The notes under the pieces are model-generated. The model was not told the origin of the DNA. It searched no databases and saw nothing but the letters and a program-made list of their open reading frames with translations. Shown one piece after another: positions 1 through 64,000 of a DNA stretch of 64,000 bases. Positions within the stretch are counted from its first letter, which is position 1. Every line of letters begins with the position of its first letter. Made by a program: the position numbers and the translations under genes. Source of the DNA: Ruegeria sp. A3M17 (GTDB taxonomy: Bacteria; Pseudomonadota; Alphaproteobacteria; Rhodobacterales; Rhodobacteraceae); assembly GCF_003318255.1 (NCBI RefSeq), contig NZ_QOCF01000008.1:84391-148390 (forward strand), in the 5' to 3' direction.

Positions 1-844
1 CCTGCTGCTGCGCAGTTTTCAGCGATTTGGTCAGGGCGTCATACAGCACCACGCGCTGCTGCGTGTCTGTCTGCAGCTTGTTGATCAATACCATCTGCGT
101 CGCCGCCTGGTTCTGCAGTGAATCAACCCAGGTCTTGCCCTTTTCGATATAGCGTTCGAGCGTTTGGCTTTTGGCCAGCTTGACCTGCTCTTCCTGAACC
201 TTGGCATTGTATTGCTTGTTCAGCTCGGCCAGTTCGGTTTCCAATTGGGTCCGCGCGGCCGCGTCCTGTTCGACGCTGATTTTGTTCTCCAGAGTGATAA
301 TCGTCGGGTCCATGCCCTGAATTTCAGCCCGCAAAGCCTCCAGTTCGGCCACCGTCGCCTCGCGGTCGTCCAGCGTGCCGGTCAGGTTTTCCTCGACCTT
401 CACGCGCTGTTCTTCCAACACGGATAGCTGCCCTTGCAGCAATTGAACGATAACGTCGGATTTGGCGATCAGGTCCTGCAGCTTGTCGTCGATATTGGCG
501 GTGCGCATGCGTTCCTGCCGCATCGACTCGGATTTGCCCTTGGAGAAGATGCCGACAAACGTCTCCCACCCGGATTTCGAGCGCATCTCGTCGAAGTCCT
601 TGGAAAAGGCGCTGGTGACGTCGTCCAGACCCATGATCAGCTCGGCGATATTGGCGTTCATCACCTCGGTATGGGCGTGAACATCCTCAAGCGTGGCGTT
701 TTCGATGTCGATGTCGGCCTCGGCAGAGCCGATCTTAGAACGCGCGGCTTCGATCCGGGATGTCAGCCCTTCGATCTGAGACTGGCTTTCGCGCACTTTT
801 TGCTGCGTTTCCTCAATCAACGCATCAAACTGCTGGTTCGACAT
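1..844 (-). CDS. Coiled-coil protein, 3' end beyond window
   Basis: The reading frame begins with ATG at 844, read leftwards, and stays open to base 1, so at least 281 residues are visible and the C-terminus is missing. AGGA lies about seven bases before the start. The visible protein starts MSNQQFDALIEETQQKV and is almost wholly Glu/Gln/Lys/Ala-rich heptad sequence, which predicts long coiled coils; a short non-coil stretch (WETFVGIFSKGK) sits near residue 90. There is no signal peptide, membrane segment or cysteine. It is probably a cytoplasmic scaffold or filament-like protein. I cannot assign a family; overall composition resembles proteins of tellurite or toxic-anion-resistance loci, but that is only an impression. 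Confidence 0.75.
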   Translation of the reverse strand, partial: MSNQQFDALIEETQQKVRESQSQIEGLTSRIEAARSKIGSAEADIDIENATLEDVHAHTEVMNANIAELIMGLDDVTSAFSKDFDEMRSKSGWETFVGIFSKGKSESMRQERMRTANIDDKLQDLIAKSDVIVQLLQGQLSVLEEQRVKVEENLTGTLDDREATVAELEALRAEIQGMDPTIITLENKISVEQDAAARTQLETELAELNKQYNAKVQEEQVKLAKSQTLERYIEKGKTWVDSLQNQAATQMVLINKLQTDTQQRVVLYDALTKSLKTAQQQ

Positions 845-1127
845 CTGTCCTATTCCTTTTTTAATTATGCACCCAACAAGATAGGAGATGTTACGATCAT
901 TTACATCCCCTTGGGCATCCAATCCTGTGGAACTTTGGCAAACTCCGCGAAAAAAAGATAGGCGGGTTGACACTTTGACCTCAGATCGCATGAATGCGCC
1001 CCGGTAGGCAAAAAACGTCACGTTTACCATACGAAAACTGGATTGATCTGACCCCACGGGTGGCCATAGACAATCCGGGAGGCACATGTTTGAGTGCTAA
1101 CAAATTTTTATTGCCGGAGGCTGACCC

Positions 1128-2603
1128 ATGCTGGACGCGACAACCGACCTGAAATCAATCCTGAAAAACCCCGATCTGCTTGTAACCAAAGCCTATATCG
1201 GCGGTCAGTGGGTCGACGGGGACAATGGCACCTTTGCCGTGACCAACCCTGCGCGCGGCGACGTCGTAGCCGAAGTCGCAGACCTGAGCCGCGCGCAGGT
1301 CGCCGGCGCGATCGCACAAGCTGAGGCTGCGCAAAAGGAATGGGCCAAGCTGACCGGCAAGGAACGCGCCGTGATTCTGCGTCGCTGGTACGACCTGATG
1401 ATGGAAAACGCCGAAGATCTGGGCAAGATCCTGACCGCCGAGCAAGGCAAGCCGCTGGCCGAGGCCGTTGGTGAGATCGGCTATGGCGCGTCGTTCATCG
1501 AGTTCTTCGGCGAAGAGGCCAAGCGCGTTTATGGCGAGACGATCCCGGGCCATCAGCGCGACAAGCGGATCATGGTGCTGAAACAGCCGATCGGTGTTGC
1601 GGCCTCGATCACGCCGTGGAACTTCCCCAATGCGATGATCACCCGCAAGGCCGCTCCGGCGCTGGCGGCGGGCTGCGCCTTTGTTGCGCGCCCGGCCAAG
1701 GAAACACCGCTGTCCGCATTGGTTATGGGCGTTCTGGCCGAACAGGCCGGTATCCCTGCGGGCGTGTTCAACGTATTGCCGTCCTCCAGCTCCAGCGAGA
1801 TTGGCAAGGAATTCTGCGAAAACCCCGGCGTGCGCAAGCTGACCTTCACCGGCTCGACCGAAGTGGGTCGCATCCTGCTGAAACAAGCCGCTGATCAGGT
1901 CATGAAATGCTCGATGGAACTGGGAGGCAACGCGCCATTCATCGTGTTCGACGATGCAGATCTGGATGCGGCTGTCGAAGGCGCAATGATGTGCAAGTTC
2001 CGCAACAACGGCCAGACCTGTGTCTGCGCCAACCGCATCTATGTGCAGGCGGGCGTGTACGATGAATTCGCGGCCAAACTGAAAGCCGCTGTCGAGGCGC
2101 TGAAAATCGGTGATGGTCTGGCTGAGGGCACGACAACCGGCCCGCTGATCAACGCCGAAGCAGTGATCAAGGTCGAAGAGCACATCAAAGACGTCACCGA
2201 CAAGGGCGGCGCGGTTCTGACCGGTGGTCAGCCACACGATCTGGGCGGCACCTTCTTCCAGCCAACCATTGTAACCGGCGTGACGCAGGACATGATGGTG
2301 GCGCAGGATGAGACCTTTGGCCCACTGGCGCCCCTGTTCAAGTTCGAAGACGAAGACGACGTGATCGCGATGGCCAACGACACGATCTTTGGTCTGGCGT
2401 CTTACTTCTACGCCAAGGACCTCAGCCGCGTGTACAAAGTGGCCGAGGCTCTGGAATACGGCATCGTCGGCGTCAACACAGGCATCATCTCGACCGAGCT
2501 GGGCCCGTTTGGCGGCGTTAAGCAGTCCGGCCTGGGCCGCGAAGGCAGCCACCACGGTTTGGAAGACTATCTTGAGATGAAATACGTCTGCCTGTCGGTC
2601 TGA
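1128..2603 (+). CDS. gabD: NAD(P)-dependent succinate-semialdehyde dehydrogenase
   Basis: This cytoplasmic aldehyde dehydrogenase of 491 residues oxidises succinate semialdehyde to succinate, the last step of GABA breakdown into the TCA cycle. Seen: ITPWNFPNAM (residues 161-170) of the Rossmann region, the general-base motif ELGG with Glu264, and the catalytic Cys298 in GQTCVC. The second Cys (Cys300) gives the CVC pair that forms a redox-sensitive disulfide in characterised SSADHs. Length is normal. The start is fixed by GGAGG at 1116-1120. It is monocistronic, with a hairpin directly after the stop. No gabT lies nearby, so the substrate could also be a related semialdehyde such as glutarate semialdehyde. 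Confidence 0.88.
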   Translation: MLDATTDLKSILKNPDLLVTKAYIGGQWVDGDNGTFAVTNPARGDVVAEVADLSRAQVAGAIAQAEAAQKEWAKLTGKERAVILRRWYDLMMENAEDLGKILTAEQGKPLAEAVGEIGYGASFIEFFGEEAKRVYGETIPGHQRDKRIMVLKQPIGVAASITPWNFPNAMITRKAAPALAAGCAFVARPAKETPLSALVMGVLAEQAGIPAGVFNVLPSSSSSEIGKEFCENPGVRKLTFTGSTEVGRILLKQAADQVMKCSMELGGNAPFIVFDDADLDAAVEGAMMCKFRNNGQTCVCANRIYVQAGVYDEFAAKLKAAVEALKIGDGLAEGTTTGPLINAEAVIKVEEHIKDVTDKGGAVLTGGQPHDLGGTFFQPTIVTGVTQDMMVAQDETFGPLAPLFKFEDEDDVIAMANDTIFGLASYFYAKDLSRVYKVAEALEYGIVGVNTGIISTELGPFGGVKQSGLGREGSHHGLEDYLEMKYVCLSV

Positions 2604-2611
2604 TCTGAAAA

Positions 2612-2636
2612 GGCCCCGGTGCTGCGTGCCGGGGCC
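2612..2636 (+). terminator. Hairpin after gabD
   Basis: GGCCCCGG (2612-2619) pairs perfectly with CCGGGGCC (2629-2636) around a nine-base loop, nine bases after the gabD stop. The T-tract is poor (ATTACGTTTG), so it is either a weak intrinsic terminator or a 3'-stabilising stem. Confidence 0.6.
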
Positions 2637-2643
2637 ATTACGT

Positions 2644-2683
2644 TTGTCACAAAACTGCAAACAAACCGTCACATCCCTGCAAT
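2644..2683 (+). promoter_or_regulatory. Pho-box-like array of four 7-bp units at 11-bp spacing
   Basis: Four heptamers, TTGTCAC (2644), CTGCAAA (2655), CCGTCAC (2666) and CTGCAAT (2677), start exactly 11 bases apart with short, mostly A/C spacers. PhoB binds tandem CTGTCAT-type heptamers at this 11-base period. The array lies 48 bases before a secreted phytase-like gene. Inference: phosphate-starvation control by PhoB, with two strong (GTCAC) and two weaker units. Confidence 0.5.
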
Positions 2684-2731
2684 GACCCGCGTTCATCCCC
2701 CTCTCATCCAAGTGAGAGAGGATACCACCCG

Positions 2732-4915
2732 ATGTCATTGCACTGTGTCTGCCTGACATCTGCCCTTGCCCTGACCGCCGGTCAGGCTGTGGCAGAAATG
2801 AATTTCAACCGAATTGCGTCTTTCCCCGTCGTCAAAAACATGGCCGAGGGGGCGGATGCCACCCGCGAAACCTCGCCCGAGATCATCGCAACGACTGCTG
2901 ATGGCATGACGCTGGTCTATACCGACAGCCCACTGGGTATGATTGGCATGGTCGACATCACCAACCCAGCGAACCCCGCGCCGCTGGGCACGATGGACGT
3001 GGGTGGTGAGCCGACATCCGTGGCGATTGTTGGTGCGACGGCTTTTGTGGGCGTGAACACATCGGAAAGCTATACTGCCCCTTCGGGCAGGCTGATCTCG
3101 GTCGATATTGCGGGCAAGGCCGAAACCGGTGCCTGTGATCTGGGTGGTCAGCCCGACAGTGTCGCGATTGCCCCGGATGGCAGCTTTGTTTCCGTAGCCA
3201 TCGAGAATGAGCGTGACGAAGACATGAACGACGGGGTCCTCCCGCAGCTGCCCGCCGGGACACTGGCGCTGGTGCCGTTGAAAGACGGCGCACTGGATTG
3301 TGCGGGCATGAAGATGGCCTCGCTGACAGGGCTGGCCCACGTTGCCCCCACTGATCCCGAGCCAGAGTTTGTCGACATCAACACCCTGGGTGAAACCGTC
3401 ATCACCTTGCAGGAAAACAACCACATCGCGGTTGTCGACAAGGATGGCAACGTGGTCAGCCATTTCTCGGCAGGCAGCGTGGATCTGGAAGGCATAGACG
3501 CCACGGATGAGCGCGGCGCGCTGATCTTCACCGAAAGTAAACTGGGCCGTCTGCGCGAACCAGACGCGGTGAAATGGATCGACGACACCCATTTCGCCAC
3601 CGCCAACGAAGGCGACTATCAGGGCGGTTCGCGCGGCTGGACGATCTTCCACAAGGACGGCACCGTTGTTTACGAAAACGGTACCGAGTTTGAGAAGGCC
3701 ATCATCCAGATCGGTCACTACCCCGACAAACGCTCGGACAGCAAAGGTGTTGAGCCTGAAAGTGTGACCGCAGCGACCTTTGGTGACACACCAATGATCT
3801 TTGTAGGGGCCGAGCGCGCCTCGGTCGTGGGTGTCTATGACGCCACCGACCCAACCAACCCGGTTCTGGAACAGCTGCTGCCTTCAGGCGTTGGTCCCGA
3901 AGGTTATGTTGCGATCCCGGAACGTAACCTGCTGATCTCGGCCAATGAAAAGGACCTGATCGAAGACGGTGGACCGCGCGCGCATGTGATGATCTACGAA
4001 TATCAGGACGCCCCGGCCACCTATCCGCAATTGACGTCCGCGGGGGCGGATGAGCTGATCGGCTGGGGCGCGCTGTCCGGTCTGGTGGCAGATGAGGGCG
4101 GTATGATCTATGCGGTCAACGACAGTTTTTACGGCTTCCAACCCTCGATTTTCAAGATCGACCCCAGCCAGAAACCCGCCCGCATTGTGGATGTGATCCG
4201 CATCCACCGTCAGGACGGCAACCCAGCGCAAAAACTGGATCTGGAGGGCATCACGCTGGACGGTAAAGGCGGGTTCTACGTCGCCTCCGAAGGCCGCACC
4301 GACCGTGTTATCCCGCATGCGATTTACCACGTGTCCGCTGATGGCCTGATCAAGGACCGCAAAGGCGAGATCGGCCTGCCACCTGAGCTTATGGCCGTCG
4401 AAAAACGCTTTGGGTTTGAGGGCATCACCCGCGTTGGCAACACCCTGTGGATGGCCGTTCAGCGCGAATGGAAGGACGACCCTGAAAACCACGTGAAACT
4501 GGTGGCCTACAACCTTGAGACCAAGGAATGGGGCGCGGTGCACTATCCCAAAGCGGACCCGGAAAAGGGCTGGGTCGGTCTGTCGGAAATCGTGGCCTTT
4601 GGCGACCACGTCTATGTCATCGAGCGTGACAATCAGCACGACCACCGCGCCGTGACCAAAAAGGTCTACCGCATACCGTTGTCTGACATGACCCCGGCCC
4701 CGCTGGGCGACCTCCTGCCCGTGGTCAGCAAGCAAGAGGTCCGCGACCTGCTGCCCGGCCTGACCTCAACCGGCGGTTACGTTCTGGACAAGATCGAAGG
4801 CCTGGCCATCCTGCCCTCGGGCGAGGCGTTTGTGATGACCGACAATGACGGAGTCGACGACGCCTCCGGCGAGACTATGTTCTGGTCGATTGGGTCGGTG
4901 ACTGCTGGGAATTGA
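2732..4915 (+). CDS. Secreted phytase-like esterase with beta-propeller N-terminal part
   Basis: This 727-residue exported protein has a short hydrophobic signal peptide ending near AVA-E22. Residues about 25-420 are beta-propeller-like repeats of the choice-of-anchor-I type (GGEPTSVAI, GGQPDSVAI, VDLEGIDA, GVGPEGYVAI). Residues about 430-727 match the 'esterase-like activity of phytase' family, with DLEGITLDGKGGFYVASEG, GFEGITRVG and KIEGLAILPSGEAFV. Family members are thought to be calcium-binding phosphoesterases of the periplasm or outer surface; the true substrate is unknown. The Pho-box-like array upstream supports a role in scavenging organic phosphate. A small inverted repeat, CTCTCA/TGAGAG, overlaps the ribosome site just before the start. 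Confidence 0.75.
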   Translation: MSLHCVCLTSALALTAGQAVAEMNFNRIASFPVVKNMAEGADATRETSPEIIATTADGMTLVYTDSPLGMIGMVDITNPANPAPLGTMDVGGEPTSVAIVGATAFVGVNTSESYTAPSGRLISVDIAGKAETGACDLGGQPDSVAIAPDGSFVSVAIENERDEDMNDGVLPQLPAGTLALVPLKDGALDCAGMKMASLTGLAHVAPTDPEPEFVDINTLGETVITLQENNHIAVVDKDGNVVSHFSAGSVDLEGIDATDERGALIFTESKLGRLREPDAVKWIDDTHFATANEGDYQGGSRGWTIFHKDGTVVYENGTEFEKAIIQIGHYPDKRSDSKGVEPESVTAATFGDTPMIFVGAERASVVGVYDATDPTNPVLEQLLPSGVGPEGYVAIPERNLLISANEKDLIEDGGPRAHVMIYEYQDAPATYPQLTSAGADELIGWGALSGLVADEGGMIYAVNDSFYGFQPSIFKIDPSQKPARIVDVIRIHRQDGNPAQKLDLEGITLDGKGGFYVASEGRTDRVIPHAIYHVSADGLIKDRKGEIGLPPELMAVEKRFGFEGITRVGNTLWMAVQREWKDDPENHVKLVAYNLETKEWGAVHYPKADPEKGWVGLSEIVAFGDHVYVIERDNQHDHRAVTKKVYRIPLSDMTPAPLGDLLPVVSKQEVRDLLPGLTSTGGYVLDKIEGLAILPSGEAFVMTDNDGVDDASGETMFWSIGSVTAGN

Positions 4916-4937
4916 GCAGCCCGCAATATGCAGGAAG

Positions 4938-4959
4938 GCCCCGTGCATAGGTGCGGGGC
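4938..4959 (+). terminator. Hairpin after phytase-like gene
   Basis: GCCCCG (4938-4943) pairs with CGGGGC (4954-4959) around a ten-base loop, and TTCATT follows. It sits between two convergent genes. Confidence 0.5.
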
Positions 4960-5003
4960 TTCATTACGCGAGAATTTCCCAGCCCAAGGTGGCCTCGCCA
5001 CAT

Positions 5004-5783
5004 CTACTGATCGACAGTTGATGGTGATGCCCCCTCTGATAGTGCATCCTCAAACATCTGTGCGATTTGCGCGTCGCTCGGCAAGGATTGATCATTGGTC
5101 GTTTCCGAGAACCAAAGGAATCTACCCGGTTTCTGTTCGGATTGATAAATGCGCAGAACAAGCTCGGCCTGCGAGATGTCAAAAGCGTGCGGGTCAGCCA
5201 CCCGAAACAGGAAAACGCCGCTATAGGCCTGCTTGGGAAACTGCAGAAACGATTGCGCGTCATGATAAGCCAACCAGTGCGTCTCGTTGAACAGAACAAA
5301 CTCCACGTCATCAGTGACCTGTTTCGTGACCAGCGGCCGCCCATTTGCATCCTGCACATATCCTGACAAACTGGTCAGGTCGAACGGTCCAGCTCGGTAA
5401 ATCTCTTCTGCAGGGCCCTGTCCCACGCGAACTTCGGCGATCTTCGACACATGTCCGCCTTCAATCATCTCGGCGCATACCAATGCGCAGTCCGGAGATT
5501 GTGACCCGACGACCAGAACACTTGCATCCTGCATGGTGAGGGCCTCAGGCAATACCGCATCTGACAGAAACTCGTCCGTTTCTATGTCTAGCAGGAGGCT
5601 GTTCAGAACAGGGATTCCAAAGATGCCGAAAACCGCAAGAACAAGCATTCCGCCCCCCACGATCTTTGATCCACGTCCTTTCCGAAAAAGCAAAAATGCC
5701 CCAATCAGGCAAAAAAGACCCACAGCGATATACGGCGACAAAACGAGCAGGGCATATAGGATGCCAAGATCACCTTCACCCAT
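5004..5783 (-). CDS. Membrane-anchored hypothetical protein
   Basis: I choose the start at 5783 (MGEGDLGILYAL) because GAGGAG lies eight bases before it; an upstream in-frame ATG at 5849 lacks a good ribosome site. The resulting 259-residue protein has two hydrophobic helices near its N-terminus (about residues 6-28 and 40-60), with FRKGRGSK between them. A soluble domain of about 190 residues follows, probably periplasmic, with no motif I recognise (VLVVGSQSPDCALVCAEM; LSGYVQDANGRPLV). It is convergent with the phytase-like gene and downstream of the small heat-shock gene, with a terminator between. Function unknown. Confidence 0.65.
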   Translation of the reverse strand: MGEGDLGILYALLVLSPYIAVGLFCLIGAFLLFRKGRGSKIVGGGMLVLAVFGIFGIPVLNSLLLDIETDEFLSDAVLPEALTMQDASVLVVGSQSPDCALVCAEMIEGGHVSKIAEVRVGQGPAEEIYRAGPFDLTSLSGYVQDANGRPLVTKQVTDDVEFVLFNETHWLAYHDAQSFLQFPKQAYSGVFLFRVADPHAFDISQAELVLRIYQSEQKPGRFLWFSETTNDQSLPSDAQIAQMFEDALSEGASPSTVDQ

Positions 5784-5889
5784 GTGGCACTCCTCACTTC
5801 GGTCTGATTGCTTGCGGGTGACCTTCTCACTCAATGCCAGATGCAGCAAGCAGGTTCGGTGACTTGAAAATCACTTCGCAGACAAACAA

Positions 5890-5917
5890 CGCCCCGCGTC
5901 TGGAGGAACGCGGGGCG
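5890..5917 (-). terminator. Intrinsic terminator of the hsp20 gene
   Basis: On the minus strand a perfect ten-base stem (arms 5890-5899 and 5908-5917, CGCCCCGCGT type) is followed by TTGTTTGTC. It is the best terminator for the small heat-shock gene starting at 6437. Confidence 0.65.
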
Positions 5918-5923
5918 TATGGT

Positions 5924-5952
5924 GCGATAATCCAGAGAGGAACGATTATCGC
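5924..5952. repeat. Second inverted repeat between hsp20 and its terminator
   Basis: GCGATAATC (5924-5932) and GATTATCGC (5944-5952) are perfect nine-base inverted arms around an eleven-base loop. There is no T-tract. It may be a 3'-UTR stem that protects the hsp20 transcript. Confidence 0.45.
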
Positions 5953-5969
5953 GGCGTATAGCGGTCGCC

Positions 5970-6437
5970 TTAGTTCACGGCTTTGGCGTCGACCACGTCC
6001 TTTTCGATGGCATTGGCCGAAGAAATCTCGATCCGGCGCGGTTTCAGTGCTTCGGGCACTTCGCGCTTCAGGTCGATGTTCAGCATCCCGTCTTCGTGAT
6101 TGGCGCCGGTGACGCGCACGTGATCGGCCAGCGCAAAGCGGCGTTCGAACGCGCGGGTGGCGATGCCACGATGCAGATAGCTGCGCTCTTTGTCTTCGGC
6201 GGCTTTTTTGCCCGCGACGATAAGGGCGTTTTCTTTCATTTCGACCGACAGGTCATTTTCCGAAAAACCGGCGACAGCAACCGAGATCCGATAGGTGTCG
6301 GCATCGGTCTTTTCGATGTTGTAAGGCGGGTAGCTCGGCTGAGCCACATCATTGGTCAGCACGCGATCCATCATGTCGGCGATCTGGTCGAAACCAACGG
6401 TGGCACGGTGCAGGGGTGCAAAATCAAAACTACGCAT
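5970..6437 (-). CDS. ibpA: Small heat-shock protein, Hsp20/IbpA family
   Basis: A cytoplasmic holdase chaperone of 155 residues that binds unfolding proteins until DnaK/ClpB refold them. Seen: the N-terminal FDQIADMMDRVL segment usual in proteobacterial IbpA, then an alpha-crystallin domain at about residues 36-135 (SYPPYNIEKTDADTYRIS, VAGFSENDLSVEMKENAL, ERSYLHRGIATRAFERRFAL, DGMLNIDLKREVPEA). The C-terminal arm carries RRIEI, the I-x-I type motif used for oligomer assembly. GAGGA precedes the start. I could not make out a clear RpoH promoter in the 120 bases upstream. Confidence 0.9.
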   Translation of the reverse strand: MRSFDFAPLHRATVGFDQIADMMDRVLTNDVAQPSYPPYNIEKTDADTYRISVAVAGFSENDLSVEMKENALIVAGKKAAEDKERSYLHRGIATRAFERRFALADHVRVTGANHEDGMLNIDLKREVPEALKPRRIEISSANAIEKDVVDAKAVN

Positions 6438-6559
6438 GTGTCATATCCTCATATCAGAGCGATCTGTGTTCTGCCCTCCGTTCGGACGGGCATCTGGTTG
6501 ATACGGGCCCCGTTCGTGGCGACCCGATACAGTTCACATGGGTAGCAGTTTGACCGAGT

Positions 6560-7375
6560 TCAACCCCCGCCCGAGCTGATGAATTTCGCGCCGGAATTCG
6601 ACTTGTCGGACCCGACCTGCAACCGGCGGATCGTTGCCTGTGGACGCGGGGCATCGCGCCGCAAGTCCGCCTTGAGTTCGGCAACGATTCCAGACAGTTC
6701 CATCCCGTATCCGGCCACACGACCCCCGTAGGTTCCGATCGCTGAGACAACTGACAGGATCTGCCAGCGTGGGCCATTTCTGGCCAGCAATGCCGAACCG
6801 GACGAGCCAAAGGTGATGTCGCAGTTGAAGGTAATCAACCCTTGCTGGCGACCCAGGATACGGCAAGATCTTTCCCGCGTGATCGCCTGGGACCGGCCGC
6901 GCCCGTAGGAGGCCAGGCTGACCTCGGTTCCGGCAACGCGCCCCTTATGCAAGGCAAACGGATTGGCGATGGAATAGGGGATAGGCTGTTCCAAACGCAT
7001 CAGCGCAACATCGGCGCGGACAGTATCCGGTGACAACCGGGCATTGCTGACATAATCGGGGTTCACGGCAATCTGCACGACCTTGCGATCTGCCAGCGCT
7101 TCACCATGACTCAAACCGGCGCGGAACGTCACCTTTCCCGGCTCGTAGGGTTTGCCGCTGGCCTTGTCCACCGCACAGTGCGCAGCAGTCAAAACCAGAT
7201 CCTGCGCAATCAGGGTGCCGGTGCAAAACCCCTGATCGCCTATGTCCAGACGTCCAACAGCCTCCCATCCGTAAAGATCATCGCGATCCGTCAGCTTGCG
7301 CTTGGCGGTCTGGGCGTAAGTTGCAGTGGCGGAAATTGAAAGGAACAAAAGAAAATTCAGAACTAAACGACTCAT
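6560..7375 (-). CDS. Trypsin-like serine protease, second gene of tandem pair
   Basis: A secreted S1-family protease of 271 residues. The signal peptide ends at about residue 21 (TATYAQ). The catalytic triad is visible: His66 in LTAAHC, Asp122 in ADVALMRL and Ser192 in GSSGSA. The usual GDSGG motif is altered to GSSGS. The C-terminus ends in Gly-Gly-Gly. Its start overlaps the stop of the upstream protease gene as ATGA, so the two are translationally coupled. Both have the triad at identical residue numbers and share VGRLDI...GFCTGTLI, so they arose by tandem duplication. Targets are unknown; the family in this group often resembles V8-like or periplasmic proteases. Confidence 0.85.
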   Translation of the reverse strand: MSRLVLNFLLFLSISATATYAQTAKRKLTDRDDLYGWEAVGRLDIGDQGFCTGTLIAQDLVLTAAHCAVDKASGKPYEPGKVTFRAGLSHGEALADRKVVQIAVNPDYVSNARLSPDTVRADVALMRLEQPIPYSIANPFALHKGRVAGTEVSLASYGRGRSQAITRERSCRILGRQQGLITFNCDITFGSSGSALLARNGPRWQILSVVSAIGTYGGRVAGYGMELSGIVAELKADLRRDAPRPQATIRRLQVGSDKSNSGAKFISSGGG

Positions 7376-8166
7376 GGTTTAATAAACCTTGCTCCAATAT
7401 TGCGACGTGTCCCACCTTGGGAGGAAGACACGCCAAATCCGCGACCAGCTGACAACTCTGCCTGCAGCAGTTCCAATGAATCCTCGACCGCTGTGCCGAT
7501 CGCCACGCGCTGCCCGTTGAATTCGGCCTTGGCCGCAACGACCGAAACGATGCGCGGCCGGTCCCCTTCAAAAGAAAAGACCGGCGCGCCTGACGACCCG
7601 AATTCGACGTCACAGGACAACACCAAAACGTTGGATGTGCGCGTCATGACCGAGCACACTTCTTGCAGCGAGGGGGCCTCGGCCCGGTCCTGCGCGTAAG
7701 ACACGACCCCCACTTCGGCACCTCGGGACGGGCGGTCTCCGGTCTCGAACGGAATTACGCTCGTGCTGCGGATCGGTTGCCACAACTCAATCAGCGCGAT
7801 GTCATTGTATAGCCGCGAGGCTGTTGCTTCGGTGCTGTATTCATAGGCCGGGTGAACAACAGCGCGACGTGCGGCCCGATAGGCCGATGCGCGCCCAAGA
7901 CGCCAGGCGGCCAGAAACTCGACCTCTGCTAGGTCAATCCGCTGACCGGTCACCTTATCGAACAGACAATGAGCAGCCGTTAAAACCTGGGTCGGAGAAA
8001 TCAGTGTCCCGGTGCAAAACCCGGCGCCGTCCCTGATGTCCAAGCGCCCGACCGCCATCCACGCGCGCCCCGCATCGGTGGTGTCCAGGCTTTTCAACCC
8101 GGTATCCTGAGCTGCGGCGGACAACGGCATCAAAGCCAGCGCCAATGCTGTGATCCAGTTTCGCAA
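7372..8166 (-). CDS. Trypsin-like serine protease, first gene of tandem pair
   Basis: A secreted S1-family protease of 264 residues with a typical signal peptide (MRNWITALALALMPLSAAAQ). The triad is His66 in LTAAHC, Asp122 in NDIALIEL and Ser192 in GSSGAP. Two paired cysteines at 171 and 185 match those of the neighbouring paralogue. It is the promoter-proximal gene of the pair and its stop overlaps the next start by four bases. Inference: the two proteases are made together in a fixed ratio; one may process the other or they may differ in specificity, because the S1 pocket segments differ (SGSALLARNG versus SGAPVFSFEG). Confidence 0.85.
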   Translation of the reverse strand: MRNWITALALALMPLSAAAQDTGLKSLDTTDAGRAWMAVGRLDIRDGAGFCTGTLISPTQVLTAAHCLFDKVTGQRIDLAEVEFLAAWRLGRASAYRAARRAVVHPAYEYSTEATASRLYNDIALIELWQPIRSTSVIPFETGDRPSRGAEVGVVSYAQDRAEAPSLQEVCSVMTRTSNVLVLSCDVEFGSSGAPVFSFEGDRPRIVSVVAAKAEFNGQRVAIGTAVEDSLELLQAELSAGRGFGVSSSQGGTRRNIGARFIKP

Positions 8167-8284
8167 ACGGCACTCCGGCTTTGCTGTTGACGTATTTTCC
8201 TACGTCTCCGGTGCGGCAAAAATAGGGCGATGACGCCCGCGTCCGTTTAACGTGGCGAGTGGTGCGCAGTTGCATCAGCATGGT

Positions 8285-9601
8285 CTATCTAAGGATCGGA
8301 ACCTCAGGTTTGGCTGGTTCACGCAATGCCCGCGGAACCGGGCCGCCGGTTGCCCAGTCCAAAAGCTCGACCGTGTGCAGCACGGGAATGTTTGTACCAG
8401 AGCCGATCTGCATCATACATCCGATATTGCCCGCCGCGATCACGTCCGGTTTTTTGGCTTCCAGCGTTTTGATCTTGCGGTGCTTCAGCTTGCCCGAAAT
8501 CTCGGGTTGCATCAGGTTGTATGTTCCCGCGCTGCCGCAGCACAAATGACTGTCTGTAGGCTCTAACACGGCGAAACCAGCCTGTTTCAGCAGGTTTTTG
8601 GGATGCGATTTGATCTTTTGACCGTGCTGCAAAGAACAGGCTGCATGATATGCAACCGTCAGGCCCTTGTCTTCGCCTTGTGGCAGCTCCAGCTGGATCA
8701 GCAGTTCGCTGATATCCACTGCAATCGACGACACCCGCGCTGCGTCTTCGGCCATGGGATCATTGCGAAACATATGGCCATAATCCTTGACCGTCGTTCC
8801 GCAGCCAGAGGTGTTGATGACAATGGCGTCCAGCCCGTCGCCGTTCATTTCTGCGTTCCAGGCCCTGATATTGGCTTTTGCGGCCTCATGGCTTTCGCGG
8901 GTCTTGCCCATGTGATGGGTCAACGCGCCGCAGCACCCTGCCCCTTTGGCCACGACGACTTCGCATCCCATCCTGGTCAAAAGTCGAATAGTTGCGTCGT
9001 TAATGTCAGTATTCAAAGCTTTTTGCGCACAACCCGTCATCAGTGCAACACGCTTGCGCTGTGGTCCTTTTGCTGGAAATCTCTGCGGGTCGTCATTGCG
9101 ACTGACGGGCGGGATATGTTTGGGTGCCATGTCCAGCATGGCACGCAACCGGGCGTCGGGCATCAGAAAGCGGAATGGCCGCCCCAGCTTCGCCCCGATC
9201 AAAGCCCAGCGGAACCGCATCGGATAAGGCAGAATCTGTGCCAGCACCCAACGCAATGCACGATCCGAGAAGGGGCGTTTATAGTTCTCTTCGATGTATT
9301 CGCGCGCGTGATCGACCAGATGCATGTAGTGCACGCCAGATGGACACGTGGTCATACAGGCCAGGCATGACAGGCAGCGGTCGATATGCTTGACCGTTTT
9401 CTCATCCGGCACACGCTCGTTTTCTAGCATGTCCTTGATCAGGTAGATGCGCCCCCGTGGACTATCCAACTCGTCTCCAAGCACCTGATAGGTCGGGCAT
9501 GTGGCTGTACAAAACCCACAATGGACGCAGTTTCGCAGGATTTCATTTGATCTTTGTATCGCGGGATCTTGCAACTGCTTTTCGGTGAATGTCGTCTGCA
9601 T
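8285..9601 (-). CDS. glcF: Glycolate oxidase iron-sulfur subunit
   Basis: A 438-residue subunit of the membrane-associated glycolate dehydrogenase that turns glycolate into glyoxylate and passes electrons to quinone. Two ferredoxin-type [4Fe-4S] motifs are seen: Cys25/28/31/35 (CVHCGFCTATCP) and Cys76/79/82/86 (CLSCLACMTTCP). Two CCG domains follow, with GCCGALTHHMG and HLCCGSAGTYN, as in heterodisulfide-reductase-type electron carriers. It starts four bases after the glcE stop and is the last gene of glcDEF. Glycolate is excreted by phytoplankton, which suits a marine lifestyle. Confidence 0.93.
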   Translation of the reverse strand: MQTTFTEKQLQDPAIQRSNEILRNCVHCGFCTATCPTYQVLGDELDSPRGRIYLIKDMLENERVPDEKTVKHIDRCLSCLACMTTCPSGVHYMHLVDHAREYIEENYKRPFSDRALRWVLAQILPYPMRFRWALIGAKLGRPFRFLMPDARLRAMLDMAPKHIPPVSRNDDPQRFPAKGPQRKRVALMTGCAQKALNTDINDATIRLLTRMGCEVVVAKGAGCCGALTHHMGKTRESHEAAKANIRAWNAEMNGDGLDAIVINTSGCGTTVKDYGHMFRNDPMAEDAARVSSIAVDISELLIQLELPQGEDKGLTVAYHAACSLQHGQKIKSHPKNLLKQAGFAVLEPTDSHLCCGSAGTYNLMQPEISGKLKHRKIKTLEAKKPDVIAAGNIGCMMQIGSGTNIPVLHTVELLDWATGGPVPRALREPAKPEVPILR

Positions 9602-9605
9602 CGGC

Positions 9606-10706
9606 TTACCCCATCAACCCCGGATTAAACAAACCGCGGGGGTCAAATCTTTGACGAATACTATTGGTTAGAGCCGCAATACCGGCTGCCTCCGGTTGAA
9701 AACGCCCCAGTTCGGCCAGTGTTTCGGACCCTGCCCGCACGATGTTTGCGTTACCGTCAAACGCGCCAAATTGCGCCCGCAGATCACTACCAACCGGCAC
9801 CAAGGCCCAGATCAACCCGCCGCCCCAATCAAACAATGTCCGCTCTGCCCGGATGCGCGCAACGATGTCCGGCGCATCCGAGGGTTTGACCGAAATGCGC
9901 CAGACATCACCGCTTTGTTCGTGGAAACCGCCTGCATCACGCAGGTCGGCCCACACTGTGCCGGGTTGGTCAAGCTCGGCAACCTCGCCGAAACCAGACA
10001 GTAGTGATTTCAGTTGGTCCGACCGGTATGTCACCGAACCCGAAAATCCTTCGAGGCGCAGTAAGGCGCACCCGATGTCCGGGTCGTACGCCGCTCCGCT
10101 GACTTCAAAAGGGGACTTCATTGCGGCGGACAGCGCTGCAATTGCGGTGGTCACATCGGGTACCTGAACAATCAGCGTTGCCGAGACTTCGGGCTTGGGC
10201 AGTACCTTCAACGACACTTCGGTCAAAACACCCAGAGTGCCCCAAGATCCCGCCATCAGCTTGACCAGATCATAGCCGGTGACGTTCTTCATGACCCGGC
10301 CGCCATTCTTGACGACCTGCCCCATGCCATCGACATAGCGCACGCCCAACAGAAAATCGCGGCATGCCCCTGCCTGTACCCGCCGGGGCCCTGATATGTT
10401 GGCCGAAACAACGCCGCCTATGGTCGGTGTTCCACTGGTTCCCAGCAATCCCCGGTGATCCATAGGCTCGAACGCTAATTGCTGACCTTCTGCATCTAAC
10501 GCGGCCTCGATCTCTGCCACGGGTGTTCCGGCCTTCGCTACCAAAGTCAGCGCGCCGGGTTCATAAAGTGTGACGCCGGTGAGCTCGCTGGTGTCGATCA
10601 CCGCGTCTGGCCCCGCAATACCGCGCGTACCGCCTCCCTTGATACTGACCGGTTCGTTCAGCCCGGCCACCATCTCGGCCAGTTCGGCTTCTGTCTTTGG
10701 TTTCAT
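9606..10706 (-). CDS. glcE: Glycolate oxidase FAD-binding subunit GlcE
   Basis: A 366-residue FAD-binding subunit of glycolate dehydrogenase. It shows the PCMH-type flavin fold: EPVSIKGGGTRGIAG near the N-terminus for pyrophosphate binding, then GGVVSANISGPRR and NVTGYDLVKLMAGSWGTLG. It is shorter than GlcD and lacks part of the substrate domain, as is normal for GlcE. It lies between glcD (25 bases upstream) and glcF (four bases downstream), which fixes its identity. Confidence 0.92.
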   Translation of the reverse strand: MKPKTEAELAEMVAGLNEPVSIKGGGTRGIAGPDAVIDTSELTGVTLYEPGALTLVAKAGTPVAEIEAALDAEGQQLAFEPMDHRGLLGTSGTPTIGGVVSANISGPRRVQAGACRDFLLGVRYVDGMGQVVKNGGRVMKNVTGYDLVKLMAGSWGTLGVLTEVSLKVLPKPEVSATLIVQVPDVTTAIAALSAAMKSPFEVSGAAYDPDIGCALLRLEGFSGSVTYRSDQLKSLLSGFGEVAELDQPGTVWADLRDAGGFHEQSGDVWRISVKPSDAPDIVARIRAERTLFDWGGGLIWALVPVGSDLRAQFGAFDGNANIVRAGSETLAELGRFQPEAAGIAALTNSIRQRFDPRGLFNPGLMG

Positions 10707-10731
10707 GACAATTCTTCTTTGTTAGAGCCGA

Positions 10732-12180
10732 TTATTCTGCGGCAATCCTCGCGTTGCGTCGGGACTTCGACGCCTGCAATGGGAACACCTTGGCGGGGTT
10801 CAGCAACCACTTTGGATCGAACACGTCCTTTACGGCCATTTGCGCCTCAAGGTCCGCAGGCGCGTATTGGTGGGACATCAAATCGCGCTTTTCGATCCCA
10901 ACCCCGTGCTCACCTGTCAGGCAGCCACCCACATCAACGCAAAGCTTCAGGATATCGGCTCCGAACGCCTCGCATTTTTCAAGATCACCGGGTTTGTTGG
11001 CGTCGAACAGGATCAACGGGTGCATGTTGCCATCACCTGCATGAAACACGTTGCCGACCGGCAGGCCGTATTCTTCGCTCATTTCACCAATCCGGCGCAG
11101 CACTTCCGGCAAGGACGACACCGGGATCGTACCGTCCAGACACATGTAATCGTTCAACTGTCCCATCGCACCAAAGGCCGACTTGCGCCCCAGCCAGATT
11201 TTCGCGCTTTCCTCAGCGGATTGGCTTTCGCGCAGTTCGACCGGATTGTGACGCTTGGCGATTTCGATGATTTTTGACAATTGATAGTCCATCTCGGCCT
11301 CGGACCCTTCGACCTCGACAATCAGCAAGGCGGTGCAATCAGGGTAGCCTGCATGGGAGAAGTTTTCGCAGGCTTTGATGCACAGAGTATCCATGAATTC
11401 GATCGCAACCGGCATGATACCGGACTTGATAATGTCCGAGACGCATTGCCCGGCAACCTCATTGTCATCAAACCCCATCAGCACGGGCCGCGCGCCTTCG
11501 GGTTTGCGCAAAATCCGCAGCGTGGCTTCAGTCACCACGCCCAACTGCCCTTCAGACCCGCAGATGACTCCCAACAGGTCCAAGCCGCCAGAGTCCAGAT
11601 GCGCGCCGCCAATCTCGACCACGCTGCCATCCATCAGCACCATCTTTACGCCCAGTAGGTTGTTGGTGGTCACGCCGTATTTCAGACAATGCGCCCCGCC
11701 TGAGTTCATGGCGATGTTCCCAGCAATGGCACAGGCGAGCTGTGAGGACGGATCTGGCGCATAGAAGAAGTCGTCTTCCTCGACCGCTCCGGTCACACTC
11801 AGGTTCGTGCGGCCTGATTGAACGCGAATGAAGCGGTTGTCATAGTCGACCTCAAGCACCTCATTCATCCGGGCGACGCCAAGGATGACGCAATCTGCGG
11901 TTGGCAACGCGCCACCGGCCAAGGAAGTACCCGACCCGCGCGGAACCACAGGGACACCTTCTTCATTGCAGATGCGTAAAACGTCCGAGACCTCTTGCGT
12001 GGTCGACGGTAGAACCGCCAGCATCGGAGGGCACCGATACGCCGTCAGCGCGTCACATTCATAAGCTCGAGTCTCGGACGGTTCGTGAATCACCGCGTCC
12101 TCGGGCAAAACTTGCAACAAACGTTGAAGAACTACGGCCTTGCGGCGCAGAACGTCAGGATTTGGCGTTGGCATTTCCAT
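10732..12180 (-). CDS. glcD: Glycolate oxidase catalytic subunit GlcD
   Basis: The FAD-linked catalytic subunit of glycolate dehydrogenase, 482 residues from ATG at 12180. I choose this start because GGGGA lies seven bases before it and because the protein then begins MEMPTPNPDVLRRK, as is usual; the frame is open back to 12294 but that part overlaps the operator and looks non-coding. Motifs: VPRGSGTSLAGGALP (FAD pyrophosphate), PDPSSQLACAIAGNIAMNSGG, and the C-terminal GNMHPLILFD and CLTGEHGVGIEKR typical of the FAD-oxidase family. First gene of glcDEF; D-lactate is an alternative substrate for relatives, but the glcE/glcF context favours glycolate. Confidence 0.93.
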   Translation of the reverse strand: MEMPTPNPDVLRRKAVVLQRLLQVLPEDAVIHEPSETRAYECDALTAYRCPPMLAVLPSTTQEVSDVLRICNEEGVPVVPRGSGTSLAGGALPTADCVILGVARMNEVLEVDYDNRFIRVQSGRTNLSVTGAVEEDDFFYAPDPSSQLACAIAGNIAMNSGGAHCLKYGVTTNNLLGVKMVLMDGSVVEIGGAHLDSGGLDLLGVICGSEGQLGVVTEATLRILRKPEGARPVLMGFDDNEVAGQCVSDIIKSGIMPVAIEFMDTLCIKACENFSHAGYPDCTALLIVEVEGSEAEMDYQLSKIIEIAKRHNPVELRESQSAEESAKIWLGRKSAFGAMGQLNDYMCLDGTIPVSSLPEVLRRIGEMSEEYGLPVGNVFHAGDGNMHPLILFDANKPGDLEKCEAFGADILKLCVDVGGCLTGEHGVGIEKRDLMSHQYAPADLEAQMAVKDVFDPKWLLNPAKVFPLQASKSRRNARIAAE

Positions 12181-12194
12181 GGTCGATCCCCTAT

Positions 12195-12215
12195 TTGGTA
12201 AAATAATATTACCAA
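12195..12215. promoter_or_regulatory. Near-perfect 21-bp palindrome, putative glc operator
   Basis: TTGGTAA (12195-12201) and TTACCAA (12209-12215) are perfect inverted arms; the seven-base A/T core is itself largely symmetrical. It lies 15 bases before the glcD start, on the transcript's 5' edge, and 45 bases from the divergent gene. The TTGGT...ACCAA ends resemble GntR/FadR-class sites (GlcC, PdhR, LldR), though those usually have a shorter centre. Inference: operator of a glycolate-responsive regulator located elsewhere. Confidence 0.5.
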
Positions 12216-12260
12216 TTTCTTCATCTGGCAAGTTCTCATGTCTGGTCCTAAGGTCGCAGC

Positions 12261-12971
12261 ATGACTTGGATTGATCGGGCACAATTGTTTTCACCGCTGG
12301 ATTATGCGGCCATTGCCGTGTTGCTGATCACCTGGCTGTGGATCGGTTGGCGAATCGAAAATCCCTCACCCAATAAGCATTCCGTCACGGTGATGATGGA
12401 TGACTATCGTCGAGAATGGATGCGGGAAATGGTCACCCGGCAACCCCGAATGTTTGACGCGCAGGTGGTCGCGGCGATGCGGCAGGGCAGCACGTTTTTT
12501 GCATCGACCACGATGATCGCCATCGGGGGCGGATTGGCCCTGCTGGGCAATACCGAAAGTCTTGCCGGCGTGGCCAATGATCTGGCCATCGGCAGCGCAC
12601 CGGCGATGGTGTGGGAGATCAAGATTCTGATCATCATCCTTTTTCTGGCCAATGCATTCCTGAAATACGTCTGGGCACATCGGTTGTTTGGCTATTGCGC
12701 GGTTCTGATGGCCTCGGTGCCCAATGAACCGTCGGACCCACAAGCCTATCCGCGCGCAGCACAAGCGGCCGAGATCTGCGTCACCGCGGCGCGCAGCTTT
12801 AACCGCGGTTTGCGCGTGACCTATTTTGCTCTGGCTTCCGTTGCCTGGATACTTGGGCCTGTGGCGCTGTTACTGGGCACGGCGATCACGTTTGGTGTCC
12901 TATACCGGCGCGAGTTTGCGTCGCATTCCCGGCTGGTCCTGCTGTCCCAACCGAGCGACACGGATTCGTGA
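12261..12971 (+). CDS. DUF599 family membrane protein
   Basis: An inner-membrane protein of 236 residues, divergent from glcD. Four hydrophobic helices are visible: about residues 13-31 (DYAAIAVLLITWLWIGW), 75-95, 115-140 (IKILIIILFLANAFLKYVW) and 190-212. MDDYRREWMREM and QPRMFDAQVVAAMRQGSTFFASTTM are hallmarks of the DUF599 family. Function of the family is unknown. It shares the upstream region that holds the putative glc palindrome, so co-regulation with glycolate use is possible but unproven. Confidence 0.8.
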   Translation: MTWIDRAQLFSPLDYAAIAVLLITWLWIGWRIENPSPNKHSVTVMMDDYRREWMREMVTRQPRMFDAQVVAAMRQGSTFFASTTMIAIGGGLALLGNTESLAGVANDLAIGSAPAMVWEIKILIIILFLANAFLKYVWAHRLFGYCAVLMASVPNEPSDPQAYPRAAQAAEICVTAARSFNRGLRVTYFALASVAWILGPVALLLGTAITFGVLYRREFASHSRLVLLSQPSDTDS

Positions 12972-13006
12972 TCGCGAAGCCGACGGACACAGCCTAGGAT
13001 CGCCTG

Positions 13007-13354
13007 ATGCGGTATCTGATTCTCAGCCTTCTTCTGACCAGCCCGGCGATTGCCGACCCTTCTGTGATTGAAAACGTGGCGGCCAGTCACAGCGGTGACA
13101 CGTGGCGATTCGACGTGACAATCCGACATCCTGATTCCGGTTGGGATCACTATGCCGATGGCTGGCGTGTTCTGAACATGGACGGCAATGAACTGGGTAT
13201 GCGTGTCCTGCATCATCCGCATGAGAATGAGCAGCCCTTTACTCGCTCGCTATCCGGCGTGACGATTCCAGATGGCGTGACGCAGGTTCAGATCCAGGCG
13301 CGGTGCAGTGTCGACGGCTGGGGTGATCAGACAACGCTGGTCACACTGAACTGA
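13007..13354 (+). CDS. Small periplasmic hypothetical protein
   Basis: A 115-residue protein with a clear signal peptide (MRYLILSLLLTSPAIAD). The mature part is a single beta-rich domain with GDTWRFDVTIRHPDSGWDHYADGWRV and MRVLHHPHENEQPFTRSLSG; similar small proteins occur in related bacteria. The HHPHENE stretch could bind a metal, but that is a guess. It follows the DUF599 gene by 35 bases on the same strand and is convergent with the flavodoxin-like gene, three bases away. No function can be given. Confidence 0.7.
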   Translation: MRYLILSLLLTSPAIADPSVIENVAASHSGDTWRFDVTIRHPDSGWDHYADGWRVLNMDGNELGMRVLHHPHENEQPFTRSLSGVTIPDGVTQVQIQARCSVDGWGDQTTLVTLN

Positions 13355-13357
13355 CCC

Positions 13358-13843
13358 TCAGAACACACCCAGCGCCAGACCTGCGCCCAATGCCGCACCG
13401 ATATCACGACATTGATCCAGTTGATCTTGCGGGATGGTCTTTTCGGCCAGAATAGCCTCGGGCGTTTGCGCATGGGTGCAGATGATCAGCGGAGGATGAA
13501 CTTCTTTCAATCGCCAACCCGTGGCGATGCGCGCGGTTTGCCGGGCTGCGTTTTCGCCATCGGACCCGGCACAAATCATCTGTGCATAGGGTCGCCCTTC
13601 GATCTTGCCCAGCACAGGATAGTAGCAGCGGTCGAAGAACTCTTTCATCTGTCCGGAAATGGCCGCCAGATTCTCGGGCGCGCAAAAGATAAACCCATCC
13701 GCGCGCAGCAAATCCTCAGGGGTCGCCTGATCTGCAGTTTTCAGAACCGTGTCCGCCTCGTCCTGCGCTCCCGACTCGGCGGCTTGGGCCATTTGACGGG
13801 CTCCGCCGGTGCGCGAATGGTAGACGATCAGAAGCTGCGCCAT
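13358..13843 (-). CDS. Flavodoxin/NADPH-dependent FMN reductase-like protein
   Basis: A 161-residue cytoplasmic protein with the flavodoxin fold. YHSRTGGARQMAQ (residues 8-20) matches the FMN phosphate loop, and FCAPENLAAISGQMKEFFDRCYYP fits the second flavin loop and WrbA-like region. It likely binds FMN and carries out electron transfer or quinone/flavin reduction; the partner is unknown. Its ATG follows the rlmH stop as TGACATG, a one-base gap, so it is translationally coupled to the ribosome methyltransferase gene. Confidence 0.75.
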   Translation of the reverse strand: MAQLLIVYHSRTGGARQMAQAAESGAQDEADTVLKTADQATPEDLLRADGFIFCAPENLAAISGQMKEFFDRCYYPVLGKIEGRPYAQMICAGSDGENAARQTARIATGWRLKEVHPPLIICTHAQTPEAILAEKTIPQDQLDQCRDIGAALGAGLALGVF

Positions 13844-13844
13844 G

Positions 13845-14315
13845 TCAGACCCGGTGATAGGGACCGCCCGACAGGATGGTCGCGGCCCGGTAAAGTTGCT
13901 CGGCCAGCATCACACGGACCAGCATATGGGGCCAGACCATCGACCCGAATGAGATGGAAAAATCGGCCTCGGCCCGCAGATCAGGGTCTATTCCGTCCGC
14001 ACCGCCAATGATCAATGCCAGATCTTGCCGCCCAGCATCTCGCCAACCACCCAGTTTTTTTGCGAAATCAGGCGAGGACATCACCCGCCCACGTTCATCC
14101 AGCGTGCAGATCACCGCACCCTTGGGCAGTGCCTTGCGCAGTAACGCGGCCTCGGCACCCATCCCGGCATTTTTCTTGTCCTCAACTTCGATCACCCGTG
14201 CTGGACCAAGACCCAGCGCGCGGCCGGTTCGGTCAAATCGGGTCAGATAATCGTCAAGCAGGGACTTCTCCGGTCCGGCACGCAATCGCCCGACCGCACA
14301 AATGCTTATACGCAT
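13845..14315 (-). CDS. rlmH: 23S rRNA pseudouridine-1915 N3-methyltransferase
   Basis: A 156-residue SPOUT-class methyltransferase that methylates pseudouridine 1915 in helix 69 of 23S rRNA on assembled 70S ribosomes. Motifs: LDERGR, the SAM-binding IIGGADGID, and the C-terminal knot [17 protein letters not shown] followed by GGPYHR. Full family length. It lies downstream of rsfS, a near-universal pairing that links late 50S maturation and ribosome silencing. Confidence 0.96.
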
Positions 14316-14359
14316 ATTTCTCTCGCCTCCGGCCTGTTAATGCAGGCCGGGATAGCGCC

Positions 14360-14719
14360 TCAGTTGGCCGAGGCGCTGCCGCCCTGAGGCAGCCACATCT
14401 TTTCCAGCTGATAGAATTCACGCACTTCGGGGCGGAAGATATGGACGATAACATCGCCCGTATCGATCAGCACCCAGTCGCCGGCATCCTTGCCTTCGAC
14501 CTTCGAGGTGAAACCGAATTCCTGCTTGATGCGATCCGTCAGCTTTTCCGCCATGGCCGAGACCTGACGTGTCGAACGCCCGGACGCAATAACCATGTGA
14601 TCCGCGACAGACGACTTGCCTTGCAGGTCGATCTGCACGACATCTTCGGCCTTGTCATCGGAAAGTGAGGAAAGGATACGCTCAAGCAGCTTGTCGCTGA
14701 TTGACTGAGAGTGGGCCAT
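14360..14719 (-). CDS. rsfS: Ribosome silencing factor RsfS
   Basis: A 119-residue protein that binds L14 on the 50S subunit and blocks subunit joining when nutrients are short. Motifs: KAEDVVQIDLQGKSSVADHM, IASGRSTRQVSAMAEKL, DAGDWVLIDTGDVIVHIF and REFYQLEKMW. I choose ATG at 14719 (MAHSQSISDKL); a TTG at 14746 in frame is the alternative. The ATG itself has no good ribosome site, but it overlaps the stop of an upstream 18-residue frame as TAATG (see that entry), so its translation may be coupled. rlmH follows. Confidence 0.93.
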   Translation of the reverse strand: MAHSQSISDKLLERILSSLSDDKAEDVVQIDLQGKSSVADHMVIASGRSTRQVSAMAEKLTDRIKQEFGFTSKVEGKDAGDWVLIDTGDVIVHIFRPEVREFYQLEKMWLPQGGSASAN

Positions 14720-14774
14720 TACATTGGCCCCATCATCGGCGGGCAAACCCGCCTGTGTATGTAGAGACAGGACA
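14718..14774 (-). CDS. Possible 18-residue leader ORF before rsfS
   Basis: On the minus strand AAAGGAGG is followed three bases later by ATG (14774-14772). The frame reads MSCLYIHRRVCPPMMGPM and stops at TAA, whose last two bases are the start of the rsfS ATG (TAATG). This is the only strong ribosome site near rsfS. Inference: a leader peptide that delivers ribosomes to rsfS by termination-reinitiation. The short SD spacing is a weakness. Alternatively the SD serves an in-frame non-ATG rsfS start. Confidence 0.4.
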
Positions 14775-14883
14775 TAGTCCTCCTTTGTTGCGCGCCGCCA
14801 AACCCCGGCGCAGGGGTACTAATAAGGTAACAAGGGGAATGCAACATTTCAATGAAGCGGCGCTTTTGGGGCCGCACGGGCGC

Positions 14884-16236
14884 TCACTCTTTGGCGATCT
14901 GTTGCGAGTCTGCGCCGTCGGGCAGCAGCCGAACCTCGCGCTGGGGGAAGGGAATCGATATCCCCTCGTGCTTGAAAGCGTCCCAAAGGGCGAGGTAAAC
15001 ATTGCCCCGAATGTTGGTCAGCCCCTTGGTCGGATCACTGATCCAGAACCGCAGCACGTAATCCACGCTGCTGTCCCCGAACCCGGTGATATGGCAGACT
15101 GGCTCATGCGAACCCCCGCTGAGAACACGTTTCACTGTTTTGACCGACCGGATCGCCGTGGCGCGCACCTGATGCGGGTCGTCGTCGTAGCTGGTTCCAA
15201 AATCCAGATCCAGACGCACATAACGGTCCGAATGCGACCAGTTCACCACCTGATTGGTGATCAGATCCTCGTTCGGGATCAGGTATTCACGCCCATCCCG
15301 CGTCACGACCGATACATACCGCGCGCCCAGCGCGTTGATCCATCCGAAGGTGTCACCCAACGAGATCACGTCGCCCGGTTTGATCGAGCGGTCCATCAGG
15401 ATGATGATCCCAGAGATCAGGTTCGACACCACCTTTTGCAGGCCAAACCCGATGCCCACGCCGATCGCGCCTGACAACAGCGCGATGCCAGTCAGATCAA
15501 ACCCAAGCGTGCGGATGGCCGCCATAAAGACAGCTCCGTACAGCAGAACTTGAATGCCTTTGGCCAACAGAACCTGCATCGAAGGCGTGATGTCGTCATT
15601 CCTCTGCAATCCCCGCTCTGCCGTGCGGGTCCCGATACGGGCCAGCGTCAGCAGCACGCCGATCAGCAGTATGGCCTTTAGAATCCCCAGCGCCGAGATG
15701 TGCAGATCACCGATGGAAATTGCGACGCCGTCCAGAAACTCGGCCACATCATCCGTCAAATTCAGAGCAACCAGCGTTGCATAGACCCACATTGCCCATT
15801 TGAATATCCGCCGCAGCGTACGGTTGCGGACAAGTCGCGCCACCAGCGCGATCGCCAGCCAAGCGGCGGCCAATGTCGCGATCACGCCGATAATGTAACT
15901 GTGCGACGGCCAGGTCACATTCTGCATGATCAGGTACAGCGTCCAGGACAACAAAACGAAATAGACCAGTGTTAGGCGCTGCATCAGCTGGACCAGAGTG
16001 CGCAGCCGCCATTTGGGCCAGCCGGTGCGGGCACGTGCCCAGGTTTCCCACCGGTTTTGCGTAACCAGCTTGAGCACATATGCCAAAGCCCACAGGGCGA
16101 GGATGATGACCAACTGGTGCCGCCGCCAACCCGGCGTAACAATCAGATCGACAAGTTTGCCAAACTGCACGGAAAACCCCGCGACCATGTTTTCATAGAG
16201 TTCCGACAGCGAACTGGGGATCAGGTCTTGGTTCAT
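14884..16236 (-). CDS. MscS-family mechanosensitive ion channel
   Basis: A 450-residue inner-membrane channel that opens on membrane stretch and releases osmolytes. I choose ATG at 16236 (MNQDLIPSSLSELY) because AGGAGA lies six bases upstream; the frame opens at 16374 but the extra part looks non-coding. About five hydrophobic helices precede the pore region (IALLSGAIGVGIGFGLQKVVSNLISGI, Ala/Gly-packed TM3). The beta domain follows with RSIKPGDVISLGD, RDGREYLIPNEDLITNQVVNWS, and a C-terminal alpha/beta domain. It is longer than E. coli MscS (286) and like the intermediate-size YbdG/YnaI-type channels. Confidence 0.88.
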   Translation of the reverse strand: MNQDLIPSSLSELYENMVAGFSVQFGKLVDLIVTPGWRRHQLVIILALWALAYVLKLVTQNRWETWARARTGWPKWRLRTLVQLMQRLTLVYFVLLSWTLYLIMQNVTWPSHSYIIGVIATLAAAWLAIALVARLVRNRTLRRIFKWAMWVYATLVALNLTDDVAEFLDGVAISIGDLHISALGILKAILLIGVLLTLARIGTRTAERGLQRNDDITPSMQVLLAKGIQVLLYGAVFMAAIRTLGFDLTGIALLSGAIGVGIGFGLQKVVSNLISGIIILMDRSIKPGDVISLGDTFGWINALGARYVSVVTRDGREYLIPNEDLITNQVVNWSHSDRYVRLDLDFGTSYDDDPHQVRATAIRSVKTVKRVLSGGSHEPVCHITGFGDSSVDYVLRFWISDPTKGLTNIRGNVYLALWDAFKHEGISIPFPQREVRLLPDGADSQQIAKE

Positions 16237-16338
16237 ACAGGTCTCCTGACCCGCAGCTTGGACAGCAACTCGGGGTGATGCAAGCCCGAGGCCGGATTGA
16301 ACCTTGATTGACAGGCACACGCGATATATCTGAGGCGC

Positions 16339-16437
16339 ATGAGAGTCTATTTGGCCCCCGCTCCGACACTGCAAGACCGCACGCGCCTGCGTGAACGGTT
16401 CTTTGGGGCCGCCCGCACGGTTCTGGCCCGCCTATAA
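16339..16437 (+). CDS. Possible small ORF in the leuC leader
   Basis: ATG at 16339 opens a 32-residue frame ending at TAA (16435-16437), 52 bases before leuC. The peptide starts [20 protein letters not shown] and is rich in Arg (7) and Leu (5), ending VLARL with the rare CTA codon before the stop. Its place just before leuC suggests a leader peptide, but Leu codons are not clustered as in classical leucine attenuators and I see no terminator/antiterminator pair. Confidence 0.3.
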
Positions 16438-16489
16438 GCGACGCCCAGCCACTCGCCAGCTATTTCTCATTACATACGGGAGAGGACCG

Positions 16490-17893
16490 ATGTCCCCCAA
16501 AACACTCTATGACAAGATCTGGGATGCCCATGTCGCGCACGAAGCGGATGATGGCACCTGCCTGCTTTATATCGACCGCCATCTGGTGCACGAAGTCACC
16601 AGCCCGCAAGCCTTTGAAGGGCTTCGCATGTCGGGTCGTCCGGTGCGCGCGCCGGAAAAGACCATCGCTGTGCCGGATCACAACGTTCCGACCACTGCGG
16701 ATCGCGTAAACGGCATCGAAAACCCCGAATCGCGTATTCAGGTCGAAGCGCTGGACAAGAACGCCAAGGATTTCGGCATTCACTATTACCCGGTGAATGA
16801 CATTCGTCAGGGCATCGTGCACATCGTCGGCCCCGAACAGGGCTGGACCCTGCCCGGCATGACCGTTGTATGTGGCGACAGCCACACGGCCACCCACGGC
16901 GCGTTTGGTGCTTTGGCCCACGGCATCGGCACGTCCGAGGTCGAACATGTTCTGGCCACGCAGACTCTGATCCAGAAGAAATCCAAGAACATGAAGGTGG
17001 AAATCACTGGCAAATTGCAGCCGGGTGTGACCGCCAAGGATATTACTCTGGCTGTCATTGGTGAGACCGGCACAGCCGGCGGCACCGGCTATGTCATCGA
17101 ATATTGCGGCGAAGCGATCCGTGATCTGTCGATGGAAGGCCGCATGACCGTCTGCAACATGGCCATCGAAGGCGGCGCCCGCGCGGGCTTGATCGCGCCG
17201 GACGAGACCACCTATGAATATGTCAAAGGCCGCCCCCACGCGCCGAAAGGCGCACAGTGGGAAGCCGCGCTTACATGGTGGAAAACGCTGTTTACCGACG
17301 ATGACGCGCATTTTGACAAGGTCATCACCCTGCGCGGTGAAGACATCGCGCCTGTCGTGACCTGGGGCACCAGCCCCGAGGACGTTCTGCCGATCACCGC
17401 GACCGTTCCAAACCCCGAAGATTTCGAAGGTGGCAAGGTCGACGCGGCACGCCGCTCGATCGAGTACATGGGTCTGGAAGCCGGTCAAAAGCTGAGCGAC
17501 GTCGAGATCGACACTGTGTTTATCGGATCCTGCACCAATGGCCGCATCGAAGACCTGCGCGCCGCTGCGGAAATCCTGAAGGGCAAGAAGGTCAAGGACG
17601 GTATCCGCGCAATGATCGTGCCCGGCTCGGGCCTTGTTCGTGCGCAGGCCGAAGAGGAAGGTCTGGCTGAGATCTTCAAGGCGGCCGGTTTCGAATGGCG
17701 TCTGGCTGGATGTTCTATGTGTCTGGCGATGAACCCGGACCAATTGGAGCCCGGTGAACGCTGTGCCGCGACCTCGAACCGCAACTTCGAAGGCCGTCAG
17801 GGCCGGGGCGGACGTACCCATTTGCTGAGCCCTGCAATGGCTGCCGCTGCGGCAATCACAGGACGGCTGACAGACGTGCGTGAATTGATGTAA
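16490..17893 (+). CDS. leuC: 3-isopropylmalate dehydratase large subunit
   Basis: A 467-residue aconitase-family subunit that, with LeuD, isomerises 2-isopropylmalate to 3-isopropylmalate in leucine synthesis. I choose ATG at 16490 ([14 protein letters not shown]) with GGGAGAGG just before it; the open frame from 16391 is upstream leader. Motifs: [39 protein letters not shown] with the first cluster cysteine, and [11 protein letters not shown] with the other two [4Fe-4S] cysteines. Full length. leuD lies downstream with an HdeD-like gene between. Confidence 0.96.
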
Positions 17894-17930
17894 GGTCCCA
17901 TCACATCTAGATATTTGAGGGATTGAAAAC

Positions 17931-18485
17931 ATGAGTGACTGGGTCAAATGGCTCCTGCTGGGGCTGCTATCGATAGCATTTGGCGTCTTTGCGCTGGGTA
18001 ATGCTATTGCCGCATCGGTTGCGGTGACGCTCGTGACCGGTGTGTTGCTGCTGATAGCGGGAGCATTTCAGGTCGTCGGCGGCTTCACCGTCGAAGGTAC
18101 CGGCAACAAGATTCTGTCGCTCATTATGGGTGCGGTGATGCTATTTCTGGGCTGGAATTTCATGTCCGAGCCTCTTGAGGGCACCATCACATTGGCAATC
18201 GTTGTCATGATCCTATTTATGGCTGGCGGAATCGCCCGGATCATCCTGTCCTTTCAGATGCGTGGAACCCAGTTCTTCTGGCCGACGCTCATCTCGGGCA
18301 TCTTGTCCGTCATACTAGCCGTCATTATCTGGAACTACGCGGCTCAGGAAAAAACAGTTCTCTTGGAATTGCTGGGGATTTTCCTGGGCATTGAGATGCT
18401 GTTCAACGGGTTTGGATTGGTCTTCATGGCGTTCTTCGTCAAGAACGCTCCCAACGACGCAACAACAGAAGCGAAACAAGCTTAA
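17931..18485 (+). CDS. HdeD-family (DUF308) membrane protein
   Basis: A 184-residue inner-membrane protein with six hydrophobic helices packed as three internal pairs (starting WLLLGLLSIAFGVFALGNAI, then VTGVLLLIAGAFQVVGGF, LSLIMGAVMLFLGWNF and so on). This is the HdeD pattern; E. coli HdeD takes part in acid resistance at high cell density. It sits 37 bases after leuC and 42 before leuD on the same strand, so it is probably transcribed with the leucine genes. Why it is there is unclear. Confidence 0.82.
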   Translation: MSDWVKWLLLGLLSIAFGVFALGNAIAASVAVTLVTGVLLLIAGAFQVVGGFTVEGTGNKILSLIMGAVMLFLGWNFMSEPLEGTITLAIVVMILFMAGGIARIILSFQMRGTQFFWPTLISGILSVILAVIIWNYAAQEKTVLLELLGIFLGIEMLFNGFGLVFMAFFVKNAPNDATTEAKQA

Positions 18486-18527
18486 ACGCGGGACACGGGC
18501 GCGGCCCTCTCTCGCAGGAGTGTAGAC

Positions 18528-19133
18528 ATGGAAAAGTTTGACAAAGTCCACGGGGTGGCCGCCCCAATGCCGCTGATCAATATCGACACCGATATGATCA
18601 TCCCGAAAGTGCACCTGAAAACCATCAAACGGTCCGGCCTTGGTGTCGTGCTGTTTGATGAGATGCGCTATCATGAACATGGCGGCGAAAACGAAGATTT
18701 CGTGCTGAACAAACCCGCCTATCGTCAGACAGAGATTCTGGTTGCCGGCGACAATTTCGGCTGTGGCTCATCCCGAGAACACGCGCCATGGGCGATCAAG
18801 GATTTCGGCATCAAGGTTGTGATCTCGACCAGCTTTGCCGACATCTTCTTTAACAACTGCTTCAAGAACGGCATTCTGCCCATCGTGGTCGAAGAAGAAC
18901 ACCACGCGATCCTGATGGAAGATGCGCATAAAGGTGAAAACGCCCGCATGACCGTGCATCTGGAGGATCAGCAGATCACCACCTCGGATGGCGTTGTGAT
19001 CGAGTTCAGTGTCGACCCACATCGCAAGCATTGCCTGCTGAATGGTTTGGACGATATCGGCCTGACAATGGAGAAAGATCACCACATCGACAAATTCGAG
19101 GATCACGCAAGCCAGGCCCGCCCCTGGGTGTGA
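18528..19133 (+). CDS. leuD: 3-isopropylmalate dehydratase small subunit
   Basis: A 201-residue swivel-domain partner of LeuC. Motifs: the start [43 protein letters not shown] with the substrate-binding SSREH, and [27 protein letters not shown]-type ribosome site upstream. Last gene of the leuC-hdeD-leuD unit, followed by a strong terminator. Confidence 0.96.
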
Positions 19134-19167
19134 TTCCAAGAGCGAATCTGTGGATACTCAACCTATC

Positions 19168-19187
19168 GGGGTCGCCTGGGCGACCCC
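19168..19187 (+). terminator. Intrinsic terminator of leuCD unit
   Basis: GGGGTCGC (19168-19175) pairs with GCGACCCC (19180-19187) around a four-base loop, followed by TTTCGCGTTCTT. The rest of the gap to 19462 shows no gene or clear site. Confidence 0.75.
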
Positions 19188-19462
19188 TTTCGCGTTCTTG
19201 GGGTCGATGTCTCGGCAACCACAACATGTGGTGCTCCCCTTCTGATACACGCCGAATTTGCGACGGAAATGATGCAAAGGCGCACCAGTTTTGCCATCTT
19301 TTTGCCTGAAATTCCGTGTTTTCTGCAGCTTGGCTTGAGCGGATTGCCGCTTATCGTCAGTGTTGGCGATAATAGAGGCACCCGTCGATAAATAATGATC
19401 GGGCACAAGTTGGGACGAAACCGTCAAAGAAGCGGTCAATCCGGTTTGAAAGGGTTTGGATA

Positions 19463-20293
19463 GTGATTGCGCGCACAACAGGGGCGGCGATTCGGGGATT
19501 ATTGGTCGCACTAATGGTGCTGACACCCGCGTTGTACCTGCCTGTAACGTCTACGAATGGGACCGAGATTGTCGTCTTTCTCGCCATTCTTGCGTTTTTC
19601 CTGACATTCGCTGAATATAACTCTGCTTTTCCCAGCTTTATCGAATTCCGCGATGCGCCGCCTGTCAACCGTTTGCGCTTTGTCGGGCTGATGTCGATGA
19701 TTACGTTCCTAACGTTGATCTGCAAAAACGCATATACGCCGACCAGCCTGACGACGATCTTCTATTCCTTCGGCGTGGGTGTCGCGAATGTGGTCGACTT
19801 TCCCTATTCGCCAGTACGGCTGATCATCCTGATGCTGCCGACTGATGCAAGCGCGCCCCTGATCGAACTTGTCCGTATTTCTGCCAGCGTCGCGTATGTC
19901 GCTGCTTTGGTGACGATCGCCAGCTTTGCCTACGCGGTGAAAGTGCGCGGCTGGCCGACCGGAAACGGCGCCTTCAATGTCTGGACAAATCTTCCGCTGT
20001 TCGACCCCACCAAAGGCGGTGACGTGGTCACGCGCCTGCAGCGCGACGGACGGCTGAACATTTGCATCGGTATTCTGTTGCCGTTCCTGATCCCTGCGCT
20101 GATCAAACTGTTGACCGACTATGCCGAACCGATCTCTCTGAGCAATCCTCAGACCCTGATCTGGACGCTCAGCGCCTGGGCCTTCCTTCCGGCCAGCATG
20201 ATCATGCGTGGCATGGCGACTCTGCGCATTGCCAATCTGATCGTCGAAAAACGGCGCGCCTATTCCACAGCCGAGTCTACCCAAACCGCATGA
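19463..20293 (+). CDS. Conserved membrane protein of unknown function
   Basis: A 276-residue integral membrane protein starting at GTG (19463) with GGATA a few bases before. Six or so hydrophobic helices are visible (GLLVALMVLTPALYLPV; EIVVFLAILAFFLTFAEY; FVGLMSMITFLTLI; VAYVAALVTIASFAYAV; LNICIGILLPFLIPALIKLL; WTLSAWAFLPASMIM). No family motif is recognised. Its stop overlaps the next gene's start as ATGA, so it is coupled to a secreted endonuclease/phosphatase-like protein. A role in its export or in the same envelope process is possible. Confidence 0.7.
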   Translation: MIARTTGAAIRGLLVALMVLTPALYLPVTSTNGTEIVVFLAILAFFLTFAEYNSAFPSFIEFRDAPPVNRLRFVGLMSMITFLTLICKNAYTPTSLTTIFYSFGVGVANVVDFPYSPVRLIILMLPTDASAPLIELVRISASVAYVAALVTIASFAYAVKVRGWPTGNGAFNVWTNLPLFDPTKGGDVVTRLQRDGRLNICIGILLPFLIPALIKLLTDYAEPISLSNPQTLIWTLSAWAFLPASMIMRGMATLRIANLIVEKRRAYSTAESTQTA

Positions 20294-21321
20294 TCCGCAT
20301 TCTGATCCTGCTGCTGTTGCCCGTTGTGGCGCAGGCAGAGACGATCCGTATAGCCACTTACAACACAGAACTCAGCCGCGATGGCCCGGGGTTGCTGTTG
20401 CGGGATATTCACCGCGGTGATGATCAGGTGATGGCGGTTGTTGCCGTTTTAGCAGAAGCTCGACCCGATATCATTGCGTTGCAGGGGATCGACTGGGATT
20501 TCGAGGGGCTGGCGCTGGCGGCGCTGGAAAATCGGTTGCGTGAGGCCGGATTGGACTATCCCTACACTTTCGCAGCCCAACCAAATTCCGGCCTGGAAAC
20601 GGATCTTGATCTGAACGGAGATGGTCGAACCCACGGCCCTGGTGACGCGCAGGGTTGGGGTCGCTTCACCGGACAAGGTGGGCTGGCCGTGATGTCCCGT
20701 TATCCCATCGCTTCGGATCAAGTTCAGGACCTATCCAAACTGCTATGGCTGGAACTGCCCGGCGCTGAACTGCCCCAACATGACGCAGGTCCCTACCCGT
20801 CAGAACAGGCGCAGAACGTTCAGCGCCTCTCATCCGTGGCGCATTGGATTGTGCCCATCGAAACTCCGGCAGGGCAGCTGGATTTGATGACCTTCCACGC
20901 CTCGCCCCCGGTGTTTGACGGGCCAGAGGATCGCAATGGACTGCGAAACCGGGATGAAATTCGCCTTTGGTCCGCAGTCATGGACGGGGACGTCGGCCGC
21001 AAACCCGATCGTCTGTTTGTCATCGCGGGTGACGCCAATCTGGACCCAGTGCGGGGTGATGGACGCAAAGAGGCGATCCAAGAATTTTTGAACGACCCCC
21101 GCCTTCAGGATCCTTCACCCGAAGACCCCTCAGGCGATTTGACTACGGTGGTTTGGAAAACGGTTGGTCCAATGCGGGTCGATTACGTTCTGCCTTCGAT
21201 CCATTGGCAGGTAGTGGATTCCGGGGTTCACTGGCCCCCCGCAGGCACCGAAGAACGCAAAACCGCCGAAAGCGCCAGCCGTCACCGGCTGATCTGGGTC
21301 GACCTGACACTGCCTCGCTGA
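20290..21321 (+). CDS. Secreted endonuclease/exonuclease/phosphatase family protein
   Basis: A 343-residue exported protein. ATG at 20290 overlaps the previous stop (GCATGA) and gives a proper signal peptide (MIRILILLLLPVVAQA); longer in-frame starts would lie inside the upstream gene. Motifs of the DNase I-like fold: IRIATYNTEL with the metal-site Asn, DIIALQGIDWDF (Gln in place of the usual Glu), FVIAGDANLDP, VDYVLPS and a C-terminal SASRHRLIWVDL with the catalytic His. Substrate could be nucleic acid, lipid or phosphate ester. Gln replacing the first metal-binding Glu (normally LQE) is a notable deviation. Confidence 0.78.
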   Translation: MIRILILLLLPVVAQAETIRIATYNTELSRDGPGLLLRDIHRGDDQVMAVVAVLAEARPDIIALQGIDWDFEGLALAALENRLREAGLDYPYTFAAQPNSGLETDLDLNGDGRTHGPGDAQGWGRFTGQGGLAVMSRYPIASDQVQDLSKLLWLELPGAELPQHDAGPYPSEQAQNVQRLSSVAHWIVPIETPAGQLDLMTFHASPPVFDGPEDRNGLRNRDEIRLWSAVMDGDVGRKPDRLFVIAGDANLDPVRGDGRKEAIQEFLNDPRLQDPSPEDPSGDLTTVVWKTVGPMRVDYVLPSIHWQVVDSGVHWPPAGTEERKTAESASRHRLIWVDLTLPR

Positions 21322-21487
21322 TACGGCCCTTTGCGCCATGATCCAGCCTGCAAAACAGGCCTGACGCAATTTTCAGACGCTAACGGAAACAAACCTCTAT
21401 TTTCCTTGCCCTCAGGCGGGATCGTCTCATTGACCCGATGCCGTGCAGGCGCTAGGGCCTGTGCTGTAAAACGCAAGGAGATCCTTC

Positions 21488-22591
21488 ATGTCCAACCCCT
21501 CGCTCCTCATCCTGCCCGGAGACGGAATTGGCCCCGAAGTCATGGCCGAAGTGCGCAGAGTCATCAACTGGTTCGGTGCAAAACGCGGCCTGGAATTCGA
21601 CGTGAGCGAGGATCTGGTCGGTGGTACCGCGTATGACGCGCATGGCAAGCCCCTGTCGGACGAGACGATGGCCAAAGCGCAAGAAGTCGACGCCGTTCTT
21701 CTGGGTGCTGTTGGCGGCCCGAAATACGACGATCTGGATTTCAGCCTCAAGCCCGAGCGTGGCCTGCTGCGCCTGCGTAAGGAAATGGACCTGTATTCCA
21801 ACCTGCGCCCGGCACAGTGCTTTGACGCGTTGGCTGATTTCTCGTCGCTGAAGAAAGACATCGTTGCCGGCCTCGATATCATGATCGTGCGCGAGTTGAC
21901 CTCGGGCGTCTATTTCGGCGAGCCGCGCGGCATCTTCGAGGAAGGCAATGAGCGTGTGGGTATCAACACCCAGCGTTATACCGAATCTGAGATTGAACGC
22001 GCCGCGCGCTCAGCCTTTGAACTGGCAATGCGCCGGAACAAAAAGGTCTGCTCAATGGAGAAGGCCAACGTCATGGAATCGGGCATCCTGTGGCGCGAAG
22101 TTGTGAACCGTGTGGCTAAGGATTACCCCGAGGTCGAGCTGAGCCATATGTATGCGGACAATGGCGCGATGCAGCTGGTACGCGCGCCCAAGCAGTTCGA
22201 CGTCATCCTGACCGATAACCTGTTTGGCGACATCCTGTCGGACTGTGCCGCGATGCTGACCGGCTCGCTGGGAATGCTGCCGTCGGCCTCGCTGGGTGCT
22301 CCGATGGCGAATGGCCGCCCCAAGGCGATGTACGAACCGGTCCACGGCTCGGCCCCGGATATCACCGGACAAGGCAAGGCCAACCCGATCGCCTGTATCC
22401 TCAGCTTTGCCATGGCGCTTCGCTATAGCTTTGATCAGCTTGAAGAAGCAGATCGTCTGGAAGCCGCGATCGAGAAGGTGCTGGCCGACGGTGTTCGCAC
22501 CGGCGATCTGCTGGCCGACGAAGGTGTCACGCCGGTTTCGACCACGGAAATGGGCGACGCCATTTTGGGTGCTCTCGACGACAGCCTCTGA
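21488..22591 (+). CDS. leuB: 3-isopropylmalate dehydrogenase
   Basis: A 367-residue NAD-dependent decarboxylating dehydrogenase that makes 2-oxoisocaproate in leucine synthesis. Motifs: [32 protein letters not shown] region ([20 protein letters not shown] is seen), [17 protein letters not shown], and [12 protein letters not shown] near the NAD site. AAGGAG precedes ATG 21488. It is separated from leuCD by two unrelated genes and has its own terminator. Confidence 0.96.
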
Positions 22592-22610
22592 TCAGACCCA
22601 CATTCAATTG

Positions 22611-22639
22611 AAAAGGCGGTGCTCAGCGCACCGCCTTTT
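22611..22639. terminator. Bidirectional terminator between leuB and the PBP gene
   Basis: AAAAGGCGGTGC (22611-22622) and GCACCGCCTTTT (22628-22639) form a perfect twelve-base stem with A-tract and T-tract on both sides. It can stop transcripts from either strand; the PBP stop codon lies directly at its edge (22640-22642). Confidence 0.88.
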
Positions 22640-24826
22640 TTAGTTTCCACCGAAGATGTTGTTCAGCAGGTTGTTGATGGCCCGGTCCAACCCAGTTTCA
22701 TTCTTACGGCGCTGCTGCTGCGGCTGAGCTGTTCTAACCGGTGGGTCCGGGGCCAGCATCGGCAACGGTGTCGGCGTCATACCTTCGGTCACGCGCAGCA
22801 TGGTTTCTTTCCAGATTTCCGCAGGCAAACCGCCTCCGGTCACACCGGACAGCGGCGTGTTGTCGTCATAGCCCATCCAGATGCCCGTCACGTAATCGGC
22901 CGTGAACCCGATGAACCACGCATCCCGCGCAGCCTGCGTTGTGCCGGTTTTACCCGCCACCTGCCAACCGGGCAGTTGCGCCCGTGCGCCGGTGCCTTCG
23001 GACACCACCCGCTCCATCATCCACGTCAGTTGCTTGGCTGCTTTGTCGTTGATGACCCGCTCACCAATGCCTGTTGTCGTCACCATGACAGGGGTAACAT
23101 CGCCTAACAACTTCAGTTCCGTCAGCCCATACGGTTCCACCGCCGAACCGCCATTCAGGATACCCGCATAGGCCCCTGTCATCTCGATCAGCGTGCTTTC
23201 CGACGCGCCCAGCGCCAAAGCGGGACCCTGCGCCAGATCGCTATCAATACCGAACTCGCTGGCCACCGTGCGGACATTGTCCAGCCCTGCGATCTCAGCC
23301 ACTTTCACCGCCGGGATGTTCAGCGAGTTTTTCAACGCGTCCGCCAGCGTGACACGCCCGTAAAACTTGTTGGTGTAGTTCTTGGGACACCATTGCCCAG
23401 AGCCCGGAATGTTCACGCAGTACGGCTCATCCACCACCGTATCCAATGGCGAATATCCCAGCTCAAGCGCGGTGGCATACACGAAGGGTTTGAATGAGGA
23501 CCCCGTTTGCCGCAGCGCCTGCGTGGCGCGGTTGAATGCACCGGACACGCGGGTCTTTCGCCCGCCAACCATGCCACGGACGGCCCCGTCCGCCGACATC
23601 ACCACGATCGCGGCCTGCGCCTTTGATCCTTCGCGGACCTTTTCCTGAAAGATGAACTGCAGCGCCTCTTCGGCCGATTTCTGGATACGTTGATCCAGCG
23701 TGGTGCGGATCACCACGTCTTCGGTTGTGTTGCGTGTAAAGAACTCGGGCCCGCTGGCCATCACCCAATCGGCGAAATAGCCCCCCGCCCGCGCAGCAGC
23801 GGCTTCGGACAGTTGCCCGGGATTGCTGCGCGCATTGCTGGCTTGGGCCGAGGTCAGATACCCCTGTGCCTCCATCAGGCCAACTACCAGCCGCGCCCGG
23901 TCCTGCGAACGTTGAAGGTTATTCGTCGGTGCATAGCGCGTCGGTGCCACCAGTAGACCAGCCAACATCGCGGCCTGCGACGGGCTGACTTCTGCCGCCG
24001 AGATCCCGAAATAACGTTGGCTTGCGGCCTCGAACCCGCGCGCACCCGCGCCAAGGAAGGCCCGGTTCAGGTAGATGGTCAGGATCTCGTCCTTGGAATA
24101 CTTGACCTCCATCGCCATCGCATAGACCGCCTCTTTGGCCTTGCGCCAAAGCGAGCCCTGGCGGCAATCGGATTCATATGCAGCCTCGGATTCCCATTCA
24201 CTGGGCTCATAAGGCACACCTAGGCACAACAGCTTGGCCGTCTGCTGCGTGATGGTCGACCCACCATGCCCCGACAGCGGTCCGCGCCCTTCGCTCAGGT
24301 TGATGCGCACAGCGCTTGCGACACCGCGCGGGCTGACGCCGAAATGGCGATAGAACCGCTTGTCCTCGGTCGCGACGACGGCGTTTTTCAGATGCGGCGA
24401 GACGGTATCGGCGGTGATCACCCCACCAAATTGGTCTCCACGCCAGGCAAAGACCTTGCCGTCCCGATCCAACAGGGTCACCGACCCGCGCGCGCGACCG
24501 TCTAGCAAGGCATCGACGTCAGGCAGAGAGGAGTAGACAACCCCAACCGCCAAAGCCAACAGCATGGCAGCCACCGCGCCCACACGCCAGGTCACACCCC
24601 AAATCAACCGCCAAATCCAACGGAACATGCGTCGAAAGAAGCCGCCGCCGCCACCGGACATCTTGCGGGTTTTCTTTCGGGCGGTTTTGCGAGTCGACGT
24701 TTTACGCGCCGTCGCCTTTTTGCCAGCGGGCTTTGTCGTCCGCTTTGTCGCAGCGGTTTTACGCCCCTTTGAAGGGTATCTTTTGTCTGCAACAAGCGAT
24801 GTCTTGCGACGCCTGGACTCAGTCAT
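22640..24826 (-). CDS. Class A penicillin-binding protein (PBP1-like)
   Basis: A bifunctional peptidoglycan synthase of about 728 residues. Order: a very basic cytoplasmic tail (about residues 3-58, repeated Lys/Arg/Thr), one membrane helix (VGAVAAMLLALAVGVVYSSL), a glycosyltransferase domain (ATEDKRFYRHFGV, GGSTITQQTAKL, KDEILTIYLN), and a transpeptidase domain with the active-site serine in TGSSFKP, SLN and KTGTT. The C-terminus has a Pro/Gln-rich tail. ATG 24826 (MTESRRRK) is my preferred start; an ATG at 24850 adds eight residues; neither has a strong ribosome site. Closer to PBP1C/PBP2-like single-anchor enzymes than to PBP1B by length. Confidence 0.9.
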   Translation of the reverse strand: MTESRRRKTSLVADKRYPSKGRKTAATKRTTKPAGKKATARKTSTRKTARKKTRKMSGGGGGFFRRMFRWIWRLIWGVTWRVGAVAAMLLALAVGVVYSSLPDVDALLDGRARGSVTLLDRDGKVFAWRGDQFGGVITADTVSPHLKNAVVATEDKRFYRHFGVSPRGVASAVRINLSEGRGPLSGHGGSTITQQTAKLLCLGVPYEPSEWESEAAYESDCRQGSLWRKAKEAVYAMAMEVKYSKDEILTIYLNRAFLGAGARGFEAASQRYFGISAAEVSPSQAAMLAGLLVAPTRYAPTNNLQRSQDRARLVVGLMEAQGYLTSAQASNARSNPGQLSEAAAARAGGYFADWVMASGPEFFTRNTTEDVVIRTTLDQRIQKSAEEALQFIFQEKVREGSKAQAAIVVMSADGAVRGMVGGRKTRVSGAFNRATQALRQTGSSFKPFVYATALELGYSPLDTVVDEPYCVNIPGSGQWCPKNYTNKFYGRVTLADALKNSLNIPAVKVAEIAGLDNVRTVASEFGIDSDLAQGPALALGASESTLIEMTGAYAGILNGGSAVEPYGLTELKLLGDVTPVMVTTTGIGERVINDKAAKQLTWMMERVVSEGTGARAQLPGWQVAGKTGTTQAARDAWFIGFTADYVTGIWMGYDDNTPLSGVTGGGLPAEIWKETMLRVTEGMTPTPLPMLAPDPPVRTAQPQQQRRKNETGLDRAINNLLNNIFGGN

Positions 24827-24948
24827 GCTCAAACTCTGCCCGGTTATCATTTTGAGGCACCATACCCTGCCGCTGGCGCGAAGTAGAGGTATGAAATTCC
24901 GCCAACCGGCCTCAATAGTTCGCCCGCTTTTTGGGCAAAAACGTTATT

Positions 24949-24966
24949 TTGTGCAAAAATTGTGCA
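24949..24966 (+). promoter_or_regulatory. 11-bp-spaced direct repeat upstream of glnK
   Basis: TTGTGCA occurs at 24949-24955 and again at 24960-24966, 11 bases apart, so it sits on one helix face, 120 bases before glnK. The TGCA cores recall NtrC half-sites, but the spacing does not fit the NtrC palindrome. I see no -24/-12 sigma-54 promoter. Possible activator site for glnK-amtB. Confidence 0.3.
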
Positions 24967-25085
24967 CCTCACCCCCCTTTTCCCCTGCGTTCACTCACCC
25001 CGACCGTTTCTTACTGCGGTCAGTCACGCTCTCTTTCTGCAAGTGCAAACAAACCGGTTCCGCCGGACAGGAAGAGGGGACAGAC

Positions 25086-25424
25086 GTGAAACTGATCATT
25101 GCGACAATCAAGCCGTTCAAGCTGGAGGAGGTGCGCGAGGCGCTGACCGAGGCCGGCGTGCGCGGCATGATGGTGACCGAGATCAAGGGCTTCGGCTCGC
25201 AATCAGGCCACACCGAAATCTATCGTGGGGCCGAATATGCGGTGAATTTCGTGCCCAAGATCAAACTCGAAATCGTGGTGCCGGCCACGATGGCCGACCA
25301 GATCGTCGAAACCATCACCAAAACCGCCAAGACCGGCAAGATCGGTGATGGCAAGATTTTCGTCCTTGATGTCGAGCAGGCGCTGCGCGTGCGGACCGGG
25401 GAAACCAACGAAGAGGCGCTGTAA
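25086..25424 (+). CDS. glnK: PII nitrogen regulatory protein GlnK
   Basis: A 112-residue trimeric signal protein that senses ATP/ADP and 2-oxoglutarate. GTG at 25086 is the start (GAGGGG eight bases upstream); longer in-frame extensions back to 24564 cross the PBP start and are not real. Tyr51 in the T-loop (YRGAEYAVNF) is the uridylylation site, with KIGDGKIFV as the C-loop. Because amtB follows 33 bases downstream, this is GlnK, which blocks AmtB when nitrogen is plentiful, rather than GlnB. Confidence 0.95.
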   Translation: MKLIIATIKPFKLEEVREALTEAGVRGMMVTEIKGFGSQSGHTEIYRGAEYAVNFVPKIKLEIVVPATMADQIVETITKTAKTGKIGDGKIFVLDVEQALRVRTGETNEEAL

Positions 25425-25457
25425 GCGCCGCCACTCCAAAGCATTCGAGGACTAACA

Positions 25458-26768
<1,311 letters not shown>

Positions 26769-26789
26769 GGCCTAAGCCACAAAGATTGA

Positions 26790-26814
26790 CAACCCCGGCG
26801 CAATGCCGGGGTTG
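26790..26814 (+). terminator. Intrinsic terminator of glnK-amtB
   Basis: A ten-base stem, CAACCCCGGC (26790-26799) with GCCGGGGTTG (26805-26814), is followed by TTTTGTTTG. Confidence 0.85.
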
Positions 26815-26872
26815 TTTTGTTTGAGCGTCATCCTCGGTTACTCTGATCCCAGCCGCTCAAGGAGATACTGAT

Positions 26873-27262
26873 ATGGCCGAGGCACCCGAAACACTTGTTG
26901 GCACCAGCCTGAAATGGACCGGCGTTCATCACTCTGAACTTGGTGATTTCAAAAATCTGTCCACCCATACAGTCAGCTACGAAACAGAGACAACGTGCTA
27001 TGTGACTTCCGGGGGCAAGCTAGTTGGTGAGGCCCAATACACATACAAACGACTCGATGAGCAGATGGGAATCTGCGTCTACCGGCCGCACGAGTATCAG
27101 GGCCGGTCAGACGTCGTTCTGAACGCGATTTTCGATTTCCGAGCAATGAAGGATCGAGCGGTGTTAACCGCTGGCGGAGAACCGTTTGCCGTCGCGGACG
27201 GAGACATGGAATTTGTCGAAACACCGCCGCGCCCGGACAGCCTGGGCGCAACCAGTTCTTAG
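26873..27262 (+). CDS. Small protein, MoaF/calycin-like
   Basis: A 129-residue soluble protein without signal peptide; AAGGAG lies before ATG 26873. The sequence is rich in predicted beta strands (TVSYETETTCYVTSGG, EAQYTYKRLDEQMGICVYRP, VVLNAIFDFRAMKDRAVLT), which suggests a small beta-barrel like MoaF or lipocalin-type domains. The resemblance is weak and gives no reaction. It is convergent with the aminotransferase gene, one base apart. Confidence 0.6.
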   Translation: MAEAPETLVGTSLKWTGVHHSELGDFKNLSTHTVSYETETTCYVTSGGKLVGEAQYTYKRLDEQMGICVYRPHEYQGRSDVVLNAIFDFRAMKDRAVLTAGGEPFAVADGDMEFVETPPRPDSLGATSS

Positions 27263-27263
27263 T

Positions 27264-28448
27264 TTACACGCCGACGTCGACGATCGCTTTGGCCAATATC
27301 GGCACGGTTGTCGCGTTCAGTCCGGCGACATTCAGGCGGCTGTCTCCAACCATATAGATGCCATGATCCACCCGGAGTTTTTCGACCAGTTCCGGAGCCG
27401 CTCCAAGGCGCGAGAACATGCCGCGATGCTGAGCGACAAAGCCGAAGCGATCCGAACCGCTCAGGCGCTGCAATTCGTCGGCCAGCTGCTGGCGTAAGCC
27501 CAGCATGGACAGGCGGATCTCTTCCAGTTCTGCTTCCCAATCGGCGCGTAGGGCGTCGTCGTTCAGAATCGTTGTCACCACGCGCGCGCCGTGATCCGGC
27601 GGGAAAGAGTAGTTCTGGCGGTTCAGGAACGCCAGAGTGGACTGGTTCAGAGTCGTTTGCGACGGATCATCGCTGATCGCCATCAGCAGACCTGTGCGCT
27701 CGCGGTAGACACCGAAGTTCTTTGAACACGACGCCGCAATCAGGCATCGCTTGACGGACGAGGCTACCAGACGAACTGCCTGCGCGTCCTCCTCCAGACC
27801 GTCGCCAAAGCCCTGATAGGCGATGTCGATCATGGCAACGAGACCGCGCTCGTTGATTAGGTTCACGACCTCCTGCCACTGCACAATGTTCAGGTTGGCA
27901 CCGGTCGGGTTGTGGCAGCAGCCATGCAGCAGAACCACATCACCTGCTTTCGCAGTCTTCAGGTCCTCGATCATACCGTCGAAATCGACGCCACGGGTTT
28001 CACCGTCGAAATACCGGTATTGGACTGTCTCCATCCCCAGGTAGTTCAGGATCGACAGGTGGTTCGGCCATGTCGGGTTCGACACGAACACGCGGGCCGA
28101 CGGGTTGGCCATACGGATCATTTCAAACGCCTGACGGCAAGCACCGGTCCCGCCCGGTGTCGCAACGGCGGCGATGTTGCCGCGCGGCACGGATGTGCCA
28201 AGAATTAGGCCAATCATCGCATCCGCGTAAGCCGGATCACCCGCCAAACCGGTGTAGGCCTTGGATTCCTGCTCTTCGAGAATACGCTTTTCGGCCGCTT
28301 TCACCGCACGCATCACCGGGGTCACGCCCTCGGCATTTTTGTAAACACCAACTCCCAGGTCGATCTTTTGATCGCGCGGGTCTTCGCGATACGCCTGCAT
28401 CAGCGCCAGAATCTTGTCGGCAGGCTGCGGTTTGAGGTTTTCGAACAT
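27264..28448 (-). CDS. tyrB: Aromatic/aspartate aminotransferase
   Basis: A 394-residue class I PLP aminotransferase of the AspC/TyrB type that exchanges amino groups between aromatic amino acids or aspartate and 2-oxoacids. Motifs: GVGVYKNAEGVTPV, ATPGGTGA, CCHNPTGANL, DIAYQGFGDGLEED, the PLP-lysine site SCSKNFGVYRERTG and a C-terminal NVAGLN in the place of the usual R(I/M)NVAGL. I choose ATG 28448, whose A is shared with the stop of the upstream sulfurtransferase gene (TGATG), with GGAGAGA eight bases before. The pairing with a mercaptopyruvate sulfurtransferase suggests the aminotransferase could also act on cysteine or methionine-type oxoacids. Confidence 0.88.
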   Translation of the reverse strand: MFENLKPQPADKILALMQAYREDPRDQKIDLGVGVYKNAEGVTPVMRAVKAAEKRILEEQESKAYTGLAGDPAYADAMIGLILGTSVPRGNIAAVATPGGTGACRQAFEMIRMANPSARVFVSNPTWPNHLSILNYLGMETVQYRYFDGETRGVDFDGMIEDLKTAKAGDVVLLHGCCHNPTGANLNIVQWQEVVNLINERGLVAMIDIAYQGFGDGLEEDAQAVRLVASSVKRCLIAASCSKNFGVYRERTGLLMAISDDPSQTTLNQSTLAFLNRQNYSFPPDHGARVVTTILNDDALRADWEAELEEIRLSMLGLRQQLADELQRLSGSDRFGFVAQHRGMFSRLGAAPELVEKLRVDHGIYMVGDSRLNVAGLNATTVPILAKAIVDVGV

Positions 28449-29302
28449 CAGTTCTCTCCGGTTGCGACGGGCAGGGTCGGGAAGGCACCCCATTCAGCCC
28501 AGGAGCCGTCATAAAGCGAGTGGTCTTTCTTGCCCATACGTTCAAGCGCAAGGCTGAGGATCGCGGCGGTCACACCTGACCCGCAGGATGTGATGGCCGG
28601 TTTGGACAGGTCGACGCCAGCGGCCTCGAAGATGGCGCGGCATTCCTCAGGGGATTTCATCGTGCCGTTCTTGTTCAGCAACGTGCCAAAGGGCACATTG
28701 CGCGACCCTGGAATACGGCCTGGGCGCAGACCTTCGCGCGGTTCTGTCCCGGTTCCGGCAAAGCGGTCCGCAGAGCGCGCGTCGATGACCTCGTGATCGG
28801 CCAGCTTGGCGGCGGCAGACACCTGTGTGACATCACGGACCAGATGGTTCTGGACCCGAACGGTCATGTGGCGGTCGCGGATCACCGGCGGCAGGTCTTC
28901 GATCTCATGCCCTTCGGCCTGCCATTTCGGCAGACCACCATCCAGAACGGCGATGTTTTCCTGCCCCATCAACCGAAACAACCACCAGACACGGGCCGCG
29001 GACATCAGGCCAGCCCCATCATAGACAACGACCTGATGGCCATCCCCTACGCCCATCGCCCGCAGGCGGGACATGAACTTTTCGACCGGAGGTGCCATAT
29101 GCGGCAGGTCCGAGCGGTGGTCCGAAATATCATCGATGTCAAAGAACCGTGCGCCGGGGATATGAGCGGCATCGTATTCGGTCTTTGCGTCGCGTCCTTG
29201 CTGTGGCAGATACCATGACCCATCCAGCACCCGCAGATCCGGGTCCTTGAGATGGGCAGCAAGCCATTCGGTAGAAACGAGGGTTTTCGGATCGTCCTGC
29301 AT
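28448..29302 (-). CDS. sseA: 3-mercaptopyruvate sulfurtransferase
   Basis: A 284-residue two-domain rhodanese-family enzyme that moves sulfur from 3-mercaptopyruvate to an acceptor. The inactive N-terminal rhodanese domain (LVSTEWLAAHLKDPDLRVLDGSW) is followed by the catalytic one, whose loop is CGSGVTA with the active Cys; CGSGVTA rather than CRKGVT marks mercaptopyruvate over thiosulfate specificity. ATG 29302 has GGGAGG six bases upstream; the open extension to 29350 is not needed. Translationally coupled to the aminotransferase, which could supply mercaptopyruvate from cysteine. Confidence 0.9.
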   Translation of the reverse strand: MQDDPKTLVSTEWLAAHLKDPDLRVLDGSWYLPQQGRDAKTEYDAAHIPGARFFDIDDISDHRSDLPHMAPPVEKFMSRLRAMGVGDGHQVVVYDGAGLMSAARVWWLFRLMGQENIAVLDGGLPKWQAEGHEIEDLPPVIRDRHMTVRVQNHLVRDVTQVSAAAKLADHEVIDARSADRFAGTGTEPREGLRPGRIPGSRNVPFGTLLNKNGTMKSPEECRAIFEAAGVDLSKPAITSCGSGVTAAILSLALERMGKKDHSLYDGSWAEWGAFPTLPVATGEN

Positions 29303-29910
29303 AAAAGCCTCCCCTAAACGCGTTTGGTTTTTCCCTATACGCGCGCGCATGCGGGTTCAAGACTGGATGGGATGATGACGCTAACGGACGCCTCTGAACC
29401 TGCGGTTCCGGGCGATTGGGGCCAATTTGAGCAAAACCAACAGGCCCAAGCGCACCCGTAACTCAGTTTAACTTCCGCACACGGTTTGCCCATATGCACA
29501 TTTGGAGTTGTAACCACCAGAAATGGTCATGGGCGTAAGAGTGCCGTTATGCTTTGTGGACTTGCGCCTGCATGATTTTTTCACTCCGCCAAGGGTTGAA
29601 CTCAAAAAAACGCACTTTCCGCCGTAAAATGGCCGGTTTTCCCTACGTCATTGTACCCCGGAGTATCTGTGAAAGCGCCCATGTTCAGGCCGTGAAACAG
29701 CCAATACAACATCGGTGCTGGAGCCAAGGGAAACGGGCAAATTGGAAGAATAATAAGTGCATTCCCCCGCGGTCTGAAAAATTTTAAACAGCGCGGAATA
29801 ACTTTCATAACACATTGTAAATGAAAGAAAAAACCACAATCATCAGGGTAGCAGACCAAACAACCCGGACCCTGGTGCACGTTAAAGCACTCACTCGACA
29901 GGAGAACGAA
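29303..29910. other. Intergenic region, no gene recognised
   Basis: About 600 bases between sseA and the LysM/solute-binding gene. Short open frames here have no ribosome sites or recognisable proteins. The right part is A/T-rich and holds an inverted repeat, CTTTCAT (29802-29808) and ATGAAAG (29821-29827), about 85 bases before the next start; it may be a regulatory site or promoter region. Confidence 0.5.
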
Positions 29911-31017
29911 ATGAATACCCCTGGAACTAAGTTTGGCCTAGTGGCCCTGGGTTTGGCTGCCTTGATCTCACCGATAAGCGCTGCGGCGCAGGTCGCGTGC
30001 GAATCGTATACAGTAGAAGCAGGTGATACGCTGGCGACTATTTCCGAAACGGCATATGGATCTCGGGACTACCAAATCATCTTCAACGCGAACAGAAACG
30101 TCATTGCCGGAAATCCGAACAACCTGACGCCTGGTACTGTTCTGAATTTACCATGCGCCGACGGTCGCTTGACCGCCGCATCGCAGTTCAACGAAGTTGT
30201 CGAGCGAGAGGAAGAAAAGGCCGCGAAGATCAAAGCCAGAAACGTTTATGAACCACCGATTCGTCTTTTGGCCGGTAACGATTGGGCACCCTATACGGAC
30301 GAAGGTCTTTCGGGTGGCGGCTTTTTGATGCGGTTGTCGACAACGGCCCTACATCGTGCTGGCAACAAGCGCGAATACAACCAGGGTTGGGTGAACGATT
30401 TCAACTCGCATCTTTACACACTTCTGCCCGCCGGAGCGTATGACATCGCCGTTGCCTGGGTTGTGCCAGATTGCGCAAAAAACCCCGATGCCATGGGCGA
30501 AGACAGCCTTTATCGCTGTAACGGGTTCTACGCGTCACAGCCATTGTATGAATCGGTTGTTGGGTATTTCACTCTGCCCGACAGCAAATATGCTGGCGCA
30601 GCCTCCATCGAAGAGCTGGAAGGGGCCGTATTTTGTCGTATGGACGGGTTCTTTACAAATGACCTGGAAGAGGCCGGTCTGGTCGAACCCAAAATCACGC
30701 TTGTTCGCCCTCGCACCCCGGAAGAGTGCATCGAGGCGGTCATGAACGGAACGGCGGACGCCACCGGGATGGCCATCCAGCAAGCCAACGGTGCAATTGC
30801 GGCTTTGGGTTTGGAGAACGAGGTGGTTCAGAATGAGAACTTCACCCATCTGTCCACCATTCGCCTGCTGGCCCATAAATCCAACCCGTACGGGCTGCAG
30901 TATATCTCGATGCTGAACAATGGCCTGAACGAAATGCGGCAGTCGGGCGAGTGGTACGATATCGTTTCCAGCTCGCTGTCCGAGTACAGCTCTAAGCTGC
31001 AGTCTGCGTCGAACTGA
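29911..31017 (+). CDS. Periplasmic LysM plus family 3 solute-binding fusion
   Basis: A 368-residue exported protein starting at ATG 29911 (AGGAGA seven bases upstream). Order: signal peptide 1-26 (ISAAAQ), a LysM peptidoglycan-binding domain at about 33-81 (YTVEAGDTLATISETAYGSRD ... NLTPGTVLNLP), a short charged helix (EREEEKAAKIKAR), then a family 3 solute-binding domain at about 100-360 (IRLLAGNDWAPYTDEGLSGGGFLMRL; YDIAVAW; SIEELEGAVFCRM). LysM would tether the binding domain to the cell wall. No transporter is adjacent, so it may be a sensor or a murein-fragment binder. Confidence 0.8.
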   Translation: MNTPGTKFGLVALGLAALISPISAAAQVACESYTVEAGDTLATISETAYGSRDYQIIFNANRNVIAGNPNNLTPGTVLNLPCADGRLTAASQFNEVVEREEEKAAKIKARNVYEPPIRLLAGNDWAPYTDEGLSGGGFLMRLSTTALHRAGNKREYNQGWVNDFNSHLYTLLPAGAYDIAVAWVVPDCAKNPDAMGEDSLYRCNGFYASQPLYESVVGYFTLPDSKYAGAASIEELEGAVFCRMDGFFTNDLEEAGLVEPKITLVRPRTPEECIEAVMNGTADATGMAIQQANGAIAALGLENEVVQNENFTHLSTIRLLAHKSNPYGLQYISMLNNGLNEMRQSGEWYDIVSSSLSEYSSKLQSASN

Positions 31018-31038
31018 TCGGTTCGTGCAAAAGAACCC

Positions 31039-31065
31039 GTACACAGCGCGCCCTGCGCTGTGTAC
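31039..31065 (+). terminator. Hairpin after LysM/solute-binding gene
   Basis: GTACACAGCG (31039-31048) and CGCTGTGTAC (31056-31065) are perfect ten-base arms. There is no T-tract, so it is a weak terminator or a stabilising stem. Confidence 0.5.
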
Positions 31066-31147
31066 CACCTCGCCAAAAAGTCATAGCTTTGTATTTGGGT
31101 CACATATTTGTTTCATGTCACCCACCCTTTCCAGCGAGCGCGTTGCC

Positions 31148-31702
31148 TCAGGTGACCTCGGCTGGTTGCGCATAGTGATGCATGTTCAAAAACGCCGCGC
31201 CATTCGTCCCGGCCCGGTAACCATGCGGCAGATCAGCTGCAAAGCGCAGGCCCTGCCCGGCCTGCAGCGGAACCCAATCACCGTCGCGCAGAATCTCAAG
31301 CGATCCGTTCAGCACAAACACCTCTTCGGTCACCCCTGCGGCATGGGCTGCGGATTCGTGGCTTTGGTTTGGGGCAAGGTCGACGTGAAACGTTTCGGCG
31401 CCCAGCGCGGGATCGAAGGGAAAGACGATCTTGACCTCGATGCTGCCGGGAAAGGTCACGGTGTGGAACACGTCTGGCATGGCGGTGTCCCGCAGGGCCG
31501 CCGTTCCAATCAATGCACTCAGCGGCAGCTGAAACCCTTTGGCGATTTTCCACAGAGTTGCGATGGTCGGGCTGGATTCGCCACGCTCAATCTGACCCAG
31601 CATGGCCTTGCTGACACCCGTCATCTCGGCCACCTTGGACAGGCTCAGCCCCGAGGCCGCCCGCACATCGCGTAGTTTCAGCGTAATTTCGTCCGGTGCC
31701 AT
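31148..31702 (-). CDS. XRE-family regulator with cupin domain
   Basis: A 184-residue DNA-binding regulator. Residues about 7-62 form a lambda-repressor-like HTH (LRDVRAASGLSLSKVAEMTGVSKAMLGQIERGESSP), and residues about 100-180 form a cupin sensor domain (EEVFVLNGSLEILRDGDWVPL, GLRFAADLPHGYRA). I choose ATG 31702 (MAPDEITLKL, GAGAGA eight bases upstream); a start at 31744 would place coding sequence over the operator. It is divergent from ilvD, and two copies of one motif lie in the gap. Relatives control amino-acid or polyamine genes; here ilvD or its own gene is the likely target. Confidence 0.85.
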   Translation of the reverse strand: MAPDEITLKLRDVRAASGLSLSKVAEMTGVSKAMLGQIERGESSPTIATLWKIAKGFQLPLSALIGTAALRDTAMPDVFHTVTFPGSIEVKIVFPFDPALGAETFHVDLAPNQSHESAAHAAGVTEEVFVLNGSLEILRDGDWVPLQAGQGLRFAADLPHGYRAGTNGAAFLNMHHYAQPAEVT

Positions 31703-31727
31703 CTTGATCGTCTCTCGAATCCTCTTG

Positions 31728-31770
31728 TGCGTTATAGCGCACATGTGGTACGTGCGCTATAACGTACGCA
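31728..31770. promoter_or_regulatory. Divergent operator pair, TGCGCTATAACG type
   Basis: TGCGTTATAGCGCA (31728-31741) is a dyad, and its complement TGCGCTATAACG recurs at 31753-31764, followed by TACGCA. The outer arms GTTATAGCGCAC (31731-31742) and GTGCGCTATAAC (31752-31763) form a perfect twelve-base inverted repeat around nine bases. TATAAC inside each copy could be the -10 element of each divergent promoter (29 bases before the regulator start, 46 before ilvD). Inference: binding of the XRE-cupin protein blocks both. Confidence 0.6.
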
Positions 31771-31809
31771 ACCCGAATATCGCAACCGGGGCAAAAGGGA
31801 AACAGCATC

Positions 31810-33642
31810 ATGCCATTGTACCGATCCAGAACCTCTACCCACGGCCGCAACATGGCCGGTGCCCGCGGCCTGTGGCGCGCCACCGGTATGGGTGACGACG
31901 ATTTCGGCAAACCGATCATTGCCATCGTCAACTCGTTCACCCAATTCGTGCCGGGTCACGTGCACCTGAAGGATCTGGGCCAGATGGTCGCGCGCGAGGT
32001 TGAGGCCGCAGGCGGTGTTGCGAAAGAGTTCAACACAATCGCGGTCGATGACGGTATCGCCATGGGCCATGACGGGATGCTGTATTCCCTGCCTTCCCGC
32101 GAAGTGATCGCGGATTCGGTCGAATATATGGTCAACGCTCACTGCGCCGATGCGATGGTCTGCATCTCGAATTGCGACAAGATCACCCCCGGCATGCTGA
32201 TGGCCGCGATGCGTCTGAATATCCCGGCGATCTTTGTCTCGGGCGGTCCGATGGAGGCCGGCAAGATCGACATCGCTGATCTGGATGCCAAGAAGATCGA
32301 TCTGGTTGACGCAATGGTCGCCGCCGCCGACGACAGGTTCACCGACGAACAGGTCCAGCACATCGAAGAGAACGCCTGCCCAACCTGTGGCTCATGTTCC
32401 GGTATGTTCACCGCCAACTCGATGAACTGCCTGGCCGAGGCTCTGGGGCTGGCGCTGCCGGGCAATGGTTCGACCCTGGCCACACATGCGGACCGCAAAG
32501 AGCTGTTCCTTGAGGCCGGTCGCCGGATCGTCGAGATCACCAAGCGCCACTACGATCTGGACGAAAAAGGCTTCCTTCCGCGCGAAATCGCCACGTTTGA
32601 CGCCTTTGAAAACGCGATGAGCCTGGATATCGCCATGGGCGGTTCGACCAACACGGTGTTGCACCTGCTGGCCATCGCCCATGAGGGCGAAGTGCATTTC
32701 ACCATGACCGACATGGACCGCCTGAGCCGTCAGGTGCCGTGTCTGTGCAAGGTCGCGCCCAATACTGAGAATGTTCATATGGAGGACGTGCACCGCGCCG
32801 GTGGCATCTTCTCGATCCTTGGCGAACTTAGCCGCGCCGGGCTGCTGCACGAAGATTGCAGCACCGTGCATTCGGCAACCATGGGCGAAGCGATTGCCAA
32901 TTGGGACATCAAGGTCGCCAACAACCCCGCAGCGCAGGACCTGTTCAAGGCCGCGCCCGGCGGCGTACGCACGACACAAGCGTTCAGCCAGTCGAACCGG
33001 TACAAGGAACTGGACACCGACCGCGAAGGCGGCGTGATCCGGTCCAAGGAACATGCGTTCAGTCAGGATGGCGGTCTGGCGGTCCTGTTCGGCAACATCG
33101 CGCGCGAAGGCTGTATCGTGAAAACGGCAGGCGTTGATCCCAACAGCCTGACGTTCACCGGCTCTGCCTATGTCTGCGAAAGCCAGGATCAGGCCGTGAA
33201 CGACATCCTGACCGGCAAGGTCAAAGAAGGCGACGTAGTGGTGATCCGCTATGAAGGCCCGCGCGGCGGTCCGGGGATGCAGGAAATGCTGTATCCGACC
33301 TCGTACCTGAAGTCCAAGGGTCTGGGCAAAGCCTGCGCCTTGCTGACCGATGGGCGTTTCTCGGGTGGCACATCGGGCCTGTCGATCGGCCACGTTTCAC
33401 CTGAGGCCGCCGAGGGTGGCGAAATCGGGCTGGTAAAGCAGGGCGACAAGATCGAGATCGACATCCCCAACCGGACAATTCATCTGGCCGTGTCAGACGA
33501 AGAACTGGCCGCCCGCCGCGAAGAGCAAGACGAAAAGGGATGGGTTCCCGCCGCACCGCGCAAGCGCAAGGTATCCACCGCGCTCAAAGCCTATGCCAAG
33601 CTGGCGACAAGTGCCGCGAAAGGTGCCGTGCGCCAAGTCTGA
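31810..33642 (+). CDS. ilvD: Dihydroxy-acid dehydratase
   Basis: A 610-residue Fe-S dehydratase that makes the 2-oxo precursors of valine, isoleucine and leucine. Motifs: [20 protein letters not shown], the cluster cysteines in [13 protein letters not shown] and [35 protein letters not shown], and the C-terminal [19 protein letters not shown]. Full family length. It is single and faces an XRE-cupin regulator across a shared operator, an arrangement that suggests specific control of branched-chain synthesis. Confidence 0.96.
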
Positions 33643-33680
33643 CGAAGCGGTTTCCAAATTACCCAAACTGCAATAACTTC

Positions 33681-33715
33681 AAAGGTCCCGCTAGTTCGTC
33701 TAGCGAGGCCTTTTT
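33681..33715 (+). terminator. Intrinsic terminator of ilvD
   Basis: AAAGG and CGCTAG pair with CTAGCG and CCTTT around TTCGT with a small internal mismatch; TTTTTCTTTTG follows. Confidence 0.75.
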
Positions 33716-33757
33716 CTTTTGTATTCAACGACATCCACAACACAATCGGTGAGAAGC

Positions 33758-34207
33758 ATGACATTCTGGCGTCCGCATAACGGTATCCGTGTCAAAGCCA
33801 TCGGCTTACATTGGCGGGGGGACCGCCTTCTTGCTGCTGAAGTCCCAAATGACGACGGTCGCATCAAGGGTGTTCGCCCGTTGGGCGGATCGGTCGAATT
33901 CGGCGAAACATGGAGTGACGCGCTGAAACGTGAGTTCCGGGAAGAACTCGATGTGACAGTTGAAGTCAGTGGGCAACCGCTGGTGATCGAAAATCTGTAC
34001 CAGCATGAAGGGCATCAGGGGCATGAGATCATCTTTGTGGCCGAGATTCAGTGCCCCGAGCTTTTGAATTGGCCCGACGCGCCGATTTCATTCACCGAAG
34101 ACAATGGCCTGAGATGGACGGCAGGATGGTTCAGTCTGGATGCGCTGGATATCGGCGGCCCAGAGCTATACCCGACCGGCCTGAAAGATTACCTGATCAA
34201 TCGCTGA
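33758..34207 (+). CDS. Nudix hydrolase
   Basis: A 149-residue cytoplasmic hydrolase of nucleoside-diphosphate-linked substrates. The Nudix box (Gx5Ex7REUxEExGU) starts at Gly44: Glu50, Arg58-Glu59 and Glu62-Glu63 are all present, but the last Gly is Asp65, a common tolerated change. I choose ATG 33758 (MTFWRPHNGIRVKAIG); an upstream ATG at 33719 lies within the ilvD terminator region. Convergent with the sulfotransferase gene. Substrate unknown. Confidence 0.82.
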   Translation: MTFWRPHNGIRVKAIGLHWRGDRLLAAEVPNDDGRIKGVRPLGGSVEFGETWSDALKREFREELDVTVEVSGQPLVIENLYQHEGHQGHEIIFVAEIQCPELLNWPDAPISFTEDNGLRWTAGWFSLDALDIGGPELYPTGLKDYLINR

Positions 34208-34216
34208 ACCGTTCGC

Positions 34217-35035
34217 CTAATCGCCCAGCTTGGCGTGAACCTCGTCCAGATCAATCTCACCGATTGGCATCTTGTTGGCCGGGTTCTCAAAATCGTATTT
34301 GAACAGCTCGAAATCGTGTTTGTAGATTTCGTAGACCAGGTGCATCGACAGGTCGTCAAAGTAGTCCTCGACCGGATGCGCACGTTTTGGGCCGTGGCCT
34401 TCGGATTCGTTGAATCGCGGGATCTCGGTCAGATTCACCTTGTGCGGTGTCTCTAACCGATCAAGGACACCTTGCATCCCGTCGTTGAACTTTTCGGTCC
34501 AGAAAATCTGATCGTACTGGCCACCGTTCACGATGAAGGTCGAGACATGCCCTGACATGGCCGACCAGTGAATATCGGGGTCCATAGGACGGCGCCAACG
34601 AATCGAATCGCGTGCGAACAGCAGAAACCGGCGGAAGCTGGCGATCTGATCGAACTCACCCTTGCCGTCATCACCGCCAACCTCGATCCCGTAGTTGTAG
34701 ATTAACGTCGGCACCAGATTGCCGCGATACCGCTTGCCGTTGCGCTGGATCCCGCAGATTTTGTCGAAGAAGGAACTGAGGATCCGGGTGTAGGGGTTCC
34801 GCACGCAGGTAAAGGCCAGAGATTTGTGATCTCGAACATTGCCCGTGATCTGCTCTTGGCTCGGACCGAAGGCCCATTTGTGCATCCCGCCCTTTGCGTC
34901 ATGGATATCACCGTCAAAAAACTGCCCGTGATCCGAATAAAACATGATCTGACCAATGGTCGAACAGGCGCATTTCGGCACCACACGGTAAACCATGCTT
35001 TCGCTCTCGGTCATCCATGTACCGGGAAAACCCAT
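34217..35035 (-). CDS. Sulfotransferase, family 2 type
   Basis: A 272-residue PAPS-dependent sulfotransferase of the carbohydrate type. The 5'-phosphosulfate loop is VPKCACSTI (residues 19-27) and the 3'-phosphate motif is CVRNPYTRILSSF (about 76-88), as in Golgi chondroitin/HNK-type enzymes. There is no signal peptide, so it acts in the cytoplasm, presumably on a glycan precursor. It is divergent from a branching-type glycosyltransferase gene 145 bases away; together they suggest a sulfated surface glycan. Confidence 0.82.
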   Translation of the reverse strand: MGFPGTWMTESESMVYRVVPKCACSTIGQIMFYSDHGQFFDGDIHDAKGGMHKWAFGPSQEQITGNVRDHKSLAFTCVRNPYTRILSSFFDKICGIQRNGKRYRGNLVPTLIYNYGIEVGGDDGKGEFDQIASFRRFLLFARDSIRWRRPMDPDIHWSAMSGHVSTFIVNGGQYDQIFWTEKFNDGMQGVLDRLETPHKVNLTEIPRFNESEGHGPKRAHPVEDYFDDLSMHLVYEIYKHDFELFKYDFENPANKMPIGEIDLDEVHAKLGD

Positions 35036-35179
35036 CTGCTGTGCCTCCTTTGCCGATCTGGTCTCATAATTGACGCGTCAGCATTTGAAACCAAAAAACC
35101 AAAAATATTCTATTTATTCAATCGCTCATCCTCAGTATCACGGTTGGAAACGGGCAGAAACGGAAAACAATAGGCCAAA

Positions 35180-36757
35180 ATGGCAAGAATTGCCTACATA
35201 TTGCTATGTCACAAAGACCCTGACGCGATCATCGCGCAGGCCGAGCAACTGACCGCCGCCGGGGATTGCATAGCGATCCACTTTGACGCGCGGGCCAGTG
35301 CGGCCGCCTACGCACGCATTCGCGAGGCTTTGAAAGACAACCACAATGTCACCTTTGCCAGCAAGCGCATCAAATGCGGCTGGGGGTCGTGGTCGCTGGT
35401 TCAGGCCACGCTGAATGCCCTGCAGGCCGCTGTGGATGCGTTTCCCCGCGCCACTCATTTCTACATGGTGTCGGGTGACTGCATGCCGATCAAATCGGCG
35501 GAATACATCCACGACTTTCTGAATCAGCACGACGTGGATTTTGTCGAAAGCCATGATTTCCTGGAAAGCAACTGGATCAAGACCGGCATGGTTGAGGACC
35601 GGCTGATCTATCGGCATTATTTCAACGAACGCACACAGGCCAAGCTATTTTACGGGTCGTACAATCTGCAAAAACGGTTTGGTCTGACGCGCGAGATTCC
35701 GTCAGACGTTCAGATAATGATCGGCAGCCAATGGTGGTGCCTGCGTCGCAGGACCATCGAAATGATTCTGGATTTTCTGCAAAAGCGCCCGGATGTGAAA
35801 CGGTTTTTCTCGACCACCTGGATTCCGGACGAGACCTTTTTTCAGACTCTGGTACGCCACCTGATCCCCAAGACCGAGATCGACAACCGCACTCCCACAT
35901 TTCTGATGTTCTCGGATTATGGCATGCCGGTGACGTTCTACAACGATCACTATGACTTGCTGCTATCGCAAGATTACCTGTTCGCCCGCAAGATCAGCCC
36001 CGAAGCCCATGAGCTGAAGGACAGGCTGGGTCAGATGTACGCAACCGAAGGCATGACGTTTCACATCTCGGACGAGGGGCGCAACCTGTACAGCTTTTTA
36101 ACCGGACGCGGCCGGGTGGGACGGCGCTATGCGCAGCGGTTCTGGGAGGCGGGCAATTCACTGGGTCCCGAGCGCGAAGTGTTTCTGATCGTGAGCAAGA
36201 AATGGCATGTCGCCAAGCGGTTGGTGGACCAGATCGTCTCGGAAACCGACATTCCCTGCGTCGAATACCTGTTCAACGAAGAAGACACTTCTTTACCTGA
36301 TCTGGGTGGCATCGAATCGTCTCTGGCCAAGCGCACGCGGCACCGGCGCGCGGTGGCCCGCATGCTGTTTGAAAGCTTTGATTCCAACAAGTTGGTCTTG
36401 TGCGTGGATCCCGCAGATCTGGATATCATTCAGGATTTCTGCTCGGTTCAGGCCCGCAGCCATGTACTGGAAATTGAGTGCGAGTATTCCGACGACTATC
36501 TGATCGGCCACGCCCGCCGCGTTGGGTTGGCCGGGGAAAGCAGTCCTCGGGAAACTGTGGCCCGTCTGATCCCGGCGCTGCGCAGTTCACTGGTGCACGA
36601 ATCCGAATTGATCCGCGAGGCAGAGTTCGACGGATACCTGCGTATCCGCGAGACCAACTCAAATATTGAGAATGAGACCGCGATCGCCGAGTTTCTGGGC
36701 GTGTCGCGGGACAAGGCTCAAGCGATCATAAGCCTTGATTATCTTTTTGCCGATTAA
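35180..36757 (+). CDS. Core-2/I-branching-type glycosyltransferase with DUF5928
   Basis: A 525-residue protein. Residues 1-270 match the beta-1,6-N-acetylglucosaminyltransferase (GT14, 'Branch') family: IAYILLCHKDP at the start, ATHFYMVSGDCMPIKSAEYI, IGSQWWCLRRRTIEMI and TWIPDETFFQTLVRH with the probable acidic catalytic region. The C-terminal 230 residues (VGRRYAQRFWEAGNSLGPEREVFLIVSKKWHVAKRL) are the DUF5928-type domain seen in this bacterial group, which looks like a nucleotide-binding fold. Probable role: adding a branch sugar to a surface polysaccharide, next to a sulfotransferase. Confidence 0.82.
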   Translation: MARIAYILLCHKDPDAIIAQAEQLTAAGDCIAIHFDARASAAAYARIREALKDNHNVTFASKRIKCGWGSWSLVQATLNALQAAVDAFPRATHFYMVSGDCMPIKSAEYIHDFLNQHDVDFVESHDFLESNWIKTGMVEDRLIYRHYFNERTQAKLFYGSYNLQKRFGLTREIPSDVQIMIGSQWWCLRRRTIEMILDFLQKRPDVKRFFSTTWIPDETFFQTLVRHLIPKTEIDNRTPTFLMFSDYGMPVTFYNDHYDLLLSQDYLFARKISPEAHELKDRLGQMYATEGMTFHISDEGRNLYSFLTGRGRVGRRYAQRFWEAGNSLGPEREVFLIVSKKWHVAKRLVDQIVSETDIPCVEYLFNEEDTSLPDLGGIESSLAKRTRHRRAVARMLFESFDSNKLVLCVDPADLDIIQDFCSVQARSHVLEIECEYSDDYLIGHARRVGLAGESSPRETVARLIPALRSSLVHESELIREAEFDGYLRIRETNSNIENETAIAEFLGVSRDKAQAIISLDYLFAD

Positions 36758-36770
36758 TCTGGAACGTCCA

Positions 36771-36790
36771 GCGGCGCGCCGAGGCGCCGC
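36771..36790. terminator. Hairpin between convergent genes
   Basis: GCGGCGC (36771-36777) pairs with GCGCCGC (36784-36790), extended by flanking CC/GG. It lies between the glycosyltransferase and the convergent aldehyde dehydrogenase gene; no long T-tract. Confidence 0.5.
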
Positions 36791-36802
36791 CGGACAATTG
36801 GT

Positions 36803-38314
<1,512 letters not shown>

Positions 38315-38317
38315 ATC

Positions 38318-39424
38318 TCAGGCCGCCTTATTCTGTTCGGTTACGTCACCGGCGCGATAGAGCCGGCCAAATTCGGTGTTCAGGAAATCGGACAGGTTCA
38401 CCTGTTCCTGCCGGACAAAGCCCTTCGCAGGCAGCGCGCCGGTCCGCATCAGATCAACCACACCCAGAACGCCTGCGGCAGTAGTGACCTGAATAGCGCT
38501 CCAAATCTGTCCGTTGATCGTGCGGGCAAAGCTTTTGTTGATCAGGGATTTCTCGCGCAGCGCGCCGTCGATCATTCCCTTTGCTGTGCAATAGACCAAA
38601 ACCACATCCTGATCGGTGCGCGGCAGCGCGGTCTCAAAAATGTCCTTCAACAGGTCGCGGCGATGTTCCAGGCCAAGGTCCTTCAGAAGCAATTTCAGGA
38701 TATCGCAATGGCCCGGGTACCGGATTGAGCGGTAAGACACCGCCCGCGCCTTGCCGTCCAGTGTTTCGGGTAAAGTCCCCAACCCACCAGAGGTGTTGAA
38801 GCATTCGTACTCCACCCCGTCATGGCCAAGCAGCTCATAATCCTCCAGCGGAGCGGTCTTGACCCGTTCACCATTCACGATGGCATCGCAAGGATTGCAG
38901 TATTCGTTGATCAACCCGTCGGTGGACCAGGTCAGATTGTATTTTAGCGCGTTGGTCGGATAGAGCGGCAGCGCCCCGACCCGCATATGCAAGCTGTCGA
39001 TTTCATCAAATTCCACAGCCAGAGATGCCCCTGCGATACCGACAAATCCCGGCGCCAGACCGCATTGCGGCATGAATGCCGTATCACTGCCTTGTGCCAA
39101 GTCACGCACCGCATTGGTCGCGGCAACGTCTTCGGTCAGGTCAAAATAGTGTGCACCAGCGGCCTTGGCCGCTTTGGCAATCTTCGGCGTCAGAAAGAAC
39201 GGGGCCGCCGAGATTACGGCATCGAACCCACCCAGGCCTTCGGTCAGTTGCGCTTCGTCGCTCACATCGATCTGCCGGGTCGAAATGCCCTGCTTGTTCA
39301 ATGCTGATAGCGCGGCCAAATCACGGTCGGCCACTGTGACCGAGTAATTGGCCGATGACTTCAGCAAGGTCGCGATCATCTGACCGATCTTGCCTGCTCC
39401 GATGACACAAATGTTCCAGCTCAA
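38318..39424 (-). CDS. Lysine 6-dehydrogenase, saccharopine dehydrogenase family
   Basis: A 368-residue NAD(P)-dependent enzyme. The N-terminal Rossmann motif [13 protein letters not shown] (residues 9-21) is followed by the saccharopine-dehydrogenase catalytic domain ([33 protein letters not shown]). The family includes saccharopine dehydrogenase and lysine 6-dehydrogenase. The stand-alone form, with a piperideine-6-carboxylate dehydrogenase coupled downstream, favours oxidative deamination of L-lysine at the 6-position. Together the pair would turn lysine into 2-aminoadipate. First gene of the unit; repeats of TTGAC lie upstream. Confidence 0.75.
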
Positions 39425-39841
39425 AACGCGCCTCCTCTTTCGTTTTTAAAAGTATGAGGCCGCTTCTGTCCGAAACGCAGGGGTAATCTTGACGAAATCG
39501 CGGTCATGTTTGTCATATTGACGAAAATTTTGTCAATTCGTCGTACCACCTGTGCGAGCTTCCGTACTCGGCGGTACGATGAACGACGTGATCACCCCAT
39601 GGCAGCAAGGCAATTGACTCAATCAACAACGCCAGTGATTTTTATATTCAGATATTATACAGTGCGCTCAATTGGACCCTTTTGTTCGCGCATATCAATG
39701 TGTTCAATCGGTCCGCCCAGCGCGGGAAATTACGTCAGGCCGGTTTTTTTTTCCGTATGACCGATGGGTACCTGACCCAAAAACAAGCTTCTGCGTTGGG
39801 TCTTTGACAATTTTCACGGCGAAGTTCAGGGGGGACAAGAC
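39425..39841. other. Intergenic region between divergent transcription units
   Basis: About 417 bases between the lysine operon and the 1212-residue gene. The left part holds the TTGAC repeats described separately. The rest is relatively A/T-rich with short T-runs (TTTTTTTTCC near 39745), and holds no recognisable gene. GGGGGG seven bases before 39842 is the ribosome site of the giant gene. Confidence 0.5.
39489..39536. promoter_or_regulatory. TTGAC repeats upstream of the lysine operon
   Basis: TTGACGAAA occurs at 39489-39497 and 39518-39526. TTGAC (39518-39522) also pairs with GTCAA (39532-39536) around AAAATTTT, giving a 19-base inverted repeat, and TGTCAT sits between (39511-39516). They lie 65-112 bases before the lysine dehydrogenase start. 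Lrp/AsnC-type regulators, common for lysine catabolism, bind such A/T-centred dyads. Confidence 0.45.
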
Positions 39842-42800
39842 GTGCCTAAAGATCCAATTGAAAGCTCACAATCATTCAATCCATCCCAAGACGATCTGAA
39901 ATTGATAGATGAGGTCCTGCCATCCAAGGATCCATCAGTCATTTATTCGAAATTCGAGTTCTACGAAGTATCCGAAGAGATGGTCCTGCCCTCTGAGGGT
40001 ATGTTTGTCGTCCTTGGCGGCATGGTTCAGCTCCGGCAGGACAAAGCGGTTCTGGCGACCGCAGACACCGGGGACTATTTTTACGAAGAACATCTCGAAA
40101 TCGAGGACATTCCCGTTAGTCTTCAGGCGCTGGCCACTCCGGGCACCCGATTGGCCTATCTGCCCAAACACCAATGGAAGGCAATCCCGAAAAAAATCAA
40201 AGATGCCTGTGAAGATACGCTATTTGGCGATCTGGTCAGTGTGCATCTGAAGAACTATCAACAGCCGATCAATTGCTGCAGCGTGACCGCGGCAGCCCTT
40301 AGCATGTCGGCGCTTGGATTCAGCTATGAAGTCAACGACATCTTTCGCGAATGCGGCTTGCCGACCTCGTTTGTCGTAAACGACGGAATATCGCTGGGCG
40401 AACTTTTCGATGTCGCCTGCACATTCATCCATACCCAGGACCTGCGCGATGTCATTCAGGTGCAGGCCTATTTCATGGATGAGGCCACGACATCCGTGGA
40501 TCTGTTGCTTGAGGCAATAGACGAATCCAATCGACTGGGTGGAAAAAACGATATCCTTGTGGCGAACTTTCAAGTCGGTGTCGCACATGGCAAGGAAAAC
40601 ATGCCGGGCGGCCATTTCGCCATTATCGCAAAGTGTAACCCCAGCACCGGCCTTGTTCACATGATGGACGTTCACCCGGAAAAGTACGGCAAGCTTTGGG
40701 TGACAACCATTGATCGGCTGTGGGCCGGGATGACGGACCGCGACGGAACGTCGATGCGATCACGGGGGATGCTGCGGTTTTCGGCGCTAGACGCTGTCAA
40801 AACATACCTGCAAACTCTGAAGCAGGACTGCAATTATGTCGACAGTACAGAATACCTGGCCAAGGACCCCAAAATGCGGCGCAACCTGTTCAGGCGGGCC
40901 AGCCCGAACATGAACTCGATGGGCGTTCTTGCCGAAAGCCTGGCCATCCTTGGCGATGAACAGGTTGACGAGGATAAACTGCTGAGGGCAACGCAAACCG
41001 ATCTGGCCGAAGCGCTTAGCCGTGTGTCAACAGCCCGGGAAATGCACGCGATGGCGCAACGGTACCTCAGTCAGGAATCGGACGTGCATCTGGGCAGCTC
41101 TTTCCGCAGCTATGCCAATCGTTCGGACAAAAGCCTCAAAGCACCCGAAGACTGGTTCCGCTACCAATTGCTAGGCCTGAACGAACACAAAGATCGACGT
41201 CATCTGATGATCAATATCGATTTCAATAAGGTACTGGGGTCAGAGGTCATTCGTCCCCCAAAGAATGCGTTCCGTGAAACGGCCCTGTTGGAGGAGTTCT
41301 GGTGCCTGTGTATCGCTTATAAGGAGGCCACCGATATGGTGACGGTTGTGGACATGAGCCCCGCGACCTCACAGGTATGGCAGGCACCGCGCGGGCATTT
41401 GTTCCGCGGCCTTCGGGACCTCAAGGACCCGGCCTTGCTCGTGATCGAAAAACAGGACCCACCCGAAGACCCCAGCGACGTAGACCAGATCGTCAAAAAC
41501 AACCCGCTTGTTCTTTTTTATGCGGATGAAGATCCCTGGTCCTACATGCTGCGCAGTATCCTGGCCAATATCGGCATCACCGACATCAAGCTGATTGATG
41601 TCGAAGGGCACGGTGCAAATGTTATGAAAATGCGCCGGCAACTGATCGCCCGAACCGGCAAGGAAACCGTTCCGTATCTGTTTTTCAATGGCGTTTGCCT
41701 GGGCCGGCGAAACGACATCGTGGACAGTATCCTGAAAGGTGAATTTCAGAAGGACGTGGAAGAGGCCGGGTTGCCGGTTCTGCTGCGTCATGAATCCCCC
41801 AGCCTGGACAAGAACATCTTTGGGTATCCCAAGGGCGGGCTGACCGATGCCCCCAGCGAAAAGCGCAACGTGTTGCTGTGTGCTTGCGGATCATCGGCGG
41901 CGGACAAGGTGCCGCAACTGGTGAAGAAAATCACCGATGCCGGCCACAATGTGAAACTGATCCCTTCAGTGTCCGCTGAAAGGTTCTTTCGCGACATCGA
42001 GATTGAAGCGGATGTCGAGATTGAAAGGGGATATGAGCCCGAGAAGGTCGAGGATTATATCTCTCACAACGACTATTACCGCGACGACGACGAATGGAAC
42101 TTCCGCTACACCAAGTTTGGCATGCCGCTGCGCGCCTCGCATCTTGCGTTGTGTGATTGGGCCGATTGCGTGATCGTGGCGCCCGTGACCTGCAATACAA
42201 TGGGCAAGATCGCCAATGGGATTGCCGACAACCTTCTGACCTCGGTCTTTGTCGCCTGGCAATACCGGAACAAACCGGCGATCCTTTGCCCGGCGTGTAA
42301 CACCAACATGTGGAACAACGTCACAACCCAAAGGAATGTCGAAAAGCTGCGCGATCTGGGTGTCGATCTGGTCGGTCCCCGCAAAGGGCGATTGTCGAAC
42401 GGCATGATGGGGATCGGTATGATGGCCACCCCGGACCAGATCATGGAAGTTCTGGACGAGGCGTTCGAGGAATTAGCCGATCAGGAGCACAACATCTGCA
42501 AATGGGCGCAAGAGGCCGCAGCTTCGGATGAGTTCGCGCAATGGCACCGTGTTTTCGACGCGATTGAAAACGGGATGGCCGGGATCGACATCGTGGATGA
42601 GCACAATGGCGATACGCTGTTGCATTACGCGGCTGGCGGCGAAGGTGAGTTGCATGAAAACGGAAAAGGCTTGGGCAAACCTGACATTGAGGCCGCGCAA
42701 GAGCTGATACGGCGCGGCATCAACGTGAATGCAGCCAACGACCATGGGTTTACCAGCCTACACGTGGCGGTGATGAACAACTCGGTTGATATGGTCAAAA

Positions 42801-43480
42801 CTCTGTTGGCTGCAGATGGCATTGACGCAAGTTCGTGCATTCACTTCCTGCAAAGCCCCAAAAACGCCGAGGACGTCAATGAAGCCAAAATCTCGAATGA
42901 AGTGCTGGCCATGCTGGATGGCTGGGCCAACAGCCACACGCTTGCAAAGATCGAGGAAGAGAGCGAAGACGATGTCGTAGATGACCGTGAGCGCACCTAT
43001 CTCTACTTCACCTATGGCTCGTTGAAGAAAGGCTTCCCGAACCACGAAGCCCACGCCGATGTGCTGGACGATTTCGTTGGCAAGGCCGTGACCCGACAGC
43101 GAATGCCCCTGATCGTGCCGCATGAGCCGCATTGCGACAATCCGAACTGTGGTTACCTGCATCGGATGGCCACGCTGGTCGACCAGAAAGGCCGTGGCAA
43201 TCCAATACGTGGAGAGGTGTATCGGGTGACTTCGTCCGGTATGAAACAGCTCGACAAGCTTGAAGGTTTTCACGGTCCCGGATCACCCGAGAACGTCTAC
43301 GTCCGCAAGAGGATCAATGTGCTGATCGAGGGCGTAATGAAACCAGCATATGCCTATGTGATCGCGCAGCCCACCAAGTATCTGGATCAGTTGGAGACGG
43401 GCACAGCCGGGGTTGTCGGGGAATACACGTTGGACATGGCCACAGGCACATTAAAACCCGGGTGGCAGCCACCCGCCTAG
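39842..43480 (+). CDS. Giant fusion: cNBD-like, phytochelatin synthase, Grx-like, HFCD flavoprotein, ankyrin, gamma-glutamyl cyclotransferase
   Basis: A 1212-residue cytoplasmic protein (GTG start, GGGGGG before it). Domains: about 30-120, CRP-like cyclic-nucleotide-binding roll (MFVVLGGMVQL, DTGDYFYEE) without the canonical phosphate-binding Arg motif; 135-320, phytochelatin synthase with Cys146, His258 (GGHFAIIAK) and Asp276 (DVHPEKY), His-Asp spacing 18 as in plant enzymes; 430-535, a possible degenerate second copy; 553-640, glutaredoxin fold with TVPYLFF but DPWS in place of CPYC; 676-875, HFCD flavoprotein (WADCVIVAP, CNTMGKIANGIADNLL, NTNMW) with His767 and Asn820 kept but the reductive Cys replaced by Asn853; 922-990, ankyrin repeats; 1052-1180, AIG2-type cyclotransferase with YGSL and Glu1141. 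Inferred substrate: glutathione or gamma-Glu-Cys peptides. Confidence 0.85.
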   Translation: MPKDPIESSQSFNPSQDDLKLIDEVLPSKDPSVIYSKFEFYEVSEEMVLPSEGMFVVLGGMVQLRQDKAVLATADTGDYFYEEHLEIEDIPVSLQALATPGTRLAYLPKHQWKAIPKKIKDACEDTLFGDLVSVHLKNYQQPINCCSVTAAALSMSALGFSYEVNDIFRECGLPTSFVVNDGISLGELFDVACTFIHTQDLRDVIQVQAYFMDEATTSVDLLLEAIDESNRLGGKNDILVANFQVGVAHGKENMPGGHFAIIAKCNPSTGLVHMMDVHPEKYGKLWVTTIDRLWAGMTDRDGTSMRSRGMLRFSALDAVKTYLQTLKQDCNYVDSTEYLAKDPKMRRNLFRRASPNMNSMGVLAESLAILGDEQVDEDKLLRATQTDLAEALSRVSTAREMHAMAQRYLSQESDVHLGSSFRSYANRSDKSLKAPEDWFRYQLLGLNEHKDRRHLMINIDFNKVLGSEVIRPPKNAFRETALLEEFWCLCIAYKEATDMVTVVDMSPATSQVWQAPRGHLFRGLRDLKDPALLVIEKQDPPEDPSDVDQIVKNNPLVLFYADEDPWSYMLRSILANIGITDIKLIDVEGHGANVMKMRRQLIARTGKETVPYLFFNGVCLGRRNDIVDSILKGEFQKDVEEAGLPVLLRHESPSLDKNIFGYPKGGLTDAPSEKRNVLLCACGSSAADKVPQLVKKITDAGHNVKLIPSVSAERFFRDIEIEADVEIERGYEPEKVEDYISHNDYYRDDDEWNFRYTKFGMPLRASHLALCDWADCVIVAPVTCNTMGKIANGIADNLLTSVFVAWQYRNKPAILCPACNTNMWNNVTTQRNVEKLRDLGVDLVGPRKGRLSNGMMGIGMMATPDQIMEVLDEAFEELADQEHNICKWAQEAAASDEFAQWHRVFDAIENGMAGIDIVDEHNGDTLLHYAAGGEGELHENGKGLGKPDIEAAQELIRRGINVNAANDHGFTSLHVAVMNNSVDMVKTLLAADGIDASSCIHFLQSPKNAEDVNEAKISNEVLAMLDGWANSHTLAKIEEESEDDVVDDRERTYLYFTYGSLKKGFPNHEAHADVLDDFVGKAVTRQRMPLIVPHEPHCDNPNCGYLHRMATLVDQKGRGNPIRGEVYRVTSSGMKQLDKLEGFHGPGSPENVYVRKRINVLIEGVMKPAYAYVIAQPTKYLDQLETGTAGVVGEYTLDMATGTLKPGWQPPA

Positions 43481-44640
43481 TTTTGAACCAGTATCCCGAC
43501 CTCATCCTTAGGGCTGTCCTTGAGGCTGAGGTTATAGGCCGTGATGGCCACCATGCACAAAAGGACAAAGGGCCAGAAGCAGGCCTTGGGAATAAGATTG
43601 TCTTTATAGTGGATGAACCACAAGGACGGCACGGCCTCGGCTGCAAAGAAATAAGTGTTTACCGACACTGCCAGCAGCAGGAAATACATCAGGAAAAAGA
43701 ACGATTCCATGTAGATCACGGGCGACCCGGCAAACCCTTCGCGCAATTGTACATGCGCCAGCAGGATCACGAAAAACAGGACTGAGCAGGTGCCGATAAC
43801 ACTGGACGTGCTGAAATCGTGCCGTTCCACCAGATTGGGGCGTCGCGTGACCGTCATTACGGCCCCGAACAGCAGCATCGTCACAACAATCAGCGGGATC
43901 ATGTGAACGATAAAGGCGTTCGCAAAGTTCCGTTTGATGACGAAGTTATAGTGCAGCTCCGGCAGGTTGGTCTGATATTCGTTCTTGCCGATGCCCAGGG
44001 TCGTATCCAGATCGGACAGGCGGTAGTCGAAATAGGTGTTTTCACGCTCCCACGTTCCCATGACAATCCGGTTGTCGATGCCAAAGATATCGCCCGGCCC
44101 TGTGGCGGGATATGCGGAAAAGTCAGGGATTAGAGCCACATTCACGTCAAACTCACCCGGCCAGAAACGGACCCAGACGGTTTTGTGGTCGAAAGGATAG
44201 CTGGTATAGTCAAAGGCCTGGCGCAAGGTCTGTTCAAAATACCAGCCGATCAACTCGGACCCGCCCTGATCTATCCTGTAGGCCTCTTCAATCAGGCCAC
44301 TCGCTGCCTCGGCAGCTTCCGGCAGGATGAACCCCACTTCGCCTTCGGCTGGTTTGATGGCGTCATGCACACCGTCCTCATAATGCTGCCAAATATAGCC
44401 GCTGACATGCACATCACTGGCACCGGTAAAACTGAAGGATTTTATAAATATGCCAGTTTTGACCTGATAGCCTGGTAAATTGGGAAGGTCTTGTAAATAA
44501 GCGTCGACCGACGCCTGATCTGGCAGTTGCGTCGGATCCTCGTCGAAATGGTTCAGTTCAATCCAGAGTTTGAACAGAACTAGGGCCAGACCCAGCGTAA
44601 CAAAACCCGAGATCAGCCAGACTTTCTTTTCTATGCTCAT
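43477..44640 (-). CDS. Pentameric ligand-gated channel-like membrane protein
   Basis: A 387-residue protein. One N-terminal helix (7-27) is followed by a beta-rich domain of about 210 residues and four helices near 240-264, 278-297, 309-333 and 352-370. YPFD at 148-151 matches the conserved (F/Y)PFD motif of the Cys-loop of pentameric ligand-gated channels, and LHYNFVIKRNFANAFIVHMI leading to Pro249 matches the strand-10/M1 junction. The 3+1 helix spacing also fits. The N-terminal helix and lack of loop cysteines are unusual but occur in prokaryotic forms. It starts 16 bases after a class III cyclase gene and its stop codon shares CTAG with the giant fusion gene. Confidence 0.55.
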   Translation of the reverse strand: MSIEKKVWLISGFVTLGLALVLFKLWIELNHFDEDPTQLPDQASVDAYLQDLPNLPGYQVKTGIFIKSFSFTGASDVHVSGYIWQHYEDGVHDAIKPAEGEVGFILPEAAEAASGLIEEAYRIDQGGSELIGWYFEQTLRQAFDYTSYPFDHKTVWVRFWPGEFDVNVALIPDFSAYPATGPGDIFGIDNRIVMGTWERENTYFDYRLSDLDTTLGIGKNEYQTNLPELHYNFVIKRNFANAFIVHMIPLIVVTMLLFGAVMTVTRRPNLVERHDFSTSSVIGTCSVLFFVILLAHVQLREGFAGSPVIYMESFFFLMYFLLLAVSVNTYFFAAEAVPSLWFIHYKDNLIPKACFWPFVLLCMVAITAYNLSLKDSPKDEVGILVQN

Positions 44641-44656
44641 TCAGCCCCTCACCCGA

Positions 44657-47600
44657 TTAGTCCAGCGGCCCGACCAGCGATTGTTTGATGCCCAGGTTCT
44701 GAAACCGCGCCTTCAAATCATCGAACCCTTCATGTGCCGTCAAAGGAATGCCCCAACCCCCACATTCAGCCAGTGTTCGAGCCTGCAGGATCGACAGATC
44801 AACCATCGGCAAAGGCTCATCCGCTGTGAAAGCGGCCAAGGCATCTGCGTACCGCGTGGCTTCGTCCCACTGCTTTCGCGCCAGCATGACGGCCGCGGCG
44901 TCCGTATAGAAATGCAAGTGGCTATGGCCAACACAGCCTTCGGCGATGATCTTCTCGCCAAGCTTGAGGTTATCATCCTGCGCAGTTGGGTCCTCTTCGG
45001 CCATGGCCAAAGCTGACAGCGCTTTTGGTCCGACAAAATTCCGACCGTGTTCAAGGGCAATGTCGACCGCGCGGCGACCGGTTTCGCGCGCCTGTTCCAG
45101 TTGCCCGGCATAGACCTGCGTGCGGGCAAGGTGTTCCAGCGCCTGCGCCTCAAGGCGTTTCGCGCCAACGCGGTTTGCGATCTCGGCAGACAAGGTAAAG
45201 ACGTCCGACGCCTGATCTATTTCCCCTAAAAAGGTGTGCGCGACACCCAAACAGGTCTGTGCCACGCATTCCGGAACAAAGGCGAAATACTTCTGTGACA
45301 CGTCGATGGCTTCCTGCGCATCCAGCTTTCCTTGCGCTACTTCGCCGGTATAACTGCGCGCGACGCTCAGATTGTGCAGGTTTGCGGCCAAATCACGGAC
45401 CAAACCCTTTTCCCGCGCCCGTTCGACCGCCTGCGTGTAGAATCCCGTTGCGGTCTGCATCGTGGCATTCATGAAATTGGCGTCGCCAAATCCGCTGAGC
45501 GCGCCAACTTCAAGTCGTGCGGATTCAAGCTTTCTGGCCAGTGTTAGAGCCTTTTCATTACTCTCAAGCGCCTTTGTCACCTGCCCTAGCGGGAAGTATA
45601 CATTTCCGCGCACATAGTTGATTTGGGCAATGTCGCGGTCAGACCCGCAGCGTTCCGCAGCCGCCTCGGCAATGTCCAAACTTTCCAGTGCTTCCTGATA
45701 CAGGCTGGCCTGCCGCGCGGCCTGCGCCAAGCCGATTTGCGCCCGGCAGATTTGTTCATCCGTTTCGGCCAGTTCTGCGGCCTCTTTGAATTCGCGCAGG
45801 GCATCATTGGACAGACCCTGCAACCGGTGCGTCTCACCCCGGGCGCAGAACAGATCAAAGCGAACCCCTGCGGGTGCTGGCAGTTCCAGCGCCCGTTCGA
45901 TCAACGGGCTGGCATCGTCGAACTGAAAGACCTGTATCAGCTTGTCTGCGGCTTCCAGATAAGCCTGGGCCGCATGGGTCGCGCCCGCACGATCCAGATG
46001 CTGCGCCCGCAATGTGGCGTCTCGGTCTTCGAACCAACTCGCGGCCTGACGATGCAGGCGCGCGCGTTCGGATTTCACCAAAGTTGCATAGGACCCGTCG
46101 CGGATCAGCGCGTGGGCGAACATCAGATCGGCCTCAGCCTCGCGGATCAGAGCCGAGCGGATAAGGGTCGAGGTATCCAGATGCCCTTCACCCAGAACAA
46201 AGTTCAAAACTTCGGGCGAGAACCTCTGCCCCAGCACGGATGCCGCCTGAATCGACGTCCGGCTAGTCCGGTCCAGCGAATCCAGACGGGACTGAACAAT
46301 GCCCTGAATGCTGCCGGGAACAGACTCCTGTTTCAGCACATCGATATTGCGCAATAACTGCTCAAGAAACAGCGGATTACCCCCGGCGCGTTTTACGCAG
46401 GCATCTAACAGTTCCGGGTCGATCCCGGTGAACTCTTCGACCAGTTGTCGGGCCTGTTCGTCCCCCATCGGCGCCAGTTCCAGCTTGGAAATCAGGGCAC
46501 CATCCGTCGCAAGTTGCCATTCGCGGTCAATCGGATCGCCTTCCACACGGCTGGTCATCAGCAGTACGCAGGGCAGATTTCGCGTCATCGCCGCGATATG
46601 GGCGCAAGCGGTCAGGATCTCGGGTGCAGCCCAGTGGATATCCTCGATATGGATCAACAAAGGCGTTTCCTGGCTGCGGGCCGAAATCAGGTCGTCGATG
46701 ACCTGACGCCGCCCCCGCAGACGGGTTGCATTGTCCATCACCGCATAGACCTCGGCCAGACCGGGGTCTTGTTCAAGCTCTAGCAGGGCATTCAGGTGCG
46801 CGGCATTCGCCGCTGTCACCCAACCCTTGCTAATTGCGTCCTTCGCGACAGATGCACAGGTTTCCGTATCATCCGTCGGCTCCAGCCCCAGAATACTGCG
46901 TGTCACGGATTGGATGGCTGAATGCCCCTCACGCGCACCGAAATCCATGACCACGCCATTGTGGATGGAATAAGACAGGCTATCGGCCAGCTCCGCCACC
47001 TGTTCGGATAGGTGGGTTTTTCCGATACCGGGCTCGCCCAGTACGATATGGACCTCACCCTTGCCGTGCCGCTGACATCGATCGAACGTTGCCGAAAACA
47101 AGGACAGCTCTCGTTCGCGGCCCACAAAGCGATGCCGGCGCGACCGGATGTTGCGCGCCATCCGGTCCAGCCGCCACAGCTCAACCGGATCACCAAGGCC
47201 TTTGATCGCCTTTTCGCCCATAGACTCACCAACGAAAAGCGGCCCTAACGCACGTTGAATGTCATGAGAAACCAATGTTTCCCCCGGCGCCGCCATGTCG
47301 GTAATGCGCGAGGCCAGGTTCACACCATCGCCGGTGACGGTGTATTCCGTATGGGCCTGACTGCCTGTCGTACTGGCAATGACCTGCCCTGATGCAATCC
47401 CGATATGGCAGGTTAACGGAGGGTTCAGGCCGGGCAGAACCGTGTGAATTTCCAGCGCGGCCCGCGCCGCCCGTTCGGTATCGTTCGTATGCGAGATCGG
47501 CGCACCGAACACGGCCATGACCGCATCGCCAATATGCTTGTCGATCCGGCCACCGTATTTTTCGACGACCTTGTCCACTCTGGTGAAAAACGCATTGAGC

Positions 47601-47920
47601 AGCGCGTGCATGTCTTCGGCATCCAGTTCGCTGGTCAACCGGGTAAATCCGGTCAGATCCGCGAACATGACCGTCACCTGCCGCTTCGCAGGCTCCAGCG
47701 ATTCCTCAGGTTGAAAAGGTTGGGTGGTTTCGAACGTCTCAAGCTCGGCTATCGCGCGCAAAAGTCGCCGACGATCGCCGACAGCAGTGACTCCGATTTC
47801 GATCAGGTCTTCGCCCGTCAGATCAGGCAAAATTCCAAAATCAATTTTGTTATCCAAAAAGGCTTGCGCGTAGTCAGATAGCCCAAGCGCGCTTAGCCAG
47901 TCCCTAAGGTCCTGAGACAT
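44657..47920 (-). CDS. SAM domain / class III nucleotide cyclase / AAA ATPase / TPR protein
   Basis: A 1087-residue cytoplasmic signalling protein starting at ATG 47920 (GAGGGG six bases before). Order: SAM domain 3-58 (LRDWLSALGLSDYAQAFLDN), class III cyclase domain about 78-250, AAA/STAND ATPase with P-loop GEPGIGKT (295-302) and Walker B LLIHIEDIHW, then TPR-like repeats to the end. Cyclase residues are intact: metal Asp88 (FADLTGFT) and Asp132 (GDAVMAVFG), purine-site Lys128, Asn201 and Arg205 (NLASR). So it should make cAMP. It is the first gene of an operon with the channel-like gene. The nearby fusion protein has a cyclic-nucleotide-binding-like domain. Confidence 0.88.
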   Translation of the reverse strand: MSQDLRDWLSALGLSDYAQAFLDNKIDFGILPDLTGEDLIEIGVTAVGDRRRLLRAIAELETFETTQPFQPEESLEPAKRQVTVMFADLTGFTRLTSELDAEDMHALLNAFFTRVDKVVEKYGGRIDKHIGDAVMAVFGAPISHTNDTERAARAALEIHTVLPGLNPPLTCHIGIASGQVIASTTGSQAHTEYTVTGDGVNLASRITDMAAPGETLVSHDIQRALGPLFVGESMGEKAIKGLGDPVELWRLDRMARNIRSRRHRFVGRERELSLFSATFDRCQRHGKGEVHIVLGEPGIGKTHLSEQVAELADSLSYSIHNGVVMDFGAREGHSAIQSVTRSILGLEPTDDTETCASVAKDAISKGWVTAANAAHLNALLELEQDPGLAEVYAVMDNATRLRGRRQVIDDLISARSQETPLLIHIEDIHWAAPEILTACAHIAAMTRNLPCVLLMTSRVEGDPIDREWQLATDGALISKLELAPMGDEQARQLVEEFTGIDPELLDACVKRAGGNPLFLEQLLRNIDVLKQESVPGSIQGIVQSRLDSLDRTSRTSIQAASVLGQRFSPEVLNFVLGEGHLDTSTLIRSALIREAEADLMFAHALIRDGSYATLVKSERARLHRQAASWFEDRDATLRAQHLDRAGATHAAQAYLEAADKLIQVFQFDDASPLIERALELPAPAGVRFDLFCARGETHRLQGLSNDALREFKEAAELAETDEQICRAQIGLAQAARQASLYQEALESLDIAEAAAERCGSDRDIAQINYVRGNVYFPLGQVTKALESNEKALTLARKLESARLEVGALSGFGDANFMNATMQTATGFYTQAVERAREKGLVRDLAANLHNLSVARSYTGEVAQGKLDAQEAIDVSQKYFAFVPECVAQTCLGVAHTFLGEIDQASDVFTLSAEIANRVGAKRLEAQALEHLARTQVYAGQLEQARETGRRAVDIALEHGRNFVGPKALSALAMAEEDPTAQDDNLKLGEKIIAEGCVGHSHLHFYTDAAAVMLARKQWDEATRYADALAAFTADEPLPMVDLSILQARTLAECGGWGIPLTAHEGFDDLKARFQNLGIKQSLVGPLD

Positions 47921-48014
47921 TTCGCCCCTCTGAAGTCCCCAACTCCAAAGACAGGCGTACCACAACAAACCCGGATGAGTCTGCAAAGTTTGAATATTTT
48001 AATGTATATGCACA

Positions 48015-48043
48015 CCCAATTGCCCGTGTGGCGGGCAATTGGG
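48015..48043 (-). terminator. Hairpin after the ABC importer operon
   Basis: CCCAATTGCCCG (48015-48026) and CGGGCAATTGGG (48032-48043) are perfect twelve-base arms around a five-base loop, ten bases beyond the ABC ATPase stop. The minus-strand tail is A/T-rich rather than a pure T-run. Confidence 0.65.
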
Positions 48044-48052
48044 TCATTGGAA

Positions 48053-49762
48053 TTAAGTCTCTGCCTCCAATCCGTCCGTCGACAGATCGTCCAGTTTGGG
48101 CATCAGCCGCAACAGCTCACCTGCATATTCGGTCTGCGGATTGGCGAAGAGTTCGTTGGTCTCTTGAAGTTCGACGACCTTGCCCTGCTTCATAACCGCC
48201 ACCCGGTCGCACATCTGGCGCACCACCGGCAGGTCGTGGCTGATAAACAGCAGCGTCAGACCCAGATGTTCCTGCAGGTCTTTCAGGATATTCAGGATCT
48301 GCGCCTGAATCGACACGTCCAAAGCACTGGTCGGTTCATCACAGATCAAGAACCGCGGTTGCGTCGCCAGCGCACGGGCAATCGAGATCCGCTGCCTCTG
48401 ACCGCCCGAGAATTCGTGCGGGTACTTCATCCCGGCCTCATGCCCCAGCCCCACCTGATCCAGCAATTCGTCCACGCGGCGTTTTACATCGGACCCTTCC
48501 ATCAGCTTGTGATGGCGGATCGGCTCGGCCACGATGTCGTCTACCCGCATCCGGGGGTTCAGCGACGAATACGGGTCCTGAAAGATCATCTGGATGTTTT
48601 TGCGATAGGCATCCAGCGCGGCCCTGTTGGTCAGATCACTAACCACTTGGCCGTCAAAGGTGATCGTACCGCCATCAACCGGGTACAACCCCGCGATCAT
48701 CCGCGCGATGGTGGATTTTCCTGAGCCAGACTCACCAACAACCCCGAACACCTCGCCCGCACGAATATCGAAACTCACGTCATCAACGGCGGTGAAATAG
48801 GTGCGGTCCCACGGCAGCAAGCCTTTGCGCTGCAGGAACTTCTTGGTCAGGTTGCGAATCTCGAACACCGGCTTGCTGGTGTCGTTGTCCACCTTGGGCC
48901 AATGGCGCGCCATGTCTTCGATCGCGAACCGGGTTTCACGCCCGCCATAGCTGATTTGCGGGAAGCGGTGCAGCTTCAACGTGGGGCGCGGAACAGCGGC
49001 AATAAGCGACTTGGTGTATTCGTGGCTGGGCTGACCCATGACCTGAGACGTCGGGCCGGTTTCCACCACCTTGCCCGCATACATGACCGTCACCTTGTCC
49101 GTGGTATCCGCGATCACGCCCATATCGTGGGTGATCAGGATAACACCAACCTGGCGTTCCAGCGCCAGCTCTTTGATCAGATCAAGAATCTGCGCCTGAA
49201 CGGACACGTCCAGCGCCGTCGTCGGCTCATCCGCGATAATCACGTCCGGCTCGGTGCAAAGCGCCAGAGCGATGACCACACGCTGCCGCATCCCGCCCGA
49301 GAACTGGTGGGGATACTGGTCCAGCCGCGTGTCCGGATCAGGAATGCCCACCCGGTCGATCAAATCACGGGCGCGCTGGTTCACCTCGGCGTCGGTTCCG
49401 CCCAGATGGGCCTGGATCGTCTCGGTCAGTTGTTCGCGCACGGTAAACAACGGGTTGAGCGAGGTCAGAGGATCCTGGAAGATCATCGAAATCTTCTTGC
49501 CGCGCAGGCCGCGCATTGCGTCGGCATCCAGGCCGCTGATCTGGTCACCGCTCAGCTTGATGGTGCCGCTGGCAATCCGGCCGGGCCGGTCCAGCAGACC
49601 CATGATGGCCGCTCCGATTGTGGATTTGCCCGCACCGGATTCGCCCACCAGACCGTGGATCTCGCCGGGTTCAACGGACAGGTCCACGTGGTCCACGGCG
49701 GTAAACAGTTGGCGGCGCGTCGGGAATTCGACCGTCAGGTCGTTGATCGTCAGAAGGCTCAT
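48053..49762 (-). CDS. Dipeptide/oligopeptide ABC importer, fused double ATPase
   Basis: A 569-residue cytoplasmic protein with two complete ABC ATPase domains of DppD/DppF type in one chain. The first has GESGAGKST and FSGGMRQRV; the second (after about residue 290) has GESGSGKST and FSGGQRQRI, each with its Walker B (IIADEPTTALD; LICDEPTSALD) and oligopeptide-type C-terminal extension. It powers import by the two permeases upstream. Last gene of the operon, starting four bases after the permease stop. Confidence 0.92.
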   Translation of the reverse strand: MSLLTINDLTVEFPTRRQLFTAVDHVDLSVEPGEIHGLVGESGAGKSTIGAAIMGLLDRPGRIASGTIKLSGDQISGLDADAMRGLRGKKISMIFQDPLTSLNPLFTVREQLTETIQAHLGGTDAEVNQRARDLIDRVGIPDPDTRLDQYPHQFSGGMRQRVVIALALCTEPDVIIADEPTTALDVSVQAQILDLIKELALERQVGVILITHDMGVIADTTDKVTVMYAGKVVETGPTSQVMGQPSHEYTKSLIAAVPRPTLKLHRFPQISYGGRETRFAIEDMARHWPKVDNDTSKPVFEIRNLTKKFLQRKGLLPWDRTYFTAVDDVSFDIRAGEVFGVVGESGSGKSTIARMIAGLYPVDGGTITFDGQVVSDLTNRAALDAYRKNIQMIFQDPYSSLNPRMRVDDIVAEPIRHHKLMEGSDVKRRVDELLDQVGLGHEAGMKYPHEFSGGQRQRISIARALATQPRFLICDEPTSALDVSIQAQILNILKDLQEHLGLTLLFISHDLPVVRQMCDRVAVMKQGKVVELQETNELFANPQTEYAGELLRLMPKLDDLSTDGLEAET

Positions 49763-49766
49763 GTAA

Positions 49767-50717
49767 TCACCGCAGCTTGGGGTTCAGCGCGTCGCGCAGC
49801 CAGTCGCCCAGCAGGTTCACAGACAAGGCCAGCGCCAGAAGGGTGCAGGCCGGGAAAAAAAGAATCCACCACTCACCCGAGAACAGGAAGCCCTGTCCAA
49901 TACGGATCAGTGTTCCCAGCGACGGTTGGGTCGGCGGTGCACCGACACCCAGAAAGCTGAGCGTTGCCTCGGCGATAATTGCCAGCGCCAGCGAGATCGT
50001 GGCGATCACCAGAACCGGGCTGAGGACATTGGGCAGTATATGGCGGAACATGATCGGAATTGGCCCGCGCCCGATCAGACGGGCGGCCTGTACGTATTCC
50101 TTGTTCTTTTCCACCAGCGCAGCGCCGCGTACGACCCGCGCAAATTGCACCCAATCAGACAGGGCAATTGCGATGATCAGAACATAAATCGCCATTTCGT
50201 TGCGGTATTCGGGAGGCGTGACGCCCTTGGCGATACCAAAGATGAGCATCGCAACCAGAATGGCCGGGAAGGTCAGCTGCACATCGGCAATCCGCATGAT
50301 GAGCGTCTCGACCCAACCGCCAAAATACGCTGCAACCAGCCCAAGGATGACACCTATGATCAGCGCCAGCATCACAGCTGACACGCCGACAAACAATGAG
50401 ATGCGCATGCCATATAGAATGGTCGAGAATACGTCGCGTCCCTGATCGTCGGTCCCCAAAAAGAAGGTTTCCTGCGTAAAGGCATTGGGCGTGCCCGGCG
50501 GCGTAAAGCCGTTCATCAGGTTCAGCGATGCCGGATCGAACGGATTATAAGGTGCGATGACCGGGGCAAAAACGGCGGCCAGCAAAAGGATCAGCACCAC
50601 CAGTGAGGCCATCAAGGCAACCGGAGAATGCCGGAAGGACCACGCAAAATCGCTGTCCCAGAACTTGGCAAATCGCGATTTGGTGGGGGCGGTCGGGGTT
50701 TCGATGGTATCGGTCAT
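49767..50717 (-). CDS. ABC importer permease, DppC-like
   Basis: A 316-residue inner-membrane permease with an N-terminal cytoplasmic stretch, a first helix (VALMASLVVLILLLAAVFAPVI), and five further helices. The EAA-type coupling loop is RVVRGAALVEKNKEYVQAARLIGRGP. It pairs with the DppB-like permease, whose stop overlaps its start as ATGA. Confidence 0.92.
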   Translation of the reverse strand: MTDTIETPTAPTKSRFAKFWDSDFAWSFRHSPVALMASLVVLILLLAAVFAPVIAPYNPFDPASLNLMNGFTPPGTPNAFTQETFFLGTDDQGRDVFSTILYGMRISLFVGVSAVMLALIIGVILGLVAAYFGGWVETLIMRIADVQLTFPAILVAMLIFGIAKGVTPPEYRNEMAIYVLIIAIALSDWVQFARVVRGAALVEKNKEYVQAARLIGRGPIPIMFRHILPNVLSPVLVIATISLALAIIAEATLSFLGVGAPPTQPSLGTLIRIGQGFLFSGEWWILFFPACTLLALALSVNLLGDWLRDALNPKLR

Positions 50718-51691
50718 GTGGCCCTCGCGTCGACACGCAGGCGCGGGTCAATGGCATAATAAAGAAGATCGACGATCAGGTTGATCGAAACGAACATGAC
50801 CGAAATCAGCATCAAATAAGCGGCCATGACAGGGATATCGACAAACTGGATCGCGTTGATGAACAGCAGGCCAACACCTGGCCACTGGAACACAGTCTCG
50901 GTGATGATGGCAAAGGCGATGATCGAGCCCAGCTGCAGACCGGTGATTGTGATCACGGGAACCATAGTGTTCTTCAGCGCGTGGCGGAAGTTGATCACCC
51001 GGTCCGACAAACCGCGAGCGCGTGCAAACCGGACATAATCGGCGCGCAACACCTCAAGCATTTCCGATCGGACCAGACGCATGATCAGGGTCATCTGATA
51101 CAGGCCCAGCGTAATCGCGGGCAGGATCAACGCCTTGAGGCCAGAGGCCGTCAAGAAACCGGTGGACCAGTTGCCAATCATAACGGTCTCGCCCCTCCCA
51201 AAGCTGGGTAAGAGGTCTAATTCAACCGAGAAAATATAGATAAGTAAGATCCCGATCAGGAAGGTGGGTAGGGACACCCCTATCAGGGAAACGGTCATGA
51301 TGAGATTCGCAGCAATTCCTTGTCGTCGGATGGCTGTGAACACGCCCAGCGCAATCCCCATGGTGATTGCCAGAAAGCCGGAAACAAAAGCCAGTTCCAG
51401 TGTAGCCGGCGCGCGCTCGGCTATGATGGTCGAGACAGGACGTCCCTGACGATAAGACACACCGAAATTGCCTTGAACGGCATTTTTAAGGAACTTATAG
51501 TACTGAACCGGAAACGGCTGATCCAGCCCCAGTTCAGCCCGCAGCCGGTCGATATCAGCTTGCGTACGCTCCTGACCCAGCATGTTGTCGATCGGATCGC
51601 CGACAAACCGGAACATAGAAAATGCGACCAGACCCACGACCAGCAGTACGATCACGGATTGGAGCATCCTTCGGACGATATATGCGAACAT
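50714..51691 (-). CDS. ABC importer permease, DppB-like
   Basis: A 325-residue inner-membrane permease with six helices, starting MFAYIVRRMLQSVIVLLVVGLVAFSMFRFVGDP as usual for DppB. The coupling loop is RSEMLEVLRADYVRFARARGL. It forms the channel with the DppC-like protein; the four-base overlap ensures equal production. A 173-base gap separates it from the binding-protein gene upstream. Confidence 0.92.
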   Translation of the reverse strand: MFAYIVRRMLQSVIVLLVVGLVAFSMFRFVGDPIDNMLGQERTQADIDRLRAELGLDQPFPVQYYKFLKNAVQGNFGVSYRQGRPVSTIIAERAPATLELAFVSGFLAITMGIALGVFTAIRRQGIAANLIMTVSLIGVSLPTFLIGILLIYIFSVELDLLPSFGRGETVMIGNWSTGFLTASGLKALILPAITLGLYQMTLIMRLVRSEMLEVLRADYVRFARARGLSDRVINFRHALKNTMVPVITITGLQLGSIIAFAIITETVFQWPGVGLLFINAIQFVDIPVMAAYLMLISVMFVSINLIVDLLYYAIDPRLRVDARAT

Positions 51692-51864
51692 TCACTTTCC
51701 CCATTGATCCGCTTCTCTATGCACGGGTCGGCTAAATGGTCAAGGTATCGCTAACGGGATGGTATCTGAACGATCCTTATTTCCTGCGTCATCGGATTTA
51801 AGCAGGGTATGATGCGGATTGGCGGTGCCGAACCGACCCTCGCCAATCCAACGCTAAAACGTCC

Positions 51865-53430
51865 TCAGTTTACGGTCACCCAGCGCAGCAAAAAGAAGTT
51901 ATCGGGGCGCTGCGTCAGCTCGACATTGCTGCGTGTTCCCCAGACCAGTGGCTGCACATACATGGGCACATAGACCTGTTCGTCCTGAATGATCTTAGCC
52001 ACTTCGTCCAGCATGGCCTGACGCTTAGTCTCATCCAGCTCGGCTTGGATGGCAGGCAGCAACTCATCCACGCGTGCGTTCGAAAAGCCGCCGAAATTCC
52101 AGCTGCCCAGCTTTTTCTCTTCGTTCGGAGTCGCGACAAGGAACCGAACGGGATGCTCAGCGTCAAACGTGCCCGGGCTCCAACCCAGCAGGTACATGTC
52201 ATAGTTATCTTCACGCAGCTCGGGCCAGTAATTGCGCACAGGCATCGCTTCCAGATCAGCCGTGATCCCGATCTGGGCCAGCATGCTGACCACGGCCTGA
52301 CAGACAGCTTCGTCGTTCAAATAGCGGTCATTGGGGCATTTCAGTCCGAATGAGAACCCATCGGCGTAGCCTGCCTCGGCCAGCAGAGCCTTGGCACCCT
52401 CAACGTCAAATGCGGGACGTTCGGCATGGGCCGCAGAATAGCCGCTCATGGCCGGGCTCACCAATTGCGAGGCCGCTTCGGCATTGCCGCGCATGATGGT
52501 TGCCAGAATGGCATCGACATTCACCGCCTGCGCCACCGCCTTGCGGACGCGCGGGTCGCGGAACGGGTTCGGTTTACCTTCATCGTCGGTATATTTCAGC
52601 GTCTCAGCCTCGTGATCAAAGCCCAACATGATCACGCGGGCCTCGATCCCCTTGATGACCTCGACATCACTGTCTTCTTGCAGGCGCGCGACGTCCTGGA
52701 TTGGCACCGGGTTGATCATATCCACATCGCCCGACAACAGTGCCGCAACGGCGGTTGCGGGGTTCTGGATCGGGTTAAACTCGGCGCGGGTGATGTTGTG
52801 TTCGACGTCACCCCACCAACCCTCGTGGGGTACCAGTACGGTTTTCAGGCCCGGCTCACGCTCGGTGACTTTGAAGGCCCCTGTGCCATTTGCATTGATC
52901 GTCGCATAATTTCCAGTTTCTTTGTCCGGCACGATGGCATCATTGGCTTCGGTCCAGCCCTGATCCATGATCATCCAGTTGGCAATCGAAGACGGGAACA
53001 ATGGGTTCGGAGCGGTCGTCATGACATCGACAGTATAATCGTCGACCACGATCACCTCACTGACCGGCGCAAACCAACTGCGGGTATCCGCGGCCTCGCC
53101 CGAGGCGCGCTGATAGCTGAACAGAACGTCCTGCGCATCAAAGGTACTGCCGTCGTGGAAGGTCACGCCCTCGCGCAGCTTGAAGCGCCAGCCGTCGCCT
53201 TCGCCAATCGGCTCCCAGCTGACAGCCAGGGCAGGCTGAACGCTCATGTCCTTGTCGCGCCGGACTAGCCCTTCGTAGACGTTATTGAGAAATCCCAGAA
53301 CCGGAGCCGAATTGACCGCGTGCGGGTCCATGGTTTGCGGGTCCGTGGTGGAGGCCCATTTGAAATCTGCAGCTTGAACACTGGTGGCAGCCAGCATTGC
53401 AATGCCAATGGCGCTGTTCCTGAGGATCAT
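51865..53430 (-). CDS. Family 5 solute-binding protein, proximal copy
   Basis: A 521-residue periplasmic binding protein of the peptide/nickel type with signal peptide ending at about Ala20 (ATSVQA-A). Family signatures: an N-terminal LDPH-like DPQTMDPHAVNS, VYEGLVRRD, FKLREGVTFHDGSTFDAQDV, and LLAEAGYADGFSF. Closely related in layout to the second binding-protein gene upstream (shared GYADGFS and CPNDRYLNDE). It probably delivers peptides or similar ligands to the permeases downstream. Confidence 0.88.
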   Translation of the reverse strand: MILRNSAIGIAMLAATSVQAADFKWASTTDPQTMDPHAVNSAPVLGFLNNVYEGLVRRDKDMSVQPALAVSWEPIGEGDGWRFKLREGVTFHDGSTFDAQDVLFSYQRASGEAADTRSWFAPVSEVIVVDDYTVDVMTTAPNPLFPSSIANWMIMDQGWTEANDAIVPDKETGNYATINANGTGAFKVTEREPGLKTVLVPHEGWWGDVEHNITRAEFNPIQNPATAVAALLSGDVDMINPVPIQDVARLQEDSDVEVIKGIEARVIMLGFDHEAETLKYTDDEGKPNPFRDPRVRKAVAQAVNVDAILATIMRGNAEAASQLVSPAMSGYSAAHAERPAFDVEGAKALLAEAGYADGFSFGLKCPNDRYLNDEAVCQAVVSMLAQIGITADLEAMPVRNYWPELREDNYDMYLLGWSPGTFDAEHPVRFLVATPNEEKKLGSWNFGGFSNARVDELLPAIQAELDETKRQAMLDEVAKIIQDEQVYVPMYVQPLVWGTRSNVELTQRPDNFFLLRWVTVN

Positions 53431-53510
53431 TGTTATGTCTCCCTGTTTCTGTGGTCGAGTTTTCTTGGTTTTTGCCGCATGCGCAAGGAAATCTCAGATC
53501 GCAACAAAAA

Positions 53511-53535
53511 ACAGGGCGCGAAAATCGCGCCCTGT
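53511..53535 (-). terminator. Intrinsic terminator between the two binding-protein genes
   Basis: A perfect eleven-base stem (53511-53521 with 53525-53535, loop AAA) is followed on the minus strand by TTTTTTGTTGC. It should stop most transcripts of the upstream binding-protein gene before the rest of the operon. Confidence 0.85.
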
Positions 53536-53556
53536 CTGATCGTCAAAGGTTTTGAC

Positions 53557-55137
53557 TTATTTAATGGTGAAGTATTTGACCTTGGGCTGGTCTTCGGCAT
53601 CCACTTCGATGCCGACACCGTCAGCCATACCCCAGTTCAGAACCTGGTGATGAATGGGGATGTAAAGTGCCTCATCCTGCACGACACGCCAGATGTCGGC
53701 GATGTCGGCATTCCGGGCGTCCAGGTCGGTGTTCGAAGCGAGCGACTTGATCTTCGTGTCCAGCGCGTCGTCCTGATAGCCGGTTCCGTTCCATGTTCCG
53801 ATGTCGTCTTCGCGACCGTGGACAAGAAAGTTGAAGATGTATTCCGAGTCATATGTCGGAACACCCCAACCCAGCATGTAGAAATCTGTCTTGCCATCGG
53901 TGATCAGCGGGAAGTGCTGCGCCTTGGGCTTTGCGTCCAGATTCACGGTCACGCCGATCTGGCCCAGCATCCCAACGGCCGCCTGACAGATCCCTTCATC
54001 GTTGATGTATCGATCATTCGGGCAGTCCAACCGGAGCGAGAAGCCATCGGCATAACCTGCCTCTGCCATCAGTTCCTTGGCTTTTTCAAGATTAGTGGTG
54101 GATTCGCCGTCCATCGCTTCGGTCCAACCGTTCACGAAAGGCGGTGCGATCATGCCCGCAGGCTGCGACTGGCCGCGCATCACGACCTGCTTGATCGCAT
54201 CACGGTTGATCGCCATCGACATCGCCTGACGCACCCGCACATCGGCCAAGGGGTTCTTGCCATCTACGTTGTCTGCTTCGAGATCATCCGCACCTTGGTT
54301 CATGCCAAAGAAGATCACACGGTTCTGTGGGGCTTGCTTGACCATCAGGCCATCGGCACCATTGACGCGGTCAATGTCTTGCACCGGCATATCCTGCAGG
54401 AAGTTCACCTCACCCGACAACATTGCCGCAACACGGGTCGCAGCATTCTGGATGGGGGTATAGACAATCTCGGTCACTTCCATTGGGAACTGGTCGATGC
54501 CCCAATAGTTGTCGTTGCGCACCATAACCGTCTTGACGTCGGGCTCGCGGCTTTGAAGAACATAAGGTCCCGTGCCGTTGGCATTGGTGGTGGCATAGGT
54601 GATCTCACCGCCTTCGAAATCCTGCACATTGACAGTGTTATTCGCCTCAGCCCAGCCCTTGTCCAGAATGAACAGGTTGGTCAGGTTCGACGGCAGGATC
54701 GGGTTCGGACCATCTGTGACGATCTCGACTGTGTAATCGTCAACCGCGCGCACTTCGGTGATCGAGCCGATCAGCTCTTTCATGTCCGAATTAGGTTGCT
54801 TGGCGCGTTCAAAGCTGAACACCACATCTTCGGCGTTGAAATCTGCGCCGTCATGGAACTTCACGCCTTCGCGCAGCTTGAATACCCAAACATTCGGGTC
54901 ATCGGCCTTGGGACCCCACTCGGTCGCCAGCGCAGGCTCGAATGCTCCGGTCACGTCGCGAATGATCAGCGGCTCGTACATCTGGTGCCGTATTGTGTGT
55001 GACGGGCCTTCGTTTTGCGAGTGCGGATCCAGCGTCAGCGCATCACCCGCACGTGCCCATCGCAGCGTTTCAGCCGATGCGCCTGCGGCCATCAATGCGG
55101 TCGCACTAGCAGCGATCATCAGGTTCTTCAGGATCAT
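53557..55137 (-). CDS. Family 5 solute-binding protein, distal copy
   Basis: A 526-residue periplasmic binding protein with signal peptide ATALMAAGASA-E. Signatures: LTLDPHSQNEGPSHTIRHQMYEPLI, FKLREGVKFHDGADFNAEDV, ELMAEAGYADGFSLRLDCPNDRYIND. It is a paralogue of the gene downstream but separated from it by a strong terminator, so it can be made in excess and may bring a different ligand to the same permease. Confidence 0.88.
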   Translation of the reverse strand: MILKNLMIAASATALMAAGASAETLRWARAGDALTLDPHSQNEGPSHTIRHQMYEPLIIRDVTGAFEPALATEWGPKADDPNVWVFKLREGVKFHDGADFNAEDVVFSFERAKQPNSDMKELIGSITEVRAVDDYTVEIVTDGPNPILPSNLTNLFILDKGWAEANNTVNVQDFEGGEITYATTNANGTGPYVLQSREPDVKTVMVRNDNYWGIDQFPMEVTEIVYTPIQNAATRVAAMLSGEVNFLQDMPVQDIDRVNGADGLMVKQAPQNRVIFFGMNQGADDLEADNVDGKNPLADVRVRQAMSMAINRDAIKQVVMRGQSQPAGMIAPPFVNGWTEAMDGESTTNLEKAKELMAEAGYADGFSLRLDCPNDRYINDEGICQAAVGMLGQIGVTVNLDAKPKAQHFPLITDGKTDFYMLGWGVPTYDSEYIFNFLVHGREDDIGTWNGTGYQDDALDTKIKSLASNTDLDARNADIADIWRVVQDEALYIPIHHQVLNWGMADGVGIEVDAEDQPKVKYFTIK

Positions 55138-55306
55138 TATAATCTCCCCGTTTTTTCGTTAGTACCGTTCCGTGGAACGGCAGACCGGTTTTGTCGGTCT
55201 TGGTAGTGCTGATCATCCAGATCATACTGAAGGTTGCAACACCAGATTGTGAACTATTTGGATTTCCGATCAAATTTGAAAAACCGACATATCGCGAACC
55301 CTTGAT

Positions 55307-56277
55307 TCAGCGCAAAATGACCGAGCGCTGATGCGGATCATCCGGGAAAACGCGCCCAGATTGGACGCATTGAAATATATGCCGGAACACCAGACCAGCC
55401 TCACCACCCGGCGAAAACGGGCCAAAATACTTGTGGCCGGTGGGGGCGTCATAGGTCGTATTGATATCGTCACAGTCGACCTGAAATATGTTATGCGGCG
55501 TTCGATCGATATTCTCTGGCCCGTATGACCCAAACGGCGAGACGCCACTTTGTTCCTGAGGTTTGCTGCCTTGCTGGCCCGCAGCGCCAAATCGTCGGAT
55601 GCGAAATAGACAACCACGTTCCGCGACGCATGGCTCACCAGCACACCGGGCTCATGTTCATGCACGGTTTCATTGACGACATCTGCGGCGACCATGAATG
55701 TGTTGCGGAACAACAGCGGCACGCCCGACGCCAGATCATACCGATCCCATTCCATCAACGTCTGGCGCAAAACCCGATTGCCCATCGAATGCGCCAGAAG
55801 GTTGATCCGTTTCAGGCAGGGGGCGGATTCGGGCTCGTTATCCTCACTGTTGCGCCATTCCAGGAAACGCTCCAACACCCGCGCAAAGGAAAAGCCGCTC
55901 TGGTCTGCGGATTTCTGGTCATCCCAGTATTTCTGAACGATCCCCTGCTTGGCGTCGCTGGGCCAGATCAGGGGCAATGCCATCACCTCTTCAGGTTTGG
56001 CCTGATCGCACAGACGCTGAAGCTCAGCCGTTGTTTCGAACACGTCGTCGGGCAGGTTATTGAACCCGTGAAGATACAGCAGGATCTGACGACAATTGTT
56101 GTCACGCACCCGCCGCAGCAGCTCTTTGCTGGTTATTTCGGTGTGATGTTCATCTTCACTCTTTTCACAATAAAACACCGAATTTGAAGGCGCATTGTTG
56201 TCCAGATCAAAGGTAAAACGGCGTCCTTTGCGGGTGCGAATACTCTGGGTCGGGAATCTGTTCGTGATAAAAAGCAT
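55307..56277 (-). pseudogene. DUF900-type alpha/beta hydrolase, frameshifted near 55521
   Basis: The uninterrupted frame runs from ATG 56277 to 55270 (335 residues), but only about the first 250 look native: LLYLHGFNNLPDDVFE (hydrolase strand and oxyanion region), INLLAHSMGNRVLRQTL with the nucleophile Ser, then FASDDLALRASKAANLRNKVASRRLGHTG. After that the frame turns Arg/Ser/Ile-rich, while the +1 frame carries a convincing end: GPENIDRTPHNIFQVDCDDI, NTTYDAPTGHKYFGPFSPGG, ending SVILR and TGA at 55307-55309. Adding one base in the run CCC at 55520-55522 restores a 324-residue protein. It is either a recent frameshift or a sequencing error. Confidence 0.75.
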
Positions 56278-56513
56278 AAAAACCCCCCTCTTGTTCAGGA
56301 TGGAATCAGCCTAACAAGTCAACCGCTTTGGTGACACGGAAAACCCGGAACCCCGTAGGCTTCCCAAGTCGTGTTTATTCAAAAAAGAGTTCACATCGGC
56401 CGATTGGCAAAGCTCAAGGTGGTATCTAGGATTAGGCACACATGCGCATTTACAATCGGCAAGCAATAAAGCAGGTGAAGTACACACCGGTTTGCGAGTA
56501 TGAGGGCAAAGAA

Positions 56514-57674
56514 ATGAAGATTGCGGTTGTAGGTCTCGGATATGTGGGATTGTCCAATGCGGTGCTATTGGCACAAAATCACGATGTCACGGCAATCGAC
56601 ATTTCAAAAGAACGGGTTGAATTGGTCAATTCCGGCCAGTGCCCCATCCTTGATGCCGAGCTTGAAGACTTTCTTTCCAACCGAACGCTTTCGCTCAGGG
56701 CAACTACGGAACCGGCCTTCGAAGATGCCGAATTCGTCATCGTGGCAACCCCGACGAATTATGACGCCAAAACCAACTACTTCGACACCTCCAGTGTCGA
56801 AGCCGTCGCCAAGCAGGTGAATGCGATCAACCCCAGGGCCACCGTCATCATCAAATCGACGATTCCGGTGGGGTATATTCAGTCGCTGCGTTCCGATCTG
56901 GGCAGCGACAACTTCATATTCTCACCGGAGTTCCTGCGTGAAGGGCGCGCGCTTTACGACAACCTCCACCCATCCCGCGTGATCGTCGGCGAACGATCGG
57001 ATCGGGCGCGCGTATTTGCCGAGCTTTTGCTTGAAGGTGCCGTGACCAAAGATGTGGACGTCCTTTTTACCGACCCGGATGAAGCCGAGGCGATCAAGCT
57101 GTTTTCCAACACCTACCTCGCCATGCGGGTGGCCTTTTTCAACGAGCTCGACAGCTATGCTATGGCCGGTGGCATGAACACCCGCCAGATCATCGAAGGC
57201 GTCTCACTGGATCCGCGCATTGGTAGCCACTACAACAATCCGTCCTTCGGGTATGGGGGCTATTGCCTGCCAAAAGACACCAAACAGCTTTTGGCCAATT
57301 ACAGCCATGTTCCGCAAAACCTTATTCGTGCCATCGTGGACGCGAACCGGACGCGGAAGGACTTTTTGTCCGATCAAATCCTGATGAAAGGCCCACGCGT
57401 CGTTGGTATCCATCGGCTGGTCATGAAAGTCGGCAGCGACAATTTCCGTCAGTCTTCCATTCAAGGCATCATGAAGCGGCTGAAAGCCAAAGGCGTGGAG
57501 GTCATTGTTTATGAACCGACCTTGGAGGAAGACGAGTTTTTCCGATCTCGTGTCGTACCCGATCTCGAAACCTTTAAGTCCGAAGCCGACTTGATCGTTG
57601 CCAACCGGCACAGCCCCGAACTTGAAGATGTCGCGAGCAAGGTGTTCACCCGGGACTTATTTGGTGCGGACTAA
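56514..57674 (+). CDS. ugd: UDP-glucose 6-dehydrogenase
   Basis: A 386-residue NAD-dependent enzyme that oxidises UDP-glucose to UDP-glucuronate for polysaccharide synthesis. ATG 56514 ([19 protein letters not shown]) has GAGGGC eight bases before; the 24-residue upstream extension is unlikely. Motifs: GLGYVG Rossmann loop, [38 protein letters not shown] and the catalytic Cys251 in [11 protein letters not shown]. The short form (about 390 residues) typical of bacterial capsule loci. Next to a mannose-1-phosphate guanylyltransferase gene. Confidence 0.93.
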
Positions 57675-57856
57675 ACGGGTTTCACCTGCTCTACGCTTTA
57701 GGCCACGGCCTGATTGACCTGTGTTAGTTGCGACCAAGCCCAGCGGATCGAGCTGGTTGAGGATGCAATTCGGTAGTGGTGTAATCCCAACCACAACGGC
57801 GCTCAGCCAAAACATCGGGGGTAGCTTACATTGCTACTGAAAATGTTGGGCTTCGT

Positions 57857-58126
57857 TTAGGCCAATACCATCGCATGGATGCCGGATGCTGTCGTACCGG
57901 TTGCATGTACACGCGTTGTCCCCACCGGCAAGATCGAAAAGTCCGACACCTGAACTGTACGGGTTTCACCCTGTACTGTCGTTAGAACAACCCTACCACC
58001 GGTTTCGACGTAAAGACCGATAGCCACATCGGCCAGGTCGGAGTTGTCTGAAGCGACAACGGGAACAATATCGCGCGCAGGGCCGGACAGGCTGGAGGCT
58101 CGGTTGCTGAATGGATTGGTCGTCAT
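57857..58126 (-). CDS. Spike base protein, Rcc01079-like (gene transfer agent type)
   Basis: An 89-residue protein starting MTTNPFSNRASSLSGPARDI and ending TRVHATGTTASGIHAMVLA. The pattern D/N-PF...L-x-x-PAR...D-x-TDLA...LYV-x-x-G and C-terminal RVxATGTTAS matches the small spike base protein that anchors head spikes on Rhodobacterales gene transfer agents (RCAP_Rcc01079 family). No capsid genes are near; instead it stands between ugd and a mannose-1-phosphate guanylyltransferase gene. GTA head spikes bind capsular polysaccharide, so this neighbourhood is suggestive. Confidence 0.65.
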   Translation of the reverse strand: MTTNPFSNRASSLSGPARDIVPVVASDNSDLADVAIGLYVETGGRVVLTTVQGETRTVQVSDFSILPVGTTRVHATGTTASGIHAMVLA

Positions 58127-58241
58127 TGTGCATTTCTCGCTGTCTGTGTCAGTCAGCGGAACGTTAGGTATTTCAGTTTAACGATCCGAAAGCCCGCCGC
58201 GCAATTATCAATCAACGTCACACTGAAACCTCAGGCCTGGT

Positions 58242-59702
58242 TCAGCCCTTGGCCCCCTGTCCGCGCGCGTATTTGTCTTCGTAGCGCACGATATCATCCT
58301 CTCCCAGATACGTGCCGGTTTGCACCTCGATCAGAACCATCGGGACCGTTCCCGGGTTTTCCATCCGGTGCATTGCCCCAAGAGGGATGTAGACAGATTG
58401 GTTCTCGGTCACCAATTGCTCACGATCATCGATTGTCACGCGGGCCGTTCCCTCGACAACAATCCAGTGTTCGGAACGGTGGAAATGGCTTTGCAGGCTT
58501 AGCGATGCGCCGGGGTGAACATAGATACGCTTCACCTGAAAACGCTCTCCGACCACCAGGCTTTCGAACCACCCCCATGGGCGGTGATCCTTTGGGAATT
58601 CCGTCGCCTGGGGCGCGTTTTTTTCCTTAAGCGCGCTCACCGCCTTTTTGACGTCTTGCGCCCGCGATGCGTCGGCAACCAAAACCGCATCATTCATCGC
58701 CACGGCGATTATATTGTCCAGCCCGATACCCACGATTTCCAACTGTTCGCTATCCGACCGCAAAAGGGTGTTATGGCAATCAATCGCCGTTGCCCCCCCA
58801 TTGGTCACCACGCCTTGCGCGTCGGGGCCGCTTTCGCGCCACACGGCGTCCCAACCGCCCAAATCCGACCATGCGGCACCAAAGGGCACAACCGACAAGT
58901 TCGTTGCCTTTTCCATCACGGCATAGTCGACCGAAATGTCTTCGGCTTGCGCCCAGCTTTCAGGGTCGAGACGTAGAAAACCCAGATCCTGCTTTGCTTT
59001 TTCCACTGCCGCCTTGACCGGCTCGATCATATCAGGGGCATGCGCCTGGAATGCTGCGATGATGTCCGCCGCCCGGAACAGAAAAATCCCCGCGTTCCAT
59101 TTGTAATTTCCGGCCTCCAGCATTTCGGTCGCACGGGCCAGATCCGGCTTTTCGACGAATTTCTTCAAGGGAACAGGCGCTCCGTCACCGTCTGAATCAG
59201 CGGCAAGTTCAAGATATCCGTACGCCGTTTCCGCATGTGTCGGGGTGATGCCAAACGTCACAAGTTTGCCTTGCGCAACCGCCTCCAGACCCCGGGCAAC
59301 GGCGGCCTGAAATTCAGCCGCATCCGGAACCACATGATCGGAAGGAGCAACCAACAGTACAGCAGCCTCATCCTTGGAATAAGCATGCAGCGCCGCTGCC
59401 AAAACCGCTGGCGCTGTGTTGCGGCCCTCTGGCTCGATCATGATCGTGCCAGGATCAATTCCGACAGCCTGCAGCTGTTCCGCGACGATGAACCGAAAGT
59501 CCGAGTTGGTCAGAACCACCGGCGGTTCAAACTCCAATTCCGCGTTTGCCCCCGACAACCGGCGAGCAGATGCCTGAAACAGGGTCTCTTCACCGACCAA
59601 TGGAACGAATTGCTTGGGGTAGCTCTTTCGGGACAAAGGCCAGAGGCGCGTACCAGAGCCTCCACAAAGAAGGACAGGACAGATCAACATAAAAATGCTC
59701 AA
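58242..59702 (-). CDS. cpsB: Mannose-1-phosphate guanylyltransferase / mannose-6-phosphate isomerase
   Basis: A 486-residue bifunctional enzyme of GDP-mannose synthesis. The N-terminal nucleotidyltransferase shows GGSGTRLWPLSRKSYPKQF and the FVEKPD and NAGIFLF motifs; the C-terminal type II PMI cupin (about 360-470) has PWGWFESL, LQSHFHRSEHWIVVEGTARV and the metal-binding His. ATG 59702 is used; ATG 59690 (MLICPVLLCGG) is an equally good start. With ugd it provides sugar nucleotides for a surface polysaccharide. Confidence 0.93.
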   Translation of the reverse strand: MSIFMLICPVLLCGGSGTRLWPLSRKSYPKQFVPLVGEETLFQASARRLSGANAELEFEPPVVLTNSDFRFIVAEQLQAVGIDPGTIMIEPEGRNTAPAVLAAALHAYSKDEAAVLLVAPSDHVVPDAAEFQAAVARGLEAVAQGKLVTFGITPTHAETAYGYLELAADSDGDGAPVPLKKFVEKPDLARATEMLEAGNYKWNAGIFLFRAADIIAAFQAHAPDMIEPVKAAVEKAKQDLGFLRLDPESWAQAEDISVDYAVMEKATNLSVVPFGAAWSDLGGWDAVWRESGPDAQGVVTNGGATAIDCHNTLLRSDSEQLEIVGIGLDNIIAVAMNDAVLVADASRAQDVKKAVSALKEKNAPQATEFPKDHRPWGWFESLVVGERFQVKRIYVHPGASLSLQSHFHRSEHWIVVEGTARVTIDDREQLVTENQSVYIPLGAMHRMENPGTVPMVLIEVQTGTYLGEDDIVRYEDKYARGQGAKG

Positions 59703-59873
59703 TTAATTGACGCGGTTCCTAATTTTCCTATTGAAACCGTCAAGACCTGACAAGGCTTGGCTTGGCTTAGCCGAAAAAAAGGATGTCCTGTGCCACGAGC
59801 CTGGGTGAGGGTCCGAAGCTGTGTGCCATCGAAAATTTTGAGTGTTTTCGACCCTGTTTCAGCTGGAATGGCG

Positions 59874-60695
59874 CTAAGGGCGGGCACTGATGAATGTAGG
59901 CTCTCCACCGTCTAGGCAGACTGCACTCAGTACGCCGGTGGCAAAGGCGCCGGTATCGACGGCAATCCGTCCGCGCCGCGCTGCGGCTTGGTCGACAATT
60001 GTGTGACCATAAACAACCCAAACACCGTCTCGCCTGTCGGTAGTTCGAAATTCTGGATGGCCCCACATTAGGTTTTTTTCGGATTGCTGATCGGGGGACG
60101 TATTTGGATTTGCACCAGCATGCGCCACAAGGACATTGCCGGAATAGTCAAAGGCCCTTAGTTCTGTGATCCATCGGACCAGCTCAGGTCCCATTTCCAC
60201 CAACAGATTGTCTCGGCAGGCGACCAGCTCAGCAGCGGTCATCTCGGCGCGCACGTTCCGCACACCAAATGAGGCCAATGTCTGCAGACCACCATAACGC
60301 AGCCACCGCGGACCATATTCCTCAGGGTCACGCAGGAAATTCAACATCATGTCTTCGTGGTTTCCCTTCAGGCAGATGAAATCCGGGCGGTTTTGGATCA
60401 GACGCAGAACGTCAGCACTGTTTTCGCCGCGATCGACATAGTCTCCGACAAGGATGACCCGATGATCCCTTGGAATCTTAGGTAACAGATTCTGCAACTG
60501 CCTTATGCAACCATGCACATCACCAATGACACAGGTCGGCGTGTCCGGCATCGGAGCAGGAAAGACCGCGCGTCGCCCGAAACGTTGAATCAGCGATGAC
60601 AGCACGTTAAGGGGGCCTCCTGAGTGGCTACTGCGACCAGCTATCATTGAATTAAAGGGCCGGTGGTCAAGACCCAAGGCGTCTAACATTTGCAC
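59874..60695 (-). CDS. Metallophosphoesterase, serine/threonine phosphatase type
   Basis: A protein of up to 273 residues with the calcineurin-like motifs GDVHGC, GDYVDRG and GNHEDMM, plus VAHAGANPN and VYGHTIVD supplying the remaining metal ligands. This matches small PrpE/lambda-phosphatase-like enzymes. The first about 40 residues are not conserved; an internal start at 60647 (MIAGRSSHSG) is possible and no start has a strong ribosome site. Related genes often sit in capsule loci. Substrate unknown. Confidence 0.82.
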   Translation of the reverse strand: MQMLDALGLDHRPFNSMIAGRSSHSGGPLNVLSSLIQRFGRRAVFPAPMPDTPTCVIGDVHGCIRQLQNLLPKIPRDHRVILVGDYVDRGENSADVLRLIQNRPDFICLKGNHEDMMLNFLRDPEEYGPRWLRYGGLQTLASFGVRNVRAEMTAAELVACRDNLLVEMGPELVRWITELRAFDYSGNVLVAHAGANPNTSPDQQSEKNLMWGHPEFRTTDRRDGVWVVYGHTIVDQAAARRGRIAVDTGAFATGVLSAVCLDGGEPTFISARP

Positions 60696-60716
60696 GCTGG
60701 TCTAAGCAAGCTTCAT

Positions 60717-61244
60717 TCAGGCGGTCCGGCAGGCAGGAATTCCCATTCTGATGATCTCGGTGCCTTTTATCCTGAAAACGCCGTTGATGCGGCTACGCCC
60801 TTTTTCCATGAACCACGTCCTGAGCGGTTCTGGATAATACGCGGCCATGACCTGACTGAAATAGTCAAAGTCTTTTGGGGCAAGCCGCCGACCACCGCGC
60901 GAAGGTCCATGGAATCCAAATGTCGTGTCAGGGTTCACACAGGTTCCAGGAAGGCCCAGAAACATCGTGCAGGTCGAAAAGCAGACACGTCCCCGAATTT
61001 CGACCAGTATGCCGTTTTTCTGCAGGTTTTCGATCTCGATCAAACGGTCATGCAGATATCCACCTCGGTCGCTGCCAACGACCATCAACCCTTCGGCAAA
61101 CATGGGTGAAGGGACAGAGGTCGCCGAGGTCAGCACTCCTGCAAACAGCGCCGCCATCATAGCTTTGATTCCGCGGTGCGTAGGTTTGCAATTTGCTCTG
61201 GCCAGCGCTCGCTGAGGGCGAAAGAGATTCCTTTTATCCAGCAT
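60717..61244 (-). CDS. Secreted ClpP-like (COG3904-type) protein
   Basis: A protein of up to 175 residues. A hydrophobic segment (MAALFAGVLTSATSVPSPMFAEG, about residues 30-52) looks like a signal peptide, so the real start may be the Met at 29 or 30. The mature part has GGYLHDRLIEIENLQKNGI and GRVCFSTCTMFLGLPGTCV followed by FGFHGPS, the pattern of periplasmic ClpP-fold proteins in which a Ser-containing loop follows a Cys-Ser-x-Cys stretch. Enzymatic activity is uncertain. Confidence 0.65.
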   Translation of the reverse strand: MLDKRNLFRPQRALARANCKPTHRGIKAMMAALFAGVLTSATSVPSPMFAEGLMVVGSDRGGYLHDRLIEIENLQKNGILVEIRGRVCFSTCTMFLGLPGTCVNPDTTFGFHGPSRGGRRLAPKDFDYFSQVMAAYYPEPLRTWFMEKGRSRINGVFRIKGTEIIRMGIPACRTA

Positions 61245-61683
61245 TTCGAAGCCTCCGATTCCAGTTGCGGATCGGATCAGAGGTAAAACTGCGTGGTGCG
61301 TTCCCTGTGAGCGGGAAAAATCGAAATTATTTTTTAAATCAAAAGTTTAGTTATAGTTTTTTAAACTTTTCTGATTGTTGGTTGCTTTGTCACCAGAGTT
61401 GGTTCAGCTAGAAGCAGTTCAGACTGCAAGCCAATCCTAATGGCGTACAACGGTGGTTCAGCTCTGATTCACAAATGCAGTAGGGACTTCGTTCGTATCG
61501 GCAACGGCGGCGCAGCAACTCGAACCCACATTGCACTTGGAGGACATATTAGCAGAAATTTTCAATCGCGTCCAAAGGCCGGATGGGAAGAAATTGAATT
61601 GCACCGCCCAAGCGGTCATCAAGCGATCCTTCGGCAGCGTTCTTAAATCTCAAAAGTGGAGTAAAAGGGTCTGAGAAAGATGA
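61245..61683. other. A/T-rich intergenic region
   Basis: About 440 bases upstream of the ClpP-like gene and downstream of the Hint gene. The stretch 61325-61372 is very A/T-rich and holds an inverted repeat, AAAAGTTTA (61341-61349) and TAAACTTTT (61362-61370). An open frame at 61440-61646 has no ribosome site or recognisable motif. I see no RNA gene. Confidence 0.5.
61341..61370. promoter_or_regulatory. Nine-base inverted repeat in A/T-rich DNA
   Basis: AAAAGTTTA and TAAACTTTT are perfect arms separated by twelve bases, about 100 bases before the ClpP-like gene. It could be an operator or a terminator for the minus-strand Hint gene, since T-runs follow on both strands. Confidence 0.4.
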
Positions 61684-62793
61684 TCAGCTAAAAAGAGGTT
61701 TGTTGTTCACCTGGTGCCGTTCCACCAACTTACGCATATGCTTGCCCTTTTTGGGAATGTAGCGTGCAGAAAGCGCCTCGAACTGCGGATCGCAACATTC
61801 GGGAAACAAGTCTTTGATTTCTTGCCGGGCTTCTGGAGATACAGTCCTGAGTGCTTCTGGGCCGGTAAACAAGCTTTCCGTCAGCGCCCCGTTGGACCAA
61901 ATGAGCTCATGCCGATCGAACAGAATGTGGAAATACTCGACGCTACCCGCGGTGTCGTGCAGAAAGTCGATGCCTTCCAAAGGCAGCAGCTTTTTCGCTG
62001 GAATCAAAACATCCTGACACTCAAACATGCGCATGGCGACAACTGACGACACCAAAATGCGGTGCTGCTGCGACACAATCAAATCCTGCATTGGATACCC
62101 ATCACCCAACGCATTCGCTCGGATTAGGATAGGTCGAAGCCTTGGCTGAGCTTCAAGCTCAGCCCGGCTCAGATTACGCGATCCGACCCAACGAACCGGT
62201 TTGAATCCATGATCGTGGGTGAGAACCTGATCGCCGCCCCGCAGATCCTCTATCGGAACTGGCCCTTCCTGTGTCTCGATCAATGTTCCGGCCGCAAAGC
62301 ACAAAACGTCCACAAACTCGCCGTCTGCGTTTGTGGGGCCGGTCACGGACTGGTCGATGGTAATGGTGTTCGATCCGGTATCGTTCCAAGCGTCTGCTAT
62401 TGCAGCGGAATTTACTGTCATTCCGTTGAACAATTCCAGCGGCACTAGCGCGCCGTTATCTGCTTTCACGCCAAAGAGCTGGATTGTTCCGTCCGGCTCA
62501 ACGACCAAACGAACAACCGGTTCACTGTTGGTGTTTCCAAGCTGCCAAACAGCTGGTGTATCGATTTCGTACCTGTCCCCGTCAGCAAAGCGAACAGTTT
62601 GACCAAAGGTTTCATTCGATTGGAATTGCAGCTCGTTCGGAGCACCGGCGGGTCCGCCGACAAACAAATCTACACCGTTGATCTGCAAGCTGAAGCTGTT
62701 GTCGAGTGAGTCGAAATCGATAACGAAACCACCACCGGGGGACGTGTCGGTGAATGAGGTGGACCCGCCGCCAGAGATGTTGAAGTTTGCCAT
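61684..62793 (-). CDS. Hint-domain protein
   Basis: A 369-residue protein without classical signal peptide. Residues 1-150 are low-complexity, acidic, beta-rich sequence (MANFNISGGGSTSFTDTSPG; GSNTITIDQSVTG), like RTX-secreted proteins of roseobacters. Residues 165-300 are a Hint domain starting at Cys165 (CFAAGTLIETQEGPVPIEDL), with QVLTHDHGFKPVRWVGSR and SQQHRILV containing the catalytic His block. Such domains self-cleave or splice, releasing or modifying the N-terminal part. Probable extracellular protein; role unknown. An A/T-rich leader follows upstream. Confidence 0.85.
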   Translation of the reverse strand: MANFNISGGGSTSFTDTSPGGGFVIDFDSLDNSFSLQINGVDLFVGGPAGAPNELQFQSNETFGQTVRFADGDRYEIDTPAVWQLGNTNSEPVVRLVVEPDGTIQLFGVKADNGALVPLELFNGMTVNSAAIADAWNDTGSNTITIDQSVTGPTNADGEFVDVLCFAAGTLIETQEGPVPIEDLRGGDQVLTHDHGFKPVRWVGSRNLSRAELEAQPRLRPILIRANALGDGYPMQDLIVSQQHRILVSSVVAMRMFECQDVLIPAKKLLPLEGIDFLHDTAGSVEYFHILFDRHELIWSNGALTESLFTGPEALRTVSPEARQEIKDLFPECCDPQFEALSARYIPKKGKHMRKLVERHQVNNKPLFS

Positions 62794-63355
62794 GTTGCTT
62801 TCGCACCTATTCCGAAAAGTTAACGATTTTTAAACCGCTTACGCCGACTTATCAGATTAAGATATTGGCTTGTTTCTCATCATTGAGGAAGAGGTATTTT
62901 AGAATTTCTATTGCCCTGTCGCTTTCATGACCGTTTGCGACGGAGTTTGCAGTTTCGGTCGGATTTGATTCGAGGCTTGAAGCCTGGGTCATTCAGGCGC
63001 CCATCACTGGGTATTTTTTGCGTCCTTATGCCACTACAGTGCTTCCCGTTGTGGTGGCTGAACGCAAAGTACTTTGCATGGAGCGAAGTTAACTGCCTGA
63101 TATGTCGTAATTATTACGGTTTTGTGATTTGTGTCTTTGGTGTTGCGGTTATGAGGCTGACGAGGTGTGGATGTTAAGCAATTGATCCGTGGGATCACTT
63201 GCAGTCTGACCGTGGTTTTTTGGATTATCTGACGCTGGTTGCGGGAGGGCGAAACCACCGTTGTCGAACACAGTTAAAGTGTTGGGTTTGAAGCTTCGGC
63301 AGCCAACATTCGCGAGGCTTTGCCTAAACTTCCGCAACGCGGACTTTGTTGCCGT
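62794..63355. other. Low-coding region, no gene supported
   Basis: About 560 bases with lower GC than the rest of the window and many short interrupted frames (for example 62911-63177), none with a ribosome site or known motif. It lies between the Hint gene and degenerate gene fragments and is best read as decayed accessory DNA. Confidence 0.5.
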
Positions 63356-63619
63356 TCACTCGTAGCCTTCAAACTCCTCGCCGGGTTTGATGTTCGGAAA
63401 CTCCACCATGCTCGTCGCGAGGTTGTTCAGTATGCCTGTTACCGGCGTCATTACCCAAGCATGTGAAAATCCTTCGTTGCCCCAAAGCTCAAACTGTTCC
63501 GCCGGGTCTTCCTTGATGTTGTAGACTTGGGGAAGGCCACCACGCCACGGTCCCGTAGAGCCGCCAACTTCGCCGGTGGCATAACCGCGCCCCTGGCTTT
63601 CTGGGCGATCTACGGTCAA
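63356..63619 (-). pseudogene. C-terminal fragment of an arylsulfatase-like gene
   Basis: The minus-strand frame reads WRGGLPQVYNIKEDPAEQFE, NEGFSHAWVM, PVTGILNNLATSMVEFPN and IKPGEEFEGYE, then stops. This is the usual C-terminal end of sulfatases of the arylsulfatase family (Y-N-x-x-x-DPxE followed by W-V-x-x-P-x). The catalytic domain with the formylglycine Cys is absent; the frame upstream (PESQGRGYATGEVGGSTGP) does not look like sulfatase sequence, so the piece was cut and joined to foreign DNA. Confidence 0.6.
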
Positions 63620-63790
63620 GGTGTCGGTAGCGAGAACCTCACGGCTGTAACAAGCTTTGGCGTGGCGTATCTGCTAGTCATCCTAATCGAACCGTTGGCC
63701 GATCTGGCAGCTCTGGCGGGCGCGAAAGGTTTGCGTGCTTTGACCGACAAAGGCGTGTTCGTACACCGTTTACATAACGCTGCCACATAG
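63527..63790 (+). pseudogene. Possible membrane-protein fragment
   Basis: On the plus strand, opposite and beyond the sulfatase piece, a frame encodes two hydrophobic helices (ITAPLAFWAIYGQG and SFGVAYLLVILIEPLADLAALAG) and ends VFVHRLHNAAT. The first half overlaps the sulfatase fragment and is probably spurious; the second half, from about 63630, could be the tail of an integral membrane protein. I do not recognise the family. Confidence 0.3.
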
Positions 63791-63854
63791 GCGTAAATTT
63801 GACGATCTGTGGTGCGCCTCGTGCCACAGATCACCTTAGACGGTATTGATGTAA

Positions 63855-64000
63855 TCGCCTCAGGCTGAAGCGACTTCCATCATTCGCGGCCTTCTGTCCG
63901 AGATCAGGCTGATCCCCGAGGGAGAAGCCTATACAATTTAATTGGTTGGAGAACTGGCGGGTTTGCTTGCGCTGGGGAGGGTATCCCGGAACGAACAAAG
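63855..64000 (+). pseudogene. Broken serine-recombinase C-terminal fragment, runs off window
   Basis: The plus-strand frame starting at 63858 reads AEATSIIRGLLSEIRLIPEG, EAYTI, then TAA (63939-63941), then LVGELAGLLALGRV. This matches the C-terminal tail of large serine recombinases of alphaproteobacterial mobile elements (typically ...I-x-LxGxLAGxLAL), where Glu would normally stand at the TAA. The N-terminal resolvase domain is absent. So it is a nonsense-mutated remnant of an integrated element. Confidence 0.55.

What the first reader, a model, noticed from the sequence alone, without database searches (positions are those of the whole stretch)
39842..43480. Single protein that may run a complete glutathione-to-thiol-amine pathway
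Seen: phytochelatin synthase triad (Cys146, His258, Asp276), an HFCD/PPCDC-type flavoprotein domain and an AIG2-type cyclotransferase in one 1212-residue chain. Known: phytochelatin synthases cleave Gly from glutathione to give a gamma-Glu-Cys acyl-enzyme; HFCD enzymes decarboxylate C-terminal cysteines; gamma-glutamyl(amine) cyclotransferases release amines with 5-oxoproline. Inference: the order of domains equals the order of a pathway, glutathione to gamma-Glu-Cys to gamma-Glu-aminothiol to 5-oxoproline plus cysteamine or an enethiol. I know of no described enzyme with this combination.
Basis: partly seen in the sequence, partly recalled or inferred. Interest (0 to 1): 0.93.

Follow-up and report, generated by a model that had tools for sequence, protein, structure and literature searches.

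The report
Glutathione-dismantling three-enzyme fusion protein
One large protein of a marine bacterium joins three enzyme domains whose active-site residues are all intact, and these would likely take glutathione apart in three consecutive steps to leave a small sulfur compound, a route that my paper searches did not turn up.

Summary

It also missed a change in chemistry: the Cys that reduces the enethiol in PPC decarboxylases is Asn853 in 48 of 48, while a new Cys819 sits beside the catalytic Asn. Step 2 therefore more likely stops at the enethiol; cysteamine remains possible.

A cyclase gene and a membrane-protein gene next door are present in exactly the same 19 of 37 same-genus genomes, as one adjacent block. 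Activity, substrate and product are untested; the three-step pathway is inference.

The parts
39842..43480 (+). whole gene, 1212 aa, GTG start; a GGGGGG stretch lies 7 bases upstream of the GTG
   Evidence: homolog P0002 has the same length; leader sequence printed
39866..40222 (+). residues 9-127: cyclic-nucleotide-binding-like beta-roll domain, the most diverged part; no conserved Arg at the place expected in a phosphate-binding cassette (motif recalled)
   Evidence: fold matches to cNMP-binding domains; PF00027 precomputed in 6 of 70 homologs; of 10 relatives scanned, one over the Pfam cut-off (P0041, 27.7 against 27.5), seven under it and two without a listed match; column contents
40223..40789 (+). 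residues 128-316: phytochelatin-synthase (papain-like) domain, predicted catalytic
40277..40279 (+). Cys146, predicted nucleophile (neighbour Cys145 is Ser in 4 of 48)
40613..40615 (+). His258 of the triad
   Evidence: 48/48; aligned with the GGH of Alr0975
40667..40669 (+). Asp276 of the triad; His-Asp spacing as in AtPCS1 162/180
   Evidence: 48/48; residue numbers of AtPCS1 from PMC11314372 passages
40880..41452 (+). residues 347-537: second PCS-like fold; Asn358 where the Cys would be, Trp487 or Phe486 where the His would be, Asp504 kept
   Evidence: hhalign of the two halves P 5.4e-4 over 159 columns, HH probability only 30%, against P 0.11 or more for the three other pairs; same order of helices and strands in the model; residues
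41462..41776 (+). residues 541-645: glutaredoxin fold, D564-P-W-S567 where the active-site CPYC would be, cis-Pro611 kept
41858..42481 (+). residues 673-880: HFCD/PPCDC-type flavoprotein domain
42140..42142 (+). His767, equivalent of AtHAL3a His90 (oxidative decarboxylation step)
   Evidence: 48/48; alignment
42290..42313 (+). residues 817-824, PACNTNMW in place of PxMNxxMW; Asn820 and Met823 kept, new invariant Cys819
   Evidence: all 15 compared CoaC-type proteins have Met at 819
42398..42400 (+). Asn853, in place of AtHAL3a Cys175 (enethiol-reducing Cys)
   Evidence: 48/48 Asn
42497..42961 (+). residues 886-1040: ankyrin repeats
42995..43459 (+). residues 1052-1206: GGACT (AIG2-like) cyclotransferase domain
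43262..43264 (+). Glu1141, equivalent of GGACT Glu82; the Y1058-G-S-L motif and Y1153, Y1172, Y1195 also kept
   Evidence: 46/46 for E1141 and Y1153, 45/45 for Y1172 and Y1195, rows with a gap left out; GGACT site list PMC2954230 passages
43133..43162 (+). insert in GGACT, C1098-x4-C1103-x3-H1107, possible metal site
   Evidence: 46/46 each; a gap in the aligned mammalian GGACT sequences
44657..47986 (-). linked gene: SAM + class III cyclase + AAA + TPR protein
   Evidence: Pfam; orthologs at 73% identity or more in exactly the 19 of 37 same-genus genomes that carry the fusion gene; in 33 of 40 loci
43477..44640 (-). linked gene: 387-aa membrane protein, possible pentameric ligand-gated channel relative (weak)
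   Evidence: same 19 of 37 genomes; 29 of 40 loci; relative L036 matches 4x5t at E 0.0053; the protein itself and profile A7 find nothing

Best explanation
The protein carries, in one chain and in the order of the chemistry, a phytochelatin-synthase-type peptidase domain, an HFCD flavin cysteine-decarboxylase-type domain and a gamma-glutamylamine-cyclotransferase-type domain, and it is predicted to convert glutathione to gamma-Glu-Cys, then to a decarboxylated gamma-Glu-aminothiol, then to 5-oxoproline plus a two-carbon amino-(ene)thiol. Shown: the domains, their folds as models, and the invariance of the main catalytic residues. Inferred: every reaction. Step 1: Cys146/His258/Asp276 would remove Gly, leaving a free Cys carboxylate that intact glutathione lacks. 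Step 2: His767, Asn820, Met823 and FMN would oxidise the Cys thiol and release CO2. Because the reducing Cys of PPC decarboxylases is Asn853, the product is likely gamma-Glu-NH-CH=CH-SH, as with EpiD/LanD enzymes, unless Cys819 or another group has taken over the reduction. Step 3: Glu1141 would cyclise the gamma-glutamyl group, now on an amine without a carboxyl group, the kind of substrate GGACT takes. The Cys-less second PCS and glutaredoxin folds would likely hold glutathione or the intermediates. The CNB-like domain and the linked cyclase suggest control by a cyclic nucleotide.
Against: No activity is known to me for any member. PCS1 matches its Pfam model weakly (38 bits), and its substrate could be another thiol peptide. 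M. smegmatis CoaBC aligns Gly, not Cys, with Asn853, so the missing Cys does not prove an enethiol end point. Relatives of 534-558 aa stop after the second PCS fold, and P0070 lacks GGACT, so coupling is not obligatory. PPC-decarboxylase active sites form between subunits of trimers (PMC9604783 passages); oligomer state here is unknown. An oxidative decarboxylase needs its FMNH2 reoxidised, and the glutaredoxin fold has lost its Cys. The C-half model has mean pLDDT 76.5 and pTM 0.54, so domain placement is not informative. The cyclase gene lies on the opposite strand in 31 of the 33 cyclase-bearing loci, and the Rhodospirillaceae/SAR116-type and Halieaceae loci show neither neighbour gene within the DNA held.
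Confidence: 0.43

Rival explanations
1. Same three-step route, but the flavin domain completes the PPC-decarboxylase cycle without the usual Cys, for instance with a relocated one (Cys819, next to Asn820), so the final product is cysteamine.
For: Cys819 is 48/48 here, while all 15 compared CoaC-type proteins have Met there; loss of one active-site Cys and gain of another are both fixed. Cys682, Cys776 and Cys784 are also 48/48. M. smegmatis CoaBC lacks the Cys at the aligned place too.
Against: No structure with FMN shows that Cys819 can reach the intermediate. LanD-type enzymes stop at the enethiol (PMC12291118 passages).
Confidence: 0.24
2. The PCS domain processes glutathione conjugates or metal-glutathione, and the flavoprotein and cyclotransferase domains act on other substrates or mainly regulate, so there is no single pathway.
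For: A stand-alone CNB-PCS-PCS form exists. PCS enzymes also process GSH S-conjugates (abstract start of PMC3561135 in the listing). Yeast Hal3 moonlights as a phosphatase regulator (PMC9604783 abstract start).
Against: Oxidative-step residues of the HFCD domain and the GGACT site residues are invariant and the domains strongly constrained, which a purely regulatory role does not need. S-conjugates lack the free thiol that HFCD chemistry uses (established mechanism).
Confidence: 0.2
3. The substrate is not glutathione but a peptide or carrier-bound Cys; the PCS domain trims or transfers, the HFCD domain makes a C-terminal enethiol as in aminovinyl-cysteine peptides, and GGACT removes a protecting gamma-Glu.
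Against: Closest by sequence and fold is the small-molecule enzyme AtHAL3a. Glutathione-type folds (PCS, glutaredoxin, GGACT) surround the domain. I did not look for a precursor peptide gene.
Confidence: 0.1

Closest known systems
Bacterial phytochelatin-synthase-like peptidase Alr0975/NsPCS (2bu3, 6tho)
   Same: papain-like fold, His-Asp pair in register, glutathione acyl-enzyme in the solved relative
   Different: the solved Alr0975 chains are 200-254 residues long; here the domain is followed by a Cys-less copy and four further domains and preceded by a CNB-like one
PPC decarboxylase AtHAL3a / CoaC (1mvn, 1e20)
   Same: highest sequence and fold match; His, Asn and Met of the oxidative step kept
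   Different: reducing Cys175 replaced by Asn853; first Met of PxMN replaced by Cys819; the genome has a separate CoaBC
EpiD/LanD peptidyl-cysteine decarboxylases (EpiD 1g5q, SpaF 7cfu, TvaF 6jls, MrsD, CypD)
   Same: HFCD fold; would share the enethiol end point
   Different: lower identity (15-27%); stand-alone enzymes acting on ribosomal peptides
Gamma-glutamylamine cyclotransferase GGACT/A2LD1 (1vkb, 3juc)
   Same: fold, YG(S/T)L motif, catalytic Glu, three Tyr of the site
   Different: C-terminal domain of a fusion, with an invariant C-x4-C-x3-H insert
Glutaredoxin (PfGrx1 4n11, poplar GrxS12 3fz9)
   Same: fold and cis-Pro
   Different: no catalytic Cys (D-P-W-S)

Membership tests
Phytochelatin synthase family (PF05023) | profile match above the curated cut-off | tested here: met
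   38.4 bits against 24.9
Phytochelatin synthase family (PF05023) | Cys-His-Asp catalytic triad | tested here: met
   C146, H258, D276 48/48; His-Asp pair aligned with Alr0975; the Cys lies outside that alignment and is placed by the Pfam match (144-309) and motif
Phytochelatin synthase family (PF05023) | gamma-Glu-Cys acyl-enzyme and Gly release from glutathione | not testable with these tools
   needs enzyme assay
HFCD flavoproteins (PF02441) | profile match and fold | tested here: met
   [not shown]
HFCD flavoproteins (PF02441) | active-site His and Asn/Met of PxMNxxMW | tested here: met
   H767, N820, M823 48/48; the motif's first Met is Cys819
PPC decarboxylase (CoaC/AtHAL3a function) | reducing Cys (Cys175) | tested here: not met
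   Asn853 in 48/48; alignments. M. smegmatis CoaBC lacks it too, so it may not define every CoaC
PPC decarboxylase (CoaC/AtHAL3a function) | NCBIfam CoaBC/CoaC equivalog cut-off | tested here: not met
   TIGR00521 119.5 against 219.7; TIGR02113 93.9 against 261.4
EpiD/LanD cysteine decarboxylases | oxidative decarboxylation of a C-terminal Cys to an enethiol | not testable with these tools
   inferred from the missing reducing Cys; needs assay
GGACT (PF06094) | profile match and fold | tested here: met
   [not shown]
GGACT (PF06094) | YG(S/T)L motif, catalytic Glu, site Tyr residues | tested here: met
   Y1058 G S L, E1141, Y1153 46/46; Y1172, Y1195 45/45; site list PMC2954230 passages; the pairing of the three Tyr is by eye
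Glutaredoxin | CPYC/CxxS active-site Cys | tested here: not met
   D-P-W-S; D564 45/48, S567 48/48
Cyclic-nucleotide-binding domain (PF00027) | profile match above cut-off | tested here: inconclusive
   no match listed for the query; cut-off 27.5: P0041 27.7; P0090 27.1, P0049 25.3, P0092 18.0, P0051 24.4, P0069 24.1, P0068 22.5, P0065 19.6, none listed for P0070 and P0057
Cyclic-nucleotide-binding domain (PF00027) | binding of cAMP or cGMP | not testable with these tools
   needs binding assay

The most novel reading that the evidence does not exclude
This is a bacterial thiol-amine signalling cassette: one fused, cyclic-nucleotide-controlled protein turns glutathione into a free two-carbon aminothiol (cysteamine or its ene-thiol), and the neighbouring membrane protein, a distant ligand-gated-channel relative, is the receptor for it, with the neighbouring cyclase closing the loop.
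Probability: 0.12. Interest if true: 0.95.

Novelty: new variant of a known kind. Interest (0 to 1): 0.75.

Why it matters
If the inferred route is right, it is a way to make a C2 aminothiol from glutathione without coenzyme A breakdown, with glutathione's gamma-glutamyl group acting as a protecting group that is removed last. It would be a fully fused pathway whose domain order mirrors its chemistry. It would also give HFCD enzymes a new substrate class, and the Cys-to-Asn and Met-to-Cys exchanges make testable predictions about which half of the decarboxylase reaction is used. Ruegeria are abundant, culturable marine bacteria (general knowledge), so the prediction can be tested directly.

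Tried and rejected
Ergothioneine link: one distant locus (L051) has EgtB and EgtD 2.8-5 kb from the gene (both over NCBIfam cut-offs). The window's own genome has no EgtD match at E <= 0.001, so I dropped it as the general explanation.

CoA biosynthesis: rejected; the reducing Cys is absent, the equivalog cut-offs are not reached, and a separate CoaBC, with the Cys, is present.

Heavy-metal phytochelatin synthesis: I found nothing specific for it. Separate PCS genes of the class (19 of 385 genomes beside the own one) show none of the other domains on the 3.0-3.7 kb stretches held; that is about 1.5 kb on each side, so it is weak.

Mobile or viral origin: no relative of P0092 or of alignment A1 in viral contigs. 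On plasmids 63 records match, all under 60% identity and none covering 80% of the query; the 25 listed all match in or around the flavoprotein stretch, 38 were not listed.

Genomic context of the short CNB-PCS-PCS forms: two searches of class and phylum samples (385 and 398 genomes) found only the window's own gene as a strong match, so I could not see whether their neighbours supply the missing domains. The metagenome DNA was not open to me.

Channel identity of the 387-aa neighbour: its own sequence hits nothing in the PDB set at E <= 10 nor in Pfam up to E 10, and the profile of 9 relatives finds nothing at E <= 1. Only the L036 relative gives a weak hit.

VIA-align did not list the second PCS fold (347-537) or a CNB match in its 50 rows. 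That is no evidence against either; the second PCS rests, the CNB-like fold.

Odds changed after re-reading (M. smegmatis CoaBC has no Cys at the place of Asn853): best explanation 0.45 to 0.43, cysteamine rival 0.22 to 0.24.
Full report
OBSERVATION. The frame at 39842-43480 (+) codes for 1212 residues from a GTG. Pfam gives Phytochelatin 144-309, Flavoprotein 676-870, ankyrin repeats 913-996 and GGACT 1055-1183, all above the curated cut-offs, and a glutaredoxin match just under its cut-off. The window lies in a 4.44-Mb genome held as 40 contigs, and the full-length gene occurs there once. Named homologs are mostly Ruegeria. The three catalytic domains and the five named residues of the finding are right.

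FAMILY. A search of about 5.8 billion proteins (the 7995 candidates sharing most words were scored) gave 70 homologs at E <= 0.001. In 67 of them PCS, Flavoprotein and GGACT are all precomputed. P0069 and P0070 lack GGACT and P0071, 687 aa, lacks PCS. The 48-row alignment A1 holds the query and 47 of these 70; I left out 23, mainly close copies and short ones. In one search, 19 of 37 same-genus genomes (own included) hold the full gene and 0 of 24 others of the class do. The scan of species genomes gave 39 loci: 26 that I count as Ruegeria (one titled Silicibacter), and 13 others titled Seohaeicola, Roseibacterium, Roseovarius, Rhodobacteraceae, Rhodospirillaceae, SAR116, uncultured Alphaproteobacteria, Aestuariirhabdus or Halieaceae. 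Most of the 13 are MAGs or single-cell assemblies, whose labels may be wrong.

CATALYTIC RESIDUES. PCS: Gln140, Cys146, His258 and Asp276 are 48/48; Cys145 is Ser in 4 rows, so Cys146 is the likely nucleophile. HFCD: His767, Asn820 and Met823, the counterparts of AtHAL3a His90, Asn142 and Met145, are 48/48. GGACT: YGSL, Glu1141 and Tyr1153 are 46/46, and Tyr1172 and Tyr1195 45/45, of the rows without a gap (site list from PMC2954230 passages; HFCD roles from PMC9604783 passages). dN/dS of the window gene against 10 of the 39 loci averages 0.036 for PCS1, 0.055 for HFCD, 0.094 for GGACT, 0.107 for PCS2, 0.147 for Grx and 0.185 for the N-terminus; for Ank it is 0.104 over 8 pairs, two being dropped for saturated dS. 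Most dS values exceed 1, so these are rough.

THE DECARBOXYLASE HAS CHANGED. In PPC decarboxylases a Cys (AtHAL3a Cys175) reduces the enethiol to the thiol (PMC9604783 and PMC4626798 passages). Here it is Asn853 in 48/48. I compared 15 CoaC-type proteins: the 14 hits that are not fragments of this family, and the genome's own CoaBC. Thirteen have the Cys, P0086 and P0087 end short of it, and all 15 have Met where this family has the invariant Cys819. The two family fragments P0072 and P0073 show the family's Cys819 and Asn853. Among solved relatives, AtHAL3a, human and Cryptococcus enzymes have the Cys, but M. smegmatis CoaBC aligns Gly there and His for the catalytic Asn, so a CoaC without this Cys exists. 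LanD-type enzymes make enethiols and stop there (PMC12291118 passages). The enethiol is thus the more likely product of step 2, with a possible relocated redox Cys as the rival.

WHY THE ORDER MAKES SENSE. Glutathione's Cys is inside the peptide; HFCD enzymes act on a free C-terminal Cys carboxylate, so Gly must go first. NsPCS does that reaction (PMC12065762 passages). GGACT differs from GGCT and ChaC in taking gamma-glutamyl groups on alkylamines (PMC7022552 passages), which is what decarboxylation would create. The genome has a glutathione synthetase, a separate CoaBC and three other GGACT-family stretches. All of this is inference; nothing was assayed.

NEIGHBOURHOOD. Beside the gene, convergent with it, lie a 387-aa membrane protein (43477-44640) and a SAM-class III cyclase-AAA-TPR protein (44657-47986). 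By clustering of frames they recur in 29 and 33 of 40 loci (39 and the window). The cyclase is present in 6 of 13 loci outside Ruegeria, and on the same strand as the fusion gene in L036 and L050. Several of the 13 loci end close to the gene, so absence is not shown. In 37 same-genus genomes both genes occur in exactly the 19 that hold the fusion gene, not counting 38-41% cyclase paralogs. Since the three are adjacent, this shows one block gained or lost together, not separate events. The membrane protein has a YPFD motif and about four hydrophobic segments near its C-terminus (by eye). A relative in L036 matches a ligand-gated channel chimera at E 0.0053, but the protein itself and a profile of nine give nothing. 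ELIC, a bacterial channel of that kind, responds most strongly to cysteamine (PMC3119659 passages). That coincidence is the base of my novel case and no more.

SPLIT FORMS. Five of the 11 hits (P0089-P0092 and P0094, 534-558 aa) contain the CNB-like part and both PCS folds and stop there. P0070 ends before GGACT. The fusion thus looks assembled from, or dissolvable into, at least two units.

LITERATURE. Searches with the domain names together (1, 0 and 1 papers), with PCS plus cysteamine or gamma-Glu-Cys (15 of 158 listed), with gamma-glutamylcysteamine (5) and with Alr0975/domain architecture (10) showed no listing that describes this combination. I read no paper in full, only passages. The library lacks most subscription journals.

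VERDICT. A real, conserved multi-domain enzyme family that my searches did not find described. The individual domains are known kinds; the combination and the implied route appear new.

Noticed in passing
43477-44640 (-): 387-aa membrane protein without Pfam family, YPFD motif and about four C-terminal hydrophobic segments; its relative in L036 (10695-12863) has a Cache-type sensor in front and weakly matches a pentameric ligand-gated channel (E 0.0053).
   Followed up: partly
44657-47986 (-): SAM + class III cyclase + AAA + TPR protein, linked to the fusion gene in 33 of 40 loci. Metal Asp, Lys, Asn and Arg of the cyclase look present by eye (motifs recalled).
   Followed up: partly
43133-43162 (+): C-x4-C-x3-H insert in the GGACT domain, 46/46 in rows with the domain, weakly like CCCH zinc fingers in P0041 and P0049.
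   Followed up: partly
L051:16265-18485: EgtB and EgtD genes for ergothioneine 2.8-5 kb from the homolog in a Halieaceae MAG; mycobacterial EgtB uses gamma-Glu-Cys (recalled). EgtD not found in the window's genome.
   Followed up: yes
L042, L047 upstream of the homolog: A MetE-like gene lies upstream on the same strand (cluster 65); the L047 copy matches methionine-synthase models under their cut-offs.
   Followed up: no
36803-39424 (-): Aldehyde dehydrogenase and saccharopine-dehydrogenase-like genes, divergent from the fusion gene; present in 18 and 12 of 40 loci.
   Followed up: no
[not shown]
   Followed up: no
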